In this document: one piece after another, positions 1 through 64,000 of the stretch | Position numbering within the stretch: the first letter of the stretch is position 1 | Layout: each line of letters starts with the position of its first letter | NCBI RefSeq assembly: GCF_020966775.1 | Contig: NZ_JAJKFV010000010.1 | Span: 124,001 to 188,000, forward strand | Origin: Rhodopirellula halodulae | Lineage (GTDB): Bacteria; Planctomycetota; Planctomycetia; Pirellulales; Pirellulaceae | DNA length: 64,000 bases | Reading direction: 5' to 3' | Notes under the pieces: generated by a model | Seen by the model: only the letters and a program-made list of their open reading frames with translations | Databases searched by the model: none | Told to the model about the DNA's origin: nothing | Position numbers and translations under genes: made by a program

Positions 1-7
1 AGTCTCG

Positions 8-19
8 AAGCGAGCTTTT
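8..19 (+). terminator. Possible right half of a terminator cut by the window edge
   Basis: GAAGCGAGC followed by a run of five T looks like the 3' arm and tail of a rho-independent terminator whose left arm lies before base 1. Only half is visible, so this is a guess. Confidence 0.25.
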
Positions 20-223
20 TCAATTTTGTGTCACGGACGAACCCCGTGACCCCAGCGAATGTTCGGGATCTTAAGCATTGCGCGGTACTTCGCCGGTTGT
101 GCGGGTGGCGACGGTTGCGTGAGCAGGACCCTGGGGCAAACGGCGTGATTCGGCTAAGTTCTGTGCTGAAAATTCATCGTTTCATTCCCCGACCCCCACC
201 CACTCAACCTCGCTGCTGTCCCC

Positions 224-1303
224 ATGAATTCCTCCATCGTTTTGTTGCCCGGCGACGGGATCGGACCTGAAATTGTCGAACAAGCTCGTTTGGTTTTGGC
301 CAAAGTTGCGGAACGATTCGGGCACACCTTCGATTTCAGCTCGCACCTGATCGGCGGAATTGCAATCGACGAGACCGGCGACCCACTTCCCCAAGCGACC
401 GTGGACGCCTGCCGAGGTGCCGGAGCGATTTTGCTGGGAGCCGTCGGTGGCCCCAAATGGGACGACCCGTCCGCCAAGACGCGACCCGAAGCCGGTCTGT
501 TGAAAATCCGCAAAGAACTGGGACTGTTCGCCAACCTACGTCCCATCAAGTTGTTCGATGAGCTGGCCGACGCATCGCCTTTGCGTGCGGACATCGTCAA
601 AGGGACCGACATCCTATTCTTCCGCGAACTGACCGGCGGGATCTACTTCGGTGAGTCGGGGACCTCCGGCAGTGGCGAAGAAGAGTCTGCCTATCAGTCG
701 ATGACCTATTCGGTCGGCGAAGTGAAACGGATCGTGCGGATGGCAGCTCAAGCCGCACGAGGCCGATCGAACCGATTGACCAGTGTCGATAAAGCCAACG
801 TGCTCGAACCCAGTCGTCTGTGGCGCCGCGTCGCCGCTGACGTGATGGCAAACGAGTTTCCTGACGTTCAGTACGACGTGGTTTTGGTCGACGCGATGGC
901 CATGCACTTGATCAATCGTCCGTCAGAGTTCGATGTGGTGGTCACCGGCAACATGTTCGGCGACATTTTGACTGACGAAGCTTCTATGTTGCCCGGTTCG
1001 CTCGGGATGCTTCCAAGTGCATCGCTGGGTGATGATGGCCCAGGGTTGTATGAACCGATTCACGGATCGGCGCCGGACATTGCCGGCAAAGGCATCGCCA
1101 ACCCGCTCGCGACGATTTTGGCCGCCGCGATGATGCTTCGTCATTCGTTGGGGCTGGCCGATGAAGCCGACGCGATTGAGAAAGCCGTTGCCGCCGTCAT
1201 CACCGATGGGTTGCGAACACCCGATTTGGCTCGTGGTGACCAGTCCAAGAGCGTTTCGACCGAAGAAATGGGTGCCGCGGTCGTCGCGAAATTGGCGTCC
1301 TAG
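224..1303 (+). CDS. leuB: 3-isopropylmalate dehydrogenase
   Basis: Cytosolic NAD-dependent enzyme of leucine synthesis; it oxidises and decarboxylates 3-isopropylmalate to 2-oxoisocaproate. The 359 residues match the usual family length. The N-terminal GDGIGPE motif is present, as are [11 protein letters not shown] near residue 134, the catalytic Lys in SVDKANV (Lys190), a metal-binding Asp near 223, and the IDH/IMDH signature [12 protein letters not shown] near 243-254 followed by [12 protein letters not shown]. The start is the ATG after a C-rich leader. leuC and leuD lie about 28 kb downstream, so the leucine genes are not one operon here. A repeat-rich hairpin region follows the stop codon. 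Confidence 0.96.
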
Positions 1304-1327
1304 GTTCGTCGGGTAGCGAGTCGCCGG

Positions 1328-1425
1328 TGTAGGTCCGGTTCCACCGTACGCCTGCCTGCCGATGTAGGTCCGGTTCCACCGTAAGCCTGCCTGCCGATGT
1401 AGGTCCGGTTCCACCGGACTTCTAC
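1328..1425. repeat. 35-bp tandem repeat, about 2.7 copies, with internal palindrome
   Basis: The unit beginning TGTAGGTCCGGTTCCACCG recurs at 1328, 1363 and 1398 with a period of exactly 35 bases and only one or two differences. The last copy continues into a palindrome: GTAG (1399-1402) and TCCGGT (1404-1409) pair with ACCGGA (1413-1418) and CTAC (1422-1425). The first copy begins CCGGTG and ends CACCGG, also able to pair. It lies just after leuB and may act as a transcript end or be an intergenic repeat family. Confidence 0.85.
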
Positions 1426-1437
1426 AAACCCACTCCA

Positions 1438-1506
1438 ATACCAATTAAGTATCGCCAGCCAGCATTCACCCAGCTCGACTCCCTGGCTGGCGTCACAGGC
1501 TGGTAT
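1438..1506. repeat. 69-bp palindromic element (REP/MITE-like)
   Basis: The outer ends ATACCA (1438-1443) and TGGTAT (1501-1506) are inverted repeats, and inside them CGCCAGCCAG (1453-1462) pairs perfectly with CTGGCTGGCG (1483-1492) across a 20-base loop. The element sits between the 35-bp repeats and the next gene. Its structure resembles a REP-type or miniature mobile palindrome; no transposase is nearby. Confidence 0.6.
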
Positions 1507-1555
1507 AGAATTGGGCAGCTTTCTCAGTCCAAGTCTCCTTCGATCGAAGTTCACC

Positions 1556-2515
1556 TTGCCTGATATCACCACCTTCATTCTGATCGCGGTCATCCTCGCG
1601 GCGCTTGGCATCGCAACATTGGTTGCGGCGCTCCTGGGTCGCACGGATTCCGTCTCGGTGGACGCCGCGATTGTGAAGCGTTTCCGTTCGAAGCTGCGTG
1701 TGTGGTGGACGATGGTCGCAATCTTTGTGATCGGATCCTTGATCCATCGCATTGGTTTGGTGGTTTTGTTTTCGATGGTGTCGTTTTGGGCGTTGCGAGA
1801 GTTCATCTCCATGACGCCCACGCGACGTGGTGACCATCGCACGTTGTTTTGGATCTTCTTCATCTTCACGCCGCTGCAGTACATCCTGATCGGGCTGGGA
1901 GATGACTACTATCCGTTCTACAGCATCATGATTCCCGTTTACGCCAGCCTATTCATTCCGGCTCGTGCCGCGATTGCTGGGGACGCGAAACGATTCTTGG
2001 AACGGTGCGCGAAGATCCAAGCCGGGTTGTTGGTGTGTGTGTACTCGCTGTCGCACGCACCGGCGCTGTTGGATCTGCAATTGGTGCGAACCGGCGGTGA
2101 AGCTTGGAAAGGCAGCAACGTGAACCTACTGATGTTCTTCGTTCTGATCGCTCAGTTGTCGCTGACGTTGGAACGTGTTTGGAGCAACGTTGCCGGCAAA
2201 CATGTGATCGCGCCGGAGATCAATGCGTCGCGTACCTGGGAAGGCGTTCTGGGGTCGATGATGTCGACCGGAATCATCGCGGCGTTGTTGCGTTGGGCCA
2301 CGCCATTCTTTTGGTGGGAAGCGTTGTTGATGGGCGTCGTTGTCACCGCGATGGCGAGCATGGGAACGTTGACGATGAGCGCGATCAAACGCGACCGGGG
2401 TGTGACGGATACCGGGACACTGGTCCAAGGCCATGCCGGTGTGCTGGACCAAATCGACAACATTTGCTTTGCGGCGCCGATCTTCTATCACGTCACCCGT
2501 TTCTTCTTCACTTGA
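1556..2515 (+). CDS. CDP-diglyceride synthase-like membrane protein (phosphatidate cytidylyltransferase family)
   Basis: Predicted inner-membrane enzyme that would make CDP-diacylglycerol from phosphatidate and CTP. About eight hydrophobic segments are visible. Near the C-terminus the stretch from SAIKRDRG to VLDQIDN fits the CdsA signature (S-x-x-K-R-x4-x-D-x-G...HAG-x-x-D-x-x-D) with three substitutions: Lys to Thr, Gly to Ala, and Arg to Gln in the D-R-x-D part. The conserved acidic residues stay. The start is uncertain. The TTG at 1556 puts the first membrane helix at residue 7; an in-frame TTG at 1511 would start only five bases after a palindromic element and is less likely. It could be a divergent paralogue rather than the housekeeping CdsA. 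Confidence 0.8.
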   Translation: MPDITTFILIAVILAALGIATLVAALLGRTDSVSVDAAIVKRFRSKLRVWWTMVAIFVIGSLIHRIGLVVLFSMVSFWALREFISMTPTRRGDHRTLFWIFFIFTPLQYILIGLGDDYYPFYSIMIPVYASLFIPARAAIAGDAKRFLERCAKIQAGLLVCVYSLSHAPALLDLQLVRTGGEAWKGSNVNLLMFFVLIAQLSLTLERVWSNVAGKHVIAPEINASRTWEGVLGSMMSTGIIAALLRWATPFFWWEALLMGVVVTAMASMGTLTMSAIKRDRGVTDTGTLVQGHAGVLDQIDNICFAAPIFYHVTRFFFT

Positions 2516-2568
2516 TTCCCGCGGCCGGGCAACGAACGCTCGTCGCCATATTTTGATTGAGCCAAGGC

Positions 2569-3090
2569 ATGCAACTCGTCATCAGTTCCAGTCTTCATCC
2601 CACCAGTCGCAGTCGAATTCTGGCTCGCTCCGTCGCGGAACGTCTGCGTTCGCAAGACCGCGAAGTGGAGGTCTTTGATCTATCGCAGCAAGTGCTGCCA
2701 CCTTGTGACGGTGCCACCGCCTATGGCGACGAGAACGTGATTGCTTTGGCGGAATTGATTCGCGAAGCCGACGCGATCTATGTGGCGTCGCCGGTCTACA
2801 ACTACGACGTCAATGCTGCCATCAAAAACGCCGTCGAGCTGACCGGAAAGGCTTGGACCGGCAAGACCGTGGCGTTGTTGTTGGCCGCTGGTGGACAGGG
2901 AAGCTACATGTCCGCCATGGGATTGGCCAACAGTTTGATGCTGGATTTTCGCTGCGTGATTGTGCCGCGATTTGTGTACGCGACTGGCGAATCGTTTGAA
3001 GGTGACTCCTTGGCCGACGAAGAAATCGCCCGCCGAGTGGATACGCTGGTGGCCGAAACGCTGAAGCTCAGCGACGCATTGGCAAATTGA
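2569..3090 (+). CDS. NADPH-dependent FMN reductase / flavodoxin-fold quinone reductase
   Basis: A 173-residue flavodoxin-fold protein. The N-terminal beta strand and loop (LVISSSLHPTSRSRILA) form the typical FMN phosphate-binding site, and ASPVYNYDVNAAIKNAVE is the second conserved flavin loop of the NADPH-dependent FMN reductase family. Expected role: cytosolic two-electron reduction of flavin or quinones with NAD(P)H; the real substrate cannot be read. The ATG at 2569 is preferred over an in-frame TTG at 2557. Its stop codon directly abuts the end of the convergent exopolysaccharide operon, leaving no space for a terminator. Confidence 0.85.
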   Translation: MQLVISSSLHPTSRSRILARSVAERLRSQDREVEVFDLSQQVLPPCDGATAYGDENVIALAELIREADAIYVASPVYNYDVNAAIKNAVELTGKAWTGKTVALLLAAGGQGSYMSAMGLANSLMLDFRCVIVPRFVYATGESFEGDSLADEEIARRVDTLVAETLKLSDALAN

Positions 3091-3912
3091 TCAGCCGAAC
3101 CGCAGTTCTTTGTCAGGCGTTTGCCCCGATTCGCGTTTACGCTGATAAATGCCCAGTTTCTGCAGCGTCAGCAACGACACGTAGGCTGGGTTGAGATAGA
3201 GGTAGCGTCGCCACAGACGGCCTGGTTCTCGCGTGAGTCGAAAGAACCACTCGAGCCCGTTTTTCTGCATCCACGGCGGCGCTTGTTCGAGCATCCCGGC
3301 GTGGAACGCAAAGGCGGCTCCCACGGCAATCAACGGCATGGAGAGATGTTCTCGCATCTCGTAGGCAAAGATCTCCTGCCGCGGGCAGCCCAAGCCAACG
3401 AAACACATCTGCGCGCCGCTTTCGCGAATTTCCGCTGCCAGTTCGTCGCGTTCCTGCTCGTTGATTTGTCGGAATGCCGAGGCTCGTTTGCCGACGATCC
3501 GCAGTCCCTCGAACCGCTCGCCGAGTCGTTCTGCGAATTGCGTCAACATCTCTTCGGTGGCACCGAACAAGAAGATTGGCACATCCTGTTTGGCCGCCTC
3601 TTTGCACAATCGCAACGTGAGTTCGGGGCCATAGACGCGATCCTGCAGCGGAGGTCCGTCGAAGCTTTTCTTGTGCAATCGGTTGAGCGCCCATCGCACG
3701 GGTTGCCCGTCCGGACACACCAAATCGAATTGGTTCAAACGATAGTGGTGTTCTCGATCGAGGACGCCCGTCATCACGCCGTGAACCGCCAACGCCGTGA
3801 CGGCCATCGGAGAATGGTTCTTCGCGGCGGTGATGATCCGGTTCACGGCGGCTTCGTAGTCAATCGCATTGACGCCGATGCCCAAGACGTTGTGTTGTCC
3901 GTAGTCCAACAT
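3091..3912 (-). CDS. WecG/TagA/CpsF-family glycosyltransferase
   Basis: A 273-residue GT26-family enzyme that transfers an aminosugar (ManNAc or ManNAcA in known members) onto an undecaprenyl-PP-linked sugar at the cytoplasmic membrane face. Family hallmarks: CPDGQPVRWAL, FLFGATEEML, the VGLGCPRQE motif (usually VxLGxPKQE) and AVGAAFAFHAG. The start is set at the ATG at 3912, five bases after the upstream deacetylase stop; 63 further codons open upstream overlap that gene and look non-coding. It is the last gene of the exopolysaccharide operon and ends tail to tail with the flavin reductase. Confidence 0.9.
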   Translation of the reverse strand: MLDYGQHNVLGIGVNAIDYEAAVNRIITAAKNHSPMAVTALAVHGVMTGVLDREHHYRLNQFDLVCPDGQPVRWALNRLHKKSFDGPPLQDRVYGPELTLRLCKEAAKQDVPIFLFGATEEMLTQFAERLGERFEGLRIVGKRASAFRQINEQERDELAAEIRESGAQMCFVGLGCPRQEIFAYEMREHLSMPLIAVGAAFAFHAGMLEQAPPWMQKNGLEWFFRLTREPGRLWRRYLYLNPAYVSLLTLQKLGIYQRKRESGQTPDKELRFG

Positions 3913-3917
3913 GGAAT

Positions 3918-4898
3918 TCAAGTGGTTTCGGGTTGATGTGTTGCAGTTTGTGCCATCGCCAGCGTTTCGGTTTGTTCTTGCATGGTCAGCACGTTGAATT
4001 CGTTTGCAAATTTTCCGAGTGCCCAACGCATGAACGAGAGTTTCGCATCGCGAGACATCTTCATACCGGGGAAATAGGCCATGTCCGCATCGTCTTCGCA
4101 TCCTAAGAAGTCAGGTGGATGCAGCAGCAACGATGGTGCGGTTCCGGTCCAGCGACAAAGGTTGAGTGCTGAGGCGAAATAGAGTTTGGCCAAGGTCACG
4201 CTGAACGTTGCGAGGAACGTGACGTAACTGAAGTGAATGGGAGTTCGCAGGAACGGAAGCGTCGAAACAGGGATTTCCCGCAGATGGTGCGTTTGGCCGT
4301 CGACTTGTTCCTGGCGAACGAACGGACGGTTGGGGTTTCGCATCGCATCGAAGCCACCATAGAGCTTCTTTGCTTTTTCCCGTTCCTCGCCTTGCAAGTT
4401 GGTTCGCGCCAAGAAGACCGCTCGAGCGATGGGAGCCATGGAGGTGGGGAAGATGGACGCGTCATACGAGTAATCGTTGCGAATCAAAACTCGCAGAACC
4501 TCCGTCGGGCAACTGAACCCTGGTCCTCGAAAGCCAACCGGGCGGGCGCCAAACCGAGATGAAATTCGATCGTGCGTGGTCATGATCTCCGATTGAATTT
4601 CGGAGTCGCTCATCGTGTGCATCCATGGCAAATGGTTCAGCGAATGGTTCGCCGGTTCCCAATGGCCCAGTTGGTCAAAATGGTGGATGGCATCGACATC
4701 GGTTTCATCGTCGAGATCGCGACCGACCAAGAACACGGTCAGCGGTAGATTCAATTCGCCAAGCAGATCCACGATCCTTTGCGTCGCCATCGGCAAATAG
4801 CTCGAGGCGGTCTTCCAGTCCGCATTGCCCGCGGCACGAAGGTACGCCCATTTGTTGTCGAGATCGATCGACAAGCTTCCAACAGGTTTGTTGCTCAT
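3918..4898 (-). CDS. Polysaccharide deacetylase (NodB-homology) family protein
   Basis: A 326-residue carbohydrate esterase 4-like protein expected to remove N-acetyl groups from an exopolysaccharide or its lipid-linked precursor. Motif 1 is SIDLDNK with Asp12 and Asp14, a variant of the usual TFDDG. Motif 2 is His85 and His89 in NHSLNH. Motif 3 is GFRGPGFS with Arg124, and YDASIFPT follows. No signal peptide is seen, so it may act in the cytoplasm, as in some polysaccharide clusters of the PEP-CTERM type. Its ATG overlaps the stop of the upstream glycosyltransferase by four bases, which implies translational coupling. Confidence 0.88.
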   Translation of the reverse strand: MSNKPVGSLSIDLDNKWAYLRAAGNADWKTASSYLPMATQRIVDLLGELNLPLTVFLVGRDLDDETDVDAIHHFDQLGHWEPANHSLNHLPWMHTMSDSEIQSEIMTTHDRISSRFGARPVGFRGPGFSCPTEVLRVLIRNDYSYDASIFPTSMAPIARAVFLARTNLQGEEREKAKKLYGGFDAMRNPNRPFVRQEQVDGQTHHLREIPVSTLPFLRTPIHFSYVTFLATFSVTLAKLYFASALNLCRWTGTAPSLLLHPPDFLGCEDDADMAYFPGMKMSRDAKLSFMRWALGKFANEFNVLTMQEQTETLAMAQTATHQPETT

Positions 4899-6298
4899 TC
4901 GCCGTTCCCCGACATTTCGCGGGAGGCGGTGGGCTTGCGATTGCTAAGAGCGGATCGGATCGCTTGCAATGCACCGTCCGCGGAACGCTCGGGTGTGTAG
5001 TCACGAATGTCTTCCCGTGCTTGAACACGCATGTTCGCAATCGTTTCATCGCTCGCCGCGAGATAACGTTGCAGTGCACCGGAGAGACCGCTGATCGCAT
5101 GCGCCGAGTTGGAATCGGATTCGTCAGCCAGCGGGTCGTATTGCCAACCGTTGCGACCGTCTTGAATCAGCGTGGTGACCGATTGGGCGTAGACGCTGCC
5201 AACAATCGGCATTCCCGCATGCATGCCTTCGTTAGTCACGAGCAGCCACTCATCGGCCAAGGTCGGAGCGATGATGGCACCGTGTTGACGCATCAATTCC
5301 GGCAATTCCGCGGCGGGGCGATTGCCCAAAACATGGATTGTGAGTTTGGGGTCCGGTTTGGCGATTGATTCGGTGGCCTGGCCGGAGGCGAGTCTTTCAA
5401 GTTCCGAACGACAGGGTCCGTCACCGACAAAGGTGATCTTCAGCGATTCGTTATAGGATGCGCAGAATTGGCTGGCTTGTTGAACCAGCGGCAGCACGCC
5501 TTTGCGTTGTGTCAGTTGCCCGATGCAAAGCAAACGCCGCCGCACGGAGCTTTCGTCACGCGGTGCGATTTCCTTGGCGATCGTTCGATCGTCCGCAGCG
5601 TATGGCAGGTGAAAAAGTTGTTCGGGACGTGCGCCCAGCGAAAGCAGATAGTCGCGGCATGACGGGCCGTTGTACGTGATGGCGTCCGCGGATCGGAGCA
5701 AACGTCGTCTGGCCCAACTTCTCATGCGACCACGACCTTGTTCGGTGTGTTCGCTCATGAAGGTTGCCAGCACCAGTCGTGCACCCGACCGTCGGCAATA
5801 CCGGGCGGCCGCGAGCGAACGGGCACCGAGTTCGTGTGACACCACGACGTCCGGTGATAACCGTTTCAGTTGGCTGATCGTGTCATAGGGGACATGCACA
5901 AACAGTGGGTCATCAAAGCCCGCTTTGGCATGTCGCCAACGTCGACGAAGCGTGACCGTCTTTTGCACCTGCACCTGCAGTTCCGACCAATCCAATTCAA
6001 AGTTGCGATTGGGTTCGATCGGCGTGCTCAGCAAGATTTGAAAGTCACGGATGCGACGCGTGATCTCTTGCAGAACGCGAACCTGATACAGGGGAATGTA
6101 GTGCGTTAGAAAAACGACTTTCGCGTCGAGCCTGTCCGCTGAATTCAGAACTTCCGCAGGATGCGGTCGATCAGCCGAGGGCGATATGTCGCTGCCATCC
6201 ATGACTGCATCCGTGGGAAGGTCACGTTTTGGAAAGGGCTGCGTTTCCTTCGGTGACGATGAATTGGAGTCTGAGTTGGATGGCAAAACGGCGGACAT
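4895..6298 (-). CDS. GT4-type (group 1) glycosyltransferase
   Basis: A 467-residue predicted retaining glycosyltransferase with GT-B fold. The N-terminal Rossmann half starts near VVFLTHYIPLYQVRVLQ, and the C-terminal donor-binding half has CIGQLTQRKGV, FVGDGPCRSEL and the E-x7-E-like region EWLLVTNEGMHAGMPIV. The first 45-50 residues are low-complexity and may not be translated; an internal Met (MDGSDIS) is an alternative start. It lies nine bases after the sugar transferase gene and overlaps the deacetylase by four bases. Expected role: adding a sugar to the growing lipid-linked repeat unit on the cytoplasmic face. Confidence 0.88.
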   Translation of the reverse strand: MSAVLPSNSDSNSSSPKETQPFPKRDLPTDAVMDGSDISPSADRPHPAEVLNSADRLDAKVVFLTHYIPLYQVRVLQEITRRIRDFQILLSTPIEPNRNFELDWSELQVQVQKTVTLRRRWRHAKAGFDDPLFVHVPYDTISQLKRLSPDVVVSHELGARSLAAARYCRRSGARLVLATFMSEHTEQGRGRMRSWARRRLLRSADAITYNGPSCRDYLLSLGARPEQLFHLPYAADDRTIAKEIAPRDESSVRRRLLCIGQLTQRKGVLPLVQQASQFCASYNESLKITFVGDGPCRSELERLASGQATESIAKPDPKLTIHVLGNRPAAELPELMRQHGAIIAPTLADEWLLVTNEGMHAGMPIVGSVYAQSVTTLIQDGRNGWQYDPLADESDSNSAHAISGLSGALQRYLAASDETIANMRVQAREDIRDYTPERSADGALQAIRSALSNRKPTASREMSGNGE

Positions 6299-6307
6299 GT
6301 TTTGAAT

Positions 6308-7696
6308 CTATTCGCCGCCACGCCCCGTAACGGGCACAACGACGGTTTGAGCGATGAGGCGTAGATCTTGGAACAAGCCCAATTGGTCGATGTAACGAAG
6401 ATCCATCCGCATCCAATCGTCGAAGGTGACCGCTTTGGCTTTGTTGACTTGCCAAGTGCAAGTCAGGCCGGGGCGGACATCCAAGCGACGGCGATGCCAT
6501 CGTTCACAGGCTCGGCTTTCATGCCACGGAAGTGGGCGCGGGCCCACCAATGACATGTCACCTTTCAACACATTAATTAGTTGCGGCAATTCGTCCAAAC
6601 ACGTTGCTCGCAAAAAGTGGCCAACGCGGGTGACACGAGGGTCTCGCGAAATTTTGAACGCTGGTCCATCGCGATGGCTTTCGGCTCGCAGTTCCGCCTG
6701 GAATTTCTCCGCATCCACGATCATCGTTCGTAACTTCAAGATCGTGAACGGTTGGCCGTTCATGCCCTCACGGGTTTGGCGGAAGAAGGCTGGGCCGCCA
6801 TCGGTCATCTTGATGGCTGCCATGGCGGCCAGAATCGCGGGGCCGGTGAGCAGCAGACCCACGCCGGCACCGACGATGTCGATTCCGCGTTTGATCCACA
6901 TGCCCGGTTGATCCGCGGGTTGCGAAGCAACGCTGAGCGCCACGTCATCAATCGCGGATTGCAGATGATTGTGGGTGAGTGAACTCGATTGCGTGGTATT
7001 GGAGGTTTCAGCCGATGTGGATGAGAGCCTTACCCAGTCTGCTTCCGAGTCGGCGGGGTCGTCTTTCCGGCGATTGCCGCTACGGCGATCGTTGGATGTG
7101 TCTTCGGCGTCTTGGTCGCTGTCGCCAAAACCGTTGGGGTCATGGACTTGAAGCTTCAAACGCACCTCTAAACCAGCCGCATTGGTCAAACGTGCCAAGC
7201 GGTCGAGGACAGCGCGGCCGCCCATTTCCGGGGTGTCAACCAGCAAGATGCCATAGCGGAACGTCGCCAGGATTCCTTTTTCGTCGGTGACCCGAAGGTT
7301 GCGGATTAGCAAATCGACCAGTTTGCGATTTTGCTTGGCCGTGTGGCGGCGAGTCGAACCGGCCTTGGTTAGCAGTTCGACCGTCAGCAGGCAGAACGGG
7401 ATGGAACGACGCGTCGCACGCAATCGTTCGCGAGTCAATTCGCGATCAAATTGCCGCGACGACAGCAGCAGCATGCGGCGGCGGCCGAGCGACGTTTCGT
7501 CTCTCCATCGCAGCAAGCTTTCGCGTCGTTCTTTTCTAAAAATCGAAAACAAGTTGTCGTTCCTGGTTGCTCTTGTGACTGCCCCGTCGTGCTTCGTTTT
7601 GTTTGGGTGCATCCGGTGCAGATGACGGCGGTGTCGAGGGACTCGAGGTTTCTGGATCCGAGGTCTCTCTGTGAGCCACCGCTGGGGTGTCCGCAT
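6308..7696 (-). CDS. Undecaprenyl-phosphate sugar phosphotransferase (initiating) with extra N-terminal domain
   Basis: 462 residues. The C-terminal 197 residues are a bacterial sugar transferase domain (WcaJ/ExoY/PglC type): membrane segment after KRGIDIV, FTILKLRTM, the catalytic Asp-Glu in CLDELPQLINVLKGDMSLVGPRP, and GLTCTWQV. It would transfer a hexose-1-phosphate to undecaprenyl phosphate and start repeat-unit assembly. The usual four N-terminal membrane helices of WcaJ are absent. Instead, residues about 75-190 form a soluble domain with FDRELTRERLRATRR, a beta strand FCLLTVEL and FRYGILLVDTP, resembling a degenerate GGDEF/nucleotide-cyclase fold without GGDEF or RxxD. A roughly 70-residue charged linker joins the two. 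Confidence 0.88.
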   Translation of the reverse strand: MRTPQRWLTERPRIQKPRVPRHRRHLHRMHPNKTKHDGAVTRATRNDNLFSIFRKERRESLLRWRDETSLGRRRMLLLSSRQFDRELTRERLRATRRSIPFCLLTVELLTKAGSTRRHTAKQNRKLVDLLIRNLRVTDEKGILATFRYGILLVDTPEMGGRAVLDRLARLTNAAGLEVRLKLQVHDPNGFGDSDQDAEDTSNDRRSGNRRKDDPADSEADWVRLSSTSAETSNTTQSSSLTHNHLQSAIDDVALSVASQPADQPGMWIKRGIDIVGAGVGLLLTGPAILAAMAAIKMTDGGPAFFRQTREGMNGQPFTILKLRTMIVDAEKFQAELRAESHRDGPAFKISRDPRVTRVGHFLRATCLDELPQLINVLKGDMSLVGPRPLPWHESRACERWHRRRLDVRPGLTCTWQVNKAKAVTFDDWMRMDLRYIDQLGLFQDLRLIAQTVVVPVTGRGGE

Positions 7697-7708
7697 GGAC
7701 GCGGCGGT

Positions 7709-9547
7709 CTAACGCGGGACGGGAGCGTTGTACGATCCCGAGGTGTCATTCATGGTGAGTGGGTTGGTTCCGGAGCCGGCTGGCACTGGTTCGCTGGATT
7801 CCGAATCATCGGTTTCGAATGAATCGGGTGCGTCCAACAGGTGGTCTGGCTCGGAGGTTTCGGCGGGGGAGTCGGAAGTGGTTGTTCGAGCGCGAGCCCG
7901 GTCTGCTTTGGAACGCGAAAAGTCTGCACGTGAACCGCCGGTGGATGTCACCGGAGAGTCGCGAAGGATGGCTTGGAGTAAGCCAAGGCTCAGTCCGAGC
8001 AGAAGGCCGACCACGGAGAGCAAGCCTCGCATGGGGCCTGATTTCTTTAGGTTCAGCGTGGCGTCTTGGATCACGCTGACGTCGGACATTTGCAGTTCAT
8101 CCAGCTCCGAATTCACGCGAGCTTCTTCCAAAGATCGTGCATGATCGCGGTAGGTTTCTTCTGCCAATTCGGCTTCCCAGGTCAGTTCGGCCAGACGTGT
8201 GGAGTCCGCGTTCAGGCGTTTCAGGTCGGACTGCGTGGACGCCAGACGGTCATTGATCGCGTCGCGGCGGCTTTGCAAACCGACGGCTTTCGCGCGAACC
8301 GTTTGAAACTGTGTTTCGAGTTCTTGGTAGACCGGGTTGATGGCTTCGCGGCGTTCTTCCCGTTCGTCTCGCTCGGACTCTGCGAGTTGGGCGCTCTGCT
8401 GCATCTTGTCTTGCAGCAGTTTGTATCGAGGGTGGTTGGGGCTGACGCGGGCCAGCTCTTCGCCGTCTTTGATCTGAACGTCGTACAACTGGCTTCGCAT
8501 TTGGTCACCGGCGGCATTGGCGATGCCCAAGGTGACTTCGATGGGGACCCATTCCTCCGTGCCGTCGAGTTGTCGACGCAGTTCTTCGGCTTGGCTGATC
8601 GCTTCCGCCAATTCGCTGTCCGCCGTGCTGAGTTTGGCTTCCAGATCGATGATGCGTTTCCGGAGGGTTTCTTCCGCCGAAGCGGCGCTGAGCCAACCCA
8701 TCTCGTTGCGGGTTTCTTGAAGCGTGCGACGGGCGGTGAGTGCCGCATCGCGACTTTCTTGAGCTCGTTTTTCAAAGAAGGATTCCGATCCTTCGACGCT
8801 GTGAGCTTGAACGTGATAGCGTCCGTACTCGTCCATCACGGCTTGCACGATGGACTGGATGAGCAACGGGTCATCGCCTTTCCCGGCCACGGCGACCGTG
8901 TATCCGTTCTTGGCAATTTCCACATTGATCGCTTTGGAAACCTTTTTGATGGCCTGTTCGCGTTCGAGTTGTGCTTCGTATTGTTCCGCCGTCAGTTCGC
9001 CAACTGTTTTGCCTTCCGATTTTGGCAACCAAGACACCAGCGCGTGATCGGAGGCCAGGAACTCCTCGACGTCCTTTGCGGCCTGGTCCATCCAGGTTCG
9101 TGGTTGATTGATTTGTTCGACGCCAATCTTGTCGACCGCGCGTTCAGCGATTTCGCGGCTGCCAATCATTTCGCCGATGCTGACGACTTCCGCAGTGCGG
9201 CTTTCCTGCATCGAGACCGATTGGGTTGCTTTGGTGGTTGGATCCACGGCCAGTGCGCCGCGGCCCAAGCGGACATACATCAATCCTTCACTGCGGTACT
9301 GGTTCGGCCAAACAACCAGCAAGGCGACGACGGCAACGGTCACCAACAGGGTAGTGAACACGATCGAGGGCAGTCGGCGGCGAAAGGACCGCAGGACTTC
9401 GGCGGGAGTCACCATCGCCCAAGATTCAGCTGGGATCGACGGCGCCCAGTTGCCGGAAGAAAAGTTGGACGAACGGCCGTTCAGGCGGCTTGCTGAACTG
9501 TTCGAGTTGGGGTCAGGTTGAGATCGGCTCGCGGATCGGCTCACCAT
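7709..9547 (-). CDS. Wzz/GumC-type polysaccharide chain-length and export protein
   Basis: A 612-residue polysaccharide co-polymerase. A disordered N-terminal stretch of about 45 residues leads into the Wzz domain (SFRRRLPSIVFTTLL, first membrane helix about 56-76). A long periplasmic part rich in heptad-like Glu, Leu and Ala coiled coils follows, then a second membrane helix near residue 510-530 (SVVGLLLGLSLGLLQ). The acidic C-terminal tail has no Walker motifs or Tyr cluster, so the tyrosine kinase found fused to many GumC/Wzc proteins is missing. It is the first gene of the five-gene minus-strand operon, 12 bases before the sugar transferase. It probably controls length and export of the polymer made by the other four gene products. 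Confidence 0.9.
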   Translation of the reverse strand: MVSRSASRSQPDPNSNSSASRLNGRSSNFSSGNWAPSIPAESWAMVTPAEVLRSFRRRLPSIVFTTLLVTVAVVALLVVWPNQYRSEGLMYVRLGRGALAVDPTTKATQSVSMQESRTAEVVSIGEMIGSREIAERAVDKIGVEQINQPRTWMDQAAKDVEEFLASDHALVSWLPKSEGKTVGELTAEQYEAQLEREQAIKKVSKAINVEIAKNGYTVAVAGKGDDPLLIQSIVQAVMDEYGRYHVQAHSVEGSESFFEKRAQESRDAALTARRTLQETRNEMGWLSAASAEETLRKRIIDLEAKLSTADSELAEAISQAEELRRQLDGTEEWVPIEVTLGIANAAGDQMRSQLYDVQIKDGEELARVSPNHPRYKLLQDKMQQSAQLAESERDEREERREAINPVYQELETQFQTVRAKAVGLQSRRDAINDRLASTQSDLKRLNADSTRLAELTWEAELAEETYRDHARSLEEARVNSELDELQMSDVSVIQDATLNLKKSGPMRGLLSVVGLLLGLSLGLLQAILRDSPVTSTGGSRADFSRSKADRARARTTTSDSPAETSEPDHLLDAPDSFETDDSESSEPVPAGSGTNPLTMNDTSGSYNAPVPR

Positions 9548-9835
9548 GCAACTCCAGGAACTCAGGGGGGATGGGCGATCAATCGGAGCCGCCCAATGAT
9601 TAAAATGCTCCCAACCAGCGCAAATCCCCGAATCCTTTCAGCATGCGTAATCCGTTGTGTCGGCGGGGCATCTGACTCAAGTTTTAGTTGCCCGGGCCAA
9701 ATTTGTGGGGTGGAATTTGGCTTATTTTGTGCAAAGTCTGGGTGGAATCCCCCAGGGCGGTTCTTGGGGAGCGGATTTGCACCCAATCGCGTTTTCGAAT
9801 TTGCAACCCGATTTTTCCGAAAGTGTCCTGAACAG

Positions 9836-10642
9836 ATGTTAGCTCGTGTCCTCGAACCGGAAGTCGAAGATTTCGCGGCTGATGCTGCGGCCTACCAAGC
9901 GATGGATCACCGGGAGGTGAACAGCAAGTTCGTCGACGATCTGCTCACCGGGGGGGCGGTTGGTCCGCGAGTGATCGATCTGGGTTGTGGGCCGGGGGGG
10001 ATTGTCTTGGAATTGGCGGAGCGGTGGGAACGGGCGGCGGATCCGACCCTGATTGGTTTCGCTCCCGAGCAGCTGGAGATCATGGGCGTTGATTACAGCG
10101 TCGACATGCTGGGCATGGCTCAGATGGAAATTGAATTGGCAAGCGCCCAGCACTTGGTGTTTCTGCAGCAGATCGACCTAACAGATCCAGACTGTTTCCA
10201 GGAGGATTTGGCACAAACAATCATCAGCAATACGGTGCTGCACCATTTGCCGGACCCCGCGACCGCGTTGGCGGCTGCTTTGAAAGCGTTGATGCCTGGC
10301 GGGCGATTGTTCATTCGCGATTTGTATCGTCCCGAGACGGAAGCAGAGATCGAGCGATTGGTCGAACTGCACGCGGGCGATTCTGAATCCGCGGCGGCGG
10401 TCAGCGATTCCGGCGTCTCAATTCCGCCAGAGCTGGCACCCTCGCAATTGCTGCGTCAATCCTTGTGGGCTTCGCTCACGTTGGAAGAGGCTCGTCAGGT
10501 GGTGTCGAAGTTGGGGATTCCCGAGGATGCGGTGCAGATGACCAGCGATCGCCACTGGACGCTGGACTGGGTGCATGATGGTAAGATCGACAGTGGTGGA
10601 ATCGAAGGCACCACGGGAAACGGTGGTTCAAAACTGGCGTGA
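9836..10642 (+). CDS. SAM-dependent class I methyltransferase
   Basis: 268 residues with a Rossmann methyltransferase core: motif I VIDLGCGPGG near residue 42, GVDYSVDMLGMAQ, TIISNTVLHHLPDP (UbiE/Methyltransf_25-like post-II region) and GGRLFIRDLYRP. The substrate is unknown; the family includes menaquinone and small-molecule methyltransferases. The ATG at 9836 is chosen because the 106 codons open upstream overlap the divergent wzz start and have no family-like sequence. The 9548-9835 interval is the shared divergent promoter region; no clear promoter was recognised there. Confidence 0.85.
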   Translation: MLARVLEPEVEDFAADAAAYQAMDHREVNSKFVDDLLTGGAVGPRVIDLGCGPGGIVLELAERWERAADPTLIGFAPEQLEIMGVDYSVDMLGMAQMEIELASAQHLVFLQQIDLTDPDCFQEDLAQTIISNTVLHHLPDPATALAAALKALMPGGRLFIRDLYRPETEAEIERLVELHAGDSESAAAVSDSGVSIPPELAPSQLLRQSLWASLTLEEARQVVSKLGIPEDAVQMTSDRHWTLDWVHDGKIDSGGIEGTTGNGGSKLA

Positions 10643-10695
10643 TCGCGCAGCCGCGTGAACAGCCAAACTGGTCCACGCAGGGGGGCCGCACTGGG

Positions 10696-10737
10696 ATTTT
10701 GCATACGGAATTTTGCATGCGGGAATTTGCGATCGGA
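10696..10737. repeat. Three 14-bp imperfect direct repeats upstream of thyA
   Basis: ATTTTGCATACGGA, ATTTTGCATGCGGG and AATTTGCGATCGGA follow one another without gaps, each 14 bases. They lie about 140 bases before the thyA start. The helical-turn-like spacing could suit a regulator, but this is only a pattern. Confidence 0.5.
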
Positions 10738-10878
10738 TTCGTTGCCGTCTCTTTCTCGGATGGTGGGTGGGATGCTAACATCGCGGATCCGCGGGCGGTT
10801 CGTTGGCTGATCGGAAATTGCACACCATCGCAGCCAGTTCATTCAGGCTCGCCCGCCATCTGAAGAAACGAGACATTC

Positions 10879-11673
10879 ATGCAAGGTTACCTGCAACTCC
10901 TCGACGAAGTCCTGCACAACGGGATCGATCGCGACGATCGAACGGGAGTTGGCACCCGCAGTCTCTTCGGACGCCAAATGCGGTTCGATTTGGCCGATGG
11001 GTTTCCGTTGTTGACCACGAAAAAACTGCACATTCGGTCAATTTTGCACGAGTTGTTGTGGTTCCTTCGCGGCGACACCAACATTGGGTATCTGCAAGAG
11101 AACAAGGTATCCATTTGGGACGAATGGGCTGACGAGTTTGGCGATCTCGGGCCCGTGTACGGACACCAATGGCGGAGCTGGGAAGGAGCCAACGGCGAGA
11201 CGATTGACCAGATTGCTTGGGTCGAGAATGAGATCCGTACCAATCCTCGTTCCCGTCGGTTGGTGGTGTCGGCTTGGAATGTGGCCGACGTGCCAAAGAT
11301 GAAGCTGCCCCCGTGTCATTTGCTGTTTCAGTTTTATGTGTCGGGTGGGCGGTTGTCCTGCCAGTTGTATCAGCGAAGTGCGGACTTGTTCCTGGGAGTG
11401 CCGTTCAACATTGCGAGCTATGCGATGTTGACATCGATGATGGCTCGCACGACGGGTTTAGAACCGGGTGAGTTCGTTCACACCTTGGGCGATGTCCATC
11501 TCTACAGCAACCATTTCGAGCAGGCTCGTGAGCAACTGAGTCGCACTCCCCGGTCGTTGCCGACTTTTAAAATCAAACGCGACGTTTCGACCGTCACAGA
11601 ATTTCAGTTCGATGATTTTGAGCTTGAGAACTACGACCCGCACCCTCATATCAAGGCACCGGTTGCGGTCTAA
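10879..11673 (+). CDS. thyA: Thymidylate synthase
   Basis: Cytosolic enzyme that methylates dUMP to dTMP using methylenetetrahydrofolate, leaving dihydrofolate. At 264 residues it has exactly the length of the E. coli enzyme, and the catalytic Cys is likewise residue 146 in PPCHLLFQF. Other conserved blocks are [57 protein letters not shown] and GDVHLYSNH. The folA gene begins six bases after the stop, so the dihydrofolate made here is recycled by the product of the next gene in the same transcript. Confidence 0.97.
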
Positions 11674-11679
11674 GCGGAC

Positions 11680-12384
11680 ATGGCTGATGTGACAACTCGC
11701 ACCGAACCTGATCCCTCGGGGGCATCCGACGAGACGCTTCGTCAAGGTTTGGAGCATGCGTCCACGGCATCACCGATTCCCGCCGGTGACGAAGCTGCCT
11801 CTGTCAACGAAGATTCTTCCGTCAACATTGCCAAGCAACTGCGTAGCCGAGATCTCTTGCCCGCCGATCATGGAGTGGGTTTGAGCATCACCGCCGTGAT
11901 CGCGGCGACCCCGGATGGCGTCATCGGCGATGATCAAGACATGCCCTGGCGATTGTCGTCAGACCTTCGTCGGTTCAAACAATCGACGATGGGCGGGGCT
12001 TTGATCATGGGCCGCAAGACCTTTGAGTCGATCGGTCGTGTGCTGCCGGGCCGCCAAACCATCGTGCTGACTCGCCAAGGCAGTTGGCAATTTCCCGGAA
12101 CACAAACGGCGTCGGGCAAGAGCGAAGCCATCGCGTTGGCCGCGGACCGCCGGATCTTTGTCGTCGGTGGTGGCCAGATCTATCAACAGTGGTTCCCGCT
12201 GTGCACAGAATTGTGGTGGACCAGGGTTTGGGCGAACTTGACAGGCGACACCCGGGTGGATCTGCCACTGGAAGACTTCGAATTGGTTTCGCAGACCAGT
12301 TTGCCGGCGACGGCGAAAGACGATTATCCAACCGATTGGCTGAGGATGCGTCGCAAGGCCAGCAGCCTACGTCGATTGGAGTGA
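11680..12384 (+). CDS. folA: Dihydrofolate reductase
   Basis: Reduces dihydrofolate to tetrahydrofolate with NADPH. The catalytic domain begins at SITAVIAATPDGVIG and contains MPWRLSSDLRRFK (substrate Asp), GALIMGRKTFESIG, LPGRQTIVLTR and IFVVGGGQIYQQW. From the ATG at 11680 the protein would be 234 residues with about 66 low-complexity acidic residues ahead of the domain, unusual for this family. An alternative start is the TTG at 11881, five bases after GGAG, which gives a normal domain of about 167 residues. Both remain possible. Confidence 0.93.
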   Translation: MADVTTRTEPDPSGASDETLRQGLEHASTASPIPAGDEAASVNEDSSVNIAKQLRSRDLLPADHGVGLSITAVIAATPDGVIGDDQDMPWRLSSDLRRFKQSTMGGALIMGRKTFESIGRVLPGRQTIVLTRQGSWQFPGTQTASGKSEAIALAADRRIFVVGGGQIYQQWFPLCTELWWTRVWANLTGDTRVDLPLEDFELVSQTSLPATAKDDYPTDWLRMRRKASSLRRLE

Positions 12385-12499
12385 CCCGCGAAATTCCGGT
12401 CGCGAGGGAAAGATTGCCAGCGTCCCAGTTGATTGACAGCCTCCCGGGGATAAGTGCCCTGGGTAAAAGGCCAGTTGGCCACGGGAGTTCACTTCGGAA

Positions 12500-12537
12500 G
12501 ACGCAGGATGCCAGAAAAGACGCAGGATTCTAGAAAA
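12500..12537. repeat. 19-bp direct repeat, two copies
   Basis: GACGCAGGAT followed by nine A-rich bases occurs at 12500 and again at 12519 with two mismatches. It lies downstream of folA; function unknown. Confidence 0.5.
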
Positions 12538-12721
12538 GAAGGATCGGGGTTCAGAAGTTGCGATTGAACGCCGATGCTAGCAATTTCAACTTCTGCGGGC
12601 TCCGTTCGCTGGCTCATTTTTCTTTGGAGTTGGAAGCTGCAAGTCACCCAGCGTTGAAGCGGGTTGTTAAGACTTAGCGACTTCCCCCAAAAAAATTCCG
12701 GATTGCTTTTGTCGCTTCCAC

Positions 12722-12751
12722 TTGAGCAAAAAGGGGGCCGACTGCTATAGT
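12722..12751 (+). promoter_or_regulatory. Sigma-70-type promoter for the rpsM-rpsK-rpoA-rplQ cluster
   Basis: TTGAGC (12722-12727) and TATAGT (12746-12751) are separated by 18 bases, close to the vegetative consensus. Transcription would start near 12758 and leave a leader of roughly 105 bases before rpsM. The leader could bind a ribosomal protein, but no known autoregulatory structure was identified. Confidence 0.6.
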
Positions 12752-12862
12752 CCGCGATCCGCTGGCGAAGACGCTCTTGCGTTCTGTCGCCAACCCATGT
12801 CTGCGTGACATGAAAACGCACAGAAATCTAACATCCTTCGCAGCTGCTCTCGGAGTATCGCC

Positions 12863-13246
12863 ATGCCCCGTCTGATGGGCGTCGACATCCCCAACGACAA
12901 ACAGATTCAATACTCGCTGACTTACCTGTACGGCCTGGGGCTGTATCGGGCTCGCGAGGTGTGTGAAAAGCTGGGCATCGACCCAGTGACACCTGCCAGC
13001 GACATCAGTGATGAAGATGTGGGTCGCATCGCAGCCCTTTTGGAGCGAGATTATCTCGTCGAGGGGCCGCTGCGTCGTCAAGTGACTCAAAACATCAGCC
13101 GCATGCGGGAAATCAAATCCTACCGCGGCATTCGGCACCGTGTCAGCTTGCCTGTTCGTGGGCAACGCACCAAGACCAACGCCCGGACCCGAAAAGGGCC
13201 TCGCAAGACGGTTGCCGGTAAGAAAGGCGTCAAGGATCTGCGTTGA
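12863..13246 (+). CDS. rpsM: 30S ribosomal protein S13
   Basis: Head protein of the small subunit that contacts 16S rRNA and bridges to the 50S subunit. The 127 residues align over the full length of the family: MPRLMGVDIPNDK, YGLGLYRAREVCEKLGID, YRGIRHRVSLPVRGQRTKTNARTRKG and the basic tail GKKGVKDLR. First gene of the alpha cluster; rpmJ (L36), which usually stands just before it, is not present in the 478 bases upstream. Confidence 0.97.
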   Translation: MPRLMGVDIPNDKQIQYSLTYLYGLGLYRAREVCEKLGIDPVTPASDISDEDVGRIAALLERDYLVEGPLRRQVTQNISRMREIKSYRGIRHRVSLPVRGQRTKTNARTRKGPRKTVAGKKGVKDLR

Positions 13247-13314
13247 TCGCGGATTGTCCTTGAATCCTTTTATCTTCCTTCCCTCCCATTCATTGATCTG
13301 TTTGAGAAGTTTCG

Positions 13315-13698
13315 GTGGCAAAGACCAACAAGAAAAAACGCATCCGCAGAAATGTCAGCAACGGCGTGGCTCACGTGCACGCGACATTCAACAACACCAC
13401 GGTGACCATCACGGACACCAAAGGGGACACGTTGTGCTGGGCGAGCGCCGGAACCAGTGGGTTCAAAGGCAGCCGCAAGAGCACCCCGTTCGCCGGCCAA
13501 TGTGCTGCTCAGCAAGCCGCTGAAAAGGCGACCAAGTTTGGCATGCGTGACGTCGAAGTTCGTGTCAAAGGCCCCGGTTCGGGACGCGAAAGTGCGATCA
13601 CTGCACTTCAAGCGGCCGGATTGAACGTCAAATTGATCGAGGAAGTGACTCCCATCCCGCACAACGGTTGTCGTCCTCGCAAGAAACGCCGCGTCTAA
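13315..13698 (+). CDS. rpsK: 30S ribosomal protein S11
   Basis: Platform protein of the small subunit near the mRNA exit region. The 127 residues have a full-length family match: [47 protein letters not shown] and the highly conserved end [15 protein letters not shown]. It starts with GTG at 13315, giving an [13 protein letters not shown]-terminus after the initiator Met. The next gene is rpoA; rpsD, commonly found between them, is absent. Confidence 0.97.
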
Positions 13699-13758
13699 TC
13701 CCGCTGACGCTGTTTCGTTTCTGATCAACCCCATCCCGCATCCATCCAAAGGCCCAAC

Positions 13759-14754
13759 ATGACCATGCACATCCGCTGGCGCGGCATGGAACTTCCCAGT
13801 TCGCTTGAAGTCGACCGCGACTCGCTGACCCAGACCTACGGCAAATTCTCCGCAGAGCCATTCGAACGTGGCTTTGGTGCGAGCATCGGCAACAGCATGC
13901 GTCGCGTGTTGTTGAGCAGTTTGATGGGCAGTGCCGTCACGCAGATCAAAATCCGTGGCGCTCAGCACGAATTCACGACGATCCCCGGCGTTTTGGAAGA
14001 CGTCACCGACATCGTCCTGAACGTGAAAGCACTGGTCGTTAACAGCAACACCGATTCGACTCGAGTCATCACCGTTGAGCGTAACACCGCCGGCGTGGTC
14101 ACCGGTGCTGACGTGCAAACCGACGCGGACGTTGAAATTGTCAACAAGGATCACGTGATCTGCACGTTGACCGACGACGTTCCTTTCATGATGGAAATGG
14201 TCGTCGAGACCGGTCGCGGTTATGTTCCCAGCACGGAACACAGCAGCGTCGATCATGAAATCGGCATCATTCCGATCGATGCCGTGTTCAGCCCCATTGT
14301 TCGCGTCCGCTACGAAGTGGAAGCGACCCGTGTTGGCCAGAAAACCAACTACGATCGTCTGATCCTCGAGATCTGGACCGACGGAACAATCAACCCCGAA
14401 ATGGCGTTGACCGAAGCAGCGAAAATTCTTCGCAAGCACCTCAATCCATTCGTTCAGTATCGCGAATTGGGACCGAGCATCTTCTCCGCGGCCCGCGGTG
14501 GAGCTGGTTCCCCGGAAGCACAGTTGGAAGCCAAGCTGAACATGACGCTGGCCGATTTGCGTTTGTCGGTGCGAGCCAACAACTGCTTGGAAAGCGAAAA
14601 CATCATGACGGTTCGCGATCTTGTGCAACGAACCGAAGATTCGTTGTTGGAAGTTCGCAACTTTGGCGACACAACTCTTAACGAAGTGCGAGAGAAACTT
14701 TCGCAGTACGGTTTGCACCTCGGCATGCGAGTGCCAAACCAACCACTGTTCTAG
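13759..14754 (+). CDS. rpoA: DNA-directed RNA polymerase subunit alpha
   Basis: Scaffold for RNA polymerase assembly and contact site for activators and UP elements. The 331 residues comprise the N-terminal dimerisation domain (about 1-235, with [33 protein letters not shown]) and a C-terminal domain (about 260-331) containing [27 protein letters not shown] and LGM near the end. The start may be the ATG at 13759 or the one two codons later (13765). Confidence 0.97.
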
Positions 14755-14838
14755 TTCGCATTGGGCTGCACCGCGGTCCGCGATCTCGACTTCAATTACC
14801 TTTCATTTCACTCCCATTCAATCTGACGGATTCGCGTC

Positions 14839-15471
14839 ATGCGTCACCGCCGCAAAGGCCGTGTTCTCGGCCGCTCCCCAGCTCACCGCAAAGCTTTGTT
14901 GCGGAACTTGTCCAGCGCACTGTTCCTGACGGAGCGTGACGCTAGCTTGGACGACAACGCGCCGAAGGTTCCTGGCCGAATCGTTACCACGCTCGAAAAA
15001 GCCAAGGAAGTACGTCCTTTGGTCGAGAAGTGCATCACGATCGCGAAACGTTCGTTGCCAGCCCTCGAGGAAGCTCAGAAATATGAGACTTCCGCCGAGC
15101 GTGGTTCGGATGAGTACAAGAAATGGCGTAAGAGCGATGACTGGAAGAAATGGGCTGATGCCCGTGCTCCTTACGTCAACGCCCAACGTCGTGTGTTGCA
15201 GTTGATTGGCGATCGCGAAGCCGTTTCGGTTTTGTTCGATACCGTTGCTGAGCGTTACGTGGATCGTCCAGGTGGATACACCCGGATCATGCGTCTTGCA
15301 ACGCCTCGATTGGGCGATGGTGGAACGCGTGCGATCTTGGAACTGGTTGGCAAGAACGACCGCGTCACCCGGTCGGCTCAGCGTCCTGCATTTGAGCAAG
15401 ACGCTCCCGAGAGCGATGCGACTCCAGAAGCCGAAGCGACTTCGGAAGAAGAAGCCACTTCCGCTAGCTGA
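14839..15471 (+). CDS. rplQ: 50S ribosomal protein L17, enlarged form
   Basis: Large-subunit protein near the exit tunnel. The MRHRRKGRVLGRSPAHRKALLRNL start and GGYTRIMRLATPRLGDGGTRAILELVG core are diagnostic. At 210 residues it is much longer than the usual 115-130. Extra sequence lies after ALFLTERDA (about 15 residues), in the middle around EAQKYETSAERGSDEYKKW (about 35 residues, charged), and in an acidic Ala/Glu/Thr-rich tail after residue 180. It is followed at once by a rho-independent terminator, closing the cluster. Confidence 0.95.
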   Translation: MRHRRKGRVLGRSPAHRKALLRNLSSALFLTERDASLDDNAPKVPGRIVTTLEKAKEVRPLVEKCITIAKRSLPALEEAQKYETSAERGSDEYKKWRKSDDWKKWADARAPYVNAQRRVLQLIGDREAVSVLFDTVAERYVDRPGGYTRIMRLATPRLGDGGTRAILELVGKNDRVTRSAQRPAFEQDAPESDATPEAEATSEEEATSAS

Positions 15472-15507
15472 GCTTGCTCAGAATTTGACGCCTACTGATT
15501 ACAATTG

Positions 15508-15533
15508 GGCAGTCCTTCGGGGCTGCCTTTTTT
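15508..15533 (+). terminator. Rho-independent terminator after rplQ
   Basis: GGCAGTCC, a TTCG tetraloop and GGGCTGCC form an eight-pair stem (one G-T pair) at 15508-15527, followed by six T. It lies 36 bases after the rplQ stop. Confidence 0.9.
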
Positions 15534-15892
15534 CGTGGATTCGCGGGCGTGAAGAGTCTTTCGCGATCCGCTCACTGGGTATGGGAGCTGCCTGCACAAG
15601 CACGTCGATACCGAGCGGTTCGGTTCGGAGTGCGGGAGGCAGATAGGTCGCTTGGGCTGAACGGTATTCGATGAGTCGTCCCGCGAAATTTGTCTTGGTC
15701 AAACTCGAGTCGTTTTGGCTTTTGCAGAGTTGATGGGATGTTCGGCGAGCTGTGAGACGGTGTTCGAGCACGGTCGGTGCTGGCAACAGGATGCCTCATT
15801 GAATCTTTGGCTGACTTGAGCGACGTTGTCGGTGGATTCGCCGCCCGTTTTTGCGGCTTCGACATGATCATTCGCGATTTTCGATTTCATTC
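15534..15892. other. Intergenic region before the amidohydrolase, nothing recognised
   Basis: About 360 bases between the rplQ terminator and the next gene. Open frames on the minus strand have no recognisable protein character. It presumably holds the promoter of the amidohydrolase-cupin pair, but no clear -35/-10 pair was found. Confidence 0.4.
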
Positions 15893-17200
15893 ATGAACGA
15901 ACGTTGTCGTCACTCCTTCATACGCATCTTCGGCTTGTTGGGAGTCGCTGCTTCGATGCTGGGCCTGGGCGCAACGGTCGCGGATGAGCCCCCGGCTCGT
16001 GTTGCGACCACCGCAACTCGATCACTAAAGAATGTGAGGGTGTCTGGGGCATTTTCCGATGCGCCAATGGTTGAACCGCCGCTTGATGGGCGCGACGGAC
16101 GAGATTTGTCGCTGCACCATTACAACCCTCAATCGCAATTGAAGACAACAGCGACGCAGTTGTCGCAAGCAGCGTTTCCAGTGGTCGATGTGCACACGCA
16201 CTTCTTCTATCGATTGCGAATGAATCGCCAAGCGTTGAAGGACTACGTGGCGGCGATGGATCGCAACGGCATCGCGGTGTGTGTCTCGCTGGACGGGAAG
16301 CTTGGAAGTCAATTCCAAGAGCAGAAGGACTTCCTTTGGAAAGAGCATCGAGACCGATTCGTGTTTTATGCCAACATCGACTGGCGTGGCGATGGAGCGA
16401 CCGATGATCCGGCAAGTTGGGCGTGTCATCGTCCGGGCTTTGCGGAGCGAACGGTTCAGCAATTGCGAGAGGCTGTGAAAGACGGTGCATCGGGATTGAA
16501 GCTATTCAAGCGTTTTGGGCTCTCGTATCGAAATCCCGATGGTTCGCTGGTTGAAATTGATGATCCGCGATGGGATCCGATCTGGGCCGCGTGCGGTGAG
16601 TTAGGGATCCCGATCATCATTCACACGGCGGATCCGGCGGCGTTCTTCGAGCCGATCAACGAACGGAATGAGCGGTGGGAAGAATTGTCTCGTCACCCGG
16701 ATTGGAGTTTTCACGGAGAGGAGTTTCCAACACGCGACGAGTTGTTCGCGGCTCGAAATCGCATGGTCGCCAAGCATCCAAAAACACAATTCATTGGGGC
16801 TCACATCGCCAACAGTCCAGAGGATTTGGAACAGGTCAGCCAATGGATGGATTGTTATCCGAATCTTTGGGTCGAACCAGCTTCCCGGATCAACGAGCTT
16901 GGACGTCAGCCACGGGCGGCTCGAGAGTTTTTGATCCGCTATCAGGATCGATTGTTGTTTGGGACGGATGGCCCGTGGCCCGAACAGCGATTGAAGTACT
17001 ATTGGCGATTCTTCGAGACGGCCGATGAGTCATTTCCGTACAGTGAGAAGGAACCGCCACCTCAGGGACTGTGGCGGATTGATGGGGTTGACCTTCCTCC
17101 CCAAGTTCTCCGGAAGCTGTATTATGAGAACGCCGTCAGATTGATTCCTGGCATTCGCGAAAGGATTGAGGCGTTTGCTGATTCGCATCCATTGAAGTGA
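15893..17200 (+). CDS. Exported amidohydrolase (amidohydrolase_2 / TIM-barrel metal hydrolase)
   Basis: 435 residues. A signal peptide (basic start, hydrophobic IFGLLGVAASMLGLGA, cleavage likely near ATVADE) sends it across the inner membrane. The TIM-barrel hydrolase domain starts with VVDVHTHFF, where His101 and His103 form the HxH metal site. Later metal-site regions are IIIHTADPAAFF, FIGAHIAN and LLFGTDGPWP with the catalytic-type Asp. The family includes decarboxylases and lactonases; the substrate is not evident. The ATG at 15893 is preferred over one 42 bases upstream because it gives a proper signal peptide. The cupin gene starts ten bases after its stop, suggesting an operon. Confidence 0.87.
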   Translation: MNERCRHSFIRIFGLLGVAASMLGLGATVADEPPARVATTATRSLKNVRVSGAFSDAPMVEPPLDGRDGRDLSLHHYNPQSQLKTTATQLSQAAFPVVDVHTHFFYRLRMNRQALKDYVAAMDRNGIAVCVSLDGKLGSQFQEQKDFLWKEHRDRFVFYANIDWRGDGATDDPASWACHRPGFAERTVQQLREAVKDGASGLKLFKRFGLSYRNPDGSLVEIDDPRWDPIWAACGELGIPIIIHTADPAAFFEPINERNERWEELSRHPDWSFHGEEFPTRDELFAARNRMVAKHPKTQFIGAHIANSPEDLEQVSQWMDCYPNLWVEPASRINELGRQPRAAREFLIRYQDRLLFGTDGPWPEQRLKYYWRFFETADESFPYSEKEPPPQGLWRIDGVDLPPQVLRKLYYENAVRLIPGIRERIEAFADSHPLK

Positions 17201-17210
17201 CACCTCCAAT

Positions 17211-18140
17211 ATGAGTACCGCCGCACCGGTTTCCCGTGAGATTCCATCGTTGGACGCCACGGATGCAGAAACCTTTTTTCGCGATTATTACGCCACGGAG
17301 CAGCCTGTTATCTTTCGTGGGGTCACGCACGCGGATGGTGGGGCGGAAGAGGTTTGCCGTGCGTTGTGCGACAAGATTGCCGTCGACACGTCGGTCACGG
17401 AACGGCTGCTTTGGTACGACGTCCGGCAGGAGATGATCGACGATGTCTGCACGACTCCGCCGGTGGTGACTCAGTCGATGGACCCCGACACGGCTTTTCT
17501 GCGTGACAACTGCGTCCGTGTTTGGTTTAACTCGGGCGGTCACACGACCCCATGGCACTACGACGGTCACTCATTACACGTCTTCAACCTTCAGTTGAAA
17601 GGCAAGAAGCGTTGGACCATCGTGGCCCCGGAAACGCCGCTGCCCAACATGCCGTTTTCCAAAACCTGTTTGTTTGAAGACAACTCGCTGGATGGCAAAC
17701 GTGTTTATGAGTTTGATTTGAACGAAGGCGACATGGTTTTCTTGCCAAGGTATTGGTTCCACCATGTGCATTCGGTGGGCGAATTGAACGTCAACGTGAA
17801 CTGGGTGTTGATGCCCAAACAGCAACCAGCGCCCACGAAGATTGCCGCTCGCGAATCCGAGATTCTTTGGTTGCTGCAGAAGACACGTTTTGTCATGCCG
17901 TCCGGTGTCAAATGGATGCTGGACAATTTCGCGGGAGCGGGGGAACCGGCTCTGAACACACTGACCAACGAAGTTTCGGTTGGTCGTGGGCTCAGTCGCG
18001 TGGCAAAGGAGGTGGTTCGCAGTCCGATGGTGATCTTGGCGATTCCGACGTTGATTCGGAAAGCGAAGACGGTCATGAAGGGGAAGAAAATTTTGAGCGG
18101 TCTTTTGCAAACGAGTCAGGCCACGCAAAAGGCAGCCTGA
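17211..18140 (+). CDS. JmjC/cupin_8-like Fe(II)/2-oxoglutarate oxygenase
   Basis: 309 residues. The cupin core has WHYDGHS with His116 and Asp118, FNLQLKGKKRWTIVAP, GDMVFLPRYWFHHVHS with the distal His at 184/185, and NVNVNWVL. This is the H-x-D...H facial triad of JmjC-type hydroxylases related to FIH. The C-terminal 100 residues are basic and helical with no recognised domain. Likely cytosolic hydroxylation of a protein or small molecule. It follows the exported amidohydrolase by ten bases and converges on the sodN gene. Confidence 0.85.
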   Translation: MSTAAPVSREIPSLDATDAETFFRDYYATEQPVIFRGVTHADGGAEEVCRALCDKIAVDTSVTERLLWYDVRQEMIDDVCTTPPVVTQSMDPDTAFLRDNCVRVWFNSGGHTTPWHYDGHSLHVFNLQLKGKKRWTIVAPETPLPNMPFSKTCLFEDNSLDGKRVYEFDLNEGDMVFLPRYWFHHVHSVGELNVNVNWVLMPKQQPAPTKIAARESEILWLLQKTRFVMPSGVKWMLDNFAGAGEPALNTLTNEVSVGRGLSRVAKEVVRSPMVILAIPTLIRKAKTVMKGKKILSGLLQTSQATQKAA

Positions 18141-18175
18141 GATCGTTTGCTGATTGATGTGGCGAGCAAGTCAGA

Positions 18176-18634
18176 TCAGTGCTCGTGTTCGAAGACTGGT
18201 TTTTTACCTTCGTAAGCTTCATAGAAAGCGAAGATCGATTCTTCCAGTGCTTTGGCCGTCGCGGGGTCGGCCGATTGTTTGGCTTTCATCGCGTTGACCA
18301 TCACCTTGTGAGCCGCCATCAGTTTTTTGCCGTAGGCTGCGTCGTCCGTTTTGATCCGCTGGGCCATGAAGTAAGCGGCGATCGTGTTTTGGATCCGTGT
18401 CGCGTGCTCTTCTTTGGTGGTCACCCAGCGCACCGCTTGGTTGACGGACTGGGCATCTGACTTCCCGGCCAATGAGTTGATTTCAATCTGTGCTTTCGAG
18501 ATGGTGTGCTCGTCTTCCAGCATCTCTTCAAAGCGGCGTTGGTCACCGTAGATCCCGCAGGGAACCTGGCAATGTGCCGAGGCAATGGTGGCAAACGCCA
18601 AAGTCAGAACGGTGCAAGCAAATAGTCGGTTCAT
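18176..18634 (-). CDS. sodN: Nickel-containing superoxide dismutase, exported
   Basis: Disproportionates superoxide using a Ni site built by the N-terminal hook of the mature chain. The 152-residue precursor shows a Sec-type signal peptide (MNRLFACT...TIASA) ending exactly before His21-Cys22-x-x-Pro-Cys26-Gly-x-Tyr, the diagnostic Ni hook (HCxxPCGxY). The rest is the four-helix-bundle Ni-SOD domain. Known Ni-SODs need a free N-terminal His, often made by a dedicated protease (SodX); here signal peptidase cleavage after Ala-Ser-Ala would do this. No sodX was seen nearby. An upstream ATG at 18667 would spoil the signal peptide and is not used. Confidence 0.93.
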   Translation of the reverse strand: MNRLFACTVLTLAFATIASAHCQVPCGIYGDQRRFEEMLEDEHTISKAQIEINSLAGKSDAQSVNQAVRWVTTKEEHATRIQNTIAAYFMAQRIKTDDAAYGKKLMAAHKVMVNAMKAKQSADPATAKALEESIFAFYEAYEGKKPVFEHEH

Positions 18635-18751
18635 GTTCAGTCCAACCTCGAACGGGGCAAATGGCAATCAGAAGACGTTGCTTTGTGGTACCACACCACG
18701 CAACACGTCGATTGTACCGTTTCGCTCGGCCCGATTGATTTTGCTTCGTCG

Positions 18752-20038
18752 CTAGTTGAAGACGCCGCTGAGTTCCACGTCGGAAAGTCGTGCGATGCGT
18801 TCGATGGCATCCGCATTCAGCCCGTAGTTGGCAACGGTGGACTGGACCTTTTGGTGGGATTTGGCGGGAGCGATCAACATTTCGAGTGCGACGGCAACCG
18901 GAGGAATCAGGCTGAGAGGGTCGTCTCGCCAACGCATCATCTCCGGTTCCGAATCGCGATACCCGGCTCGGTTGCAAATGCGGTCCAGGCATTCTTTCCA
19001 AACGGCCCGGCGCGAATGGGTTGTCATCGCCTGGTCGAGCAAAGCCGTCAGGAACTGATGCGTTTTTACACCAGAGCGGCCGGATTGAACTTCAGACGAA
19101 GTGTTTCGATTTCCAAGCGAGATCTCAACTAGATGTTGGCAAAGGTTGACGCCGGACAGCATCGCGTTGACCGTTTCACCGATGCGAGGGTTGGCTTCGA
19201 TGAATTGGTGTTGACCGGTGGTTTCATCAAAGAAGTATTCGAGGAAAAGGGCTCCATGCCAGTTCAGTGCTTGTCCCAATTTTTCAACATCGCCAGCCAC
19301 CGCTTCGCGATGGGTGCTGATTCGAACGATCGGCGCACCGCCAACGCCCCGTCGCAGGCCAGTGGCGTCGTGCCAAGCCACCAGTTCACCGCGATCGAAA
19401 ACGGCTTGTAGGATGGACAGTTCGCCGGGTGCAGCGGATTGAACGATGATCTCCTGCCCTGGCAAGCTCGCTTCATTGGTGGTTTGCTCCGTGATCCATT
19501 CATGCCACTCCCGTTCGTCGGCGATGGCAACGACGCCCCGTCCGGCGGTGCCGTGGGCTGTTTTGACAAAGCACGGGAAATCGGTTTGCTGGAGACAAGC
19601 TTCGCGAAAATCGTGTGGGGTTGTCTCGTTGATGCACCGAGTCGCAGGTTGAGGCAGATTCAACTCCTGCATCACCCGCGCGAAGTTGCCCTTGTTCTGC
19701 AACCGGTCGATGGCTTCAAAGCTGGGAACCGCAATGCCGACATGTTGCGAAAGTTGTTCTCGAACACGAGCGAGCAAGTAGGCTTGCTCGTGCGTCGCGA
19801 CAACAACGTCATAACCATGTTGGTGAATGAGTTGCATCATTCGCCGCAAGTAGGCAACTGGTTCGGCCGAGGAGAGCGGGCAGCGATGCCATTTGCGAAC
19901 GTGGTTGCTGAACCGACATTGGCTCAATGCCGCCGAATCCATCACATCGATGGTGTGCGATCGGCAGAGACAATGCAGCGTTTGCCGAGCGGAAGTGCTG
20001 GAGCCTTCGGTCAGTAGAATTCGAAGTGACGAACTCAT
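18752..20038 (-). CDS. ATP-grasp family carboxylate-amine ligase
   Basis: 428 residues. The order of parts is an N-terminal Rossmann-like domain (about 1-90), the ATP-grasp lid beginning around FPCFVKTAHGTAGRGVVA (phosphate loop and Lys), then GALFLEYFFDE and HQFIEANPRIGETVNA, which carries the metal-binding Glu and Asn. Such enzymes join a carboxylate to an amine through an acyl phosphate. The substrate is not identifiable. It starts nine bases after the ketopantoate-reductase-like gene, so the two are co-transcribed, with GH3 probably upstream in the same unit. Confidence 0.82.
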   Translation of the reverse strand: MSSSLRILLTEGSSTSARQTLHCLCRSHTIDVMDSAALSQCRFSNHVRKWHRCPLSSAEPVAYLRRMMQLIHQHGYDVVVATHEQAYLLARVREQLSQHVGIAVPSFEAIDRLQNKGNFARVMQELNLPQPATRCINETTPHDFREACLQQTDFPCFVKTAHGTAGRGVVAIADEREWHEWITEQTTNEASLPGQEIIVQSAAPGELSILQAVFDRGELVAWHDATGLRRGVGGAPIVRISTHREAVAGDVEKLGQALNWHGALFLEYFFDETTGQHQFIEANPRIGETVNAMLSGVNLCQHLVEISLGNRNTSSEVQSGRSGVKTHQFLTALLDQAMTTHSRRAVWKECLDRICNRAGYRDSEPEMMRWRDDPLSLIPPVAVALEMLIAPAKSHQKVQSTVANYGLNADAIERIARLSDVELSGVFN

Positions 20039-20047
20039 CGGCGTCGC

Positions 20048-21094
20048 TCAGCGAGTCGACAAGGATCGAAAACGCTGGATCACTTCTTCTCGTGTGAGGA
20101 ATTGTCCCGCTCCGCGAGCTTCAATTTCTTTTGCGAGATCAATCACCATCTGATTGTAGGGGGCAGTGGTGCCGTTGCGTTCGGCAAGGCGTACGATCTC
20201 ACCCAGGGTGTGGTCGACTTCGGTGCCTTTGCCTTTCAAGAGGTCTTGGTAAAGAGAAAACTGAATGGGCCGGCGATTGAAAATCAGTTTGGCCCCGGTG
20301 CTGACGAAAATGCCCAGCAGTGGCGAATCGAGTTTCTTCATGAACCCGTGAAATTTGCGGATGTCCGGCAGCTTTGGAATGTTTGCCAATTGGACGCCTG
20401 CCGTGTCGAAGACTCGCAAGCATTCTTCCGCCAAGGGTTTGCCTACGATGTTTCGCCATTCCTTGTGACAGACCGCTTCGGTGATGAAGTTGGATTGAGA
20501 CAGCGATGCCGCGTATCCAGGTGAATTGATTGCGAGTTTGTTGTAGCGAACGCCTTCCACGTTGCTTTCTTCGAACACGCGGAAGCCGGTCTTTTCCAGC
20601 GTTTTGGTTGCTGCGGTTGCTGAGGCTGCGTTGGTGCCTTTTGAGTTGGGGCCAACCACGATCGTGCCTTTGAACTGCAGGCTGGCCGATCCTGGTTCGG
20701 GCACGGTCACGTTGGTGGCGGTGATGCCCATCACCAATCGTTCTTCGGCGACGTGTTTCAGCAGTGCTTCGTCGTTGAAACCATTCTGGACTGATACAAC
20801 AATCGCGGAGCCTACATAGGGAGCCACCGAGGCGATGGCTTCTGCGGTGGCTTGGGATTTGACGGTCACGAGCACCATGTCCGAACCCACTAGGTCGGCC
20901 GGATTGTCCGTCGCTTCCACTGGAACTTCACGTGTTGGCCAGGGCCCATGCAGGTGAACGCGTCCGGAATCTTGGATGGTTTGAATGTGTTGGCCACGTC
21001 CGAACAACAAGACTTGGCAAGAGGGATCGTTGTCGCGAATCAATCCGCCGAGCATGGTGCCAATGGCTCCGGCGCCGAGAACACTGATTTTCAT
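20048..21094 (-). CDS. 2-dehydropantoate 2-reductase (ApbA/PanE) family protein
   Basis: 348 residues. The N-terminal NADP-binding fold has GAGAIGTMLGGLI at residues 7-19, then VTVKSQATAEAI and VSVQNGFNDEALL. The helical C-terminal domain has YNKLAINSPGYAAS with the catalytic Lys, and GTEVDHTLGEIVRLAERNG. The family reduces ketopantoate to pantoate for coenzyme A synthesis, but many members reduce other 2-oxo acids. The setting between an ATP-grasp ligase and a GH3 ligase leaves room for a specialised role. Confidence 0.88.
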   Translation of the reverse strand: MKISVLGAGAIGTMLGGLIRDNDPSCQVLLFGRGQHIQTIQDSGRVHLHGPWPTREVPVEATDNPADLVGSDMVLVTVKSQATAEAIASVAPYVGSAIVVSVQNGFNDEALLKHVAEERLVMGITATNVTVPEPGSASLQFKGTIVVGPNSKGTNAASATAATKTLEKTGFRVFEESNVEGVRYNKLAINSPGYAASLSQSNFITEAVCHKEWRNIVGKPLAEECLRVFDTAGVQLANIPKLPDIRKFHGFMKKLDSPLLGIFVSTGAKLIFNRRPIQFSLYQDLLKGKGTEVDHTLGEIVRLAERNGTTAPYNQMVIDLAKEIEARGAGQFLTREEVIQRFRSLSTR

Positions 21095-21215
21095 GGAAGC
21101 GTGAGAAGAGGCGGAAAGAGGGCAGGCAAAATCGAAGGCACATGATACGCCGCTTGATGGCGACGTCGAAGGTGTGCTCGGCGACCGCTCACGAGTGGGC
21201 GGATCGATGAGCGGA

Positions 21216-22883
21216 TCATTGATGCAGTGTACGCAGGCGTTCGATGAACTTGGGATCGTTGGTCAGGCAGGGGTGTTTGTATTCTTCGAAGTTGCCGCGT
21301 TTGGACGTTTTATCGAGACGCAGCTTTTCCCATGTGCCGGATGGGACGCGAGTGACCTGCAATGGATCAATTCGGCCGCTGGCGCACTTGTCAGCGTACT
21401 CACAGTTGACACTGGCGAGTTGGTTTTGCATTTCACTGCTGAGTTGTTGGCACAGGTTGGGCAGTGAGTCCTCGTCGAGCACCAAGTGGTAGCGTGGGCG
21501 TTGCGACAGAGTCGGCGCCAATGTGAATGTGCAGGACTTCAACCCAAGCGATTGCAGGGTTTGCTGCATCGCCTGCATCACTTGGTGTTCGCTCAGTTTC
21601 TCGCCCGTGAAGCTGCAGAAGTTTTTGCCTTTGTTGAGGAACGACAACAGAGGCGTTTGGCCCTGAAAGCCATCGCAGCGAACGAGGTCGTGAATGTCGT
21701 AGCGATACAGTCCGCTCGCGGTCGAAAGCACGATGAAGTAGTTTTCGCCTTCGACCAAATCGCAGGCTTCGAGCACTGCAGGATCTGCTGCATCACGTTG
21801 CGATTCGGGAATGAATTCAAAGTGGTGACTGCTGTAGTCGAGCATGCCGGAAGGGGTGTTGTTTTGCAGCGGGACGGTCATGCGTCCTTCGCTTGCCGAC
21901 AGGCCATGATCGCGAATTTGGACGTCGCCGTAATATTCGGGCAGTTGATTCAGGTAGATTCCCACCGACCCGCCCGTCCAAACCGCCAGCAACGTCAGGT
22001 CAGGCCACGCATCCTTGGGGTACAGGTGGCCGGTGCGGTCGGCAATTTGTTGCAGTTGTCTGGCTCGGCGAGGGTTGGCCTTCAAACGAGACCGAAGTTG
22101 TTGCCGGATCGCGTCGGGAATGGGCTGGTCGCCGGTGAGCGTCCCATCGTGGATGTCGCGAATCAGTGACTCTTTCATTGCGTCGGCGAATTTCGCGACT
22201 TCGATCAACGTGCTTGGATTCGCGGTGACGATCTTGCCGACTCGATCCGTCGCCAAGCTCAATCGCAAAGCGGTGTAGTGTTTTGCCAAATGCTCGGTGA
22301 TCTGAATGACACACGCGGGCAACACGAACAGTGAACCGATGTAGAACGGTCGAGTTTCCGCGGCCAGTCCGCTGATGTTGCCACAGGGAGCACCCGAAGG
22401 AGTTTGCGTCACGTTCCAGTGGCTTGAAAACTGTAGCGACTTCATCTGCAACAGATGGGGATAGTCGCGATAGACGCCGGTGCCCCAGTACTGCCAGCCA
22501 GCTTTGTATTGCTGGTAGAATTCTTCCGTGACCGGAATCATTTTGGGATGAGCGGTCGTCCCCGACGTGGTCGCGAACATGACCACTTTGGTCTCTCGGG
22601 GGAACAGCGCCGTCGTCTCGCCTTGAATGACTCGGTCGACATAGGGCCGGATCGCATCGTAACCCGCGATGGGAACTTGGCGACGGTAGTCTTCCAACGT
22701 TCGGATTTCGGCGAACCCGTGATCTCGACCGAAGGCGGTGTCGGCGTGCCGGCGAATTCTTTCCAGCAGATTTTCACGCTGGATCCGACGAGCATCATTG
22801 GCTCCATCGAGATAGCGTTGCAGCCGCCCCATCTTGTATCGCAACATGGAGTGGCGAAGCATCGTCATCGGGTGAAGCGACAT
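21216..22883 (-). CDS. GH3-family acyl-adenylating amido ligase
   Basis: 555 residues matching the GH3 family over its full length. The ATP-binding motif ATTSGTTAHPKMIP lies near 108-121, with SLFVLPACVIQITEHL, LAVWTGGSVGIYLNQLPEYYG, ASEGRMTVPLQ and YFIVLSTASGLYRYDIHDLVRCDGF (hinge) following. Plant GH3 enzymes conjugate amino acids to auxin or jasmonate through acyl-adenylates; bacterial members are largely uncharacterised. It heads a minus-strand run with the PanE-like and ATP-grasp genes (121- and 9-base gaps). Confidence 0.9.
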   Translation of the reverse strand: MSLHPMTMLRHSMLRYKMGRLQRYLDGANDARRIQRENLLERIRRHADTAFGRDHGFAEIRTLEDYRRQVPIAGYDAIRPYVDRVIQGETTALFPRETKVVMFATTSGTTAHPKMIPVTEEFYQQYKAGWQYWGTGVYRDYPHLLQMKSLQFSSHWNVTQTPSGAPCGNISGLAAETRPFYIGSLFVLPACVIQITEHLAKHYTALRLSLATDRVGKIVTANPSTLIEVAKFADAMKESLIRDIHDGTLTGDQPIPDAIRQQLRSRLKANPRRARQLQQIADRTGHLYPKDAWPDLTLLAVWTGGSVGIYLNQLPEYYGDVQIRDHGLSASEGRMTVPLQNNTPSGMLDYSSHHFEFIPESQRDAADPAVLEACDLVEGENYFIVLSTASGLYRYDIHDLVRCDGFQGQTPLLSFLNKGKNFCSFTGEKLSEHQVMQAMQQTLQSLGLKSCTFTLAPTLSQRPRYHLVLDEDSLPNLCQQLSSEMQNQLASVNCEYADKCASGRIDPLQVTRVPSGTWEKLRLDKTSKRGNFEEYKHPCLTNDPKFIERLRTLHQ

Positions 22884-23275
22884 GATGAAGCGGGCTGCTG
22901 CGTGGAAGTGACCAAGGGCTGGGGCTCGTCAGCGTCCGGGCAGTGAGCTTCGCGGAGCTGGAAGAATCGAGGAATGATGGCTTTCCATGCCGCCTCCCGT
23001 TCTATCCCCTCTGACGGGCCGTGCCAAGATGGCAGGGGCGTATTCAATCAGAGACGAGTCTCGTGTGAATCGTCGTCAGCCTGATTGCTTCACCGGTCAA
23101 TCGCAACTTTTCGGATGCGTTTCCGATCTTTCTCGCAGCCGAGGTGGGGGGACGCTGCAGAAGTCCTCGGCTGAATTTCGCGGTGAGGCCGCATTCTCAT
23201 CGAACGTTTCCGACTGGCCGCGAACTGGTAGGTAGCGTCCTAGCGGCCGTGAGGTTTGAAGCGACGAGGGTTTTG
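22884..23275. other. Intergenic region, nothing recognised
   Basis: 392 bases between the GH3 start and the DUF3127 gene end, both on the minus strand. No gene, RNA or strong hairpin was recognised; the GH3 promoter should lie here. Confidence 0.4.
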
Positions 23276-23641
23276 TCAGAACGGCGCTTCGTCGTCGATT
23301 TCGCTGAACGCGTCGTTGGCGGCATCGACACCTTCACCGCCACCGGATCCGCCGATCACCTTGAACGACATTGCTTCCACGCTGACGAAGTATTTGACTT
23401 CGCTTTGCGGGTCACGTTGCCATTTGCGGCCGTTCAGTCGGTAGGCGACTTCGATTTCGTCGCCCATATTCAGTTCGTCAACGGTGTCGCAGTTGTCGCG
23501 CGTGAACTCAACGGGGATGTAGTTGCTGAAGCTGCCTTTGTCTTGTTCCAGCACCACCAAACGTTTGCGAAACCCTTTTTGACCGTAGGTCTTGGTCTCT
23601 TCGATCACGTTGACCACGCCCCGAACCGTTGAATCACTCAT
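23276..23641 (-). CDS. DUF3127 domain protein (predicted OB-fold)
   Basis: 121 residues. The conserved part runs from VRGVVNVIEETKTYGQKGFRKR through YIPVEFTRDNCD, the pattern of DUF3127, a family of unknown function proposed to have an OB-like beta barrel. The acidic tail EIDDEAPF resembles the end of single-stranded-DNA-binding proteins, which recruits partner proteins in SSB; this is inference. The ATG at 23641 is used; 50 upstream codons have no family match. It lies 160 bases downstream of the histidine kinase gene on the same strand. Confidence 0.8.
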   Translation of the reverse strand: MSDSTVRGVVNVIEETKTYGQKGFRKRLVVLEQDKGSFSNYIPVEFTRDNCDTVDELNMGDEIEVAYRLNGRKWQRDPQSEVKYFVSVEAMSFKVIGGSGGGEGVDAANDAFSEIDDEAPF

Positions 23642-23801
23642 CTCGCCACTCGTCCGCACATGTCTTGCTAATTCGTTTGCGGGCGTCACTTGGGCCCAGC
23701 AATCACAGCGGCGAAGTGTAAACGTTGAGTCCGAAACGCTAAAGGTCTCCGTGGCGAGTTCGTCCTGTTTGTGCGAGGTCGCGAGGCACATGCACCGCCA
23801 T

Positions 23802-25298
23802 TCACGACGGGCGCGTTTGCGGGCGAATGGCGGCCGATTGCTGCTGCAGGCGTTCGGATTGAGACTTCATCCGGTGGTTGAGCCGCCGGAGTTCTTCATC
23901 GAGGCGGGCGGCAGCCACCGGGGAGAACGAGATTTCGGGAGTCCCCAGCCGGACGGAATCCATGTCTGCGATTTTTCCGGGGGCTTCCGACAGTGATTGC
24001 GTGGTCATGGCGTCGACCAGCAAGCACTGCAAATTGCGTTCGTGGATGGGGACCACCGCGGGGGTGTTCCAGTGAAGAGACATCGCTGGCTGGGATCGTT
24101 GTGCCAATTGATCGATCTGTTCCATGCGGGCCGGCAGACTGTGGTCGTCCGCATCGAAAGCGCAGACCCAACTGCGTCGCGATGTTCGGTAGGCCAACTC
24201 AAACGTGGTCAGCTGATACTGCAGGGCTTGATCGAATCGGTCAGCCATCTCCATTGGGCATTCGTCGTCCGCGGTGACTCGGACCAACGACAAGCGATCC
24301 GCGCGGATGGGGCGAGTGGGGCCGCCATGCAACTCAACTTCGTTCCATGAAGTTCGGTTGATCAGCGATTCAATTCGAATGCGTTGTCCGTCGGTCAGTT
24401 CTCGTTGAGCCGAATCGGCTTGGCCTTCTTTCCATTGGCGAAGTGAGTGCGGACGTGAACGCTCGCCCCGAAGTTGCGATCGATAGCGAGCAAACGTGGT
24501 CGCAATTGCCGAGGGAGATGCAAGTGGCGTTTCGAAGACGGCATCGGTGCCGCTGCCGACTCGACTGCGTAGGGTCAACGAAGAAAAATGCAACGCGGCC
24601 ATTTGCTGGGCGATCATCAGCCCCAATCCTTCGCCGCCACTGTCCGATGCAATTGCACCCGAACGACCGAGTTGTTTGAGCTTCGCTGGCGACATGCCGC
24701 GCCCGCGATCGATGACCGACCACACCGCCACGCCTCGCGCTGGGTTGTCTTCGACTCGAATGAGGATCGGTGACCCTTCTTGGCTGGCGCGTTGTGCGTT
24801 CACAATCAAATTGATCAACAATCGCGACAGGATATTCGGATCCACCATCACATCATTCGCGTTGGCGTCCGTGCCGCCCCAGAGCAATTCGATGCGGTGG
24901 TTGCTGAGCACCGGACGTGTCGCCAAATCGACCGCTTCTTGAATGGCACTTCGTTTGGTGGCCACCCGGCGCACGCGAGGGGAGCCCGAACGCAAACGTT
25001 CGGCTCGTGCCAGTTCGCTGACCAGCGTGTCGATGTATTGGCACTGGTTCATGGCCGCTTGCAGGAATTCGGCCTGCGATGGTGTCACGTCCCCGAGGCT
25101 GCCGTCGCGAATCGCTTCCATCGTCGCGGCAATCCCCGCCAGCGGCGATTTCAAATCATGAGCCGTTTCGCTGATCAATCGAACCGCGGCACCCACCGGA
25201 TCGGAATCCGATCGGTGGTTGTGATTCGGCGGGCGGCGATGAAGGCGGCTGGGACGCGCGGTGCGATCAGCGGCCGATTGAGGGCTCGATGGGGACAT
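23802..25298 (-). CDS. Soluble sensor histidine kinase with unusual C-terminal region
   Basis: 498 residues and no membrane segment. The H-box is TAHDLKSPLAG with His47, and the N-box is LLINLIVNAQRAS with Asn163 and Asn167. The G1 box is DRGRGMSP (about 197-204) and the G2 box GGEGLGLMIAQ (about 221-231). The catalytic core sits at the N-terminal end, while residues about 265-498 form a region without recognised domain, ending in a Gln/Arg-rich tail. The input signal may be cytosolic or delivered by a partner. No response regulator is adjacent; the nearest lies 6 kb away, so the partner is unknown. Confidence 0.88.
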   Translation of the reverse strand: MSPSSPQSAADRTARPSRLHRRPPNHNHRSDSDPVGAAVRLISETAHDLKSPLAGIAATMEAIRDGSLGDVTPSQAEFLQAAMNQCQYIDTLVSELARAERLRSGSPRVRRVATKRSAIQEAVDLATRPVLSNHRIELLWGGTDANANDVMVDPNILSRLLINLIVNAQRASQEGSPILIRVEDNPARGVAVWSVIDRGRGMSPAKLKQLGRSGAIASDSGGEGLGLMIAQQMAALHFSSLTLRSRVGSGTDAVFETPLASPSAIATTFARYRSQLRGERSRPHSLRQWKEGQADSAQRELTDGQRIRIESLINRTSWNEVELHGGPTRPIRADRLSLVRVTADDECPMEMADRFDQALQYQLTTFELAYRTSRRSWVCAFDADDHSLPARMEQIDQLAQRSQPAMSLHWNTPAVVPIHERNLQCLLVDAMTTQSLSEAPGKIADMDSVRLGTPEISFSPVAAARLDEELRRLNHRMKSQSERLQQQSAAIRPQTRPS

Positions 25299-25954
25299 AG
25301 CAATTCACTTTGGGGCACGACGGGGCAGGCGTGTTGGTGTCGCTTGGCAGGTTGGCGAAATTCTCCGATCAATTGCGGTGGTGATTGAGCCAGTTCGGGC
25401 ATCGGGTTGGCTTCTTCACTGGGCGCATGCGCGGAGGCGAGATCGCCGGACTGATATCAAATCGACCAAACTTCACGGACGAAGCGGCCAATTCGGCATC
25501 AAGCCTCAAGGTGCAACCAAATGGTGCGACGATTAATCCATCGTCACGCTTTCTGACTGAAATAGCTCCTGTCAGAAAAATTGGTGTTTTGCCAGCAATT
25601 CATCCTGTGAGTGTCTGAAGGGCTGGTTCGGCCTGGTAAAGCCCACCGGTGCGGCGGATCAAACGGACTTGGCATCTCACTCGGCTCGGCCAATTTGTGA
25701 GGAAAGCCGGGGCTGTCTAGAAAGAATGCTCTGAAACGGTCTGTTTGTCTGGAGCAGGATTGCCGATAACACCAATCGAGCGTGCGCCGAAGGAGCGTCC
25801 CGGTTTCGGTTATCGCTGGAGACCGGGAACTGGGATGCGTGAGAATCGAGTGATGCAAAGAGACGGCGACGTCTCCTGCCGAGCTTGATTCGCATGCGAC
25901 TGAACGGACCCGGGCTCGCTGAATTAAAGCCGTCATTTGAGTGTGTTGATTGCC
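25299..25954. other. Long intergenic region before glmS, nothing recognised
   Basis: 656 bases between two divergent genes (histidine kinase and glmS). Several frames are open but none has protein-like composition or a plausible start. A glmS ribozyme was looked for and not recognised. It should contain both promoters. Confidence 0.4.
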
Positions 25955-27808
25955 ATGTGTGGAATTGTTGGTTACGTCGGTTCGAGCCACGCGGCTGAGT
26001 TTCTCGTCGACGGGCTTCGGCGTTTGGAATACCGCGGCTACGACAGTGCCGGCGTTGCAATTCAAGACGGCGACAACATCTCCGTTACGCGATCGGTCGG
26101 GCGAATTCAATCGCTGGCGGATCGGTTGGGAACACCGCCCGAGGGAACGCTGGGATTGGGCCACACCCGGTGGGCGACGCACGGTCCCGCAACGGAAGAG
26201 AACGCTCACCCACACCTGGGCGGTGAAGGCGAAGTCGTTCTGGCGCACAACGGTGTCATCGAAAACTTTCAGGTTTTGAAAGACGAACTGACCGCCAAGG
26301 GTTACCAATTCAAATCCGCCACCGATAGCGAAGTCATCGCTCACTTGATCGCGGAAGGTTTGAAGAGCACGCCCGTCGATCCGTCGCAGCCCAACATGCG
26401 ATACGTCACCGCGGTTCAATGGGCTGTGGGGCAACTGCGCGGAACCTACGGTTTGGCGGTCGCCTTTCGTGAGAAGCCAGGTTTGTTGATCGCGGCTCGA
26501 TTCGGCAGCCCGTTGGTCTTAGGTGTTGGGCGCGGCGAGTACTTTGTCGCCAGCGATGCTTCACCCATCGCTGGACGCACCGATCGCATTGTTTATTTGG
26601 CCGATCACCAGATCGCGGTGCTGACTGCCGAAGGTTTCACCGTGCTGCATCGCGACAGCGGCAAGGTGCGCGTCAACATCCAACCGTTGGCCGAAGACAC
26701 CGGCGAAGTCGGACTGAATGGTTATGAGCATTACATGCTCAAGGAAATTCACGAGCAGCCCGATTCGCTTCGCAATGCGATGCGAGGTCGACTGAACGAC
26801 GAGGACGCGACCGCAGTCTTTGGTGGTTTGAATTTGACGCCTCAGCAGTTGCGAGGTGTGGAGCGGATCATCTTGACCGGATGCGGGACCAGTTGGCATT
26901 CCGCCTTGGTGGGCGAATACATGATCGAGGAATTCGCCAGGATTCCCGTTTGTGTGGAATACGCGAGCGAGCTTCGTTATCGAAACCCGCCGATTGAAAA
27001 CAACACGTTGGTGTTTGGAATCACTCAAAGCGGTGAAACGGCGGACACGCTGGCCGCATTGAACGAGACCAAACGCAAAGGCCATCGCACGCTGGCAATT
27101 TGCAATGTGGTCGGAAGTTCGATCGCTCAAGCGGCCGATGGCGGCGTCTACTTGCACGCCGGTCCGGAGATCGGTGTCGCGAGCACCAAGGCTTACTCGA
27201 GTCAATGCTGCGTGCTAGCGATGTTGGCGTTGTACTTCGGTCGCATGCGTCACATGAGCTTTGAATCCGGCGGACGCATCATCGAAGAGCTGCGACGACT
27301 TCCCGCCGCGGTGGAACAAGCGTTGACCTGTGACTCGGAGGTGCGGCGAATTGCGTCGAAGTATGCCAACGCTTCGAACTTCCTCTACCTCGGGCGACGT
27401 TACAACTTCCCGACGGCATTGGAGGGGGCACTCAAGCTGAAAGAAATCAGCTACATCCACGCGGAGGGCTACCCCGCCGCCGAGATGAAACACGGCCCGA
27501 TCGCACTGGTCGATGAGCAAACGCCCAGCGTCTTCATCATGCCTCGCGGAACCACGTACGACAAAGTGATGTCGAACATGGAAGAGGTCAAAGCTCGCGG
27601 CGGCCCGGTGATCGCCATTGCTAGCCACGAAGAGACTCAAATCCGCCGAATCGCGGACGAGGTGATCATGATTCCGGAGGTTCCGGAGTTTCTGCAGCCG
27701 ATTGTCTCGGTCATTCCGCTTCAGTTGCTTTCCTACCATATTGCCGTTTTGCGGGGTTGTGACGTCGACAAACCGCGTAATTTGGCGAAAAGCGTGACGG
27801 TTGAGTAA
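25955..27808 (+). CDS. glmS: Glutamine-fructose-6-phosphate aminotransferase (isomerizing)
   Basis: Makes glucosamine-6-phosphate from fructose-6-phosphate and glutamine, the entry to UDP-GlcNAc for lipopolysaccharide and other glycans. 617 residues. The N-terminal glutaminase domain starts MCGIVGYVG, with Cys2 as nucleophile, then RRLEYRGYDSAG and GLGHTRWATHG. Two SIS domains follow, with LTGCGTSWHSALVG, ESGGRI and KLKEISYIHAEGYPAAEMKHGPIAL, and the conserved C-terminus ends DKPRNLAKSVTVE. The start at 25955 places Cys at position 2, as required for activity; an ATG- or GTG-like start six codons earlier would not. Confidence 0.96.
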   Translation: MCGIVGYVGSSHAAEFLVDGLRRLEYRGYDSAGVAIQDGDNISVTRSVGRIQSLADRLGTPPEGTLGLGHTRWATHGPATEENAHPHLGGEGEVVLAHNGVIENFQVLKDELTAKGYQFKSATDSEVIAHLIAEGLKSTPVDPSQPNMRYVTAVQWAVGQLRGTYGLAVAFREKPGLLIAARFGSPLVLGVGRGEYFVASDASPIAGRTDRIVYLADHQIAVLTAEGFTVLHRDSGKVRVNIQPLAEDTGEVGLNGYEHYMLKEIHEQPDSLRNAMRGRLNDEDATAVFGGLNLTPQQLRGVERIILTGCGTSWHSALVGEYMIEEFARIPVCVEYASELRYRNPPIENNTLVFGITQSGETADTLAALNETKRKGHRTLAICNVVGSSIAQAADGGVYLHAGPEIGVASTKAYSSQCCVLAMLALYFGRMRHMSFESGGRIIEELRRLPAAVEQALTCDSEVRRIASKYANASNFLYLGRRYNFPTALEGALKLKEISYIHAEGYPAAEMKHGPIALVDEQTPSVFIMPRGTTYDKVMSNMEEVKARGGPVIAIASHEETQIRRIADEVIMIPEVPEFLQPIVSVIPLQLLSYHIAVLRGCDVDKPRNLAKSVTVE

Positions 27809-27961
27809 ATTTCGCGTTTGGTGATGCCTGGGCAATAACTAGGGTTTCATCGGAAGCCACCTCGCTTCTACCGTCAGAGCCGGGCTTCACTCGGACCGGG
27901 CTTCATTCGATCCGGGATTTCACTTCATTTCCTTTTACACTCGCAGCGGAGCATTCCTGAG

Positions 27962-28159
27962 ATGAACGATCGGGGACTGAGCTACAACTCTCGCAAAGCA
28001 CTGATGGTCCACATTGGCGAAAACGCCGGGGCGGAAATCGCCGACCTGCTGAACAGCCTGCTGGAGGAAGTCGAAGAGCTGCGTCGCACGAAAGTCAGCA
28101 TCACCCGCATCGTTCCCGGGCGTCAGCCCGTTCAGGAATTCATCGAAGAGCCTGTTTGA
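27962..28159 (+). CDS. Small conserved-looking protein of unknown function
   Basis: A 65-residue acidic protein starting MNDRGLSYNSRKAL. It has a central predicted amphipathic helix (ADLLNSLLEEVEELRRTK) and no signal peptide or membrane segment. The codon pattern looks genuine, and it stands alone between glmS and leuC on the same strand, which supports a real gene. It is not recognised from any named family. It may bind another protein through the leucine-rich helix. Confidence 0.65.
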   Translation: MNDRGLSYNSRKALMVHIGENAGAEIADLLNSLLEEVEELRRTKVSITRIVPGRQPVQEFIEEPV

Positions 28160-28428
28160 GACGTCCTGAGGCGAGTCGACTGCTCCTCCGAGGCGGATTG
28201 AGTTCGCTGAAACAGTTCGGCGACTGGACTCGGTGGACTGACACCGCAATTCGGGCATCGCAACCCGGACACGGCCGCCAGGAAACAGCAAAAAGTCGCC
28301 ACGAAGCGTTTCTGCCCACGCCGCTCGAGTAGCGTGATTGAGTTGACAGGTTGGCCTTTTGTGTCGACAGTGTCGGGTTCTCGGGAGAAGTCTCCCATGT
28401 TTCCCCACCCACGCTCGTCTCGCCATAC

Positions 28429-29886
28429 ATGTCTGACGCTTCCTCGACCGCCCCCAGCCAATCGGGGGCCGCTTCGCAATCCACCGGCAGCCGCACGTTG
28501 CTGGACAAAATTTGGGACCAGCACGTGGTCCACGCCCCTGAAACGGGCCCCGCGATTCTCTACATCGATTTGCACCTGGTCCACGAAGTGACCAGCCCCC
28601 AAGCGTTCGAAGGGCTGCGAATCAACAACCGCAAAGTGCGTCGTCCAGAACGCACCATCGCGACGCCCGACCACAACGTCCCCACGTCCGACCGCAGCCT
28701 TCCCATCGCCGACCCGATCAGCCGCAAGCAGATCGAAACGCTTCGCGACAACTGCAAAGAGTTTGGCGTTCCGCTGTTTGATATTCACGATGTCCGCCAA
28801 GGGATTGTCCACGTCATCGGGCCTGAAAACGGATACACCCAACCCGGCATGACCATCGTGTGTGGTGACTCGCACACCGCAACGCACGGTGCCTTTGGCT
28901 CGCTGGCATTCGGGATCGGAACCAGTGAGGTGGAACACGTTCTGGCCACGCAAACCTTGCTGCAGTTCAAACCCAAAACGTTTGAGCTTCGCGTCGATGG
29001 TGAGCTGGCTCGCGGAGTCACCGCGAAGGATTTGGTGCTCTACCTGATCGGCCAAATCGGAACGGCGGGCGGAACCGGTTACGTCTTGGAGTTCACCGGC
29101 GACGCGGTTCGAAATCTGACCATGGAAGAGCGAATGACGGTCTGCAACATGTCGATCGAGGCGGGAGCCCGGGCCGGCATGATCGCGCCTGACCAGACGA
29201 CGTTTGACTACCTGCGTGGTCGTCCTGAGTGCCCGGCTGATTTCGATGCTGCCGTGGAACAATGGAAGCAGCTTCCATCGGATCCCGGTGCCACTTATGA
29301 CCGCAGCAACGTGTATCGCGGTGAGGACATCCGTCCGCAAGTCACTTGGGGGACCAACCCGGGCCAGGTGTGCAGCGTGGATGCCGTGGTTCCATCTCCC
29401 GGCGACAGCACGGACGTCAACATTCAGAAGTCGACGGCTTCGGCACTGCAGTACATGGATTTGAAAGCCGGCACGCCGATCACGGACATTGGGATCGACC
29501 GGGTCTTCATCGGTTCGTGCACCAACGCTCGCATCGAAGATTTGCGTGCCGCTGCGGCCGTGATCAAAGGCCATCGCTGCAGCGACAAGGTCAACGCGAT
29601 GATTGTCCCTGGTAGCGGCAAAGTGAAGTTGCAAGCGGAAGAAGAAGGCCTGCACAAGGTCTTCATCGAAGCTGGGTTCGATTGGCGTGAAGCCGGTTGC
29701 AGCATGTGCTTAGCGATGAACCCTGACAAGCTTGCACCCGGCGAGCGTTGTGCCAGCACCAGCAATCGCAACTTCGAAGGTCGTCAAGGAAAAGGCGGAC
29801 GCACGCACTTGGTCAGCCCCGCCATGGCCGCCGCCGCGGCGATCGAAGGTCACTTTGTTGACATTCGCCAATGGGATTATCGCTGA
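28429..29886 (+). CDS. leuC: 3-isopropylmalate dehydratase large subunit
   Basis: Aconitase-family enzyme converting 2-isopropylmalate to 3-isopropylmalate together with LeuD. 485 residues from the ATG at 28429. The 4Fe-4S ligands are Cys364 in [12 protein letters not shown] and Cys424 and Cys427 in [11 protein letters not shown], spaced as in E. coli LeuC. Other conserved parts are [47 protein letters not shown] and [19 protein letters not shown]. About 20 residues precede the usual N-terminus. A perfect GGGAGA/TCTCCC hairpin lies at 28383-28396, 32 bases before the start. leuD follows after 186 bases. Confidence 0.96.
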
Positions 29887-30072
29887 TTTGACAAAGGGCA
29901 ATTCAGCCAGGATGCCGGCACTTGGTCACTCGTAACTGGTCATGCACTGCCGGATTTTGATTTTTGTCTTCGCGCTAACGATTGGCGTGGAGACTCTCAA
30001 CTAACAAACCACCTCCCAAAAGCGAATAGCTTGAAAGTCACGAGCTAACAGCTGACGCCGAAGGTTTTCACC

Positions 30073-30663
30073 ATGCAAAATTTCACTGTTCATCAGGGTG
30101 TCGTCGCGACGTTGGATCGCGCCAATGTCGATACCGATCAAATCATTCCCAAGCAATTTCTCAAACGCATTGAACGCACCGGATTCGGTCAGTTCCTGTT
30201 CTACGATTGGCGTTTTTTGGAAGACGGCGAAACGGAGAATCCCGATTTCGAACTGAACCGAGTGAACGTCAAAGGTGCGTCGATTCTCGTCACGCGTCAA
30301 AACTTCGGCAGCGGCAGTAGCCGTGAGCATGCGGTTTGGGCATTGGATGATTACGGCATCCGCGCCGTGATCGCACCGTCCTTTGCGGACATCTTTTTCA
30401 ACAACTGCTTCAAGAACGGCGTGCTGCCGATTTCGTTGTCCGAGGAGGATGTCGAAGAGTTGTTCCAGCGTGCCGCGAAGGGCAATCCTTACCAGTTGAC
30501 CGTGGACTTGGAGAAGCAAGTCATCACGGACGGCGAAGGTTTCGAAAAGTCATTCGAGGTGGATCAGAGCCGACGCCACAACCTGTTGCACGGGTTGGAC
30601 GACATCGCGCAAACGCTGCAGCACGAAGAAAAAATCACAGCCTTCGAAGAAGCCCGCGGTTGA
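30073..30663 (+). CDS. leuD: 3-isopropylmalate dehydratase small subunit
   Basis: Swivel-domain partner of LeuC. 196 residues, the usual length. Diagnostic motifs are [26 protein letters not shown] and the substrate loop [40 protein letters not shown]. It is followed by a clear rho-independent terminator, which ends the leuCD transcription unit. Confidence 0.96.
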
Positions 30664-30740
30664 GCCGGCTTCCGCGGGAGTAGCAGTGCCGGTGATTTTG
30701 GTGTCACTGGTCGTCGAATCCGAATCAAACCCAAAAGTAT

Positions 30741-30779
30741 AAAAGCCCAGCAGTCCGAGCGACTGCTGGGTTTTCTTTT
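30741..30779 (+). terminator. Rho-independent terminator after leuD
   Basis: CCCAGCAGTC (30746-30755) and GACTGCTGGG (30761-30770) make a perfect ten-pair stem with a five-base loop, followed by TTTTCTTTT. A short A run on the other side could also allow weaker termination on the minus strand. Confidence 0.93.
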
Positions 30780-30906
30780 GGGTGGCTCACGCAGCAGTCA
30801 CCGCGTGATCGCTCTATCCTCGTTTTGAGGGCGTTAGGTATGACCGATGTGCGATTGGGAAGTTCGGTGCTTGTCCCAAGAATGTTGTAGCGTGCGGAGG
30901 TGAAGG

Positions 30907-31521
30907 ATGCCTTGGTCGGACATGGATGCGGCGCGTGAAGGTTTGTCCCTGGCGGGGTCGCTTTTCGCCGTGCTTTCGACATTTTACTTCTGGTTGATCC
31001 GGGCGAACCGTGAGCGAGCCAAAGTGGAAGCGTGTGCGGTCAACGGGCTTCGCGGCACCATGCTGATGGCGATGGAGGACACCGCCACGTATCGAAGCGT
31101 TCAGCCTTCCGAAAACGAAATCGTGTTGAAGTACTGGTTGGATCTCGCGATCGTCAACAACAGCGAACTGCCCAATGCTTTGTTGGGCATCAAGGTCTGG
31201 ATGAAATTCGCCGACGGTCGATGGCATGCGATGCAGGTCGGCGCGGTTGAATCCGGCGAGGATTTGTTTCCCATCAATGTGGATCCATTGACCACCGCGG
31301 CACTTCACTTAACGCTCGCAACCAAGATCCCGGGCGAAGTCTCCGGCGGTTTTCGTGAACGCGAATGTGCGGCTGGGGACGCGTTGCCATCGGAGGTGCC
31401 TATCCGCATCGAGATGCAGGCCTTACGTGACAAGGTCTTCGTCACCGAGTTGGTCGATGACGGTCGCCGTCTGTTGCGAACCGACGCGGAGTCGATGGCT
31501 GCTTCCAAGACTGCCGCCTGA
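30907..31521 (+). CDS. Membrane-anchored protein of unknown function
   Basis: 204 residues. A single hydrophobic segment (about 15-31, SLAGSLFAVLSTFYFWLI) is followed by a positively charged RANRERAKVEA, so the bulk of the protein should lie in the cytoplasm. The soluble part looks beta-rich (LDLAIVNNSELPNALLGIKVWMKF; PLTTAALHLTLATKIPG), compatible with an immunoglobulin-like sandwich, but it is not recognised. It has one of the few clear Shine-Dalgarno sites here: GGAGG about five bases before the ATG. It converges on the response regulator gene. Confidence 0.75.
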   Translation: MPWSDMDAAREGLSLAGSLFAVLSTFYFWLIRANRERAKVEACAVNGLRGTMLMAMEDTATYRSVQPSENEIVLKYWLDLAIVNNSELPNALLGIKVWMKFADGRWHAMQVGAVESGEDLFPINVDPLTTAALHLTLATKIPGEVSGGFRERECAAGDALPSEVPIRIEMQALRDKVFVTELVDDGRRLLRTDAESMAASKTAA

Positions 31522-31560
31522 TTCGTTGCTCAAGGATTGCGGATTCGATTTGCTGCTTGG

Positions 31561-32727
31561 TCAGGCAAGCACCGCAGATTCGGTTGATCGTGTGGACGAC
31601 GAGATCGAGCTTTCCACGATCGGGATATGACGTTGGTTGATCTCAGGATTGCGGCGCAAGTTCTCAATCATGGGTTGAGTCAAGCGTCGACCGCCAGTGA
31701 CAACCTTTGGGCCATCGGAAATGCGAATGTCTTCGTAGGGAATCATGCCGGGACATAGTTCGTCGACCGGGACCATGGTGAGGCAGAGTGTGTCGTGGTT
31801 GTCATTCAAACATTCCATTGCACGGATCAGCTTGTCGGAAAGCTCGGGCATGATGGATTGAATGGTCGATGAAGTTGCTTCCACGCACAGGCCCTTCGCG
31901 GTCAGGAAGTTCCAGTAGAAGACGACTCGCAACAGCAGAGCCGAGATCTCAATGCGTCGGCCGGTTTCGTTGAGCCGTTGAGCTTTGGGAACGACCAGAA
32001 GAAGGTCAACGATCCAATCAAACCGAGGGATCTTTTTCAACATTCCCGCCGATGTTTTGCAGATCTTGCGGAACAGTTCTTGGTGTTCTTCGGTGGTTGG
32101 GTCGAGTTGGTCGAATCGTTTGGACTCTTCGGAGTTCAGCATCGCAATGCCAACCAGGAACACACGTGCGGCGATGCGTTCTTCCCAACCAAGTTGCAGC
32201 GAAAGATTACGTGAGAGGTCGGTGATGGCTTCGACCATTCGGCTTGTGTCGAGGTGTCGCCCATCCGGCATCTCGATCAAGTCGGTCATAAAGTCTAACG
32301 TTCCGGCGAAGGTTCCACTCAGCAGGTCCTTGGTTGAGACTTGCGTGTTGTGTTGTTGTTGAGCGGCTTCGATCGTTGCGATCATCTGATCCGGATCGCA
32401 GGGTTTGTTAAGGAACTTGAACACCTTGCCGTCGTTCACGGCTTGGATGGCGGTGTCGAGTTCTTTGTTGGCCGTCAGCATCACGAAGACCGCATGAGGC
32501 ATCGTCTTTCGCAGTTCCGTGATCGTTTGAATGCCATTCATCTCCGGCATCTGCATGTCGATCACGACCACTGAGAAGTCGCCATTGATCTTGGATTGGG
32601 TGATGGCGGCCGCTCCGCCATCGGCGGAATGGATCTCGTAGCTGGGGTCCAGCTTCGTTTTGGCCATTTCCGTCAAGATGTTGAGAAGGACCGGATCGTC
32701 ATCAACGAACAGAATGTTTTTAGCCAT
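31561..32727 (-). CDS. Response regulator with degenerate HD-type output domain
   Basis: 388 residues. The receiver domain (1-125) has the acidic pocket Asp10/Asp11, phospho-acceptor Asp57 in VVVIDMQMPEMNG, Thr86 in VFVMLTANKE and Lys108 in FLNKPCDP. The output part (about 135-375) is helical and resembles the layout of HD-GYP regulators (FMTDLIEMPDGRHLDTSRMVEAI; GWEERIAARVFLVGIAMLN; LLRVVFYWNFL), but no HD or GYP motif is present, so c-di-GMP hydrolysis is unlikely. It probably works through protein binding. It is a single gene with no adjacent kinase. Confidence 0.85.
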   Translation of the reverse strand: MAKNILFVDDDPVLLNILTEMAKTKLDPSYEIHSADGGAAAITQSKINGDFSVVVIDMQMPEMNGIQTITELRKTMPHAVFVMLTANKELDTAIQAVNDGKVFKFLNKPCDPDQMIATIEAAQQQHNTQVSTKDLLSGTFAGTLDFMTDLIEMPDGRHLDTSRMVEAITDLSRNLSLQLGWEERIAARVFLVGIAMLNSEESKRFDQLDPTTEEHQELFRKICKTSAGMLKKIPRFDWIVDLLLVVPKAQRLNETGRRIEISALLLRVVFYWNFLTAKGLCVEATSSTIQSIMPELSDKLIRAMECLNDNHDTLCLTMVPVDELCPGMIPYEDIRISDGPKVVTGGRRLTQPMIENLRRNPEINQRHIPIVESSISSSTRSTESAVLA

Positions 32728-33281
32728 GTTGTGCCCCGTCTAGTTTCTTGGACGCCATCGGCGTCAGCCCGTTGTATCCGCTCGAGAGTCTGCTTTGTGT
32801 CGAGGTCGAGCGGTGAACGCCCCCGTTTTGCCCTTGGGGGAGTCTTGTTGCTGCGAACGAACTCAGCTTTTCGATTTCTGAGCAGCTCGTTCAGTGGAAC
32901 GGTAGCATCCAATTGAGGATCTTTAGTGGAGTGTTCCGGCGCAATCCATTGACCAAGGCCTGTTTTCACGGTTGGGGTTGTTGGATTTGACGATTGTCCG
33001 GGGGGTGGGTGTATCTTGAGCGTGCAGAAAGACTGCTTTCTGTTGCGTTCGCTGAGGCGGTCCCTTGGTGAAGTCAGTGAGTGTTGTTTGCCTTATTAAG
33101 AATGTGCCGCAGCTCGTTGGTGACGCCGCCCGGATCAAGATTGCATTTCTGCAGACCCGATTGCAGGGACGCTCGACGCGGCAAAAGGCGGCATTTGAAA
33201 TCCCCATGAGGCTGGGCCGACAATTCGTGGGAAATGAGATAGCATTCCCGCTGTTCAATCTTCAGCTTCCCCCAGGGTGAC
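32728..33281. other. Divergent intergenic region, nothing firm
   Basis: 554 bases between the response regulator (minus) and pyrF (plus). A weak promoter-like pair, TTGACG at 32987-32992 and TATCTT at 33012-33017, has a 19-base spacer, longer than ideal. No RNA gene or convincing protein was seen. Confidence 0.4.
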
Positions 33282-34190
33282 TTGATGACTTTTGCGACGC
33301 AGCTCAATGCGGCCATTTTGCGGACTGGATCGGTAACGTGTGTGGGCTTGGACCCTCGTTTGGAGCAGTTGCCCAAGCCGCTGCGAGAGTCGGTGGTGGA
33401 AGGCAAGGCAGATTCCGCCGCGGCCGCCTACACGCAGTTTTGTTGCGAAATCATCGATGCCGTCGCGGACCTAGTCCCATGTGTGAAGCCACAGGCGGCT
33501 TTTTTCGAGCAATTGGGCCCGGCGGGTATGGTCTCTCTCGGCGAAGTGATTGCTCACGCGAATCGAGCGGGCCTGTTGGTGATCACCGATGGGAAACGCA
33601 ACGATATCGGCAGTACCGCCACGGCCTATGCCGACGCTTACTTAGGGTGCTCCGGCCCGGAGCGTTCGCCCTGGGGAAGCGATGCCTTGACCGTCAGCCC
33701 GTATTTGGGGCGTGACAGCCTGGAACCGTTTGTGGAGGTTTGCGATCGCCGGGCGGCCGGGATCTTCGTGCTGGTCAAGACATCCAATCCCGGCGGTGGA
33801 TATCTGCAGGATTTGTCCGTCGATGGAAAGACCGTCTATCAATCCGTGGCGGAGTTGGTGACCGAGCTGAACTCGACGCGGCTGGACGCGGATGGCTATG
33901 GACCGGTCGGGGCGGTCGTTGGTGCGACCTATCCTGAGCAATTGGTTGAGTTGCGAAAGGCAATGCCTCACAGCATTCTCTTGGTCCCTGGATTTGGGGC
34001 TCAAGGCGGATCAGCCGAAGATGTACGGCCCGCTGTGGATGCAAACGGCGCGGGCGCGGTTGTGAATAGTTCACGGCACATCATCTTTGCCTACAAGCGT
34101 GCCGAGTTCTCTGTGGCCGCGGATGAAAGCAATTGGCAAGACGCCGTTCGCGAAGCAACGCTTCAGATGAATGAGCAACTCAAGTTCTGA
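33282..34190 (+). CDS. pyrF: Orotidine 5'-phosphate decarboxylase (type 2)
   Basis: Last step of UMP synthesis: decarboxylation of OMP. 302 residues, the longer type 2 form found in Mycobacterium and Myxococcus rather than the 230-residue E. coli type. The motifs are TCVGLDPRLEQLP, CVKPQAAFFEQLGPAG, the catalytic ITDGKRNDIGSTATAYADAYLG with Lys105, VLVKTSNPGGGYLQDL, VGAVVGATYPEQL and LLVPGFGAQGG. Two consecutive ATG codons start the gene, so the true start may be 33285. Confidence 0.95.
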   Translation: MMTFATQLNAAILRTGSVTCVGLDPRLEQLPKPLRESVVEGKADSAAAAYTQFCCEIIDAVADLVPCVKPQAAFFEQLGPAGMVSLGEVIAHANRAGLLVITDGKRNDIGSTATAYADAYLGCSGPERSPWGSDALTVSPYLGRDSLEPFVEVCDRRAAGIFVLVKTSNPGGGYLQDLSVDGKTVYQSVAELVTELNSTRLDADGYGPVGAVVGATYPEQLVELRKAMPHSILLVPGFGAQGGSAEDVRPAVDANGAGAVVNSSRHIIFAYKRAEFSVAADESNWQDAVREATLQMNEQLKF

Positions 34191-34553
34191 GAGGTGACTC
34201 TGCCTTTCGTTAGCTTGCCTATTTGCCCCGTTTTGGTGTTTTGTCACACCGCTTTCGTGTCTCTGCGAAGCGGTGGATGGTCTTGCACGCGAGCACCGTT
34301 CCGGTCATGCCGGCGAAAGAGCAATTTGTTGTGCGACACAATGTCGCTGACGGCGCGCTGGCCTTGCGAGCGTAGGTACTTACGGCTGATAATCCCGGCC
34401 CGCGTCGGCAGGAGTTGCGCGGATGCTCTATTACTTTTTCTTGTCTCGTCGACGCGTTCTCGCCCTGTGGCTTGCTGATCGAACCAACGGTTTGCTCAGT
34501 GTGCACTTGGTATTTGGGAATGGTTATTTGTTGGCGAGTGATTTGGATCGATC
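34191..34553. other. Upstream region of the respiratory operon
   Basis: 363 bases between pyrF and actA. No gene was recognised. It must carry the promoter for the actA-coxD operon if that is one transcript, but no clear sigma-70 pair or regulator site could be named. Confidence 0.4.
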
Positions 34554-35243
34554 ATGAAACGTTTTTTGTTTCCACGTTGGGTCAATCCCTTCTTGGGCGT
34601 TCTGGGACTGGCCCTCGTTGGTGGAGGCGTCTTCGCCGCTGCCATGGGAGGTTTGGTCACGGACCCGCAAACACTCAACGTGGGCTACCAGCCGACTCAA
34701 CCGGTCCCTTTCAGCCACGCGATTCACGCGGGGCAGTTGAAGATGGATTGTCGCTACTGCCACAACACCGTCTTTGATGCGGCTCACGCGGCGGTGCCTC
34801 CGACTGCGACCTGCGTGAACTGTCACTCGCCCGCCGGCGACAACGGCCAAACCGCTTTGGGCGCCGTTCATGTCGACAGCCCCAAGCTCGATCCCATTCA
34901 CGAAAGTTGGAAGAGTGGTCGCAGTGTGGCTTGGAAACGCATTCACAACCTGCCCGAATTCGTTTACTTCAACCACGCAGCACACGTGAATTCCGGTGTC
35001 AGCTGCGTTTCGTGCCACGGTCGCATCGATCAGATGGAAGTGGTTTATCAACACGAGCAATTGTCGATGGCATGGTGCATCACCTGTCACCGAAATCCAA
35101 ACGAACACCTTCGCCCGGTTGAGTTCGTCACCAAGTTGGATTGGACGCCGCCCGAAGATTGGGACCAAGAGGCGTTCGCCAAGGCTCATCGCGAAGAGAA
35201 CAACATCAATCCACAAGTCCATTGCGCGGTTTGCCACCGATAG
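34554..35243 (+). CDS. actA: Alternative complex III subunit A, pentahaem cytochrome c
   Basis: Electron-transfer subunit of the quinol:cytochrome c oxidoreductase ACIII, on the periplasmic side. 229 residues. One N-terminal membrane helix (about 12-33) anchors it, and five CxxCH haem c motifs follow: CRYCH, CVNCH, CVSCH, CITCH and CAVCH, the last at the extreme C-terminus. Extra His residues (FSHAIHAGQ, FNHAAHVN) fit bis-His ligation as in cytochrome c7-like proteins. First gene of the operon; actB starts 100 bases downstream. Confidence 0.95.
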   Translation: MKRFLFPRWVNPFLGVLGLALVGGGVFAAAMGGLVTDPQTLNVGYQPTQPVPFSHAIHAGQLKMDCRYCHNTVFDAAHAAVPPTATCVNCHSPAGDNGQTALGAVHVDSPKLDPIHESWKSGRSVAWKRIHNLPEFVYFNHAAHVNSGVSCVSCHGRIDQMEVVYQHEQLSMAWCITCHRNPNEHLRPVEFVTKLDWTPPEDWDQEAFAKAHREENNINPQVHCAVCHR

Positions 35244-35343
35244 TTTCGCAAACCCAGGATTGCCTGCGGGCGATTCCGAGAACCCAGGCCTGCTGATCTG
35301 ATCGGCTGACTCACCGCAAACTGAACTAAGAAGACTTTCCTCC

Positions 35344-38300
35344 ATGACCACTTCGACCCAAGACGCCGGTTTCGATTCTTCCGAAGCCTCCCCATCGTCC
35401 GCTGCTGGCAAGCCGCAGTATTGGCGGAGCTTGTCGGAATTTCGTCAGGATGAGTCGTTCGTGAACGACTTTCTACACCGCGAATTTCCCGTCGCAGCGT
35501 CGGAGTTCCCCGAAGGCGTTTCGCGTCGTCGTTGGATGCAAATCATGGGTGCGTCGCTGGCGATGGCTGGAGCCGCTGGATGTCGTTACCCCGAGGAATT
35601 GATCGCTCCGTTCGTGTTGCGTCCCGCCAACCGAGCACCCGGTGAGCAGTATCAAGCCGCCACCAACTTCGAATTGGCTGGCGAAGTTCAGCACTTGCTG
35701 ATCACCAGCGTCGACGGTCGACCAATCAAGGTCGAACCCAACACCAATCACCCAGCCGGTGGCGGCGCAGGAACCTATGCCCAAGCCAGCGTGTTGGGGC
35801 TGTACGATCCCGATCGCGCCCGCGGCGAAGCCGGTGTGCCGATCCGTTACGACGACACCGAGAAACGTCGTGTTGAGTCCGATTGGGACTCGTTTGCAAA
35901 CTACGGACAAGCTTTGGTGCGTTCGGTTGGCAATGGCGAATCGGTTGCTTTGTTGATGTCGCCGACGACCTCACCAACCACGTTGCGATTGATCAGCGAA
36001 CTGCAGTCGAAATTGCCCGCCGCGTCGGTCTGTGTTTACGATCCGATCGATGGTGGCTTGATGAACGAAGCCACCCAGCGTGCTTTCGGTCAACCTGCCG
36101 CACAAAAGTTTGACTTCAGCGAAGCGGAGTGCATCGTCGCTTTCCAGTCGGACTTCCTAGGTAGTGACGCTGGTAGCCAAAGCAACTCACGCACTTTCGC
36201 GGCCAAACGCGATCCGATGCGTGAGGAAACTAAGCTCGAGATGAGCCGTCTGTACGTCGCTGAAGGTGGATACACCACGACCGGTGCCGCCGCCGACGTT
36301 CGCATTGCGATTCGTCCTAGCCAGATGAAGGCCGTCTTGGCTGAACTCGGACGCCGAGTCGAAAAAGCCAAAGCTGGCGAAACGTTGGGCAAAGAGTACG
36401 ACCTCGAACATCTGCCCGAAGAAGGCGACGCCTACAACGAAATCGACGCTGCGGCACGATTGGATCGATTCCTGAACGCCGCTGCCGCCGACTTGGCCGC
36501 TGCCGGTGACAAGGGCGTTGTCGTCGTTGGCGAAACGCTTGGCGCTGACGCCATCGTCGCCGGCATCGACATGAACTCGAAGTTCGGTTCACTGGGGTCG
36601 ATCCAAAGCTTCCGTCCGTACGCCGGGCCAGAACTGAAGAATCAAATCTCGATCAAGGACGCCCTCGACGGTATTAACTCGGGCGAGTTGAGCACCGTGA
36701 TCATCGTCGACGCGAATGTGGTGCACACCGCTCCTGGCGACATGGATTTCGCGAAGGCTTTGGAGCGTACTGAGCGTTCGATCTATTTGGGGATCTACGA
36801 CGACGAGACCGCTGAAAAATGCGATTGGTCGTTGCCGATGAGTCACCCGCTGGAATCCTGGGGTGACTGCGTCGGAGCCGATGGGCACTACGGTGTTTGT
36901 CAGCCGCAGATTCTGCCGCTGCTCGGTGGTCGATCGGCCGCGGAAGTCTTGGCGTTGATGTTGGAACAAGACGAAACCGAAGGCGAGAAATTGGTGCGAC
37001 GCACCGCCGATTCGGTGACCGGTTCGGCGATCAGCGATCGACAATGGCGAAAGCTTCTGCACGATGGATACGCCGACGACTTGGTCGTTTCGGTGGAGGA
37101 ATTGTCCGCTGGGGATACCGCGGTTGAATTGCCTGGTGAGCTTCCTGAGATCACGATGGATGTGGACCAGGACAGCATCGAAGTGGTGTTCACCGCCTCG
37201 GAAGCCCTCTACGACGGGCGCTTTGCCAACAACGGTTGGTTGCAGGAAATGCCACAAGCCCTGACCAAATTGGTTTGGGACAACGCGGCGATCATGAGCC
37301 CCCGCACAGCGGAAGCCCTTGGCATCAAACACGGTTTGATGGTGGCGATTCGTCGCGGCGACACGACGGTGGAATTGCCCGTCTATGAAATGCCCGGATG
37401 TGCTCCTGGCGTGATCACCACCCAAATCGGTTACGGCCGAACTCGCGTGGGTGCTGTTGGCGGTTCGACCGAATTGGAAGTCGATCCCGTTGGCGTCAAC
37501 GTTTCGCCGATTCGCACCATCGATTCCATGTTGCTGGCTCAACCCGTCGAGGCTCGCCCGCGTTACACCGAATACGACCTGGTCACGACCCAAGATCACT
37601 GGGCGATTGATGAGCTTGGTCGCGACGAAGCCGAAAGCCGCAGTTTCAGCCTGATCCGTGAAGGCACCTTGGAGTTGCTGAAGAAGCTTCCCGAGTTCAC
37701 CGAAGCCAAAGGGCCACACGTTCCGAAGGTGGGTGAAAACGGTTCGCTTTGGAAAGAGCCGATCAATGAGATCGAAGAACGCAAAGAAGACGTGCCTCAA
37801 TGGGGGATGTCGATCGATTTGACCAAGTGCCTGGGCTGCAACGGCTGCGTGATTGCTTGCCAAAGCGAAAATAACGTTCCGATCGTTGGCAAGGAACAAG
37901 TTGGCAACAGCCGCGAAATGCATTGGTTGCGAATCGACCGATACTTCCAAGGCGATCCTGATGTGGCGGACATCGTTCAAGAACCGGTGACGTGCATGCA
38001 CTGCGAAACCGCACCGTGTGAACAGGTTTGTCCCGTCGCGGCAACGGTTCACACCAACGAAGGTCTTAACGCGATGACCTACAACCGTTGCATCGGGACT
38101 CGTTACTGTGCCAACAACTGTCCTTACAAAGTCCGTCGCTTCAATTACTTCAACTACAACAAAGAAGTGGGCGTGGGTTACGGCATCGACGCTTACCCAG
38201 GTTCGATCGAAAAGGCCAATCGCAAACTGCAGCAATTGGTGTTGAACCCCGATGTCACCGTTCGCGGTCGTGGGGTCATGGAAAAGTGCACCTACTGCGT

Positions 38301-38742
38301 GCAACGAATCGAGCACGCCAAAATTGACGCTCGCAAAGAAGGCCGTCGCATGGTGGAAGACGGTGCCGTCGTCACAGCTTGCCAAGCAGCTTGCCCGACC
38401 AACGCGATTGAGTTTGGCAACATCGCGGATCCTGAATCGGCTGTTTCGAAAGCCAAGGCGGACATTCGCAGCTACGGCATGTTGACTCAGCTCAACGTCA
38501 AGCCACGCACGACCTACAAGGCTCGAATTCGCAACACGCCATTCGCCTTGATGACGCGTTCACAGATCAACGATTTGTCGCTGGAGGCTCCTCATCACGG
38601 GCACGGTGACCACGGTCACGAAGATCATGGCGATCATGGGCACGGCGAAGAGCACGGCCACGATTCGCACGACGAACATGGTCATGGTGAAGAGGAACAC
38701 GCCACGAACGCTCGTCGGCCCTTCCAGTTGCCGATTGTTTAG
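35344..38742 (+). CDS. actB: Alternative complex III subunit B, iron-sulfur / molybdopterin-oxidoreductase-like fusion
   Basis: 1132 residues. A Tat-like signal ([21 protein letters not shown]) ends in a possible lipobox Cys. A large domain of the molybdopterin oxidoreductase fold follows (about 100-780) but lacks an obvious cofactor site, as in known ActB. Then comes a ferredoxin-type domain with [11 protein letters not shown] from Cys829, [13 protein letters not shown] from Cys884, [15 protein letters not shown] and CQAACP, enough for one 3Fe-4S and three 4Fe-4S clusters. The last 40 residues form a tail of repeated His-Gly-His-Asp/Glu, not usual for the family. It should relay electrons from ActC quinol sites to ActA haems. 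Confidence 0.95.
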
Positions 38743-38801
38743 CGAAGTCCTCCGCACCGCATATCATCTACGAACTCAACCCTCCTTTCTCAGCCCTTTC
38801 C

Positions 38802-40223
38802 ATGTCTCTCGCAATCCCAAACGGACTGGATAATTCGAACGACCGCCCCGGTCAGCGTGCACCGCTGGTCCTTGGCGATACGAATTATCACTCGATCACC
38901 GAAGCGGTCTGCAAGATCGCCGAGCAACCACCGTCTCGCGCGTGGGTGATCGGGTTCTTGGTTGCTGTTCACTTGGCGACCATGTTGGGATTGTGCATCG
39001 CTTACCTGATCTATACCGGGGTGGGTGTCTGGGGGAACCGGGCGCCGATCTTCTGGGGTTGGCCGATTGTCAACTTCGTGTTTTGGGTCGGGATTGGTCA
39101 CGCCGGTACGTTGATCAGCGCGATTTTGTACTTGTTCCGCCAAGAATGGCGAACGAGTATCAACCGCACGGCAGAGGCCATGACGATTTTCGCGGTGGTT
39201 TGTGCGGGGACCTTCCCCGGCATCCACGTGGGACGTGCTTGGTTGGCATTTTGGTTGGCACCCTATCCAAGTTTGAACTTGTGGATGTGGCCTCAATTCC
39301 GCAGTCCGCTGCTGTGGGACGTTTTTGCGGTCTCGACCTACGCCACCGTTTCGCTGTTGTTCTGGTACATGGGGATGGTTCCCGATTTGGCGACCTTCCG
39401 CGACCGCAGTAAGAACCCTTTCCGCCGTGCGATCTACGGTGTGCTGGCCCTGGGGTGGAGCGGTTCATCGCGTCACTGGATGCGTTACGAAAAAGCTTAC
39501 GCCTTGCTGGCGGCTTTCGCGGCTCCGCTGGTTTTGTCGGTGCACACGATCGTGTCCTTTGACTTCGCGGTCTCACAGGTTCCTGGTTGGCACACGACAA
39601 TCTTCCCGCCTTACTTCGTCGCCGGTGCGATTTTTTCCGGTTTCGCGATGGTGATCACGTTGATGGTTCCCGCCCGGACGATCTTCAACATCGAGAAGCT
39701 GATCACGATTCGGCACCTCGAGAATATGTGCAAAATCATCCTGACGACCGGTTTGATCGTCGGTTTGGCATACGGCACCGAATTCTTCATCGCTTGGTAC
39801 GGCCAAGTTCCCGAAGAGAAGTTCGCTTTCATCAACCGTGCCTTCGGGCCGTATTGGTGGGCGTACTGGACAATGATCGCCTGCAACGTGATCTCGCCCA
39901 ATATCTTCTGGTCAAAGAAAGCTCGCACGACACCTTGGATCATGTTTGTCGTTTCGATCTTCGTGAACATCGGAATGTGGTTTGAACGTTTCGTGATCAC
40001 GATCACCAGTCTTTCCCGCGACTATTTGCCAAGTGCTTGGGCTTACTTCAGCCCGACCTGGGTCGACTGGTGCATGTTGATTGGTTCGTTTGGTTTGTTC
40101 TTCACCCTGTTCCTGTTGTTCTGCCGTTTGATGCCGATCGTCAACATGGCAGAAACCAAAGCGACTCTCGCGAAAGAGTTGCACATGGCTCACGCCGACC
40201 ATTCGCACGAGGGCGACCACTGA
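38802..40223 (+). CDS. actC: Alternative complex III subunit C, NrfD-like membrane protein
   Basis: 473 residues with about ten membrane helices, NrfD/PsrC fold. It is the likely quinol-oxidising and proton-handling subunit of ACIII. Recognisable segments include [34 protein letters not shown], near the N-terminal third, and [33 protein letters not shown] in the middle, both typical of ActC. The C-terminus ends in a His-rich tail ([13 protein letters not shown]). It begins 59 bases after actB. Confidence 0.95.
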
Positions 40224-40299
40224 GGCCGGTTCGTTTGCCGAAACGTCCTCAGAAGTGCTGAATCCCGATCACTGATAACTGTTCACTGAAATCTTTCCC

Positions 40300-41805
40300 A
40301 TGACTGAATCCCAACCCACACCGCAAACGGTCAAGGACGATCAAAAAGTCCACGGTGTTGTCGCCGAATTCACGGATGTTGATTCGTTGTTGGCGGCTTG
40401 TCGTCGCGTTCGCGATGCGGGCTACACCAAGGCGGATGCGTTCACGCCGTTCCCGGTGCACGGGATCGATACGGCGCTGGGGATCAAGCCAACGGTGTTG
40501 CCTTGGATCGCGTTGGCGGCTGGTTTGACCGGGACGACCATCGCGTTGGTGATGCAAACCTGGATGAACGGGATCGACTACCAATACATCATCTCGGGCA
40601 AGCCATTCATTTCGCTTCCGGCCTTCATCCCGGTCACGTTTGAATTGACGATCTTGCTCGCATCGTTCGGAACGTTCTTCGGAATGTGGGCACTCAACGG
40701 TTTGCCGAAGTTCAGCAACCCGATGTTCACCAGCCCTCGTTTTGACCGGGCGACCGACGACACGTTTTTCTTGTTCCTCGACGCCAAAGACGCTCGTTTT
40801 GACGAAGCCGGTGCCAAGGCGTTGCTATCGGAACTGGGTGGTGAATTTGTGGAGCCGGTGGTGGAGGATGAAACCTCCAAAGTGATTCCCAAGGGGCTGC
40901 TGATCGGTTTGGCGACAATCATTTTCTTGTCGTTCATTCCAGCATTGGCTGTTTTGCGGATGCGAGTGACCAAGAGTGGTTCGCCTCGTTTCCACATCTT
41001 CCCTGACATGGACTTCTCGCCATCCAAGGACGCTCAGCAAACAACGACATTGTTTGCCGATGGCCGTGCGATGCGACCTGACGTGCCCGGTACTGTTCGC
41101 CGTGGTGATCTGGATTGGGACGTCAACTTCAAGACCGGAATCGACATGGAGCAACTTGCCACGATTGACGCTCCGCGAGCTGCCCAGCTGGTCGCCCTGC
41201 AGGATGACGTTGCCGTCGACGAAGACGACGAGGTGGCGGAAGCCGACGCCGCATCGGAAGAATCGGCACCCGCCGCGGACGAAACTGGCGACAACACACC
41301 TTGGTTGACCCAAAATCCATTGGAACTGTCGGACGAAGTTCTGGCCCGTGGTCAACAACAATTCAATATCTACTGCTCCGTCTGCCATGGCATGAACGGC
41401 CGCGGCAATGGCTTGGTCAATCGCCGAGCACAGAAGATCCTGGCAACCACCTGGACGCCACCGTCGAATATGCACGACCCGACGCTGTATGCCGACGTTT
41501 ACCCCGACGGCAAATTGTTCAGCACGATCACCAACGGCATCCGCAAAATGCCTGGTTACGCATCGCAAATCAAAGCCAAAGATCGCTGGGCCGTTGTCGC
41601 CTACGTGCGTGCTTTGCAAGCCAGCCAAAACGCATCGCTGGAGGACGTGCCGGAAGGCAAACGATCCGAGATCGAAAAGGAGCAAGCCGACGTGCAGGCT
41701 CAGTTGAAGGCGGCAGAGGAAGCGACAGCCGACTCGGCCGAAGAATCCAGCGAAGCAAGCAGCGACGAGAACAGCGAAGCAAGCAGCGACGAGAACAACG
41801 AGTAA
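40300..41805 (+). CDS. Fused alternative complex III subunits D and E (DUF3341 plus cytochrome c)
   Basis: 501 residues. Residues 1-190 are ActD (DUF3341): VVAEFTDVDSLLAACRRVRDAGYTKADAFTPFPVHGID, then two membrane helices and SPRFDRATDDTFFLFLDA. A third hydrophobic segment follows (IPKGLLIGLATIIFLSFIPALAVL). Residues about 340-460 are the monohaem cytochrome ActE: CSVCH at 359-363, RGNGLV and a Met ligand in GIRKMPGY. In other bacteria actD and actE are separate and ActE is a lipoprotein; here the added helix seems to replace the lipid anchor. An acidic Glu/Ser tail of about 20 residues repeats SEASSDEN. Confidence 0.93.
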   Translation: MTESQPTPQTVKDDQKVHGVVAEFTDVDSLLAACRRVRDAGYTKADAFTPFPVHGIDTALGIKPTVLPWIALAAGLTGTTIALVMQTWMNGIDYQYIISGKPFISLPAFIPVTFELTILLASFGTFFGMWALNGLPKFSNPMFTSPRFDRATDDTFFLFLDAKDARFDEAGAKALLSELGGEFVEPVVEDETSKVIPKGLLIGLATIIFLSFIPALAVLRMRVTKSGSPRFHIFPDMDFSPSKDAQQTTTLFADGRAMRPDVPGTVRRGDLDWDVNFKTGIDMEQLATIDAPRAAQLVALQDDVAVDEDDEVAEADAASEESAPAADETGDNTPWLTQNPLELSDEVLARGQQQFNIYCSVCHGMNGRGNGLVNRRAQKILATTWTPPSNMHDPTLYADVYPDGKLFSTITNGIRKMPGYASQIKAKDRWAVVAYVRALQASQNASLEDVPEGKRSEIEKEQADVQAQLKAAEEATADSAEESSEASSDENSEASSDENNE

Positions 41806-41819
41806 GGCGATCCAGGAAG

Positions 41820-41839
41820 CTGGCTTCGCTGGAAGCCAG
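41820..41839 (+). other. Intercistronic hairpin between the actDE fusion and actF
   Basis: CTGGCTT (41820-41826) pairs with AAGCCAG (41833-41839) around a six-base loop, without a T run. It may adjust mRNA stability between two genes; it does not look like a terminator. Confidence 0.45.
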
Positions 41840-41918
41840 TCGCCTAACCGCCCGAAGCCGGTCAGCCCGGCAACCCCACAGTCATTTCATCACTTAGGTC
41901 TCAGCCCTCACATCTCCC

Positions 41919-43160
41919 ATGTCACACAAAGCGGTCGCTATCAAGCCTGCCGATGACCCAGCGTTTCAGCTTCCCGCCTCCTTGGCCGGACTGTCGTTGC
42001 CCATGATCATCGTGGGCATCGTGGCACTCGTCGGTGGTGCGTTCTTCGCGAGTTCGTCCGTTGGCGGTCGATTTGGTATGTCGTCCTACCTGGTCGCATA
42101 CATGTACTGCCTGACCTTGGCGATCGGCTCGCTGTTCTTCGTGTTGATTCAATACCTGTCACGAGCCGGATGGAGCGTGGTGGTGCGGCGAATTGCCGAG
42201 TTGATGATGATCATGGTCATTCCGCTCGCATTGCTGTTCATTCCCATTGCCGTCGCGGCTTACAGCGGGTCGTTGTACACCTGGTCGGTGGAAGGCTATC
42301 AAGCGGACCACGGGATTCCACTGGCTATCTGGGAGCAGAAAGAAAAGTGGTTGAACCCCAACTGGTTCCTGGTTCGTTCGCTCGTCTACTTGGGCGTGTG
42401 GTGCGGGATTGCGGCCTGGTACTACCGCGGTAGCCAGCAACAAGACGAAACCGGTGAGATCACCATCACCGAAAAACTGCAAGCTCGCAGCGGCCCCGCC
42501 GTGATCGCGTTTGCACTTTGCACCTCGTTCGCTGCATTTGATTGGGTGATGAGCCTGGCACCGATGTGGTTCTCCACAATGTTCGGGGTCTACATCTTCA
42601 CCGGAAGCATCCTGTCGGCCCACTGTGCCATCTGCCTGTTCAGCTTCTTGCTACAGCGTGCCGGTGCCCTTCGCGACGAAGTCACGGTGGAGCACTACCA
42701 CGACTTGGGCAAATACATCTTTGGATTCATTTGCTTCTGGGGCTACATCTCGTTCAGCCAATACATGCTGATTTGGTACGCGAATATTCCGGAAGAGACG
42801 CATTGGTTCTTCACCCGGTCATCGGACGGATGGTTCAACGTTTCCGTGTTCCTGATGATCTTCCACTGGGGATTGCCTTTGTTCGGCACGATGAGCCGCC
42901 ACGTGCGTCGTCGTCCTTGGCTGATTTCCAGTTGGGCCGCCTACATTTTGGTGCTGCACCTGGTCGACTTGTACTGGATCATCATCCCCGAAGCGGGTGT
43001 GGGACTCGGCGGAGCCACCGGAATCATTTCGACGCTGATCTGCGTGTTGGGCATGGTCGCGTTGATGTTGGGATTGATGCTGAAATTGGCAGCCGGATCC
43101 CGCGTGTTGGCTGTTCGCGACCCACGCTTGGGCGAATCGCTGGCGTTTGAAAATTTCTGA
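41919..43160 (+). CDS. actF: Alternative complex III subunit F, membrane protein
   Basis: 413 residues, about ten membrane helices, related to ActC/NrfD and paired with it in the ACIII core. Typical parts are FVLIQYLSRAGWSVVVRRIAELMM, AFDWVMSLAPMWFSTMFGVYIFTG, FWGYISFSQYMLIWYANIPEE and HWGLPLFGTMSRHVRR. It probably helps hold the complex together and may take part in proton movement. It starts after a 113-base gap containing a small hairpin; the 98-aa gene follows 71 bases later. Confidence 0.94.
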   Translation: MSHKAVAIKPADDPAFQLPASLAGLSLPMIIVGIVALVGGAFFASSSVGGRFGMSSYLVAYMYCLTLAIGSLFFVLIQYLSRAGWSVVVRRIAELMMIMVIPLALLFIPIAVAAYSGSLYTWSVEGYQADHGIPLAIWEQKEKWLNPNWFLVRSLVYLGVWCGIAAWYYRGSQQQDETGEITITEKLQARSGPAVIAFALCTSFAAFDWVMSLAPMWFSTMFGVYIFTGSILSAHCAICLFSFLLQRAGALRDEVTVEHYHDLGKYIFGFICFWGYISFSQYMLIWYANIPEETHWFFTRSSDGWFNVSVFLMIFHWGLPLFGTMSRHVRRRPWLISSWAAYILVLHLVDLYWIIIPEAGVGLGGATGIISTLICVLGMVALMLGLMLKLAAGSRVLAVRDPRLGESLAFENF

Positions 43161-43231
43161 TCTGTTCGGCGTTTTGCGGCAATTTGCCGCTGGTCGGAAC
43201 CCACCCGTCTCCTTTCTACTGAAACCTACAC

Positions 43232-43528
43232 ATGGCAGCCTACGACGACCTCAATGTGAAGCGAATCGCGGTCATTAGCGTGATCTCGATCCTGGTCACT
43301 GCGGTTACGGTCTTAGCCGTCCAAGTCCTGTATTTCGCGATGGCGGACATCGTCGACACTCGAAAGGTTCAAGCCGCGTCGTACTCGCGTCAAAACACCG
43401 TGTTGTCGGAGCAATCCGCTGAAATTTCGCGTTATGGCGTGGACCCAGAAACCGGGAATGTAATTGTGCCGGTCGAAGAAACCATGAAGAAGATGGTTGC
43501 CGAGGCTCATTCGCACGACGAAGCCTGA
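43232..43528 (+). CDS. Small single-helix membrane protein of the respiratory operon
   Basis: 98 residues. One membrane helix (about 10-36, IAVISVISILVTAVTVLAVQVLYFAM) is followed by a soluble region with conserved-looking YGVDPETGNVIVPVEETMKKMVAEAH and the end HSHDEA. It is not a recognised subunit of ACIII or of the oxidase. Position between actF and sco, on the same strand with short gaps, suggests an accessory or assembly subunit of the supercomplex. The short His/Asp tail resembles those of its neighbours. Confidence 0.8.
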   Translation: MAAYDDLNVKRIAVISVISILVTAVTVLAVQVLYFAMADIVDTRKVQAASYSRQNTVLSEQSAEISRYGVDPETGNVIVPVEETMKKMVAEAHSHDEA

Positions 43529-43570
43529 GACGAAACCTAGAACCCTGAATTGAACAGCTGACAGATTTTC

Positions 43571-44581
43571 ATGACCACAACGCACTCCTCTCGACCGTCG
43601 CATCGCTCGCCTTTGGCGGGGCGTTTTGCGCTGGTGGGATTGCTTCTGGTCGTGACCCTTGTGTCGCAAAAGTCCGCGGTTGCTCAGCCGAGTACTGGGG
43701 CGATGGAGCAAGGGGCTCCAGTGTTGCTCAACGATGGAGTGCCCAAAGGCGTCGAGAACGTCACCGTCGAGCAACGTCTTGGCAATACGCTTCCCAAAGA
43801 CATGCCGTTGGTGGATTCGATGGGACGCAAGTTCCGTTTGGACCATTATCTGGACGGCGAGCGTTCTCTGATTCTGACGTTGAACTACAGCAATTGTCCG
43901 ATGCTGTGCAACGTTCAGTTGAACCAGTTGGCACAGTCGCTCGAGAAGATGGACGACTTGAAGATCGGTGAAGATTTTCAATTGCTGAGTGTGAGCATTG
44001 ATCCATCTGAAACCGACCAACGACTGCGGGACACCAAGCAACGTTATGTCGAGCAGGTGCCATCGCATGGGAAGGCCAACGATGGTTGGTCGTTCACTCG
44101 CACGACCAAAGCCAACGTGGATCGTTTGGCAAAGGAGGTCGGATTCTCCTACAAGTACAACTCACGCACCAAAGAATATGCTCACCCGGCGATGCTGGCG
44201 TTCGTTTCGCCCGACGGTGTGATCACACGGTATTCGTTGGGCGTGGCATTCCCACCGGACCAGATGAAGTTGGCGTTGGTCGAAGCTGGCCAAGGTCAGG
44301 TTGGCGGCATCGTCGATCAATTTGTCTTGTGGTGTTACAGCTACGATCCGAACGAGAACAGTTATGTGCCGCAAGCTTGGAAGCTGATGCGGTTGGGCGG
44401 AGGATTGACGATCACCTTGCTGGGGCTGGCACTGTTGCCCTATTGGCTTGGCCGCAAGGGTTCGCCTTCGCAGCACCCAAACAACGACACAGAATCCGGC
44501 GGCGATGAAACGCCCGCCCTCGGTTCCGAAGGGGATTCGGAACCGGCACCTTTGAAACCGACTCAGTGGCATTTGTCCTAG
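43571..44581 (+). CDS. SCO1/SenC-type copper chaperone for cytochrome oxidase
   Basis: Delivers copper to the CuA site of CoxB. 336 residues: an N-terminal signal or anchor (LVGLLLVVTLVSQ), then a thioredoxin-like domain with the copper motif CPMLC (Cys109, Cys113) after LTLNYSN and the third ligand His205 in YAHPAMLAF. The usual length is about 200. Here a C-terminal extension holds a second membrane helix (LGGGLTITLLGLALLPYWLG) and an acidic tail, so both ends may be membrane-attached. It stands directly before coxB, its expected target. Confidence 0.92.
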   Translation: MTTTHSSRPSHRSPLAGRFALVGLLLVVTLVSQKSAVAQPSTGAMEQGAPVLLNDGVPKGVENVTVEQRLGNTLPKDMPLVDSMGRKFRLDHYLDGERSLILTLNYSNCPMLCNVQLNQLAQSLEKMDDLKIGEDFQLLSVSIDPSETDQRLRDTKQRYVEQVPSHGKANDGWSFTRTTKANVDRLAKEVGFSYKYNSRTKEYAHPAMLAFVSPDGVITRYSLGVAFPPDQMKLALVEAGQGQVGGIVDQFVLWCYSYDPNENSYVPQAWKLMRLGGGLTITLLGLALLPYWLGRKGSPSQHPNNDTESGGDETPALGSEGDSEPAPLKPTQWHLS

Positions 44582-44667
44582 GAACCTGCCCGTCACGCGA
44601 GCAAACGCATCCGCGGACAAAAGCAAGTTTCTGACAGATCACTGCGAAATCACCATCATTCACATTC

Positions 44668-45813
44668 ATGTTTCCTGCAAACGAATCGCTTGCCATGACG
44701 TTCCCAACCTTGTTGGCCGACCTGAACGAGAGCTTTTGGTTCCCGATCCAAGGTTCGTCGTTCGCTGAAGAGGTCGATTGGGTTTATGACCTGATCCTGT
44801 ACATCAGCTTGGCGTTTTTCATTCCGATGATGGCGTTCATGGCGTGGTGCTTGGTCAAATACATCAAAGCACGAGGAACGAAGGCTGAAAGCCAAACGTC
44901 GCACAACACGCCTCTGGAATTGACTTGGTCGATCGGGCCGTCCGTGTTGCTGGTTTGGATGTTCGTGCAGGGATCGATTTCCTTCCTCGACATGCGTACG
45001 CCCCCCGAAGGCTCGTACGACGTCGGCGTTCAGGCCTTCAAATGGGGCTGGACGATGGATTACGGCAACGGCGTCTTTCATCCTGAATTGCACATTGTCA
45101 AAGACGAACCGACCAAGTTGTCGATGCGAAGCACCGACGTCATTCACAGTCTGTTCATCCCGGCTTTCCGAGCGAAGAAAGACATCGTGCCGGGCCGCTA
45201 CAACTACATGTGGTTCAAACCAACCGTTGCGAGCGAAAAGATCAGCGATGAAGAACTCGCAAAGCTGAAGAAACAGAGCGAAGGTGCGACCTGGGACTAC
45301 GACATGCACCAGGTAACGCCCGAAGGCTACACGTTCTTCGATTTGTACTGCACGGAATACTGCGGGAAGAACCACTCGGAAATGCAAACGGTCGTTGTTG
45401 TTCACGAGACCCAGGCTGAACTGGATGCGTGGATCAAGGCCAACTCGGCCCGTGGATCGGACGTCTCGCAGGAAGCTTGGGGTGAGCTGCTTTACAACCG
45501 TCGCGGTTGTGCCGGTTGTCACTCGATCGACGGCACCAAATTGGTAGGACCGTCGTTCAAAGACCTCTACGGCAGCGAGCACCCGTTGGCCAGCGGTGAC
45601 AATGTCTTGGTCGACGAAAACTACGTCCGCGAATCGATCATCGCTCCGAAGGCGAAGGTGGTTGCTGGATATCAGCCGGTCATGCCGAGCTACAAAGGCC
45701 AACTCAGCGACGATGACATTGATTCGATCATCGCTTTCCTGAAATCGATCAGCGAAAACGCGCCTTCCGAGCCAGCAGCGGAGGCTGAATCCGAAGAGGA
45801 ATCCGCCGAATAA
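44668..45813 (+). CDS. coxB: Cytochrome c oxidase subunit II with C-terminal haem c (caa3 type)
   Basis: 381 residues. Two membrane helices (about 40-63 and 88-106) are followed by the periplasmic cupredoxin domain with CuA ligands His160, Cys228, Glu230, Cys232, His236 and Met239 (YCTEYCGKNHSEM), then a cytochrome c domain with CAGCH at 281-285 and a Met ligand near QPVMPSYKG. This caa3 layout lets the oxidase take electrons directly from the ACIII cytochromes. A Glu-rich C-terminal tail ends the protein. An ATG ten codons downstream is an alternative start. Confidence 0.95.
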   Translation: MFPANESLAMTFPTLLADLNESFWFPIQGSSFAEEVDWVYDLILYISLAFFIPMMAFMAWCLVKYIKARGTKAESQTSHNTPLELTWSIGPSVLLVWMFVQGSISFLDMRTPPEGSYDVGVQAFKWGWTMDYGNGVFHPELHIVKDEPTKLSMRSTDVIHSLFIPAFRAKKDIVPGRYNYMWFKPTVASEKISDEELAKLKKQSEGATWDYDMHQVTPEGYTFFDLYCTEYCGKNHSEMQTVVVVHETQAELDAWIKANSARGSDVSQEAWGELLYNRRGCAGCHSIDGTKLVGPSFKDLYGSEHPLASGDNVLVDENYVRESIIAPKAKVVAGYQPVMPSYKGQLSDDDIDSIIAFLKSISENAPSEPAAEAESEEESAE

Positions 45814-45911
45814 TTCGTTTAGCGAACGCAACGGATTCGGTAAACTGACCGAAGCCGACCCAACACACCTATCACCGACACGTTTTTACGGTCTCCAGAA
45901 GGGACGCCAAT

Positions 45912-47654
45912 ATGTCCAACGCAACACTTCCAGCGGGCGCTCGCGACCCCGGTTACCCCACCGAACGCGAGAACTACCTGACCAATTCCTCGGGCATCCT
46001 TAGTTGGCTGTTCACGCTGGATCACAAACGCATCGGGTTGATGTACCTGGTCGGTGTGATGAGTGCCTTCGCCATTGGCGGTCTGTTGGCGCTCGCGATT
46101 CGGCTGCACTTGCTCGATCCCGAAGGATGGATGTTCTCGGGTGCGGAAGCGAACAATATTTACAACCAAGTGTTCACCCTTCACGGGGCGATCATGGTGT
46201 TCTTGTTCATCATTCCGAGTATCCCGGCGGCGCTAGGGAACTTCCTGGTTCCAGTGATGCTCGGTGCGAAAGACGTTGGCTTTCCCCGACTGAACCTCAG
46301 CAGTTTCTACTTGTGGTTGTTCGGAGCATTCTTCTTCGTCACCGCACTGTTCAGCAGCGGTTTGGACACGGGGTGGACGTTCTACACGCCGTACAGCACA
46401 ACCACCGACACATCGGTGATTTTGGCGACATTGGGTGCGTTCATCCTGGGATTCAGCTCGATCTTCACCGGGTTGAACTTCATCGTGACGATCAACACGA
46501 TGCGTCCGCCAGGAATGACTTGGTTCAAGATGCCGTTGTTTTTGTGGGCGACTTACGCAACCAGCATCATTCAGGTCCTGGCAACGCCCGTTCTCGGCAT
46601 CACGCTGTTGTTGCTGATCGCGGAGCGAACCATGCACATCGGGATCTTCGATCCGGAATTCAATGGGGACCCCGTCACCTACCAGCACTTTTTCTGGTTC
46701 TACAGCCACCCGGCTGTGTACATCATGATTTTGCCAGCATTCGGCATCATCAGTGAGTTGATCAGCGTTCATAGTCATAAGCACATCTTTGGGTACCGCT
46801 TCATCGCTTACTCCTCGATCGCGATCGCCTTGCTCGGCTTCTTGGTCTGGGGACACCACATGTTCACCGCGGGCATGAGCTCGCTGACGACCATCGTCTT
46901 CTCCGCGTTGACGTTCACCGTTTCGGTGCCGTCGGCGATCAAGGTGTTCAACTGGCTGGCGACGATGTACAAGGGCTCGATTAGTCTGACCACACCGATG
47001 TGCTACGCGATTTCATTCGTGTTCCTGTTCACCATCGGTGGTTTGACCGGATTGTTCCTGGGAACGTTGGCGACTGACCTGCACTTGCACGACACCTACT
47101 TTGTGGTTGCTCACTTTCACTATGTGATGGTCGGCGGAACGCTGATCGCCTTCTTGGGCGGTGTGTTCCACTGGTGGCCGAAGATGGTTGGCAAGCTTTA
47201 CAACGAAACGCATGGACGAATCGCCGCATTGCTGGTCTTCTTGGGCTTCAACGGAACGTTCTTGCCACAGTTCGTGCTCGGTAGCCGCGGCATGCCTCGC
47301 CGCTATGCGACTTACGATCCGGAGTTTGCCACTCTGCACCAGCTCAGCACCTTCGGTGCATTGTTGTTGGGTGTTGGTCTGCTCTACGCGTTCATCGTGT
47401 TGATGGTGTCATTGGTGAAAGGCCGCCGCGCTCCCGCCAACCCATGGGGCGGTGTGACGTTGGAATGGCAATGCACCAGCCCGCCACCGTACTACAACTT
47501 CGAGCGACCACCGGTCGTTGGCGACCCTTACGATTTCCATAACCTGGAATGGGACGCTGAGAATGAGCGTTACGTGACGACCGAGCCGGAACGCAAATTG
47601 GCTCCTGAATCGACACCGGAAGAAGTTCCCGCTCACGCTGGCGGACAAAAGTAG
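45912..47654 (+). CDS. coxA: Cytochrome c oxidase subunit I (A2-type haem-copper oxidase)
   Basis: Catalytic subunit that reduces oxygen to water and pumps protons. 580 residues, about 12 membrane helices. The low-spin haem ligand is in [10 protein letters not shown], the CuB ligands are in [12 protein letters not shown] (His266) and [10 protein letters not shown], and the haem a3/a ligands are in [19 protein letters not shown]. The helix VI sequence is YSHPAVY, in place of the Glu-containing HPEVY, which marks the A2 subfamily of the D/K-channel oxidases. The C-terminal cytosolic tail is charged. Confidence 0.97.
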
Positions 47655-47786
47655 TTCAAAAGCCCTGCGTCGAATTGTCCGTCCTGACGGATCGTGCGGC
47701 GTATCAAGGCAATCGTTATAAATCCCGCGGCATCTGGTCGGTGCCGCTTCCCGTTTTGAAACAGTTCACACGTCGGCCCACCGCTC

Positions 47787-49067
47787 ATGGCAACGATCGA
47801 CTCCGTATCTTCTGAAACCGATGCTCACGCGCATGATTCGCACGGGCACGATCACCCATCTTGGCTGGCGCACCACTTCGACACGCCGGAGCAACAATTC
47901 GACAGCGGCAAGCTGGGCATTTGGTTGTTCCTGGTCACGGAAGTCTTGTTCTTCAGCGGCATGTTCTGTGCCTACGCGATCTTTCGGATGCTTCGACCCG
48001 AGGTCTTCGTCGGTTGCAGTGAGTTCCTGAATACCAAACTCGGCGCGATCAACACCGGCGTCCTGCTCTTCAGTTCGCTGACCATGGCTTGGGCGGTTCG
48101 TTGCTCCCAAACGGAAGAGCACAAGAAGTTGGTTGCTTTGATCGCAACCACGCTTTCCTGTGCGATGGTTTTCTTGGGTGTGAAATCGATCGAATATTCG
48201 CACAAATGGGGCATGGGCCTGTTGCCGCCGGGTTCGTACTTCTACAACGCCGCGAATGAGCATCCGACGCAGGAACAATTGGTCGAACTGCATGGCTTTT
48301 CCGACTCGATGGCGTACTTCCTGACGCACAGTTTGTATTTCCTTTGTGCACCGTTCGCATTGATTGCTGCGGGTGTCTTGGTGTGGCTGATCATCGCGAA
48401 GGTAACCGGTAAAGATTTCCAATACGCCTGTGCGAAACCTTTGTTGGTGGTGGCACTGAGCTTCTTCGGAGGCGTGGGGTTGGGAACCATCCTGGAATCC
48501 GGTGGTGAACACCACGGAGAAGGCCACGTTGCGATGGCCGGCGATCATGGACATGGCGAGGAACACGCCGAAGGCGACCATGACGATCACGCCCACGAAG
48601 GTGGTGATCATTCGCACGAAGGCGAAGTGGCTGATGCTGAAGGAACTGTTGGTGTGGTCGAGTCGCCCTTGGGCGAAGACTATGCAGCGGTGGAGTTGCT
48701 GGCCGAGAACGAAACCAACACTGGATTGAAAGATCTGGTTGCGGCAGAGAAGGCTCAACAATCACTCGCGAAAGGACAAGTCGTTGCTGATCCTGCGGCA
48801 AGCGATTTGGGAATCTCCACTTTGGATGGTGAAGTGAACACGCCAAAGCAGGCGGGCGTTTTCTTCGGCATCTACTACTGCATGACCGGGGTCCACGCGA
48901 TTCACATCTTGGCGGGGATTGGTGTTTTGGTTTGGCTACTGATCCGAGCGATCCGCCAGGACTTCAATCGTCAGTACTTCGGTCCGGTTGACTACGTCGG
49001 TTTGTACTGGCACTTGGTCGACTTGATCTGGATCTATCTGTTCCCGTTGCTGTACTTGATTCGCTGA
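47787..49067 (+). CDS. coxC: Cytochrome c oxidase subunit III with large His-rich insert
   Basis: 426 residues, where 190-260 is usual. The membrane core is recognisable from [22 protein letters not shown] to the end: [18 protein letters not shown] and [23 protein letters not shown]. Between the middle and last helices (about residues 236-352) is an insert of roughly 115 residues, beginning with His/Gly/Asp/Glu repeats and continuing as an acidic helical stretch. A second His-rich patch ([12 protein letters not shown]) lies at the N-terminus. These additions look like metal-binding segments but have not been assigned. Confidence 0.95.
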
Positions 49068-49133
49068 TTCGATCTACCGAACGGCCACTCTCACTCGACA
49101 ATTCATTTCACACGATCGATCGAAAGTTTCACT

Positions 49134-49523
49134 ATGTCTGCTCACGGACATTCCACCGATGACGCTCACTCGCACGATGGGCACGCGGAGGGCGATTTCG
49201 CTCACCCAATGCCAATGGGGATGCTGTTCAGCGTCTTCTTCGCGTTGGTCTTTCTGACCGTCGTGACCGTGGCTCAATCGAACTACAACTTGGGCAGCTT
49301 TGATATTGCCGTGGTGATGTTCATCGCCACGATCAAGGCGTTGCTGGTTGGGTTGTTCTTCATGCACTTGGCCTTTGACAAGCCATTCAACCTGATCGTT
49401 TTCCTTTCATCATTCGTCTTTGTTGGGTTGTTCGTGGTCATCACACTGAGTGATGCGAAGATGACAGCACCTTCGTTCGAAAACATCACGGACGAGCCAC
49501 CAGTGGCATCCGCCGAGTTGTGA
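49134..49523 (+). CDS. coxD: Cytochrome c oxidase subunit IV family protein
   Basis: 129 residues. The His-rich N-terminal region (HGHSTDDAHSHDGHAEGDFAH, about 3-24) is followed by three predicted membrane helices: MGMLFSVFFALVFLTVVTVA, FDIAVVMFIATIKALLVGLFFMHLAF and LIVFLSSFVFVGLFVVITL. The central KALLVGLFFMHL is typical of the CtaF/caa3 subunit IV family. It is the final gene of the operon, followed 42 bases later by a strong terminator. Confidence 0.92.
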   Translation: MSAHGHSTDDAHSHDGHAEGDFAHPMPMGMLFSVFFALVFLTVVTVAQSNYNLGSFDIAVVMFIATIKALLVGLFFMHLAFDKPFNLIVFLSSFVFVGLFVVITLSDAKMTAPSFENITDEPPVASAEL

Positions 49524-49565
49524 CGCCGAAGCAACGGTCGTCGACCAGTGATTGACATTTCAAAA

Positions 49566-49601
49566 GCCACGCGTGCCGTTCACGGCAAGCGTGGCTTTTT
49601 T
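49566..49601 (+). terminator. Strong rho-independent terminator after coxD
   Basis: GCCACGC (49566-49572) pairs with GCGTGGC (49589-49595), and the inner TGCCG/CGGCA extends the stem. AAAA precedes it and six T follow. It closes the respiratory operon and could work on both strands. Confidence 0.95.
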
Positions 49602-49720
49602 AGTGGCTCGACCGGGCGTCACGGCTTCGGTTGTGGATTTTTTGGCACGAAGAGTGCTTTGCCAGCCTTCCTGGTCCGTTTTTTTGACCTAAGCTTTGCA
49701 AGTTCACTCGCAACCCGGAG

Positions 49721-50071
49721 ATGTTTTCAGTGATGTGTGTTCGTTTCCCGTTCAATTCTGGTTTGTTGTCCAAATCGATGTTGCTGTCTGCGGCTTTCGT
49801 GGGAATGCATGCGTTGGGGCAATCGGGCTCGGCTGTCGCAGAGGAATGGAGCGCGGTGGTGTTGCCCACCGGTGCTTACCGAGACCAGATTCAAGCGACT
49901 CCCATCGAGCAGCGGCCAGGTCGCCTTTTTCACGTCTATGGAAATACGGTTCGGATGCTTGATCGTTCGAGCGAAGTGCCCGTGACCTATCGCCCGTTTC
50001 GCCGGGTGGTGATCGGCACGGATTCACTTGCCGGCACCCGTCGCTCTGGTTTCTCGCGAGGAAATCGCTGA
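49721..50071 (+). CDS. Small secreted protein of unknown function
   Basis: 116 residues from the ATG at 49721, or 112 from the ATG at 49733, which stands 12 bases after GGAG. A signal peptide is visible (SKSMLLSAAFVGMHALGQSGSAVAEEW, cleavage near AVAEE). The mature part is only about 75 residues and basic: VLPTGAYRDQIQATPIEQRPGRLFHVYGNTVR, then PVTYRPFRRVVIG and an Arg/Gly/Ser end. No Cys and no known domain. Likely periplasmic or surface-located. Confidence 0.7.
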   Translation: MFSVMCVRFPFNSGLLSKSMLLSAAFVGMHALGQSGSAVAEEWSAVVLPTGAYRDQIQATPIEQRPGRLFHVYGNTVRMLDRSSEVPVTYRPFRRVVIGTDSLAGTRRSGFSRGNR

Positions 50072-50258
50072 TTCGAAGTCGGCAGTCGCGAAAAATTCTG
50101 ACGGCGCGTGAGAATCAAGTCGCGACGGCATCCTGCAATTCAACACGCGTGTGTCATTTCCGTTGACGCACGCGTTTCTTTTTGATGGTTGTTCACGAAA
50201 CAATCGGGACGAATGACGCTCTCGCTCGGCTCGCGAGGTGACGCTCTGAACGTCGTGA

Positions 50259-51011
50259 TCAGGTCGACTCGATTCGCGATGTGAATGCTCGGTAGTCTTC
50301 CAACGTATCGATCCCGGGCGCCGAATTAGCGACGGATGCAACGACGATCGTTTTGCCGGCCTCGATCGCTCGCAACTGTTCCAGCTTTTCGATCTGCTCC
50401 AGCGTTCCCGGTGGTTGGGTGGCAAACCAAAGCAAAAATTCGCGCCGATAGGCGTACAAACCGATGTGTTGCCAGTAATTGGGCGGATCAGCACTGAGCA
50501 AAGACGTGGTGAGACCATCGCGAGGATGTGGAACCGCGGCACGGCTGAATGTGACCGCCCGGTGTTCCTTGCCACGCACGACCTTCACGCAGTTGGGATC
50601 GTCGACACGTTCTCGGTCGCGAATGGGGCAAGCGGCCGTGGCGATGTCGGCATCGGGATGTTCCAGCAGCATTTTGGCAACCGCATCAATGGTGTCTGGA
50701 TCGATTTCCGGTTCGTCACCTTGGACGTTGATGAAGATGTCAACGTCTTCGTGCAGCAAAGCAATCTCAGCGATCCGGTCGGTACCGCTTTGGCAGTCGA
50801 CGCTTGTCAGTCTCGCTTGACCGCCGAATGAGTCGACCTCCGCCGCCAGTCTTGGATCATCGACCGCAACCAGGACCTCATCGGCGACGCTGGATCGCGA
50901 AGCTGCATCGTAGGTGTGTTGAAGGATTGATTTCCCACCCGCCTGCAGCAGCAATTTTTGACTCAATCGCGACGAGGCCAAGCGTGCTGGGATCACGATC
51001 ATGCATTTCAT
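50259..51011 (-). CDS. kdsB: 3-deoxy-manno-octulosonate cytidylyltransferase
   Basis: Activates KDO as CMP-KDO for the lipopolysaccharide inner core; cytosolic. 250 residues, normal length. The motifs are IVIPARLASSRLSQKLL (nucleotide-binding, usually SxRLPGKxL), VLVAVDDPRLAAEVD, SGTDRIAEIA, INVQGDEPEIDPDTID, HIGLYAYRREFLLWF and LEQIEKLEQLRAIEAG. An extra 84 codons open upstream show no homology; the ATG at 51011 gives the family start. Its presence supports a Gram-negative-type outer membrane in this organism. Confidence 0.95.
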   Translation of the reverse strand: MKCMIVIPARLASSRLSQKLLLQAGGKSILQHTYDAASRSSVADEVLVAVDDPRLAAEVDSFGGQARLTSVDCQSGTDRIAEIALLHEDVDIFINVQGDEPEIDPDTIDAVAKMLLEHPDADIATAACPIRDRERVDDPNCVKVVRGKEHRAVTFSRAAVPHPRDGLTTSLLSADPPNYWQHIGLYAYRREFLLWFATQPPGTLEQIEKLEQLRAIEAGKTIVVASVANSAPGIDTLEDYRAFTSRIEST

Positions 51012-51295
51012 AGGAACATCGATTTGCGAGGGAGTTGAGGAATGAAGGAATCGCGAGCAGCTTGATCCCTTGAACGGCGGGGCATCGAGATTCCGGCGGT
51101 GATACCAATTAGTAGCAAAAATGGAACCACAGGGCCCACCTCGGAGCGTGATTCTCGCACCGCGACCCATGCGTTCGTTCGATGCGGTTAGAACTAGGGC
51201 CGAAGCGATTGCATGCAGCGAAACGGGACAGGACCCGGGCGACGTTGGCAGGCACGTCATCAATTTTGTTGTTCAACACGGCTCGTAGGTTTCTC

Positions 51296-52963
51296 ATGTC
51301 AGACGACGTGCAAACATCCAATCGACAATCCGCATCGATGTGGGCATTCACCTCGGGCGATTTGAATGCCTTCTTTGGGTTGATGCTGGACAACGTTGCC
51401 GGGCTGTTGTTGATGACCGCTTTGCTGGCCGGGTTCGGACTGCCGGCGGCGTTCACGGTGACTCACATGGTTCCCGGAACAGCGTTGGGGGTGATGCTGG
51501 GAGACATCGCGTTCTTCTTCATCGCGTTGCGGATGGCCAAAAGGGAAAATCGCAGTGACGTTACCGCGATGCCTTTGGGTTTGGACACGCCATCGACGTT
51601 CGGCATGATTTTGTTGGTGTTGGGGCCTGCTTTCTTAGCGGCGACGGCGAGTGGAATGTCCGAGTTGGAAGCCGCGCGTCATACCTGGCACATTGGAATT
51701 TGGTGCACGGTTTTGAGCGGTGTGTTGAAGCTGGTCCTGGCACCGTTTGGACAAATCGTTCGCGATGCAATTCCGCGGGCTGGTTTGCTTGGATCACTGG
51801 CGGCGATCGCATTGGTGTTGATCAGTTTCTTTCCGCTGACGCACATCCTCGGATCACCATTGCCGGGATTGTTGGCACTGGTGATCGTGTTGGGCACCTT
51901 GATCGGTCACCTGCCGCTTCCCGGACGGACTCCTGGAACTCTCGGGGCACTGATCGTTGCCGGAAGCCTGTACTACTTTCTTTGCTTGTTAGGTGTTGCG
52001 GGTTATGAGCTTCCCGATCGGATGGAAACGGTTTGGTTTCCGACCCAGTGGATGGAATCGTGGCAGGGAACGTGGTGGGGAGCGTTGCCGGACGCATTGC
52101 CGTTTCTGCCGTTTGTTTTGCCGTTCGCGTTGGCGACGGTCGTGGGAGGCATCGACTGCACCGAATCCGCCGCGTCGGCCGGCGATGAGTATGACGCGAG
52201 AACGGTGTTGGGAGTCGAGGCGGCCGCGACATTTTTAGCGGGGCTGTCGGGCGGTGTGATCCAGACGACGCCGTACATTGGACATCCGGCCTATAAAGCG
52301 ATGGGCGGACGGGCGACTTACACCTTGGCCACGGCATTGCTGGTGGGCAGCGCCGGGATTGTTGGTTACTTTGCGATTCTAAACGCCTGGATTCCTGCTC
52401 CTGCGGTTTATCCCATCCTCGTTTTCGTGGGATTAGAAATCACGTCGCAAACGTTCTTGGCGACACCGCGAAAGCACTATGCGGCGGTGGTGATCGCATG
52501 TTTGCCGGCCTTGGCTTATCTGGCGATGAGTTTGCCTGACCGCGTGTTTGGCGATTCGTTGATGTTGGACAACGGATACACGATGGAATCGTTGGGGGGC
52601 GATGCACTGAAGCACGACCTGCAGACGCTGCGGATGATTAGCAACGGTTTCATTATCACTGGTTTGCTTTGGTCATGGGCGTTGGCGTCCATGATTGATC
52701 GCAAGCTGTTGCTGGCGGGCGGGCTGATGATTGGCGGAGCGGTGTTGACGTTCTTTGGCGTCATGCATTCGCCGATTGAAGGGAACCGAATGTTCGTCCC
52801 CTTCGCCATTGGCGATGAAAGTGCTCTTGGGTTGCCAGAACAGTATGTTGGCAGCGTGATGGAGTTTGTCGAGGGGTATCTCGTCACCGGACTGTTCTTG
52901 ATCGGCTGGTCGTTCTTTGTGCCGAATTCAGAACCACGCGGCGAAGTCGCTGACCAACATTGA
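51296..52963 (+). CDS. NCS2/SulP-like permease
   Basis: 555 residues with about 12-14 membrane helices. The N-terminal part has DLNAFFGLMLDNVAGLLLMTALL and the repeated TALGVMLGDIAFFFIAL, and the second half contains VVGGIDCTESAASAGDEYDARTVLGVEAAATFLAGLSGGVIQTTPYIGHPAYKAMGGR, typical of the xanthine/uracil and AzgA-like permease fold. The transported compound cannot be told. It stands alone; the ATG at 51296 is favoured over an in-frame start 38 codons earlier because it gives the expected short cytosolic head. Confidence 0.82.
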   Translation: MSDDVQTSNRQSASMWAFTSGDLNAFFGLMLDNVAGLLLMTALLAGFGLPAAFTVTHMVPGTALGVMLGDIAFFFIALRMAKRENRSDVTAMPLGLDTPSTFGMILLVLGPAFLAATASGMSELEAARHTWHIGIWCTVLSGVLKLVLAPFGQIVRDAIPRAGLLGSLAAIALVLISFFPLTHILGSPLPGLLALVIVLGTLIGHLPLPGRTPGTLGALIVAGSLYYFLCLLGVAGYELPDRMETVWFPTQWMESWQGTWWGALPDALPFLPFVLPFALATVVGGIDCTESAASAGDEYDARTVLGVEAAATFLAGLSGGVIQTTPYIGHPAYKAMGGRATYTLATALLVGSAGIVGYFAILNAWIPAPAVYPILVFVGLEITSQTFLATPRKHYAAVVIACLPALAYLAMSLPDRVFGDSLMLDNGYTMESLGGDALKHDLQTLRMISNGFIITGLLWSWALASMIDRKLLLAGGLMIGGAVLTFFGVMHSPIEGNRMFVPFAIGDESALGLPEQYVGSVMEFVEGYLVTGLFLIGWSFFVPNSEPRGEVADQH

Positions 52964-53046
52964 GGCTGGTCAAGGTTGAATCGTTGAGGCTGGCTATGAC
53001 TGAATCCGCGACTCGGCCATGGAGCTAGCCGGACCGCGTAGCGAGG

Positions 53047-53925
53047 TCAAGCTGCGCGACGGGTTGAGGTGCGTTCGGGAACGATGTGACAACCCAGGGT
53101 TTCAATCTCCAACTGCAGCAGTCGTTGGACGACCTCTGAGGAACTGGGACGCTCCGAAGGCTCGGCGGCGACCATGCCTTCGATCAGCTCCGCGACCGGC
53201 TCCATCAGGCTGGAAGCGGTGGGTTGGGTGAGTGCCAGTGTTTCCCAGAGCACGCGGCCGAGTGAAAACACATCCATCGCAGGAATGGCGGCCGTGTTGC
53301 CACCGGCCAATTCCGGAGCGGCGTAGGCGGGGGTTCCGCGGAACAAGGGCTGAAGTGGTGAGTGGATCCGAGCGGCGTTGCCCATATCGATCAGCGTCGC
53401 GTGCCCTTGTGAATCGACCAGCACGTTGGCGGGCTGAATGTCACCGTGGATCCATCCATTTTGGTGCAGTGCTTCGGCAGCTTGTGCCAATTGCCGAGTC
53501 CACCACAGGGCGACAGGCAAAGCAAACTGGGCGATGCCGTCGATTCGCTCGGTGAGGTTGACCGCGTCCAATCGCGGCATCACGACGTAGGGAGCGGTTC
53601 CGCTGTCGGATTCGTCCAGAATTGCGATCAAATTGGGGTGTTTGATTCCCGCGGAGGCGATGATTTGCGAGATACGGCGGGTGGGGCCTGCCGACGGAAC
53701 GCCCGATGTGGGTGTCTGAACGGTTTTCAGAACGTAGTCCCAACGTGGGCTGTCAGTGGTTTCAGCGGGCTGAGCCAGATAGAGTTCGGTGCCTTCCCCG
53801 TGGGCGATGTGGGTGCCGACTCGCCAAATTCCCAAAATTCGTTGGGAAAACGGGCTGTTCATCGAGCAAGTAGGCGTGTCGGCGGCGGAAGTCGGTTTCG
53901 ATGACGCGCGTGATTTGCCAAACAT
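53047..53925 (-). CDS. Ser/Thr protein kinase (Hanks type)
   Basis: 292 residues with one kinase domain. The Gly-loop equivalent is HIAHGEGTEL, the ATP Lys is in YVLKTV, the catalytic loop is IHGDIQPANVLV (His-Gly-Asp rather than His-Arg-Asp), the metal Asp is in LIDMGNAAR (Asp-Met-Gly rather than Asp-Phe-Gly), and PAYAAPELAGG ends the activation segment. The essential Lys, Asp, Asn and Asp remain, so activity is possible. No membrane helix or sensor domain was seen. Start at the ATG at 53925; the upstream open stretch of 52 codons is not kinase-like. Confidence 0.88.
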   Translation of the reverse strand: MFGKSRASSKPTSAADTPTCSMNSPFSQRILGIWRVGTHIAHGEGTELYLAQPAETTDSPRWDYVLKTVQTPTSGVPSAGPTRRISQIIASAGIKHPNLIAILDESDSGTAPYVVMPRLDAVNLTERIDGIAQFALPVALWWTRQLAQAAEALHQNGWIHGDIQPANVLVDSQGHATLIDMGNAARIHSPLQPLFRGTPAYAAPELAGGNTAAIPAMDVFSLGRVLWETLALTQPTASSLMEPVAELIEGMVAAEPSERPSSSEVVQRLLQLEIETLGCHIVPERTSTRRAA

Positions 53926-54337
53926 GAGCGATCCAAGCTGAAGACGATGAGACCAGGAATCGGAAGAATCGGGATTCGACCGGAACCGAGAAAGACATCG
54001 TCTGGACCGATGGTTCCGGTCGAATCGAGTCCCGGCGACCCGAAAAGTCAGCCAATTCGGCACAAACAGCTCGGAATCCATCTGAAGTTTGGGGGTGTCA
54101 GGTGTGGGTTGTGCGGGTTGTGCAAAGAGGTCCGTTCATTCCGGGAACTTTGTGGATCCTGTTGACGTCACAAAGAAGGCATTTCGTTGACACCGCATCG
54201 CCCCTAACTAGACTCGCTGTCGCGGTTTGCTGTTTGTGGCCACTGCCGCATCGTCACGGAAAACGCCCCCGCGGCGTGTGACAGCACTGCTTCCCCCTTT
54301 TCTGGTCCCCAGGGGCCCATCCTGCCAGAGACCCTCG
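53926..54337. other. Divergent intergenic region with a candidate ECF promoter
   Basis: 412 bases between the kinase and the giant surface protein. It contains a GGAAC/CGTC pair described separately. A TTG at 54227 is in frame with the giant gene but the 37 codons it would add look non-coding. Confidence 0.45.
54144..54169 (+). promoter_or_regulatory. Candidate ECF sigma-factor promoter for the giant surface protein
   Basis: GGAAC (54144-54148) and CGTC (54166-54169) are separated by 17 bases, the pattern of many ECF-type promoters (GGAAC-N16/17-CGTC). It lies about 170 bases before the start of the 1725-aa gene. Matches by chance are common, so this is tentative. Confidence 0.4.
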
Positions 54338-57300
54338 ATGATTCATCGTCAGCCTTCTCAACCATTGTCGGATTGGACTTCTCAAACCGATTCGGAGCAA
54401 ACATCCGACCGCGAAGCGGGCAAAGCACGCTCGAAACGCCGTCCGAGTCGACGTAGCAATCGCCTTCAGAAACGCCGCCTGATGATGGAAGGGCTGGAGA
54501 GTCGCCAACTGCTGGCCGCCGGCGGCGTGGTCCCCAGCGTTCCCGCTTTGGACGAATACGAAGGCCCACGCAACATTGGTGCCGTTGCCGCATTCCCAAT
54601 GACCGAAGTCGAAGGTCGTGGTGATCTAGGCGAGAACGATTTTGCAAACATTCGTGACTCAGAGTTCTTGCCGTTAGGGAACGGGGCTGGAAAGCGTGAC
54701 ACGATCGACCTGTCGGGAACGGCTGGTTTTGTTTCAGCGTCCTCAACCAGCTTCGAGACTGACATCGACGTTTATCGCTTCGATCTGGAAGCAGGCGACA
54801 TTCTGGACATCGCAACGCTCGGCGGCACTACATCTTTTACGGTGTATGGCCAAGCACGATTAGATGCCAATGGGAATGCCATCACTTATCCGGGTGAGGT
54901 ATCTGTCTTTGGCAGCCGTGCTTCGATCTGGTACGGGGTCGACGAACCGCAAGATACCTATCCTGCAAACTCGCCGTTGCAAACTTTGGGCAACGCGTAC
55001 TTTGCTCAAGTCGTTCCACAAACAGGTACCTACTACGTTGAGGTCGCGGCACAAGCGACCAATGTTGATTACACGCTTGGTCTTCGCACATACCGTCCGG
55101 TGACGGAAAGTTTGCCGGTCGGTCAGGCGCAAAAACTGTATCTGGACTTCGATGGCGGAACGTTCAACATCGATCGTTTCAACACGATTGCTGGTGGTGA
55201 CGGTGCTTTGCCAATCGGAGGTGTCTATCGGGTCCCGACGTTGCAGCAGACGTTGTTTGATCAAGGGGTTCAGGTCACCCCGGCTGAATACGAAAACTTG
55301 ATGCGAAACATCGTTGCCAATGTTGAGTCGCACTTCAACGCTGTCGCCAATGACGGCTTCAACGGTGACTATGAATCGACGGGAGTTCCCGGCGATTTCG
55401 GTATCGAAATTTTGAATAGCTTTGATCACGACGATCCAGGCAGTGATCCAAATGTGACTCGATTGGCTATTGGAGGAACGGAGGCCATCTTCAACTTTGT
55501 CGTGCCAGTCAATGGTGTGGCCGAGTCCGTTGATATCGGCAACTTCGACCTTCGTGAGACGGGCGTGTTGTTGCTCGACAACCTTCGTGCCACCGCGAAC
55601 TTGTTCCAGCGTAGCCCGGCTCTGAGTGAGTTTGATGCATTCGCTGCATCGATCGCAGCGACCGCCAGTCACGAAGCTGGGCACTTGTTCGGCCTACGTC
55701 ACACGAACAACGCCAACTTCACCGCGAACTTGATGGATTCGGGAGGGAACCTGCAAACGGTCTTTGATAGCCGAGTTGGAACCGGACCGGACCTGATCTT
55801 GGGTACGACTGATGATGTTCAAGTGAAGTTCGCGACGGATATCTTCGCACCAGCAGAAGGCATCTTTGGTGTGAACTACACCGGGCACGCGGCAGCATTC
55901 GCGTTGACAACGGGTACCGTTGGTACCTCCGCAACTGGGCGTGTTTTCAATGATGCGAATGGTAGCGGAACGTTCACCGGCGATTCGGGATTGGGTGGCG
56001 TCACCGTCTTCCTGGATGTCAACGGTGACGGTGTATTGAGCCCGGCGGATCCACGCAGTGTCACCGCTGCCGATGGAACGTACAGCCTGTTCGGTGCATC
56101 CGGTAGCTACAACGTGATCGCAGTCGCTCCGGATAACTTTGTGGCGACGACTTCGGTCAGCCGACCTGTCACATTGGGAAGCACCGGTGGCGTGTTGCCA
56201 AGCTTTGGTTTCCGACAAGTTCAGTCAGACGTTACCGGACGTAAGTTCGAAGACTTGAACGAGAACGGTTTCTACGACGCTGGTGAACCTGGCATCGAAG
56301 GTGCCTACATCTACGCTGACTTGGACGGCGATGACCGATTGGATTTGGGCGAACCGTTTGCCATCACTGATGAGAACGGTCTGTATTCACTGAACCTGCC
56401 CGACGTTTCTTATTCCTACGCCATTCGCGAAGTGGAAGAGGCTGGGTTTGAACGCACGGTGCCACTGACGGGCGAGTACATCGTCACGCCAGGCAGTGCA
56501 CCTGCGGACGATTTCAACTTCGGCGGTCGCTCGTCACTCGATTACGGGGATGCCCCCGATAGTTATGGAACGCTCAGTGCATCCGGTGGTGCCAGCCACG
56601 GCATCTTGGATGGTTTGACGCTTGGTGCCACCATCGACAGCGAAAACGATGGTCAACCTTCTGCGGACGCCACCGGCGATGGTGCGGACGAAGACGGCAT
56701 TCAGTTCACCGCTCCTTTGGTTCCCGGTACCACCAGCAGCGTTCAAGTCACCGTTAACAACTCGACAGGTGGGCAAGCCTATTTGCAAGGTTGGATCGAC
56801 GTCGATGGCAGCGGGACCTTTGAGTCCGATGAGTTGTTCATCAGCAACGAGGCATTGGCGTCCGGTGTTCACTCGGTGCCGGTCACCCTGCCGAGTTTCG
56901 CGTTGCCAGTGAGCGGATTGCTGGACACATTCGCTCGATTCCGTTTGAGCCAATCGACCAACGTTCCAGCAACCGGATTTGCTGAAACCGGTGAAGTCGA
57001 AGACTACGCGGTTCGAATCCTGAACAACGGCGATTTGGCAAACGACGACTCGGTCTCGGTGCCGCGAAACAGCCAAGGCTTCCCGATCGATGTGTTGGCA
57101 AACGATTTCAACTCGGCCGCCAACCCGCTGACCATCACCACACAGGGCACGGCAGCGACCCAAGGTGTCGTGACCATTAGCTCGGCAGCACCTGGGCAAC
57201 AAGTTTTGTTGTACACGCCGCCAAACAACTTCGTCGGCCAAGACACGATTCAGTACCGTGTCATCGACACCCAAGGAAATGTTGCGACGGCGACCGTCAG

Positions 57301-59515
57301 CGTGAACGTGACCTTCCAAACGGAAGACCCGATCGCATTGGATGACATCTATCGCATCCCCGCGAACGCGAATAGCAGCGGTGGTTTCCCACTGAACGTG
57401 TTGGACAACGACATCGCGTCGAGTGCTCCTGGTGGATTGACATTGGCGTCGGTCACCAATGGCACGGCTGGCGGCACCGTGGTGCTGACGCAGAACAACC
57501 AGTCGGTTCGCTACACACCGGCCCCTGGTTTCACCGGGTCTGAGCAGTTCATGTACACGGTTCAGGACAGTGAGAACAACTTCTCGACGGCGACGGTCAC
57601 CGTTTCGATCAATCCTGACGCCGATGCTGACGACTTGGCATCGTTCACGTTGGAAATTTTGGACGAAGTCAACGACACGCAACGTCCAACATTGCAACAA
57701 GGCGATATCTTCCGCCTGCGAGTCAGCGTGGACGACCTGCGAGCTTTGAATGCGTTTGAAGCTCAAGGCCTCGCGTCAGCCTTCATGGACATCTTGTACT
57801 CCAGCGAGTTGGTGACGACTGTCGACACCGACCTCAGCGATGCGTTCCCGTTTGACATCACTTTCGGACCCAAGTTCGAGACTCCGGGTAGCTTCCAGCT
57901 TGGAAACTCGCTGACGCCTGGTTTGCTGGACGAGGTCGGAGCCGCTCAGTCGATTTCGAATCTTTCGACCGTCAATGGTCCTGGCGAAGACGTTGCTTCG
58001 CATGTCGGCCCGACGGAACTGTTCACCGTGACCTTGCAAGCCATCGGTTCGGGAATCGCGGTCTTCCAAGCGGATCCTGCTGATGCAGCGATCAGCGAAA
58101 CGATCTTGATCGATGAGTCTTCGGCTTTGTCGTTCAGCCAAATTCGATACGGTTCGGTCGAGGTCTCGATCGCTCCCGCCGGTCCAGATTTCCCATCGGC
58201 ATTGGACGATTCCTATCCACTCGGACTGGATAGCAATGGTGCCACCATTTCCAGCAACTTCGAATCGGAATTGGATGTTCTGAACAACGATTTGTTGGGA
58301 ACCGGTGGCGAAGTCATCTCGTTCGAGATCAACCAAGGGGCAGCCAACGGTATCGCGATTGTTCGTGACAATGGCACTCCGAATGACCTGTCGGACGACT
58401 ACATCGGCTACACAGCCGACATCGGGTTCAACGGCTTTGACAGCTTCACTTATGTGACCACGGTTTCGAGCCCAACCTACGGCATCGTGACCAGCATCGC
58501 AGAAGTCACCTTGGTCGTCGGAGCCAACCAGAGCCCGTTGGCCCAGTTCGATTTTGAACTGGTCGACGAGTCGGGCAATCCGATCAATTCGGTTGCCGTT
58601 GGACAGCGATTCGGTGTCCGCATCAACGCGGAAGACCTGACGCAGTTCGATCCATACCCCGTGTTTGCGGGCTACCTGGACGTGCTGTATGACTCCGCCC
58701 GCATCGTCCCCTCGAACACCATCACCACCGATGAGTTTGGTTTCGATGTTGAGTTCGCGGACCAATTCAATGAACAATCCGCCGTTGGTGTGAACACCCG
58801 AGCTGGTTTGATCGACGAGTTTGGAACGCTTCGCAACGATTCGGGACAACCGGATCCAGGCGATGGTCCATCGTTTGCGACCTTGTTCTTCGAAGCCATT
58901 GCACCGGGAACGGCGACGGTCACAGGTTCACCTGCGGATCGCTTCCCATTCCAAGACACCTTGTTGGATGATCGCGACGAGCGAGTGGATCCGGCCCAAA
59001 TCGTTTACGACTCTCTGTCGTTCACCATCACCGGAAGCGGCGAGCCTCTGCAAAACGTGAACTTGCCAGCCGACGTGAACGGTGACAACTTGGTCACGGC
59101 CATCGACGCATTGCTGGTGATCAACGAATTGTCACGCTTGGATTCGGCCGCGGCCGGAGAACCTGGTGGAGCTGGAAATTCGGCCTTGTTCTATCACGAC
59201 GTCAATGGTGACAAACGTGTCAGTGCGTTGGACGCCCTGCGAGTGATCAACTACCTGAACGGCGATTCGGCCGCTGGCGAGCCTGTGGCTCCTGCGGCGG
59301 GTGAGCCGTTAAGCGGTGGGATCGAAACGTTGGCATCGGACTCCGATCAAGCCATCAGTGAATTGACCGGCGAGTCCAAAGTCCAGGGCGGAGCCTCAGC
59401 AACTCAAGACGCTGCCAATACAGGTGGCGTGGTGGTCAACGACTCGGATTCTGATTCCGAAGAAGACGATCTGTTGGATCTGCTGGCTGACGATGTCGCC
59501 GGTTTGTGGAGCTGA
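54338..59515 (+). CDS. Giant exported multidomain protein: metalloprotease, SdrD-like B repeats, cadherin-like, cohesin-like repeats, dockerin
   Basis: 1725 residues. Residues 1-55 hold a basic stretch ending MMEGLESRQLLAAGG, the planctomycete LEPRxLL-like export motif. A metzincin-type zinc site HEAGHLFGLRH is at 445-455. Two SdrD B-like domains (about 530-720) with Ca-binding DVNGDGVLS and DLDGDDRLD follow, then a DYGDAPDSYG...GEVEDY domain (about 735-890), two cadherin/Ig-like repeats (DVLANDFN; NVLDNDIAS), and two cohesin-like repeats (about 1100-1280 and 1405-1580). A dockerin type I pair (DVNGDNLVTAIDALLVINELS from 1579; DVNGDKRVSALDALRVINYL) and an acidic tail close it. Likely calcium-stabilised, cell-surface or secreted, and involved in proteolysis or adhesion. 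Confidence 0.9.
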   Translation: MIHRQPSQPLSDWTSQTDSEQTSDREAGKARSKRRPSRRSNRLQKRRLMMEGLESRQLLAAGGVVPSVPALDEYEGPRNIGAVAAFPMTEVEGRGDLGENDFANIRDSEFLPLGNGAGKRDTIDLSGTAGFVSASSTSFETDIDVYRFDLEAGDILDIATLGGTTSFTVYGQARLDANGNAITYPGEVSVFGSRASIWYGVDEPQDTYPANSPLQTLGNAYFAQVVPQTGTYYVEVAAQATNVDYTLGLRTYRPVTESLPVGQAQKLYLDFDGGTFNIDRFNTIAGGDGALPIGGVYRVPTLQQTLFDQGVQVTPAEYENLMRNIVANVESHFNAVANDGFNGDYESTGVPGDFGIEILNSFDHDDPGSDPNVTRLAIGGTEAIFNFVVPVNGVAESVDIGNFDLRETGVLLLDNLRATANLFQRSPALSEFDAFAASIAATASHEAGHLFGLRHTNNANFTANLMDSGGNLQTVFDSRVGTGPDLILGTTDDVQVKFATDIFAPAEGIFGVNYTGHAAAFALTTGTVGTSATGRVFNDANGSGTFTGDSGLGGVTVFLDVNGDGVLSPADPRSVTAADGTYSLFGASGSYNVIAVAPDNFVATTSVSRPVTLGSTGGVLPSFGFRQVQSDVTGRKFEDLNENGFYDAGEPGIEGAYIYADLDGDDRLDLGEPFAITDENGLYSLNLPDVSYSYAIREVEEAGFERTVPLTGEYIVTPGSAPADDFNFGGRSSLDYGDAPDSYGTLSASGGASHGILDGLTLGATIDSENDGQPSADATGDGADEDGIQFTAPLVPGTTSSVQVTVNNSTGGQAYLQGWIDVDGSGTFESDELFISNEALASGVHSVPVTLPSFALPVSGLLDTFARFRLSQSTNVPATGFAETGEVEDYAVRILNNGDLANDDSVSVPRNSQGFPIDVLANDFNSAANPLTITTQGTAATQGVVTISSAAPGQQVLLYTPPNNFVGQDTIQYRVIDTQGNVATATVSVNVTFQTEDPIALDDIYRIPANANSSGGFPLNVLDNDIASSAPGGLTLASVTNGTAGGTVVLTQNNQSVRYTPAPGFTGSEQFMYTVQDSENNFSTATVTVSINPDADADDLASFTLEILDEVNDTQRPTLQQGDIFRLRVSVDDLRALNAFEAQGLASAFMDILYSSELVTTVDTDLSDAFPFDITFGPKFETPGSFQLGNSLTPGLLDEVGAAQSISNLSTVNGPGEDVASHVGPTELFTVTLQAIGSGIAVFQADPADAAISETILIDESSALSFSQIRYGSVEVSIAPAGPDFPSALDDSYPLGLDSNGATISSNFESELDVLNNDLLGTGGEVISFEINQGAANGIAIVRDNGTPNDLSDDYIGYTADIGFNGFDSFTYVTTVSSPTYGIVTSIAEVTLVVGANQSPLAQFDFELVDESGNPINSVAVGQRFGVRINAEDLTQFDPYPVFAGYLDVLYDSARIVPSNTITTDEFGFDVEFADQFNEQSAVGVNTRAGLIDEFGTLRNDSGQPDPGDGPSFATLFFEAIAPGTATVTGSPADRFPFQDTLLDDRDERVDPAQIVYDSLSFTITGSGEPLQNVNLPADVNGDNLVTAIDALLVINELSRLDSAAAGEPGGAGNSALFYHDVNGDKRVSALDALRVINYLNGDSAAGEPVAPAAGEPLSGGIETLASDSDQAISELTGESKVQGGASATQDAANTGGVVVNDSDSDSEEDDLLDLLADDVAGLWS

Positions 59516-59545
59516 GTCTCCGGCGAACCCATCCTTTGAATATTG

Positions 59546-59589
59546 AAAAAGCGTGCCTGCGTCGTTGGACTCAGACACGCCTTTTTTTT
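59546..59589. terminator. Bidirectional rho-independent terminator
   Basis: GCGTG-C-CTG (from 59551) pairs with CAG-A-CACGC (to 59580), preceded by AAAAA and followed by C and eight T. It lies between two convergent genes and can stop transcription on both strands. Confidence 0.88.
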
Positions 59590-59621
59590 ATCGACGGGGC
59601 TCTTTCAGCCTTCGAAATTAC

Positions 59622-61001
59622 TCAGCGGACTTTGCACTGGAACTCGATGGTGACGGTCTCGCCGACAGCCAACTCTTCGCTCAAGGTCCAGACCAACTGA
59701 TCCGAGCCCGCTTGGTTGGGTTTCTTTTCGAAGTCGGCTTTCATCGAGGCCGATTGAGAATCCGCAACGTACTCCAGACGCGTGGTCAGGTTGTCGGTTA
59801 CCACGATGCCACTGACCGGTGAGTCACCAACATTCTGTAGTCGCAGAGCAAACGTGACCGTGTCTCCAATGGGAGCGTGTTGTCTGTCCGCCAACTTGAT
59901 TAGGTTCAGACGACCCGCCTCGGGGAAGTCATAGACGACCAATGCGTCGACTTTCTCATCGCGAGTCAGCGTTGGTGGCAAGACATCTTGGATTTCAACT
60001 TCGACGGATTCGTCGATCGCCCATTCCACGGCCGCGTTGGCGAATCGCTCGATCAAAGCCAATTGCGACTCATCCAGTTGCGAGAGGCTGAGTCGGCGAA
60101 TATTGGCCAGCAGTGCAAGCACGTCCTCGGCAACTTCGATCTGCTGAACGTTCTCAACGGGCACACCGCGATTGCGGTCACGCATCGCATCCACACGCCG
60201 CGTCAGTTCGCTGTGACCAAGTTCGGTGGTGTCGGTCATGACCAACCCCGGCAGGTCCAGGTCGACGCCCTTGGGCCCGACGGGTTGAAAGGTACCGCCG
60301 ACGGTGATGGAGCGATCGTTTTGGATGGCTCCCGTGATACGTCGGACCGATGCGAAACGTGGTGAGTAAACGCACACACGGTTGGAGGCGGCAAATTCGA
60401 TGTCGCCGGCTTCCGTGGTGTAGTGAGTCACGGTGTCTTCGGGTTGCAATCCAGCGATCACATCGCCGCGTGTCAGAACGGCTTCTGGATCGTGGTCGCC
60501 CCCGTCGCAAAGAAACTCCTGCGGATCGACTCCCCACGGTGCCCGCATCATGGGCACCATCGGTGCGGGCTGACACGCCACACAATCACCCGCGGAGACA
60601 TTGCAGTCACCGCCGCATGCCGCGCTGCCGCAACCGCAGGCGATTCGGTCGCGAAAACCGACTTGGGCGACCGAGCTTTCGGCAACGTTGAGCATCGGGT
60701 TCTTTGTTTGATTGATCGCCGGATGAGTGTTCTCGTACAGCGAATGCAAATCGAGTGAATCCGTCTTTGGCGATCCAGTCACGCTGGCCGGCGAAGGCAG
60801 GCTTGATTGCGGCGCATGCATGTTGGCGGCTTGTGAGTTGGCCACCGGATTCGCCGGAGCGACGGGTGGAACCACAGGTGTCGCGCACCCAAACGTGGTG
60901 AAAGCAATCACCACCATCAACGCCCAGGCAACAACGTCAGTGCACGTTGAGGTTTGCGGCGATCGATTCGCGGTGAGTGCGATGTCAGCGAGTTGTTTCA
61001 T
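59622..61001 (-). CDS. Exported DUF11-type envelope protein
   Basis: 459 residues. The N-terminal hydrophobic stretch WALMVVIAFTTFGCA ends with a lipobox-like Cys, suggesting a lipoprotein. A proline/alanine-rich linker follows, then a Cys-rich patch QVGFRDRIACGCGSAACGGDC. Next is a central region with EFLCDGGDHDPEA and a helical part (EDVLALLANIRRLSLSQLDESQLALIERFANAAV). A C-terminal DUF11 domain (about 345-459) contains HAPIGDTVTFALRLQNVGDSPVSGIVVTDNLT, typical of bacterial surface-layer-type repeats. The ATG overlaps the stop of the upstream gene by four bases. Confidence 0.8.
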   Translation of the reverse strand: MKQLADIALTANRSPQTSTCTDVVAWALMVVIAFTTFGCATPVVPPVAPANPVANSQAANMHAPQSSLPSPASVTGSPKTDSLDLHSLYENTHPAINQTKNPMLNVAESSVAQVGFRDRIACGCGSAACGGDCNVSAGDCVACQPAPMVPMMRAPWGVDPQEFLCDGGDHDPEAVLTRGDVIAGLQPEDTVTHYTTEAGDIEFAASNRVCVYSPRFASVRRITGAIQNDRSITVGGTFQPVGPKGVDLDLPGLVMTDTTELGHSELTRRVDAMRDRNRGVPVENVQQIEVAEDVLALLANIRRLSLSQLDESQLALIERFANAAVEWAIDESVEVEIQDVLPPTLTRDEKVDALVVYDFPEAGRLNLIKLADRQHAPIGDTVTFALRLQNVGDSPVSGIVVTDNLTTRLEYVADSQSASMKADFEKKPNQAGSDQLVWTLSEELAVGETVTIEFQCKVR

Positions 61002-61783
61002 GATTCTGGCTTGAAGATGGGAGCCCACGTGGGGTAGCCAAAGAAGAACTGAGGTGCGAGTTCTGGCGAGCGAGGCGGTGCCAGCGAACCAATGCGAAGG
61101 ATCGCGACGACTCGTCCCAGACGATCAGCCACTTGCAACGGATCTTGGAACTGGGACACGTCGATCGGCGTTTCGCCACCCACATCGGATTTGGTCGTTG
61201 GCTCTTGAGCCAAAGGCACGGCGGTTTGCGGATCTTCCAGGTAGATCACGCGAGTGACCAGTTGACCGTCGAGAGCCGCCTGCAGATCTTCTTCATCGAT
61301 GGTGACGATGATGGGGTACTGCGTGGCAAGTCCTGGAGGCGGATAGGTTCGGTCCACCATTTCCAGCGTTGGAAACAGTTCCGCACCTTCGGCACCGCGG
61401 ATGCCTGAAATTTGAAAGCGGTAGACCTGTCCGACGAGCAAGCCCGCCATCAATCCAGGTTGAGGATCCTGGAAAGCACCCATTTGCGGCAAGGCAAACC
61501 GTACACCTTGCGGGCCGCGAATTTGAACGGGTTGGTAATAAGGAGCCTGCACATCCATGGCGGCGGTTCCGCCGGGGCCAGCCATTTGTCGCGTGGCGGC
61601 GATGACTCCGGGAGGCATCGCGCCGTTGAACAAACGGTGCTGACCGTTGGACGAGAGATACTGCGACGGATCGGCGGCGGTGGCCAATGAGTTCGTCAGC
61701 AGCAGGCCGGCGATGGCGAGCGATGACAGGCACGCTCGAGCGGTCAGCCGTTTGCCGGGCGAAAGGTTGCGAGTGATCGCCAT
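60998..61783 (-). CDS. Exported envelope protein, paralogue of the 441-aa neighbour
   Basis: 261 residues from the ATG at 61783 (271 from 61813). A signal peptide (RLTARACLSSLAIAGLLLTNSLATAADP) directs export. The beta-rich core shares a clear block order with the upstream gene: VYRFQISGI...GAELFPTLEMVD, IIVTIDEEDLQAALDGQLVTRVIYLEDPQ and VADRLGRVVAILRIGSL. Function unknown. It is the middle gene of a three-gene minus-strand cluster and overlaps the following gene by four bases. The 61783 start gives the shorter signal peptide; either is possible. Confidence 0.8.
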   Translation of the reverse strand: MAITRNLSPGKRLTARACLSSLAIAGLLLTNSLATAADPSQYLSSNGQHRLFNGAMPPGVIAATRQMAGPGGTAAMDVQAPYYQPVQIRGPQGVRFALPQMGAFQDPQPGLMAGLLVGQVYRFQISGIRGAEGAELFPTLEMVDRTYPPPGLATQYPIIVTIDEEDLQAALDGQLVTRVIYLEDPQTAVPLAQEPTTKSDVGGETPIDVSQFQDPLQVADRLGRVVAILRIGSLAPPRSPELAPQFFFGYPTWAPIFKPES

Positions 61784-61828
61784 GGGATCCATCCAGTTGC
61801 AACGTTGATTCATCAGGGCTGTAACGAT

Positions 61829-61856
61829 GCGGTGCTTTGCCGAAACAAAGCACCGC
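61829..61856. other. Perfect 11-bp intercistronic hairpin
   Basis: GCGGTGCTTTG (61829-61839) pairs with CAAAGCACCGC (61846-61856) around a six-base loop. No T run follows on either strand, so it is not a classic terminator. It may be an mRNA processing or stability element between two co-directional genes. Confidence 0.75.
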
Positions 61857-61872
61857 GTCGCGAATTCAACAG

Positions 61873-61919
61873 GACCGATCGAGGCGGACGTCCGGGTAAC
61901 GAGTCGCCGTCGATCGGTC
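61873..61919. other. Second intercistronic inverted repeat
   Basis: GACCGATCGA (61873-61882) and TCGATCGGTC (61910-61919) are perfectly complementary, with a partly pairable interior. It stands 16 bases from the 11-bp hairpin. Together they make the whole gap between the two paralogous genes highly structured. Confidence 0.7.
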
Positions 61920-61971
61920 GCTAGTCATGACTGACTTTCCAAAGAAACGTTTCTGATCAGCGAGGCTGAGA

Positions 61972-63297
61972 TCAGTAGACGCCTTGGCTGGCCTTGTCGT
62001 AGTGAGGACGGCCGTTTGGAATGCCAGGGTTGATGTTCTGCTCGGTGATCCGGATACGGCTGACCGGGTTGGGGTAGCTCATGCCGGGTTGTTGGCGAAC
62101 ATCGATTTTCAATTTCTCGACAGGTCGTGGAATGTTCATGTGAGTGTGGTTGCGAATCACATGCTTCTTCAGACCGGCTGGAGCACCCAATGGAATGTGA
62201 GGTGGTCCGGGCAATCCGATGGGCGTGCCGGTGTGAGGCATGCCGTACTGAGGAGCATTCACTCCCGCGATCATTCCGGGCAGTCCCATGGGAGTGCCTG
62301 CCTTGCCGTTGGCTGGTCCGCCGCATCCGTCGGTCATGGCGGGGGCGAAAGGAGCGGGCAATCCAGCGATGGGTGGGCTCATCATGCCGCCCATGGCCAT
62401 GCCACCAGCCATCTCGATGTCTTTGTCACCCAAGCGGATGATGGCCAGGATGCTTCCGCGACGATCGGCTTCGACGATTGGGTCGATGCCTGGATCGAGG
62501 CGAGTGCTGACCAAGGTATCGATACCGGCCAAAGCGGGGCCTTGGAACTCGGGATCTGGTAGGTAAATGACTTTGGTCACGAAGTTGCCGGTCAAGACTT
62601 GGTCGAAGTCTTCTTCGGTGAATTGAACAGGCACCGAGTTGTGAGCCAAGTAAGCACCGGTCCGTGGGTTGGCATAAGCCAGTTCAACGGTTGGGTACAA
62701 TTCCACACCGGGACGGCTAGGAATGTTGGTCAACTTCAAGCGATACAGACCGCCCTGAGGGAAGTTCTGACGAGCGGGAACCACGAGTGGCTCGCTGTCA
62801 AACATGCCTGCACCGGAGGAGTCATATCGCACTTGCATGCCGTCGGGGTTGCCGAAGGTGACTTGCGCGGTGGAAACCATGCCGGGCATCATTCCCGCGG
62901 GCGGCATCATGGTGACGCCACCGCCAGGAGGAATGTTGGATCCGCCACCGAGGCAACCATCGTTGCATCCGCCGCCGATGGGTTGGCGGAATCCAACTTG
63001 TTGAATGGCTGGGTTGTCTTGACCAGCCTTGGCAATCTTCGAAGGAACTTCACCCATGACACCATCGATGGCGCCTTCGGTGATCATGCCTTCGGTGCCA
63101 GCTGCGGCGGCGGGAGCGTTGGCTCCCATCATGCCATAGGCCGGTGGTCCCAAAACGCCGGGGCCGGGGCCACCAACGCCAGGGCCAGGTTGCATCATCC
63201 GCTGTTCCGGTGGCAGGTTGTGGCGAACCGGCACACATCCGGTGGCGAGGATCGCCGTGGCCGCCGCGAGCGCCAAATGAGTGACGATTCGTTTCAT
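61972..63297 (-). CDS. Lipoprotein-like envelope protein rich in Gly, Pro and Met
   Basis: 441 residues. The N-terminus (KRIVTHLALAAATAILATGC) is a lipoprotein signal with Cys21. Low-complexity Gly/Pro/Met stretches flank a Cys-bearing patch QVGFRQPIGGGCNDGC, which is similar to one in the DUF11-type protein two genes downstream. The core (about 165-310) is the shared domain: GLYRLKLTNIPSRPGVELYPTVELA, VQFTEEDFDQVLTGNFVTKVIYLPD and VEADRRGSILAIIRLGD. The end is basic with VSRIRITEQNINPGIPNG. It is the first gene of the three-gene cluster and probably lies in the envelope. Function unknown. Confidence 0.82.
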   Translation of the reverse strand: MKRIVTHLALAAATAILATGCVPVRHNLPPEQRMMQPGPGVGGPGPGVLGPPAYGMMGANAPAAAAGTEGMITEGAIDGVMGEVPSKIAKAGQDNPAIQQVGFRQPIGGGCNDGCLGGGSNIPPGGGVTMMPPAGMMPGMVSTAQVTFGNPDGMQVRYDSSGAGMFDSEPLVVPARQNFPQGGLYRLKLTNIPSRPGVELYPTVELAYANPRTGAYLAHNSVPVQFTEEDFDQVLTGNFVTKVIYLPDPEFQGPALAGIDTLVSTRLDPGIDPIVEADRRGSILAIIRLGDKDIEMAGGMAMGGMMSPPIAGLPAPFAPAMTDGCGGPANGKAGTPMGLPGMIAGVNAPQYGMPHTGTPIGLPGPPHIPLGAPAGLKKHVIRNHTHMNIPRPVEKLKIDVRQQPGMSYPNPVSRIRITEQNINPGIPNGRPHYDKASQGVY

Positions 63298-63596
63298 CTT
63301 TTCCCCCGTCTTGGGTCGCTGGGTTCGTGTCTCGTTGGAACGGTGAAGACGCCAAGGTCGAAACCAAATGACGTTTCACGCCTGTGAAACAAGAACTGGT
63401 TGTGATTCAGTCGTTGAATCAAATCAAAATGGAAAGTCAGTGCTGTTCAGTCGTGAGCAATCTGGGTGGACTTGAGCGAGGCAAACGGCCTAGGATCGGC
63501 CATCCTTCCCCGCAACTGTCCGCTCAGGATCAGTCACTGCTCAGCTCATCGGCACGCGAGGGGGCAATTCTTTGGCAAAATCGTCATAACCTTCCC

Positions 63597-64000
63597 ATGA
63601 AGATCCACCTGCACGAACGGTTTGACTCGGCGGACCGGCACGACTGGCCCCGTTCCGACGTGTCCAATCAGCAGCGGAGAAGTCGCAGTTCAGCCAGTTC
63701 GGTTTGGTTTCGCTTGGTTTCTGGCCTTTTGCTGGTCGGCTGGACGGCTTCCGCAATGGCGGATGGAGCGTCGCCACAATCCACTCCGCTGCCCCAATCG
63801 ACCGCGGTCCAACCGAAGACTGAAGGCCCGGCCGATCGTCTGATTGCACAAACGATCCAAAGAATTGCTCATGGTCCCGCGTTTGACGCGAAAGTTCGCC
63901 AGCGAGTTTGGGTCAGCGGACGAGAGATTTTGGGTGTGGGAACCTATGAACAAGCCGGACAAGGAACTGGCCAGTTCAATCTGCAAGTCACCATGTTGGA
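63597..64000 (+). CDS. Exported protein, N-terminal part only (cut by the window end)
   Basis: 134 codons are visible from the ATG at 63597 to the window edge, without a stop. The first 55 residues contain a long charged n-region and a hydrophobic core (WFRLVSGLLLVGWTASAMADG), a signal peptide with a likely cleavage after AMA. The mature part begins with a Ser/Pro/Gln linker, then DRLIAQTIQRIAHGPAFDAKVRQRVWVSGREILGVGTYEQAGQGTGQFNLQ, suggestive of a beta-rich exported domain of unknown type. It is divergent from the three-gene envelope cluster. Confidence 0.75.
   Translation, partial: MKIHLHERFDSADRHDWPRSDVSNQQRRSRSSASSVWFRLVSGLLLVGWTASAMADGASPQSTPLPQSTAVQPKTEGPADRLIAQTIQRIAHGPAFDAKVRQRVWVSGREILGVGTYEQAGQGTGQFNLQVTML

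Follow-up and report, generated by a model that had tools for sequence, protein, structure and literature searches.

This locus raises the question of why one protein should carry both halves of a cohesin-dockerin pair together with a protease. A sequence-only reading of the window, by which we mean the whole stretch of 64,000 nucleotides that was analysed, had described cohesin-like repeats, a dockerin and a metalloprotease in one exported chain, and as a whole this observation is confirmed. Its premise that cohesins and dockerins usually occur in different proteins holds only in part, since a scaffoldin may contain both modules, according to the sections considered here of two papers (PMC11557425 and, for an adaptor of 2019, PMC6461901). 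We will argue, with even confidence, that this gene encodes an adaptor scaffoldin, secreted and dependent on calcium, which carries its own protease.

The open reading frame runs on the plus strand from an ATG at 54338 to 59515, stop included, and encodes 1725 amino acids; all features given below lie on the same strand. Above the Pfam cut-offs it matches Planc_extracel, SdrD_B, GEVED, Big_9 and the type I dockerin, and below them PPC and several metzincin families. The Planc_extracel motif near the N-terminus (the GLESRQLLA region, aa 44-62, 54467..54523; PF07595, E 1.1e-6) is followed by a PPC-like beta domain (aa 121-253, 54698..55096; PF04151, weak and below the cut-off at E 0.0057) and then by the peptidase-like head. 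Next come two SdrD_B modules (aa 529-731, 55922..56530; PF17210, E 2e-8), a GEVED module (aa 732-898, 56531..57031, its limits set by alignment; PF20009, E 5.4e-10 at aa 815-892) and two Big_9 Ig-like modules (aa 899-1093, 57032..57616; PF17963, E 5.9e-23). The third of the three Big_9 stretches found by Pfam lies between the two cohesin-like modules (aa 1283-1396, 58184..58525). Behind the dockerin the chain ends in an acidic tail (aa 1646-1725, 59273..59512) that contains 18 acidic residues, 1 basic residue and a pair of GEP motifs. Promoter and terminator scans returned nothing beyond what shuffled sequence gives.

Peptidase domain matches occur in 36 of 100 genomes of the bacterial family. 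The initial set comprised 27 peptidase loci. In 26 of them the gene is full-length and colinear with ours (1665-1849 aa), and these 26, selected for being full-length, are the aligned relatives referred to throughout. All 11 modules from the PPC-like domain to the dockerin, the third Big_9 included, are covered in each of them (26/26). Because the module order is conserved in relatives, a chance arrangement is excluded. The closest named relative is Rhodopirellula europaea, at 85% identity, which makes a Rhodopirellula the probable source of the window. The order does admit reduction: L069, the 27th locus, and the later-fetched L184, L189 and L204 have a single cohesin-like module and retain the head, GEVED, Big_9 and dockerin. 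The surroundings of the gene are poorly kept, since besides the close relative L004 the neighbouring kinase gene is found in only 2 of the 25 relatives, and none of them has any of the five further neighbours tested. Three consecutive minus-strand genes at 59622-63297, of which one has a DUF11 domain and the others match no Pfam family, adjoin the gene in only one of the 26, the closest relative.

The claim that the chain is exported holds in a qualified form. It rests on the Planc_extracel motif, whose residues R46, E51, L53, E54, R56 and A60 are at least 95% conserved among the 27 aligned sequences, and from this motif we conclude that the 1725-residue protein is probably exported. The hydrophobicity maximum over 15-residue windows within the first 90 residues is 1.4, in our view less than a classical signal peptide would need.

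The dockerin, a type I module (aa 1571-1645, 59048..59272), matches PF00404 at aa 1578-1641 with E 1.4e-15 and 57.7 bits against a cut-off of 22.9. Its two 20-residue repeats are identical at 14 of 20 positions. Each contains a calcium loop (aa 1579-1590 and 1621-1632), and loop positions 1, 5 and 12 are Asp in all 27 sequences for both repeats, except position 5 of the second repeat (26/27). The identification as a dockerin is borne out by the Pfam match and these ligands, and the loops would be expected to bind calcium. The mention of calcium-binding repeats likewise fits, on sequence, both the loops and the Asp-rich SdrD_B modules. The distance from the final strand of the second cohesin-like module to the first dockerin loop is only some 10-15 residues.

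A phased GE/EGE motif occurs before, within and after dockerins, and in the window it lies at 59036-59308. Over 75 dockerin proteins, 25 of them orthologues of the present one, there are 98 EGE in the 10,300 residues within 30 residues of a dockerin versus 38 in the 97,395 residues elsewhere. In the protein's own genome alone, a broader GE motif was counted 10 times in 1,889 residues near dockerins versus 24 times in 18,744. The codons of the motif are mixed synonymous ones.

The harder question is whether the two modules before the dockerin are cohesins at all. Module 1 covers aa 1098-1282 (57629..58183) and module 2 aa 1397-1568 (58526..59041). The Pfam cohesin model PF00963 gives no match in the protein at its curated cut-off, and when the modules are scanned alone module 1 matches nothing and module 2 only Wzt_C, weakly, at E 0.12. 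Across relatives, weak PF00963 matches come up in 3 of the 54 copies of the modules (module 1 in 1/27, E 0.028; module 2 in 2/27, best E 0.01). Rival weak matches in module copies are Harpin, EBNA2_N and Big_1 (the last in 2 copies, E 0.02), and one copy matches a phage minor capsid family at E 0.0013, better than any cohesin match. Pfam makes no clear case for a cohesin.

Two indirect tests support the cohesin assignment, the first of them profile comparison. With each module aligned across 27 sequences, modules 1 and 2 prove homologous to each other (31% identity; profile-profile E 4.5e-49). The two profiles were also compared by hhalign with Pfam-cohesin sequences from the same bacterial family, for which 26 of the 30 fetched were used (L084, L090, L094 and L104 were left out because the match place was uncertain or at a contig edge). 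Module 1 scores 92.5% (E 5e-7) and module 2 71.3% (E 3.6e-5), these E-values being single-comparison values. The PPC, metzincin, two SdrD_B, GEVED and three Big_9 modules, used as controls, score at most 0.4%, and the dockerin 3.8%. The comparison points to homology with true cohesins, and for module 2 it is supportive rather than decisive.

The second is a fold search with a model of module 1, in which cohesins lead but other sandwiches come close. Profile searches of the PDB with modules 1 and 2 returned no chain at E <=10. An AlphaFold model of module 1, built from four alignment rows, was fair in only one of five runs, with a mean pLDDT of 64.8 and a pTM of 0.70; the remaining four had pLDDT 38-48. 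Foldseek places the Ruminococcus cohesin 5lxv at the top (E 2.6e-6, a modest TM-score of 0.44, rmsd 8.2), and cohesins account, by title, for 22 of its 40 matches at E <=0.001. VIA places the Clostridium perfringens cohesin 2vo8 at the top (Z 11.1, rmsd 3.3, 128 residues aligned), with cohesins, again by title, in 28 of the 50 rows shown; pilin, PrgB and antigen I/II domains come within 1-2 Z of the top row, with 8beg at Z 10.5. A model of module 2 was set aside, as its pLDDT was 48.7 and nothing in the PDB matched it at E <=0.001. Because of the profile comparison against flat controls and the fold search with module 1, we believe it likely, but not proven, that both modules are divergent cohesins. 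The description of them as cohesin-like repeats therefore has the support of these two results but not of a Pfam call.

The head (aa 254-528, 55097..55921) is metzincin-like. Reprolysin_5 is found weakly in 25 of 27 family members (best E 1.1e-4), and other metzincin Pfam families match weakly as well. The best hit of a PDB profile search is the metalloproteinase 1kug, at E 0.005 and over the zinc-site region only. The zinc protease site that had been claimed is indeed there, as an HExxHxxGxxH motif reading HEAGHLFGLRH at aa 445-455 (55670..55702). His445, Glu446 and His455 are conserved in 26 of 27 sequences and His449 in all 27. A Met-turn reads NLMD in the window protein; its Met is present in 10 of 27 and the following Asp in 27 of 27, in a column picked by alignment. 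One relative, L036 in genome G037, has QQAAHMFGMRV in place of the zinc motif with the rest of the chassis intact, and its head is likely a dead protease. Given the Met at 10 of 27 and one head lacking three of the zinc-motif residues, protease activity may not be universal in these proteins.

The distribution of the module was compared with that of dockerins. A profile built from 34 copies of the module (A7) matches in 83 of 100 family genomes, dockerins in 86 and Pfam cohesins in 25. The module and the dockerin occur together in 83 genomes, the dockerin only in 3, the module only in none and neither in 14 (Fisher 1.5e-14), an association weakened by shared descent and by shared chains, many modules (26 of 44 ORFs) being in one chain with a dockerin. 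By genus, dockerins are found in 59 of 68 and the module in 56 of 68. Pfam cohesins and dockerins in the same 100 genomes give 23 with both, 63 with dockerin only, 2 with cohesin only and 12 with neither (p 0.51). The 44 ORFs are the module-bearing ones outside the orthologue set, drawn from 40 loci at the top of the A7 list together with L057 and L069. Eighteen of them lack a dockerin; a single module is present in 17 of these and two modules in the other, and one of the 18 runs up to the edge of the sequence retrieved. Three combine four modules with a dockerin.

Across the phylum the picture is different. Of 199 phylum genomes only 3 match A7, two of these within the family, and 71 have a dockerin, nearly always without the module. 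The idea that the module is a general planctomycete partner for dockerins is not supported by these counts. Within the family, a divergent cohesin class present in 83 of 100 genomes could supply the missing partner for dockerins that look orphaned.

The GEVED-Big_9-cohesin-dockerin chassis also bears other heads. A GEVED-Big_9 profile (A9), cut at an arbitrary E 2.2e-66, finds 67 places in 63 of 100 genomes, single in 59 of them; a true chassis in G008 falls just under the cut and 79 genomes match at 1e-40. The heads of the 67 are metzincin in 34, subtilase S8 in 16, fungalysin M36 in 5 (one partial), a shared head of about 450 residues in 7 and other or unreadable in 5. The metzincin count takes in G098 and G082 by way of a shared open frame, and G025, whose presumed head is on another contig than its chassis. 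The last five comprise a head with Sortilin/BNR matches, a frame that is broken, one truncated where its contig stops and two without an assigned family. Pfam names S8 in 5 of 5 S8-type heads scanned and M36 in 3 of 3; the remaining assignments were made by motifs, BLAST grouping or HMMs built in this analysis. The serine motif sought is missing from L200, one of the S8-type heads. The shared head of about 450 residues is carried by L140, L142, L145, L173, L195, L197 and L199, and Pfam scans of the heads of L140, L145, L173, L197 and the first ORF of L185 named no head domain.

A quick tree from joined pieces of 59 chassis (31 metzincin, 16 S8, 7 with the shared head, 5 M36) needs 12 head changes, where the minimum possible is 3 and the shuffled mean 25.0. 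Of its 56 inner branches 13 are weak; the strongly supported ones alone require 4 for metzincin, 4 for S8 and 3 for each of the other head types. The 12 changes argue that, as far as these sequences can be read, proteases of different families came to be joined time and again to a similar cohesin-dockerin end, whether the heads were swapped or the parts of the chassis were shuffled. A strict rule of one protease head per genome was considered and dropped, as G050 and G063 each carry a metzincin and an S8 chassis; it is a tendency only.

Scaffoldin-like gene arrays occur in other genomes. Four-module ORFs ending in a dockerin lie beside same-strand dockerin genes at three loci, in G048, G068 and G016. 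In G048 and G068 the same-strand array consists of a frame of more than 4000 residues ending in GEVED-dockerin, a dockerin protein of about 900 residues, a four-module-dockerin protein and a dockerin-Big_9 protein. The array in G016 has the last two of these, and G099 has a related array with a shorter scaffold. We take these arrays to resemble the clusters of scaffoldin and dockerin genes in bacteria with cellulosomes. The scaffoldin-like clusters are found at loci L148, L149, L164 and L175-L180. The suggestion of a protease scaffold is strengthened by the three protease families on a similar chassis, the 12 head changes and the scaffoldin-like genes next to dockerin genes in three genomes; the earlier interpretation overall is partly supported.

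The protein's own genome has 20 dockerin matches, three module copies and three Pfam cohesins above the cut-off (two in a lighter search). Three ORFs with Pfam-type cohesins are clustered at L055 (C7:158-162 kb), and these cohesins are possible partners for the genome's own dockerins. In 12 dockerin proteins scanned there were two haem peroxidases, one matrixin and one 5'-nucleotidase C-terminal domain. The haem peroxidases, at L063 and L065, are of animal type and have their dockerin directly after the Planc_extracel motif; the matrixin with a dockerin adjoins one of them. The ORF at L057 (3216-7874) encodes a cyclophilin-type isomerase that looks exported and has Big_9 repeats and a single cohesin-like module but no dockerin, this being the one ORF checked for the isomerase domain out of the 17 dockerin-free ones with a single module.

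The scenario we favor is as follows. The metzincin-like N-terminal head would cleave protein outside the cell, and the SdrD_B, GEVED and Big_9 modules would make up a stalk. The two cohesin-like modules would be sockets for dockerin-tagged exported proteins, of which the genome encodes about 20, and the C-terminal dockerin would be a plug into the cohesin of another protein. An adaptor scaffoldin has several cohesins and a dockerin in an exported chain; here the dockerin is present and there are two cohesin-like modules whose fold is not proven. What the sequences show directly is the gene with its modules, their conservation, the variety of heads on a similar chassis and the scaffoldin-like clusters of relatives; that the protein is exported, binds calcium and dockerins, cuts protein and assembles in trans we infer. 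The chassis, kept while its proteases are swapped, suggests a snap-together extracellular protease scaffold. We hold somewhat more tentatively, at a little under even confidence, that the family has a cohesin class of its own, missed by Pfam, which takes up its many exported proteins with dockerin tags, and as central adaptor a mostly single-copy, protease-bearing chassis whose head (metzincin, subtilase or fungalysin) has been repeatedly swapped while the socket-and-plug end was retained.

The most serious objection is that the cohesin-like modules are beta-sandwich spacers that bind no dockerin, module 2 being something like an X-module that stabilizes the dockerin next to it, so that the dockerin alone docks, onto a Pfam cohesin. 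Module 2 sits directly before the dockerin in 25 of 25 orthologues scanned, the same adjacency recurs in 18 of the 44 other ORFs, and in L181, which comes from the sole module-bearing genome of the phylum that lies outside the family, it is again beside a dockerin. The three Pfam cohesins of the own genome could serve as the partner, and pilin-type sandwiches do score near cohesins in Z. Yet module 1 does not adjoin a dockerin, nor do the majority of modules in the four-module ORFs; 18 of the 44 ORFs have no dockerin at all, and Pfam cohesins do not track dockerins in the 100 genomes. We consider the spacer explanation unlikely, though it deserves to be taken seriously.

A further possibility, in line with the self-assembly into a surface network suggested by the sequence-only reading, is that the chain closes on itself, with the dockerin binding a cohesin-like module of its own or an identical molecule to form linear or networked homopolymers. 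Both partners are indeed in one chain in all 26 aligned relatives. However, the short spacing makes docking on the chain's own neighboring module 2 unlikely because it leaves little room, and 18 of the 44 other ORFs carry the module with no dockerin. Self-assembly by way of module 1 or between molecules is possible, and as an account of the protein we find it rather improbable. More improbable still is that the protein is nothing more than a large adhesin or exported protease of the usual planctomycete sort, its dockerin serving only as a tag for surface attachment or sorting and its beta modules as generic spacers. In favor of this, exported-looking proteins of the own genome carry dockerins at one end or the other, in several cases immediately behind the N-terminal motif, and a GE-rich motif surrounds dockerins. 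Against it stand the calcium ligands kept in both repeats, the match of the modules to the cohesin profile with flat controls, and the scaffoldin-like clusters. If the adaptor scaffoldin is the right answer, it would be a case of cohesin-dockerin assembly put to proteolytic use, in which the enzyme is built onto the scaffold and can be replaced in the course of evolution, and it would offer a natural template for modular protease display.

Parts of this arrangement have precedents. In the literature on planctomycete cohesins, dockerins and peptidases, as far as freely available texts go, neither the module family nor the head swapping was found. Kelp planctomycetes with many dockerins have been interpreted as cellulosome-bearing, in the sections considered of that report (PMC5264255). 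The cellulosome-like complex of Ca. Stygibacter (Cloacimonadota) has, in the parts of its description used here, dockerins on S8/S53 and C25 peptidases and a scaffoldin with tandem cohesins, but scaffold and peptidases are separate chains and the scaffoldin bears a CBM (PMC8542988). The noncellulosomal C. perfringens cohesins 2vo8, 2w1n and 2jh2 are among the six best VIA matches of module 1. Two of them, 2vo8 and 2w1n, come from glycoside hydrolases and so lie inside an enzyme chain as here, although the chains differ in being glycoside hydrolases and identity to module 1 is 16-18%. A further precedent is a ScaO-like scaffoldin of Acetivibrio mesophilus, which according to the passages considered has an S8-peptidase-like domain and a C-terminal Coh1-Doc1 (PMC11557425). 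It shares the peptidase-like domain and the adjacent cohesin-dockerin pair in a single chain, but belongs to a cellulosome, has FN3 repeats and a galactose-oxidase-like domain, and is described there without a GEVED/Big_9 chassis.

A planctomycete precedent is the planctosome, proposed in 2019 for the freshwater Nemodlikiaceae as a non-cellulosomal, peptide-degrading assembly with a dockerin and cohesin adaptor. In the sections considered here, it resembles our protein in having an adaptor chain with both dockerin and cohesin and zinc peptidases (M12B reprolysin-like) as its cargo (PMC6461901). Its set consists of cohesin, dockerin, peptidase and a lamin-tail-domain anchor; cohesin-like, dockerin and peptidase-like parts are seen here. 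There, on the same portion of the source, the peptidases dock onto a separate adaptor and anchor, whereas here the protease is within the adaptor chain, and the present chain, from another bacterial family, has two cohesin-like modules of a kind that Pfam misses (PMC6461901). By analogy with what is described there, we regard the present protein as related in logic to the proposed planctosome (PMC6461901).
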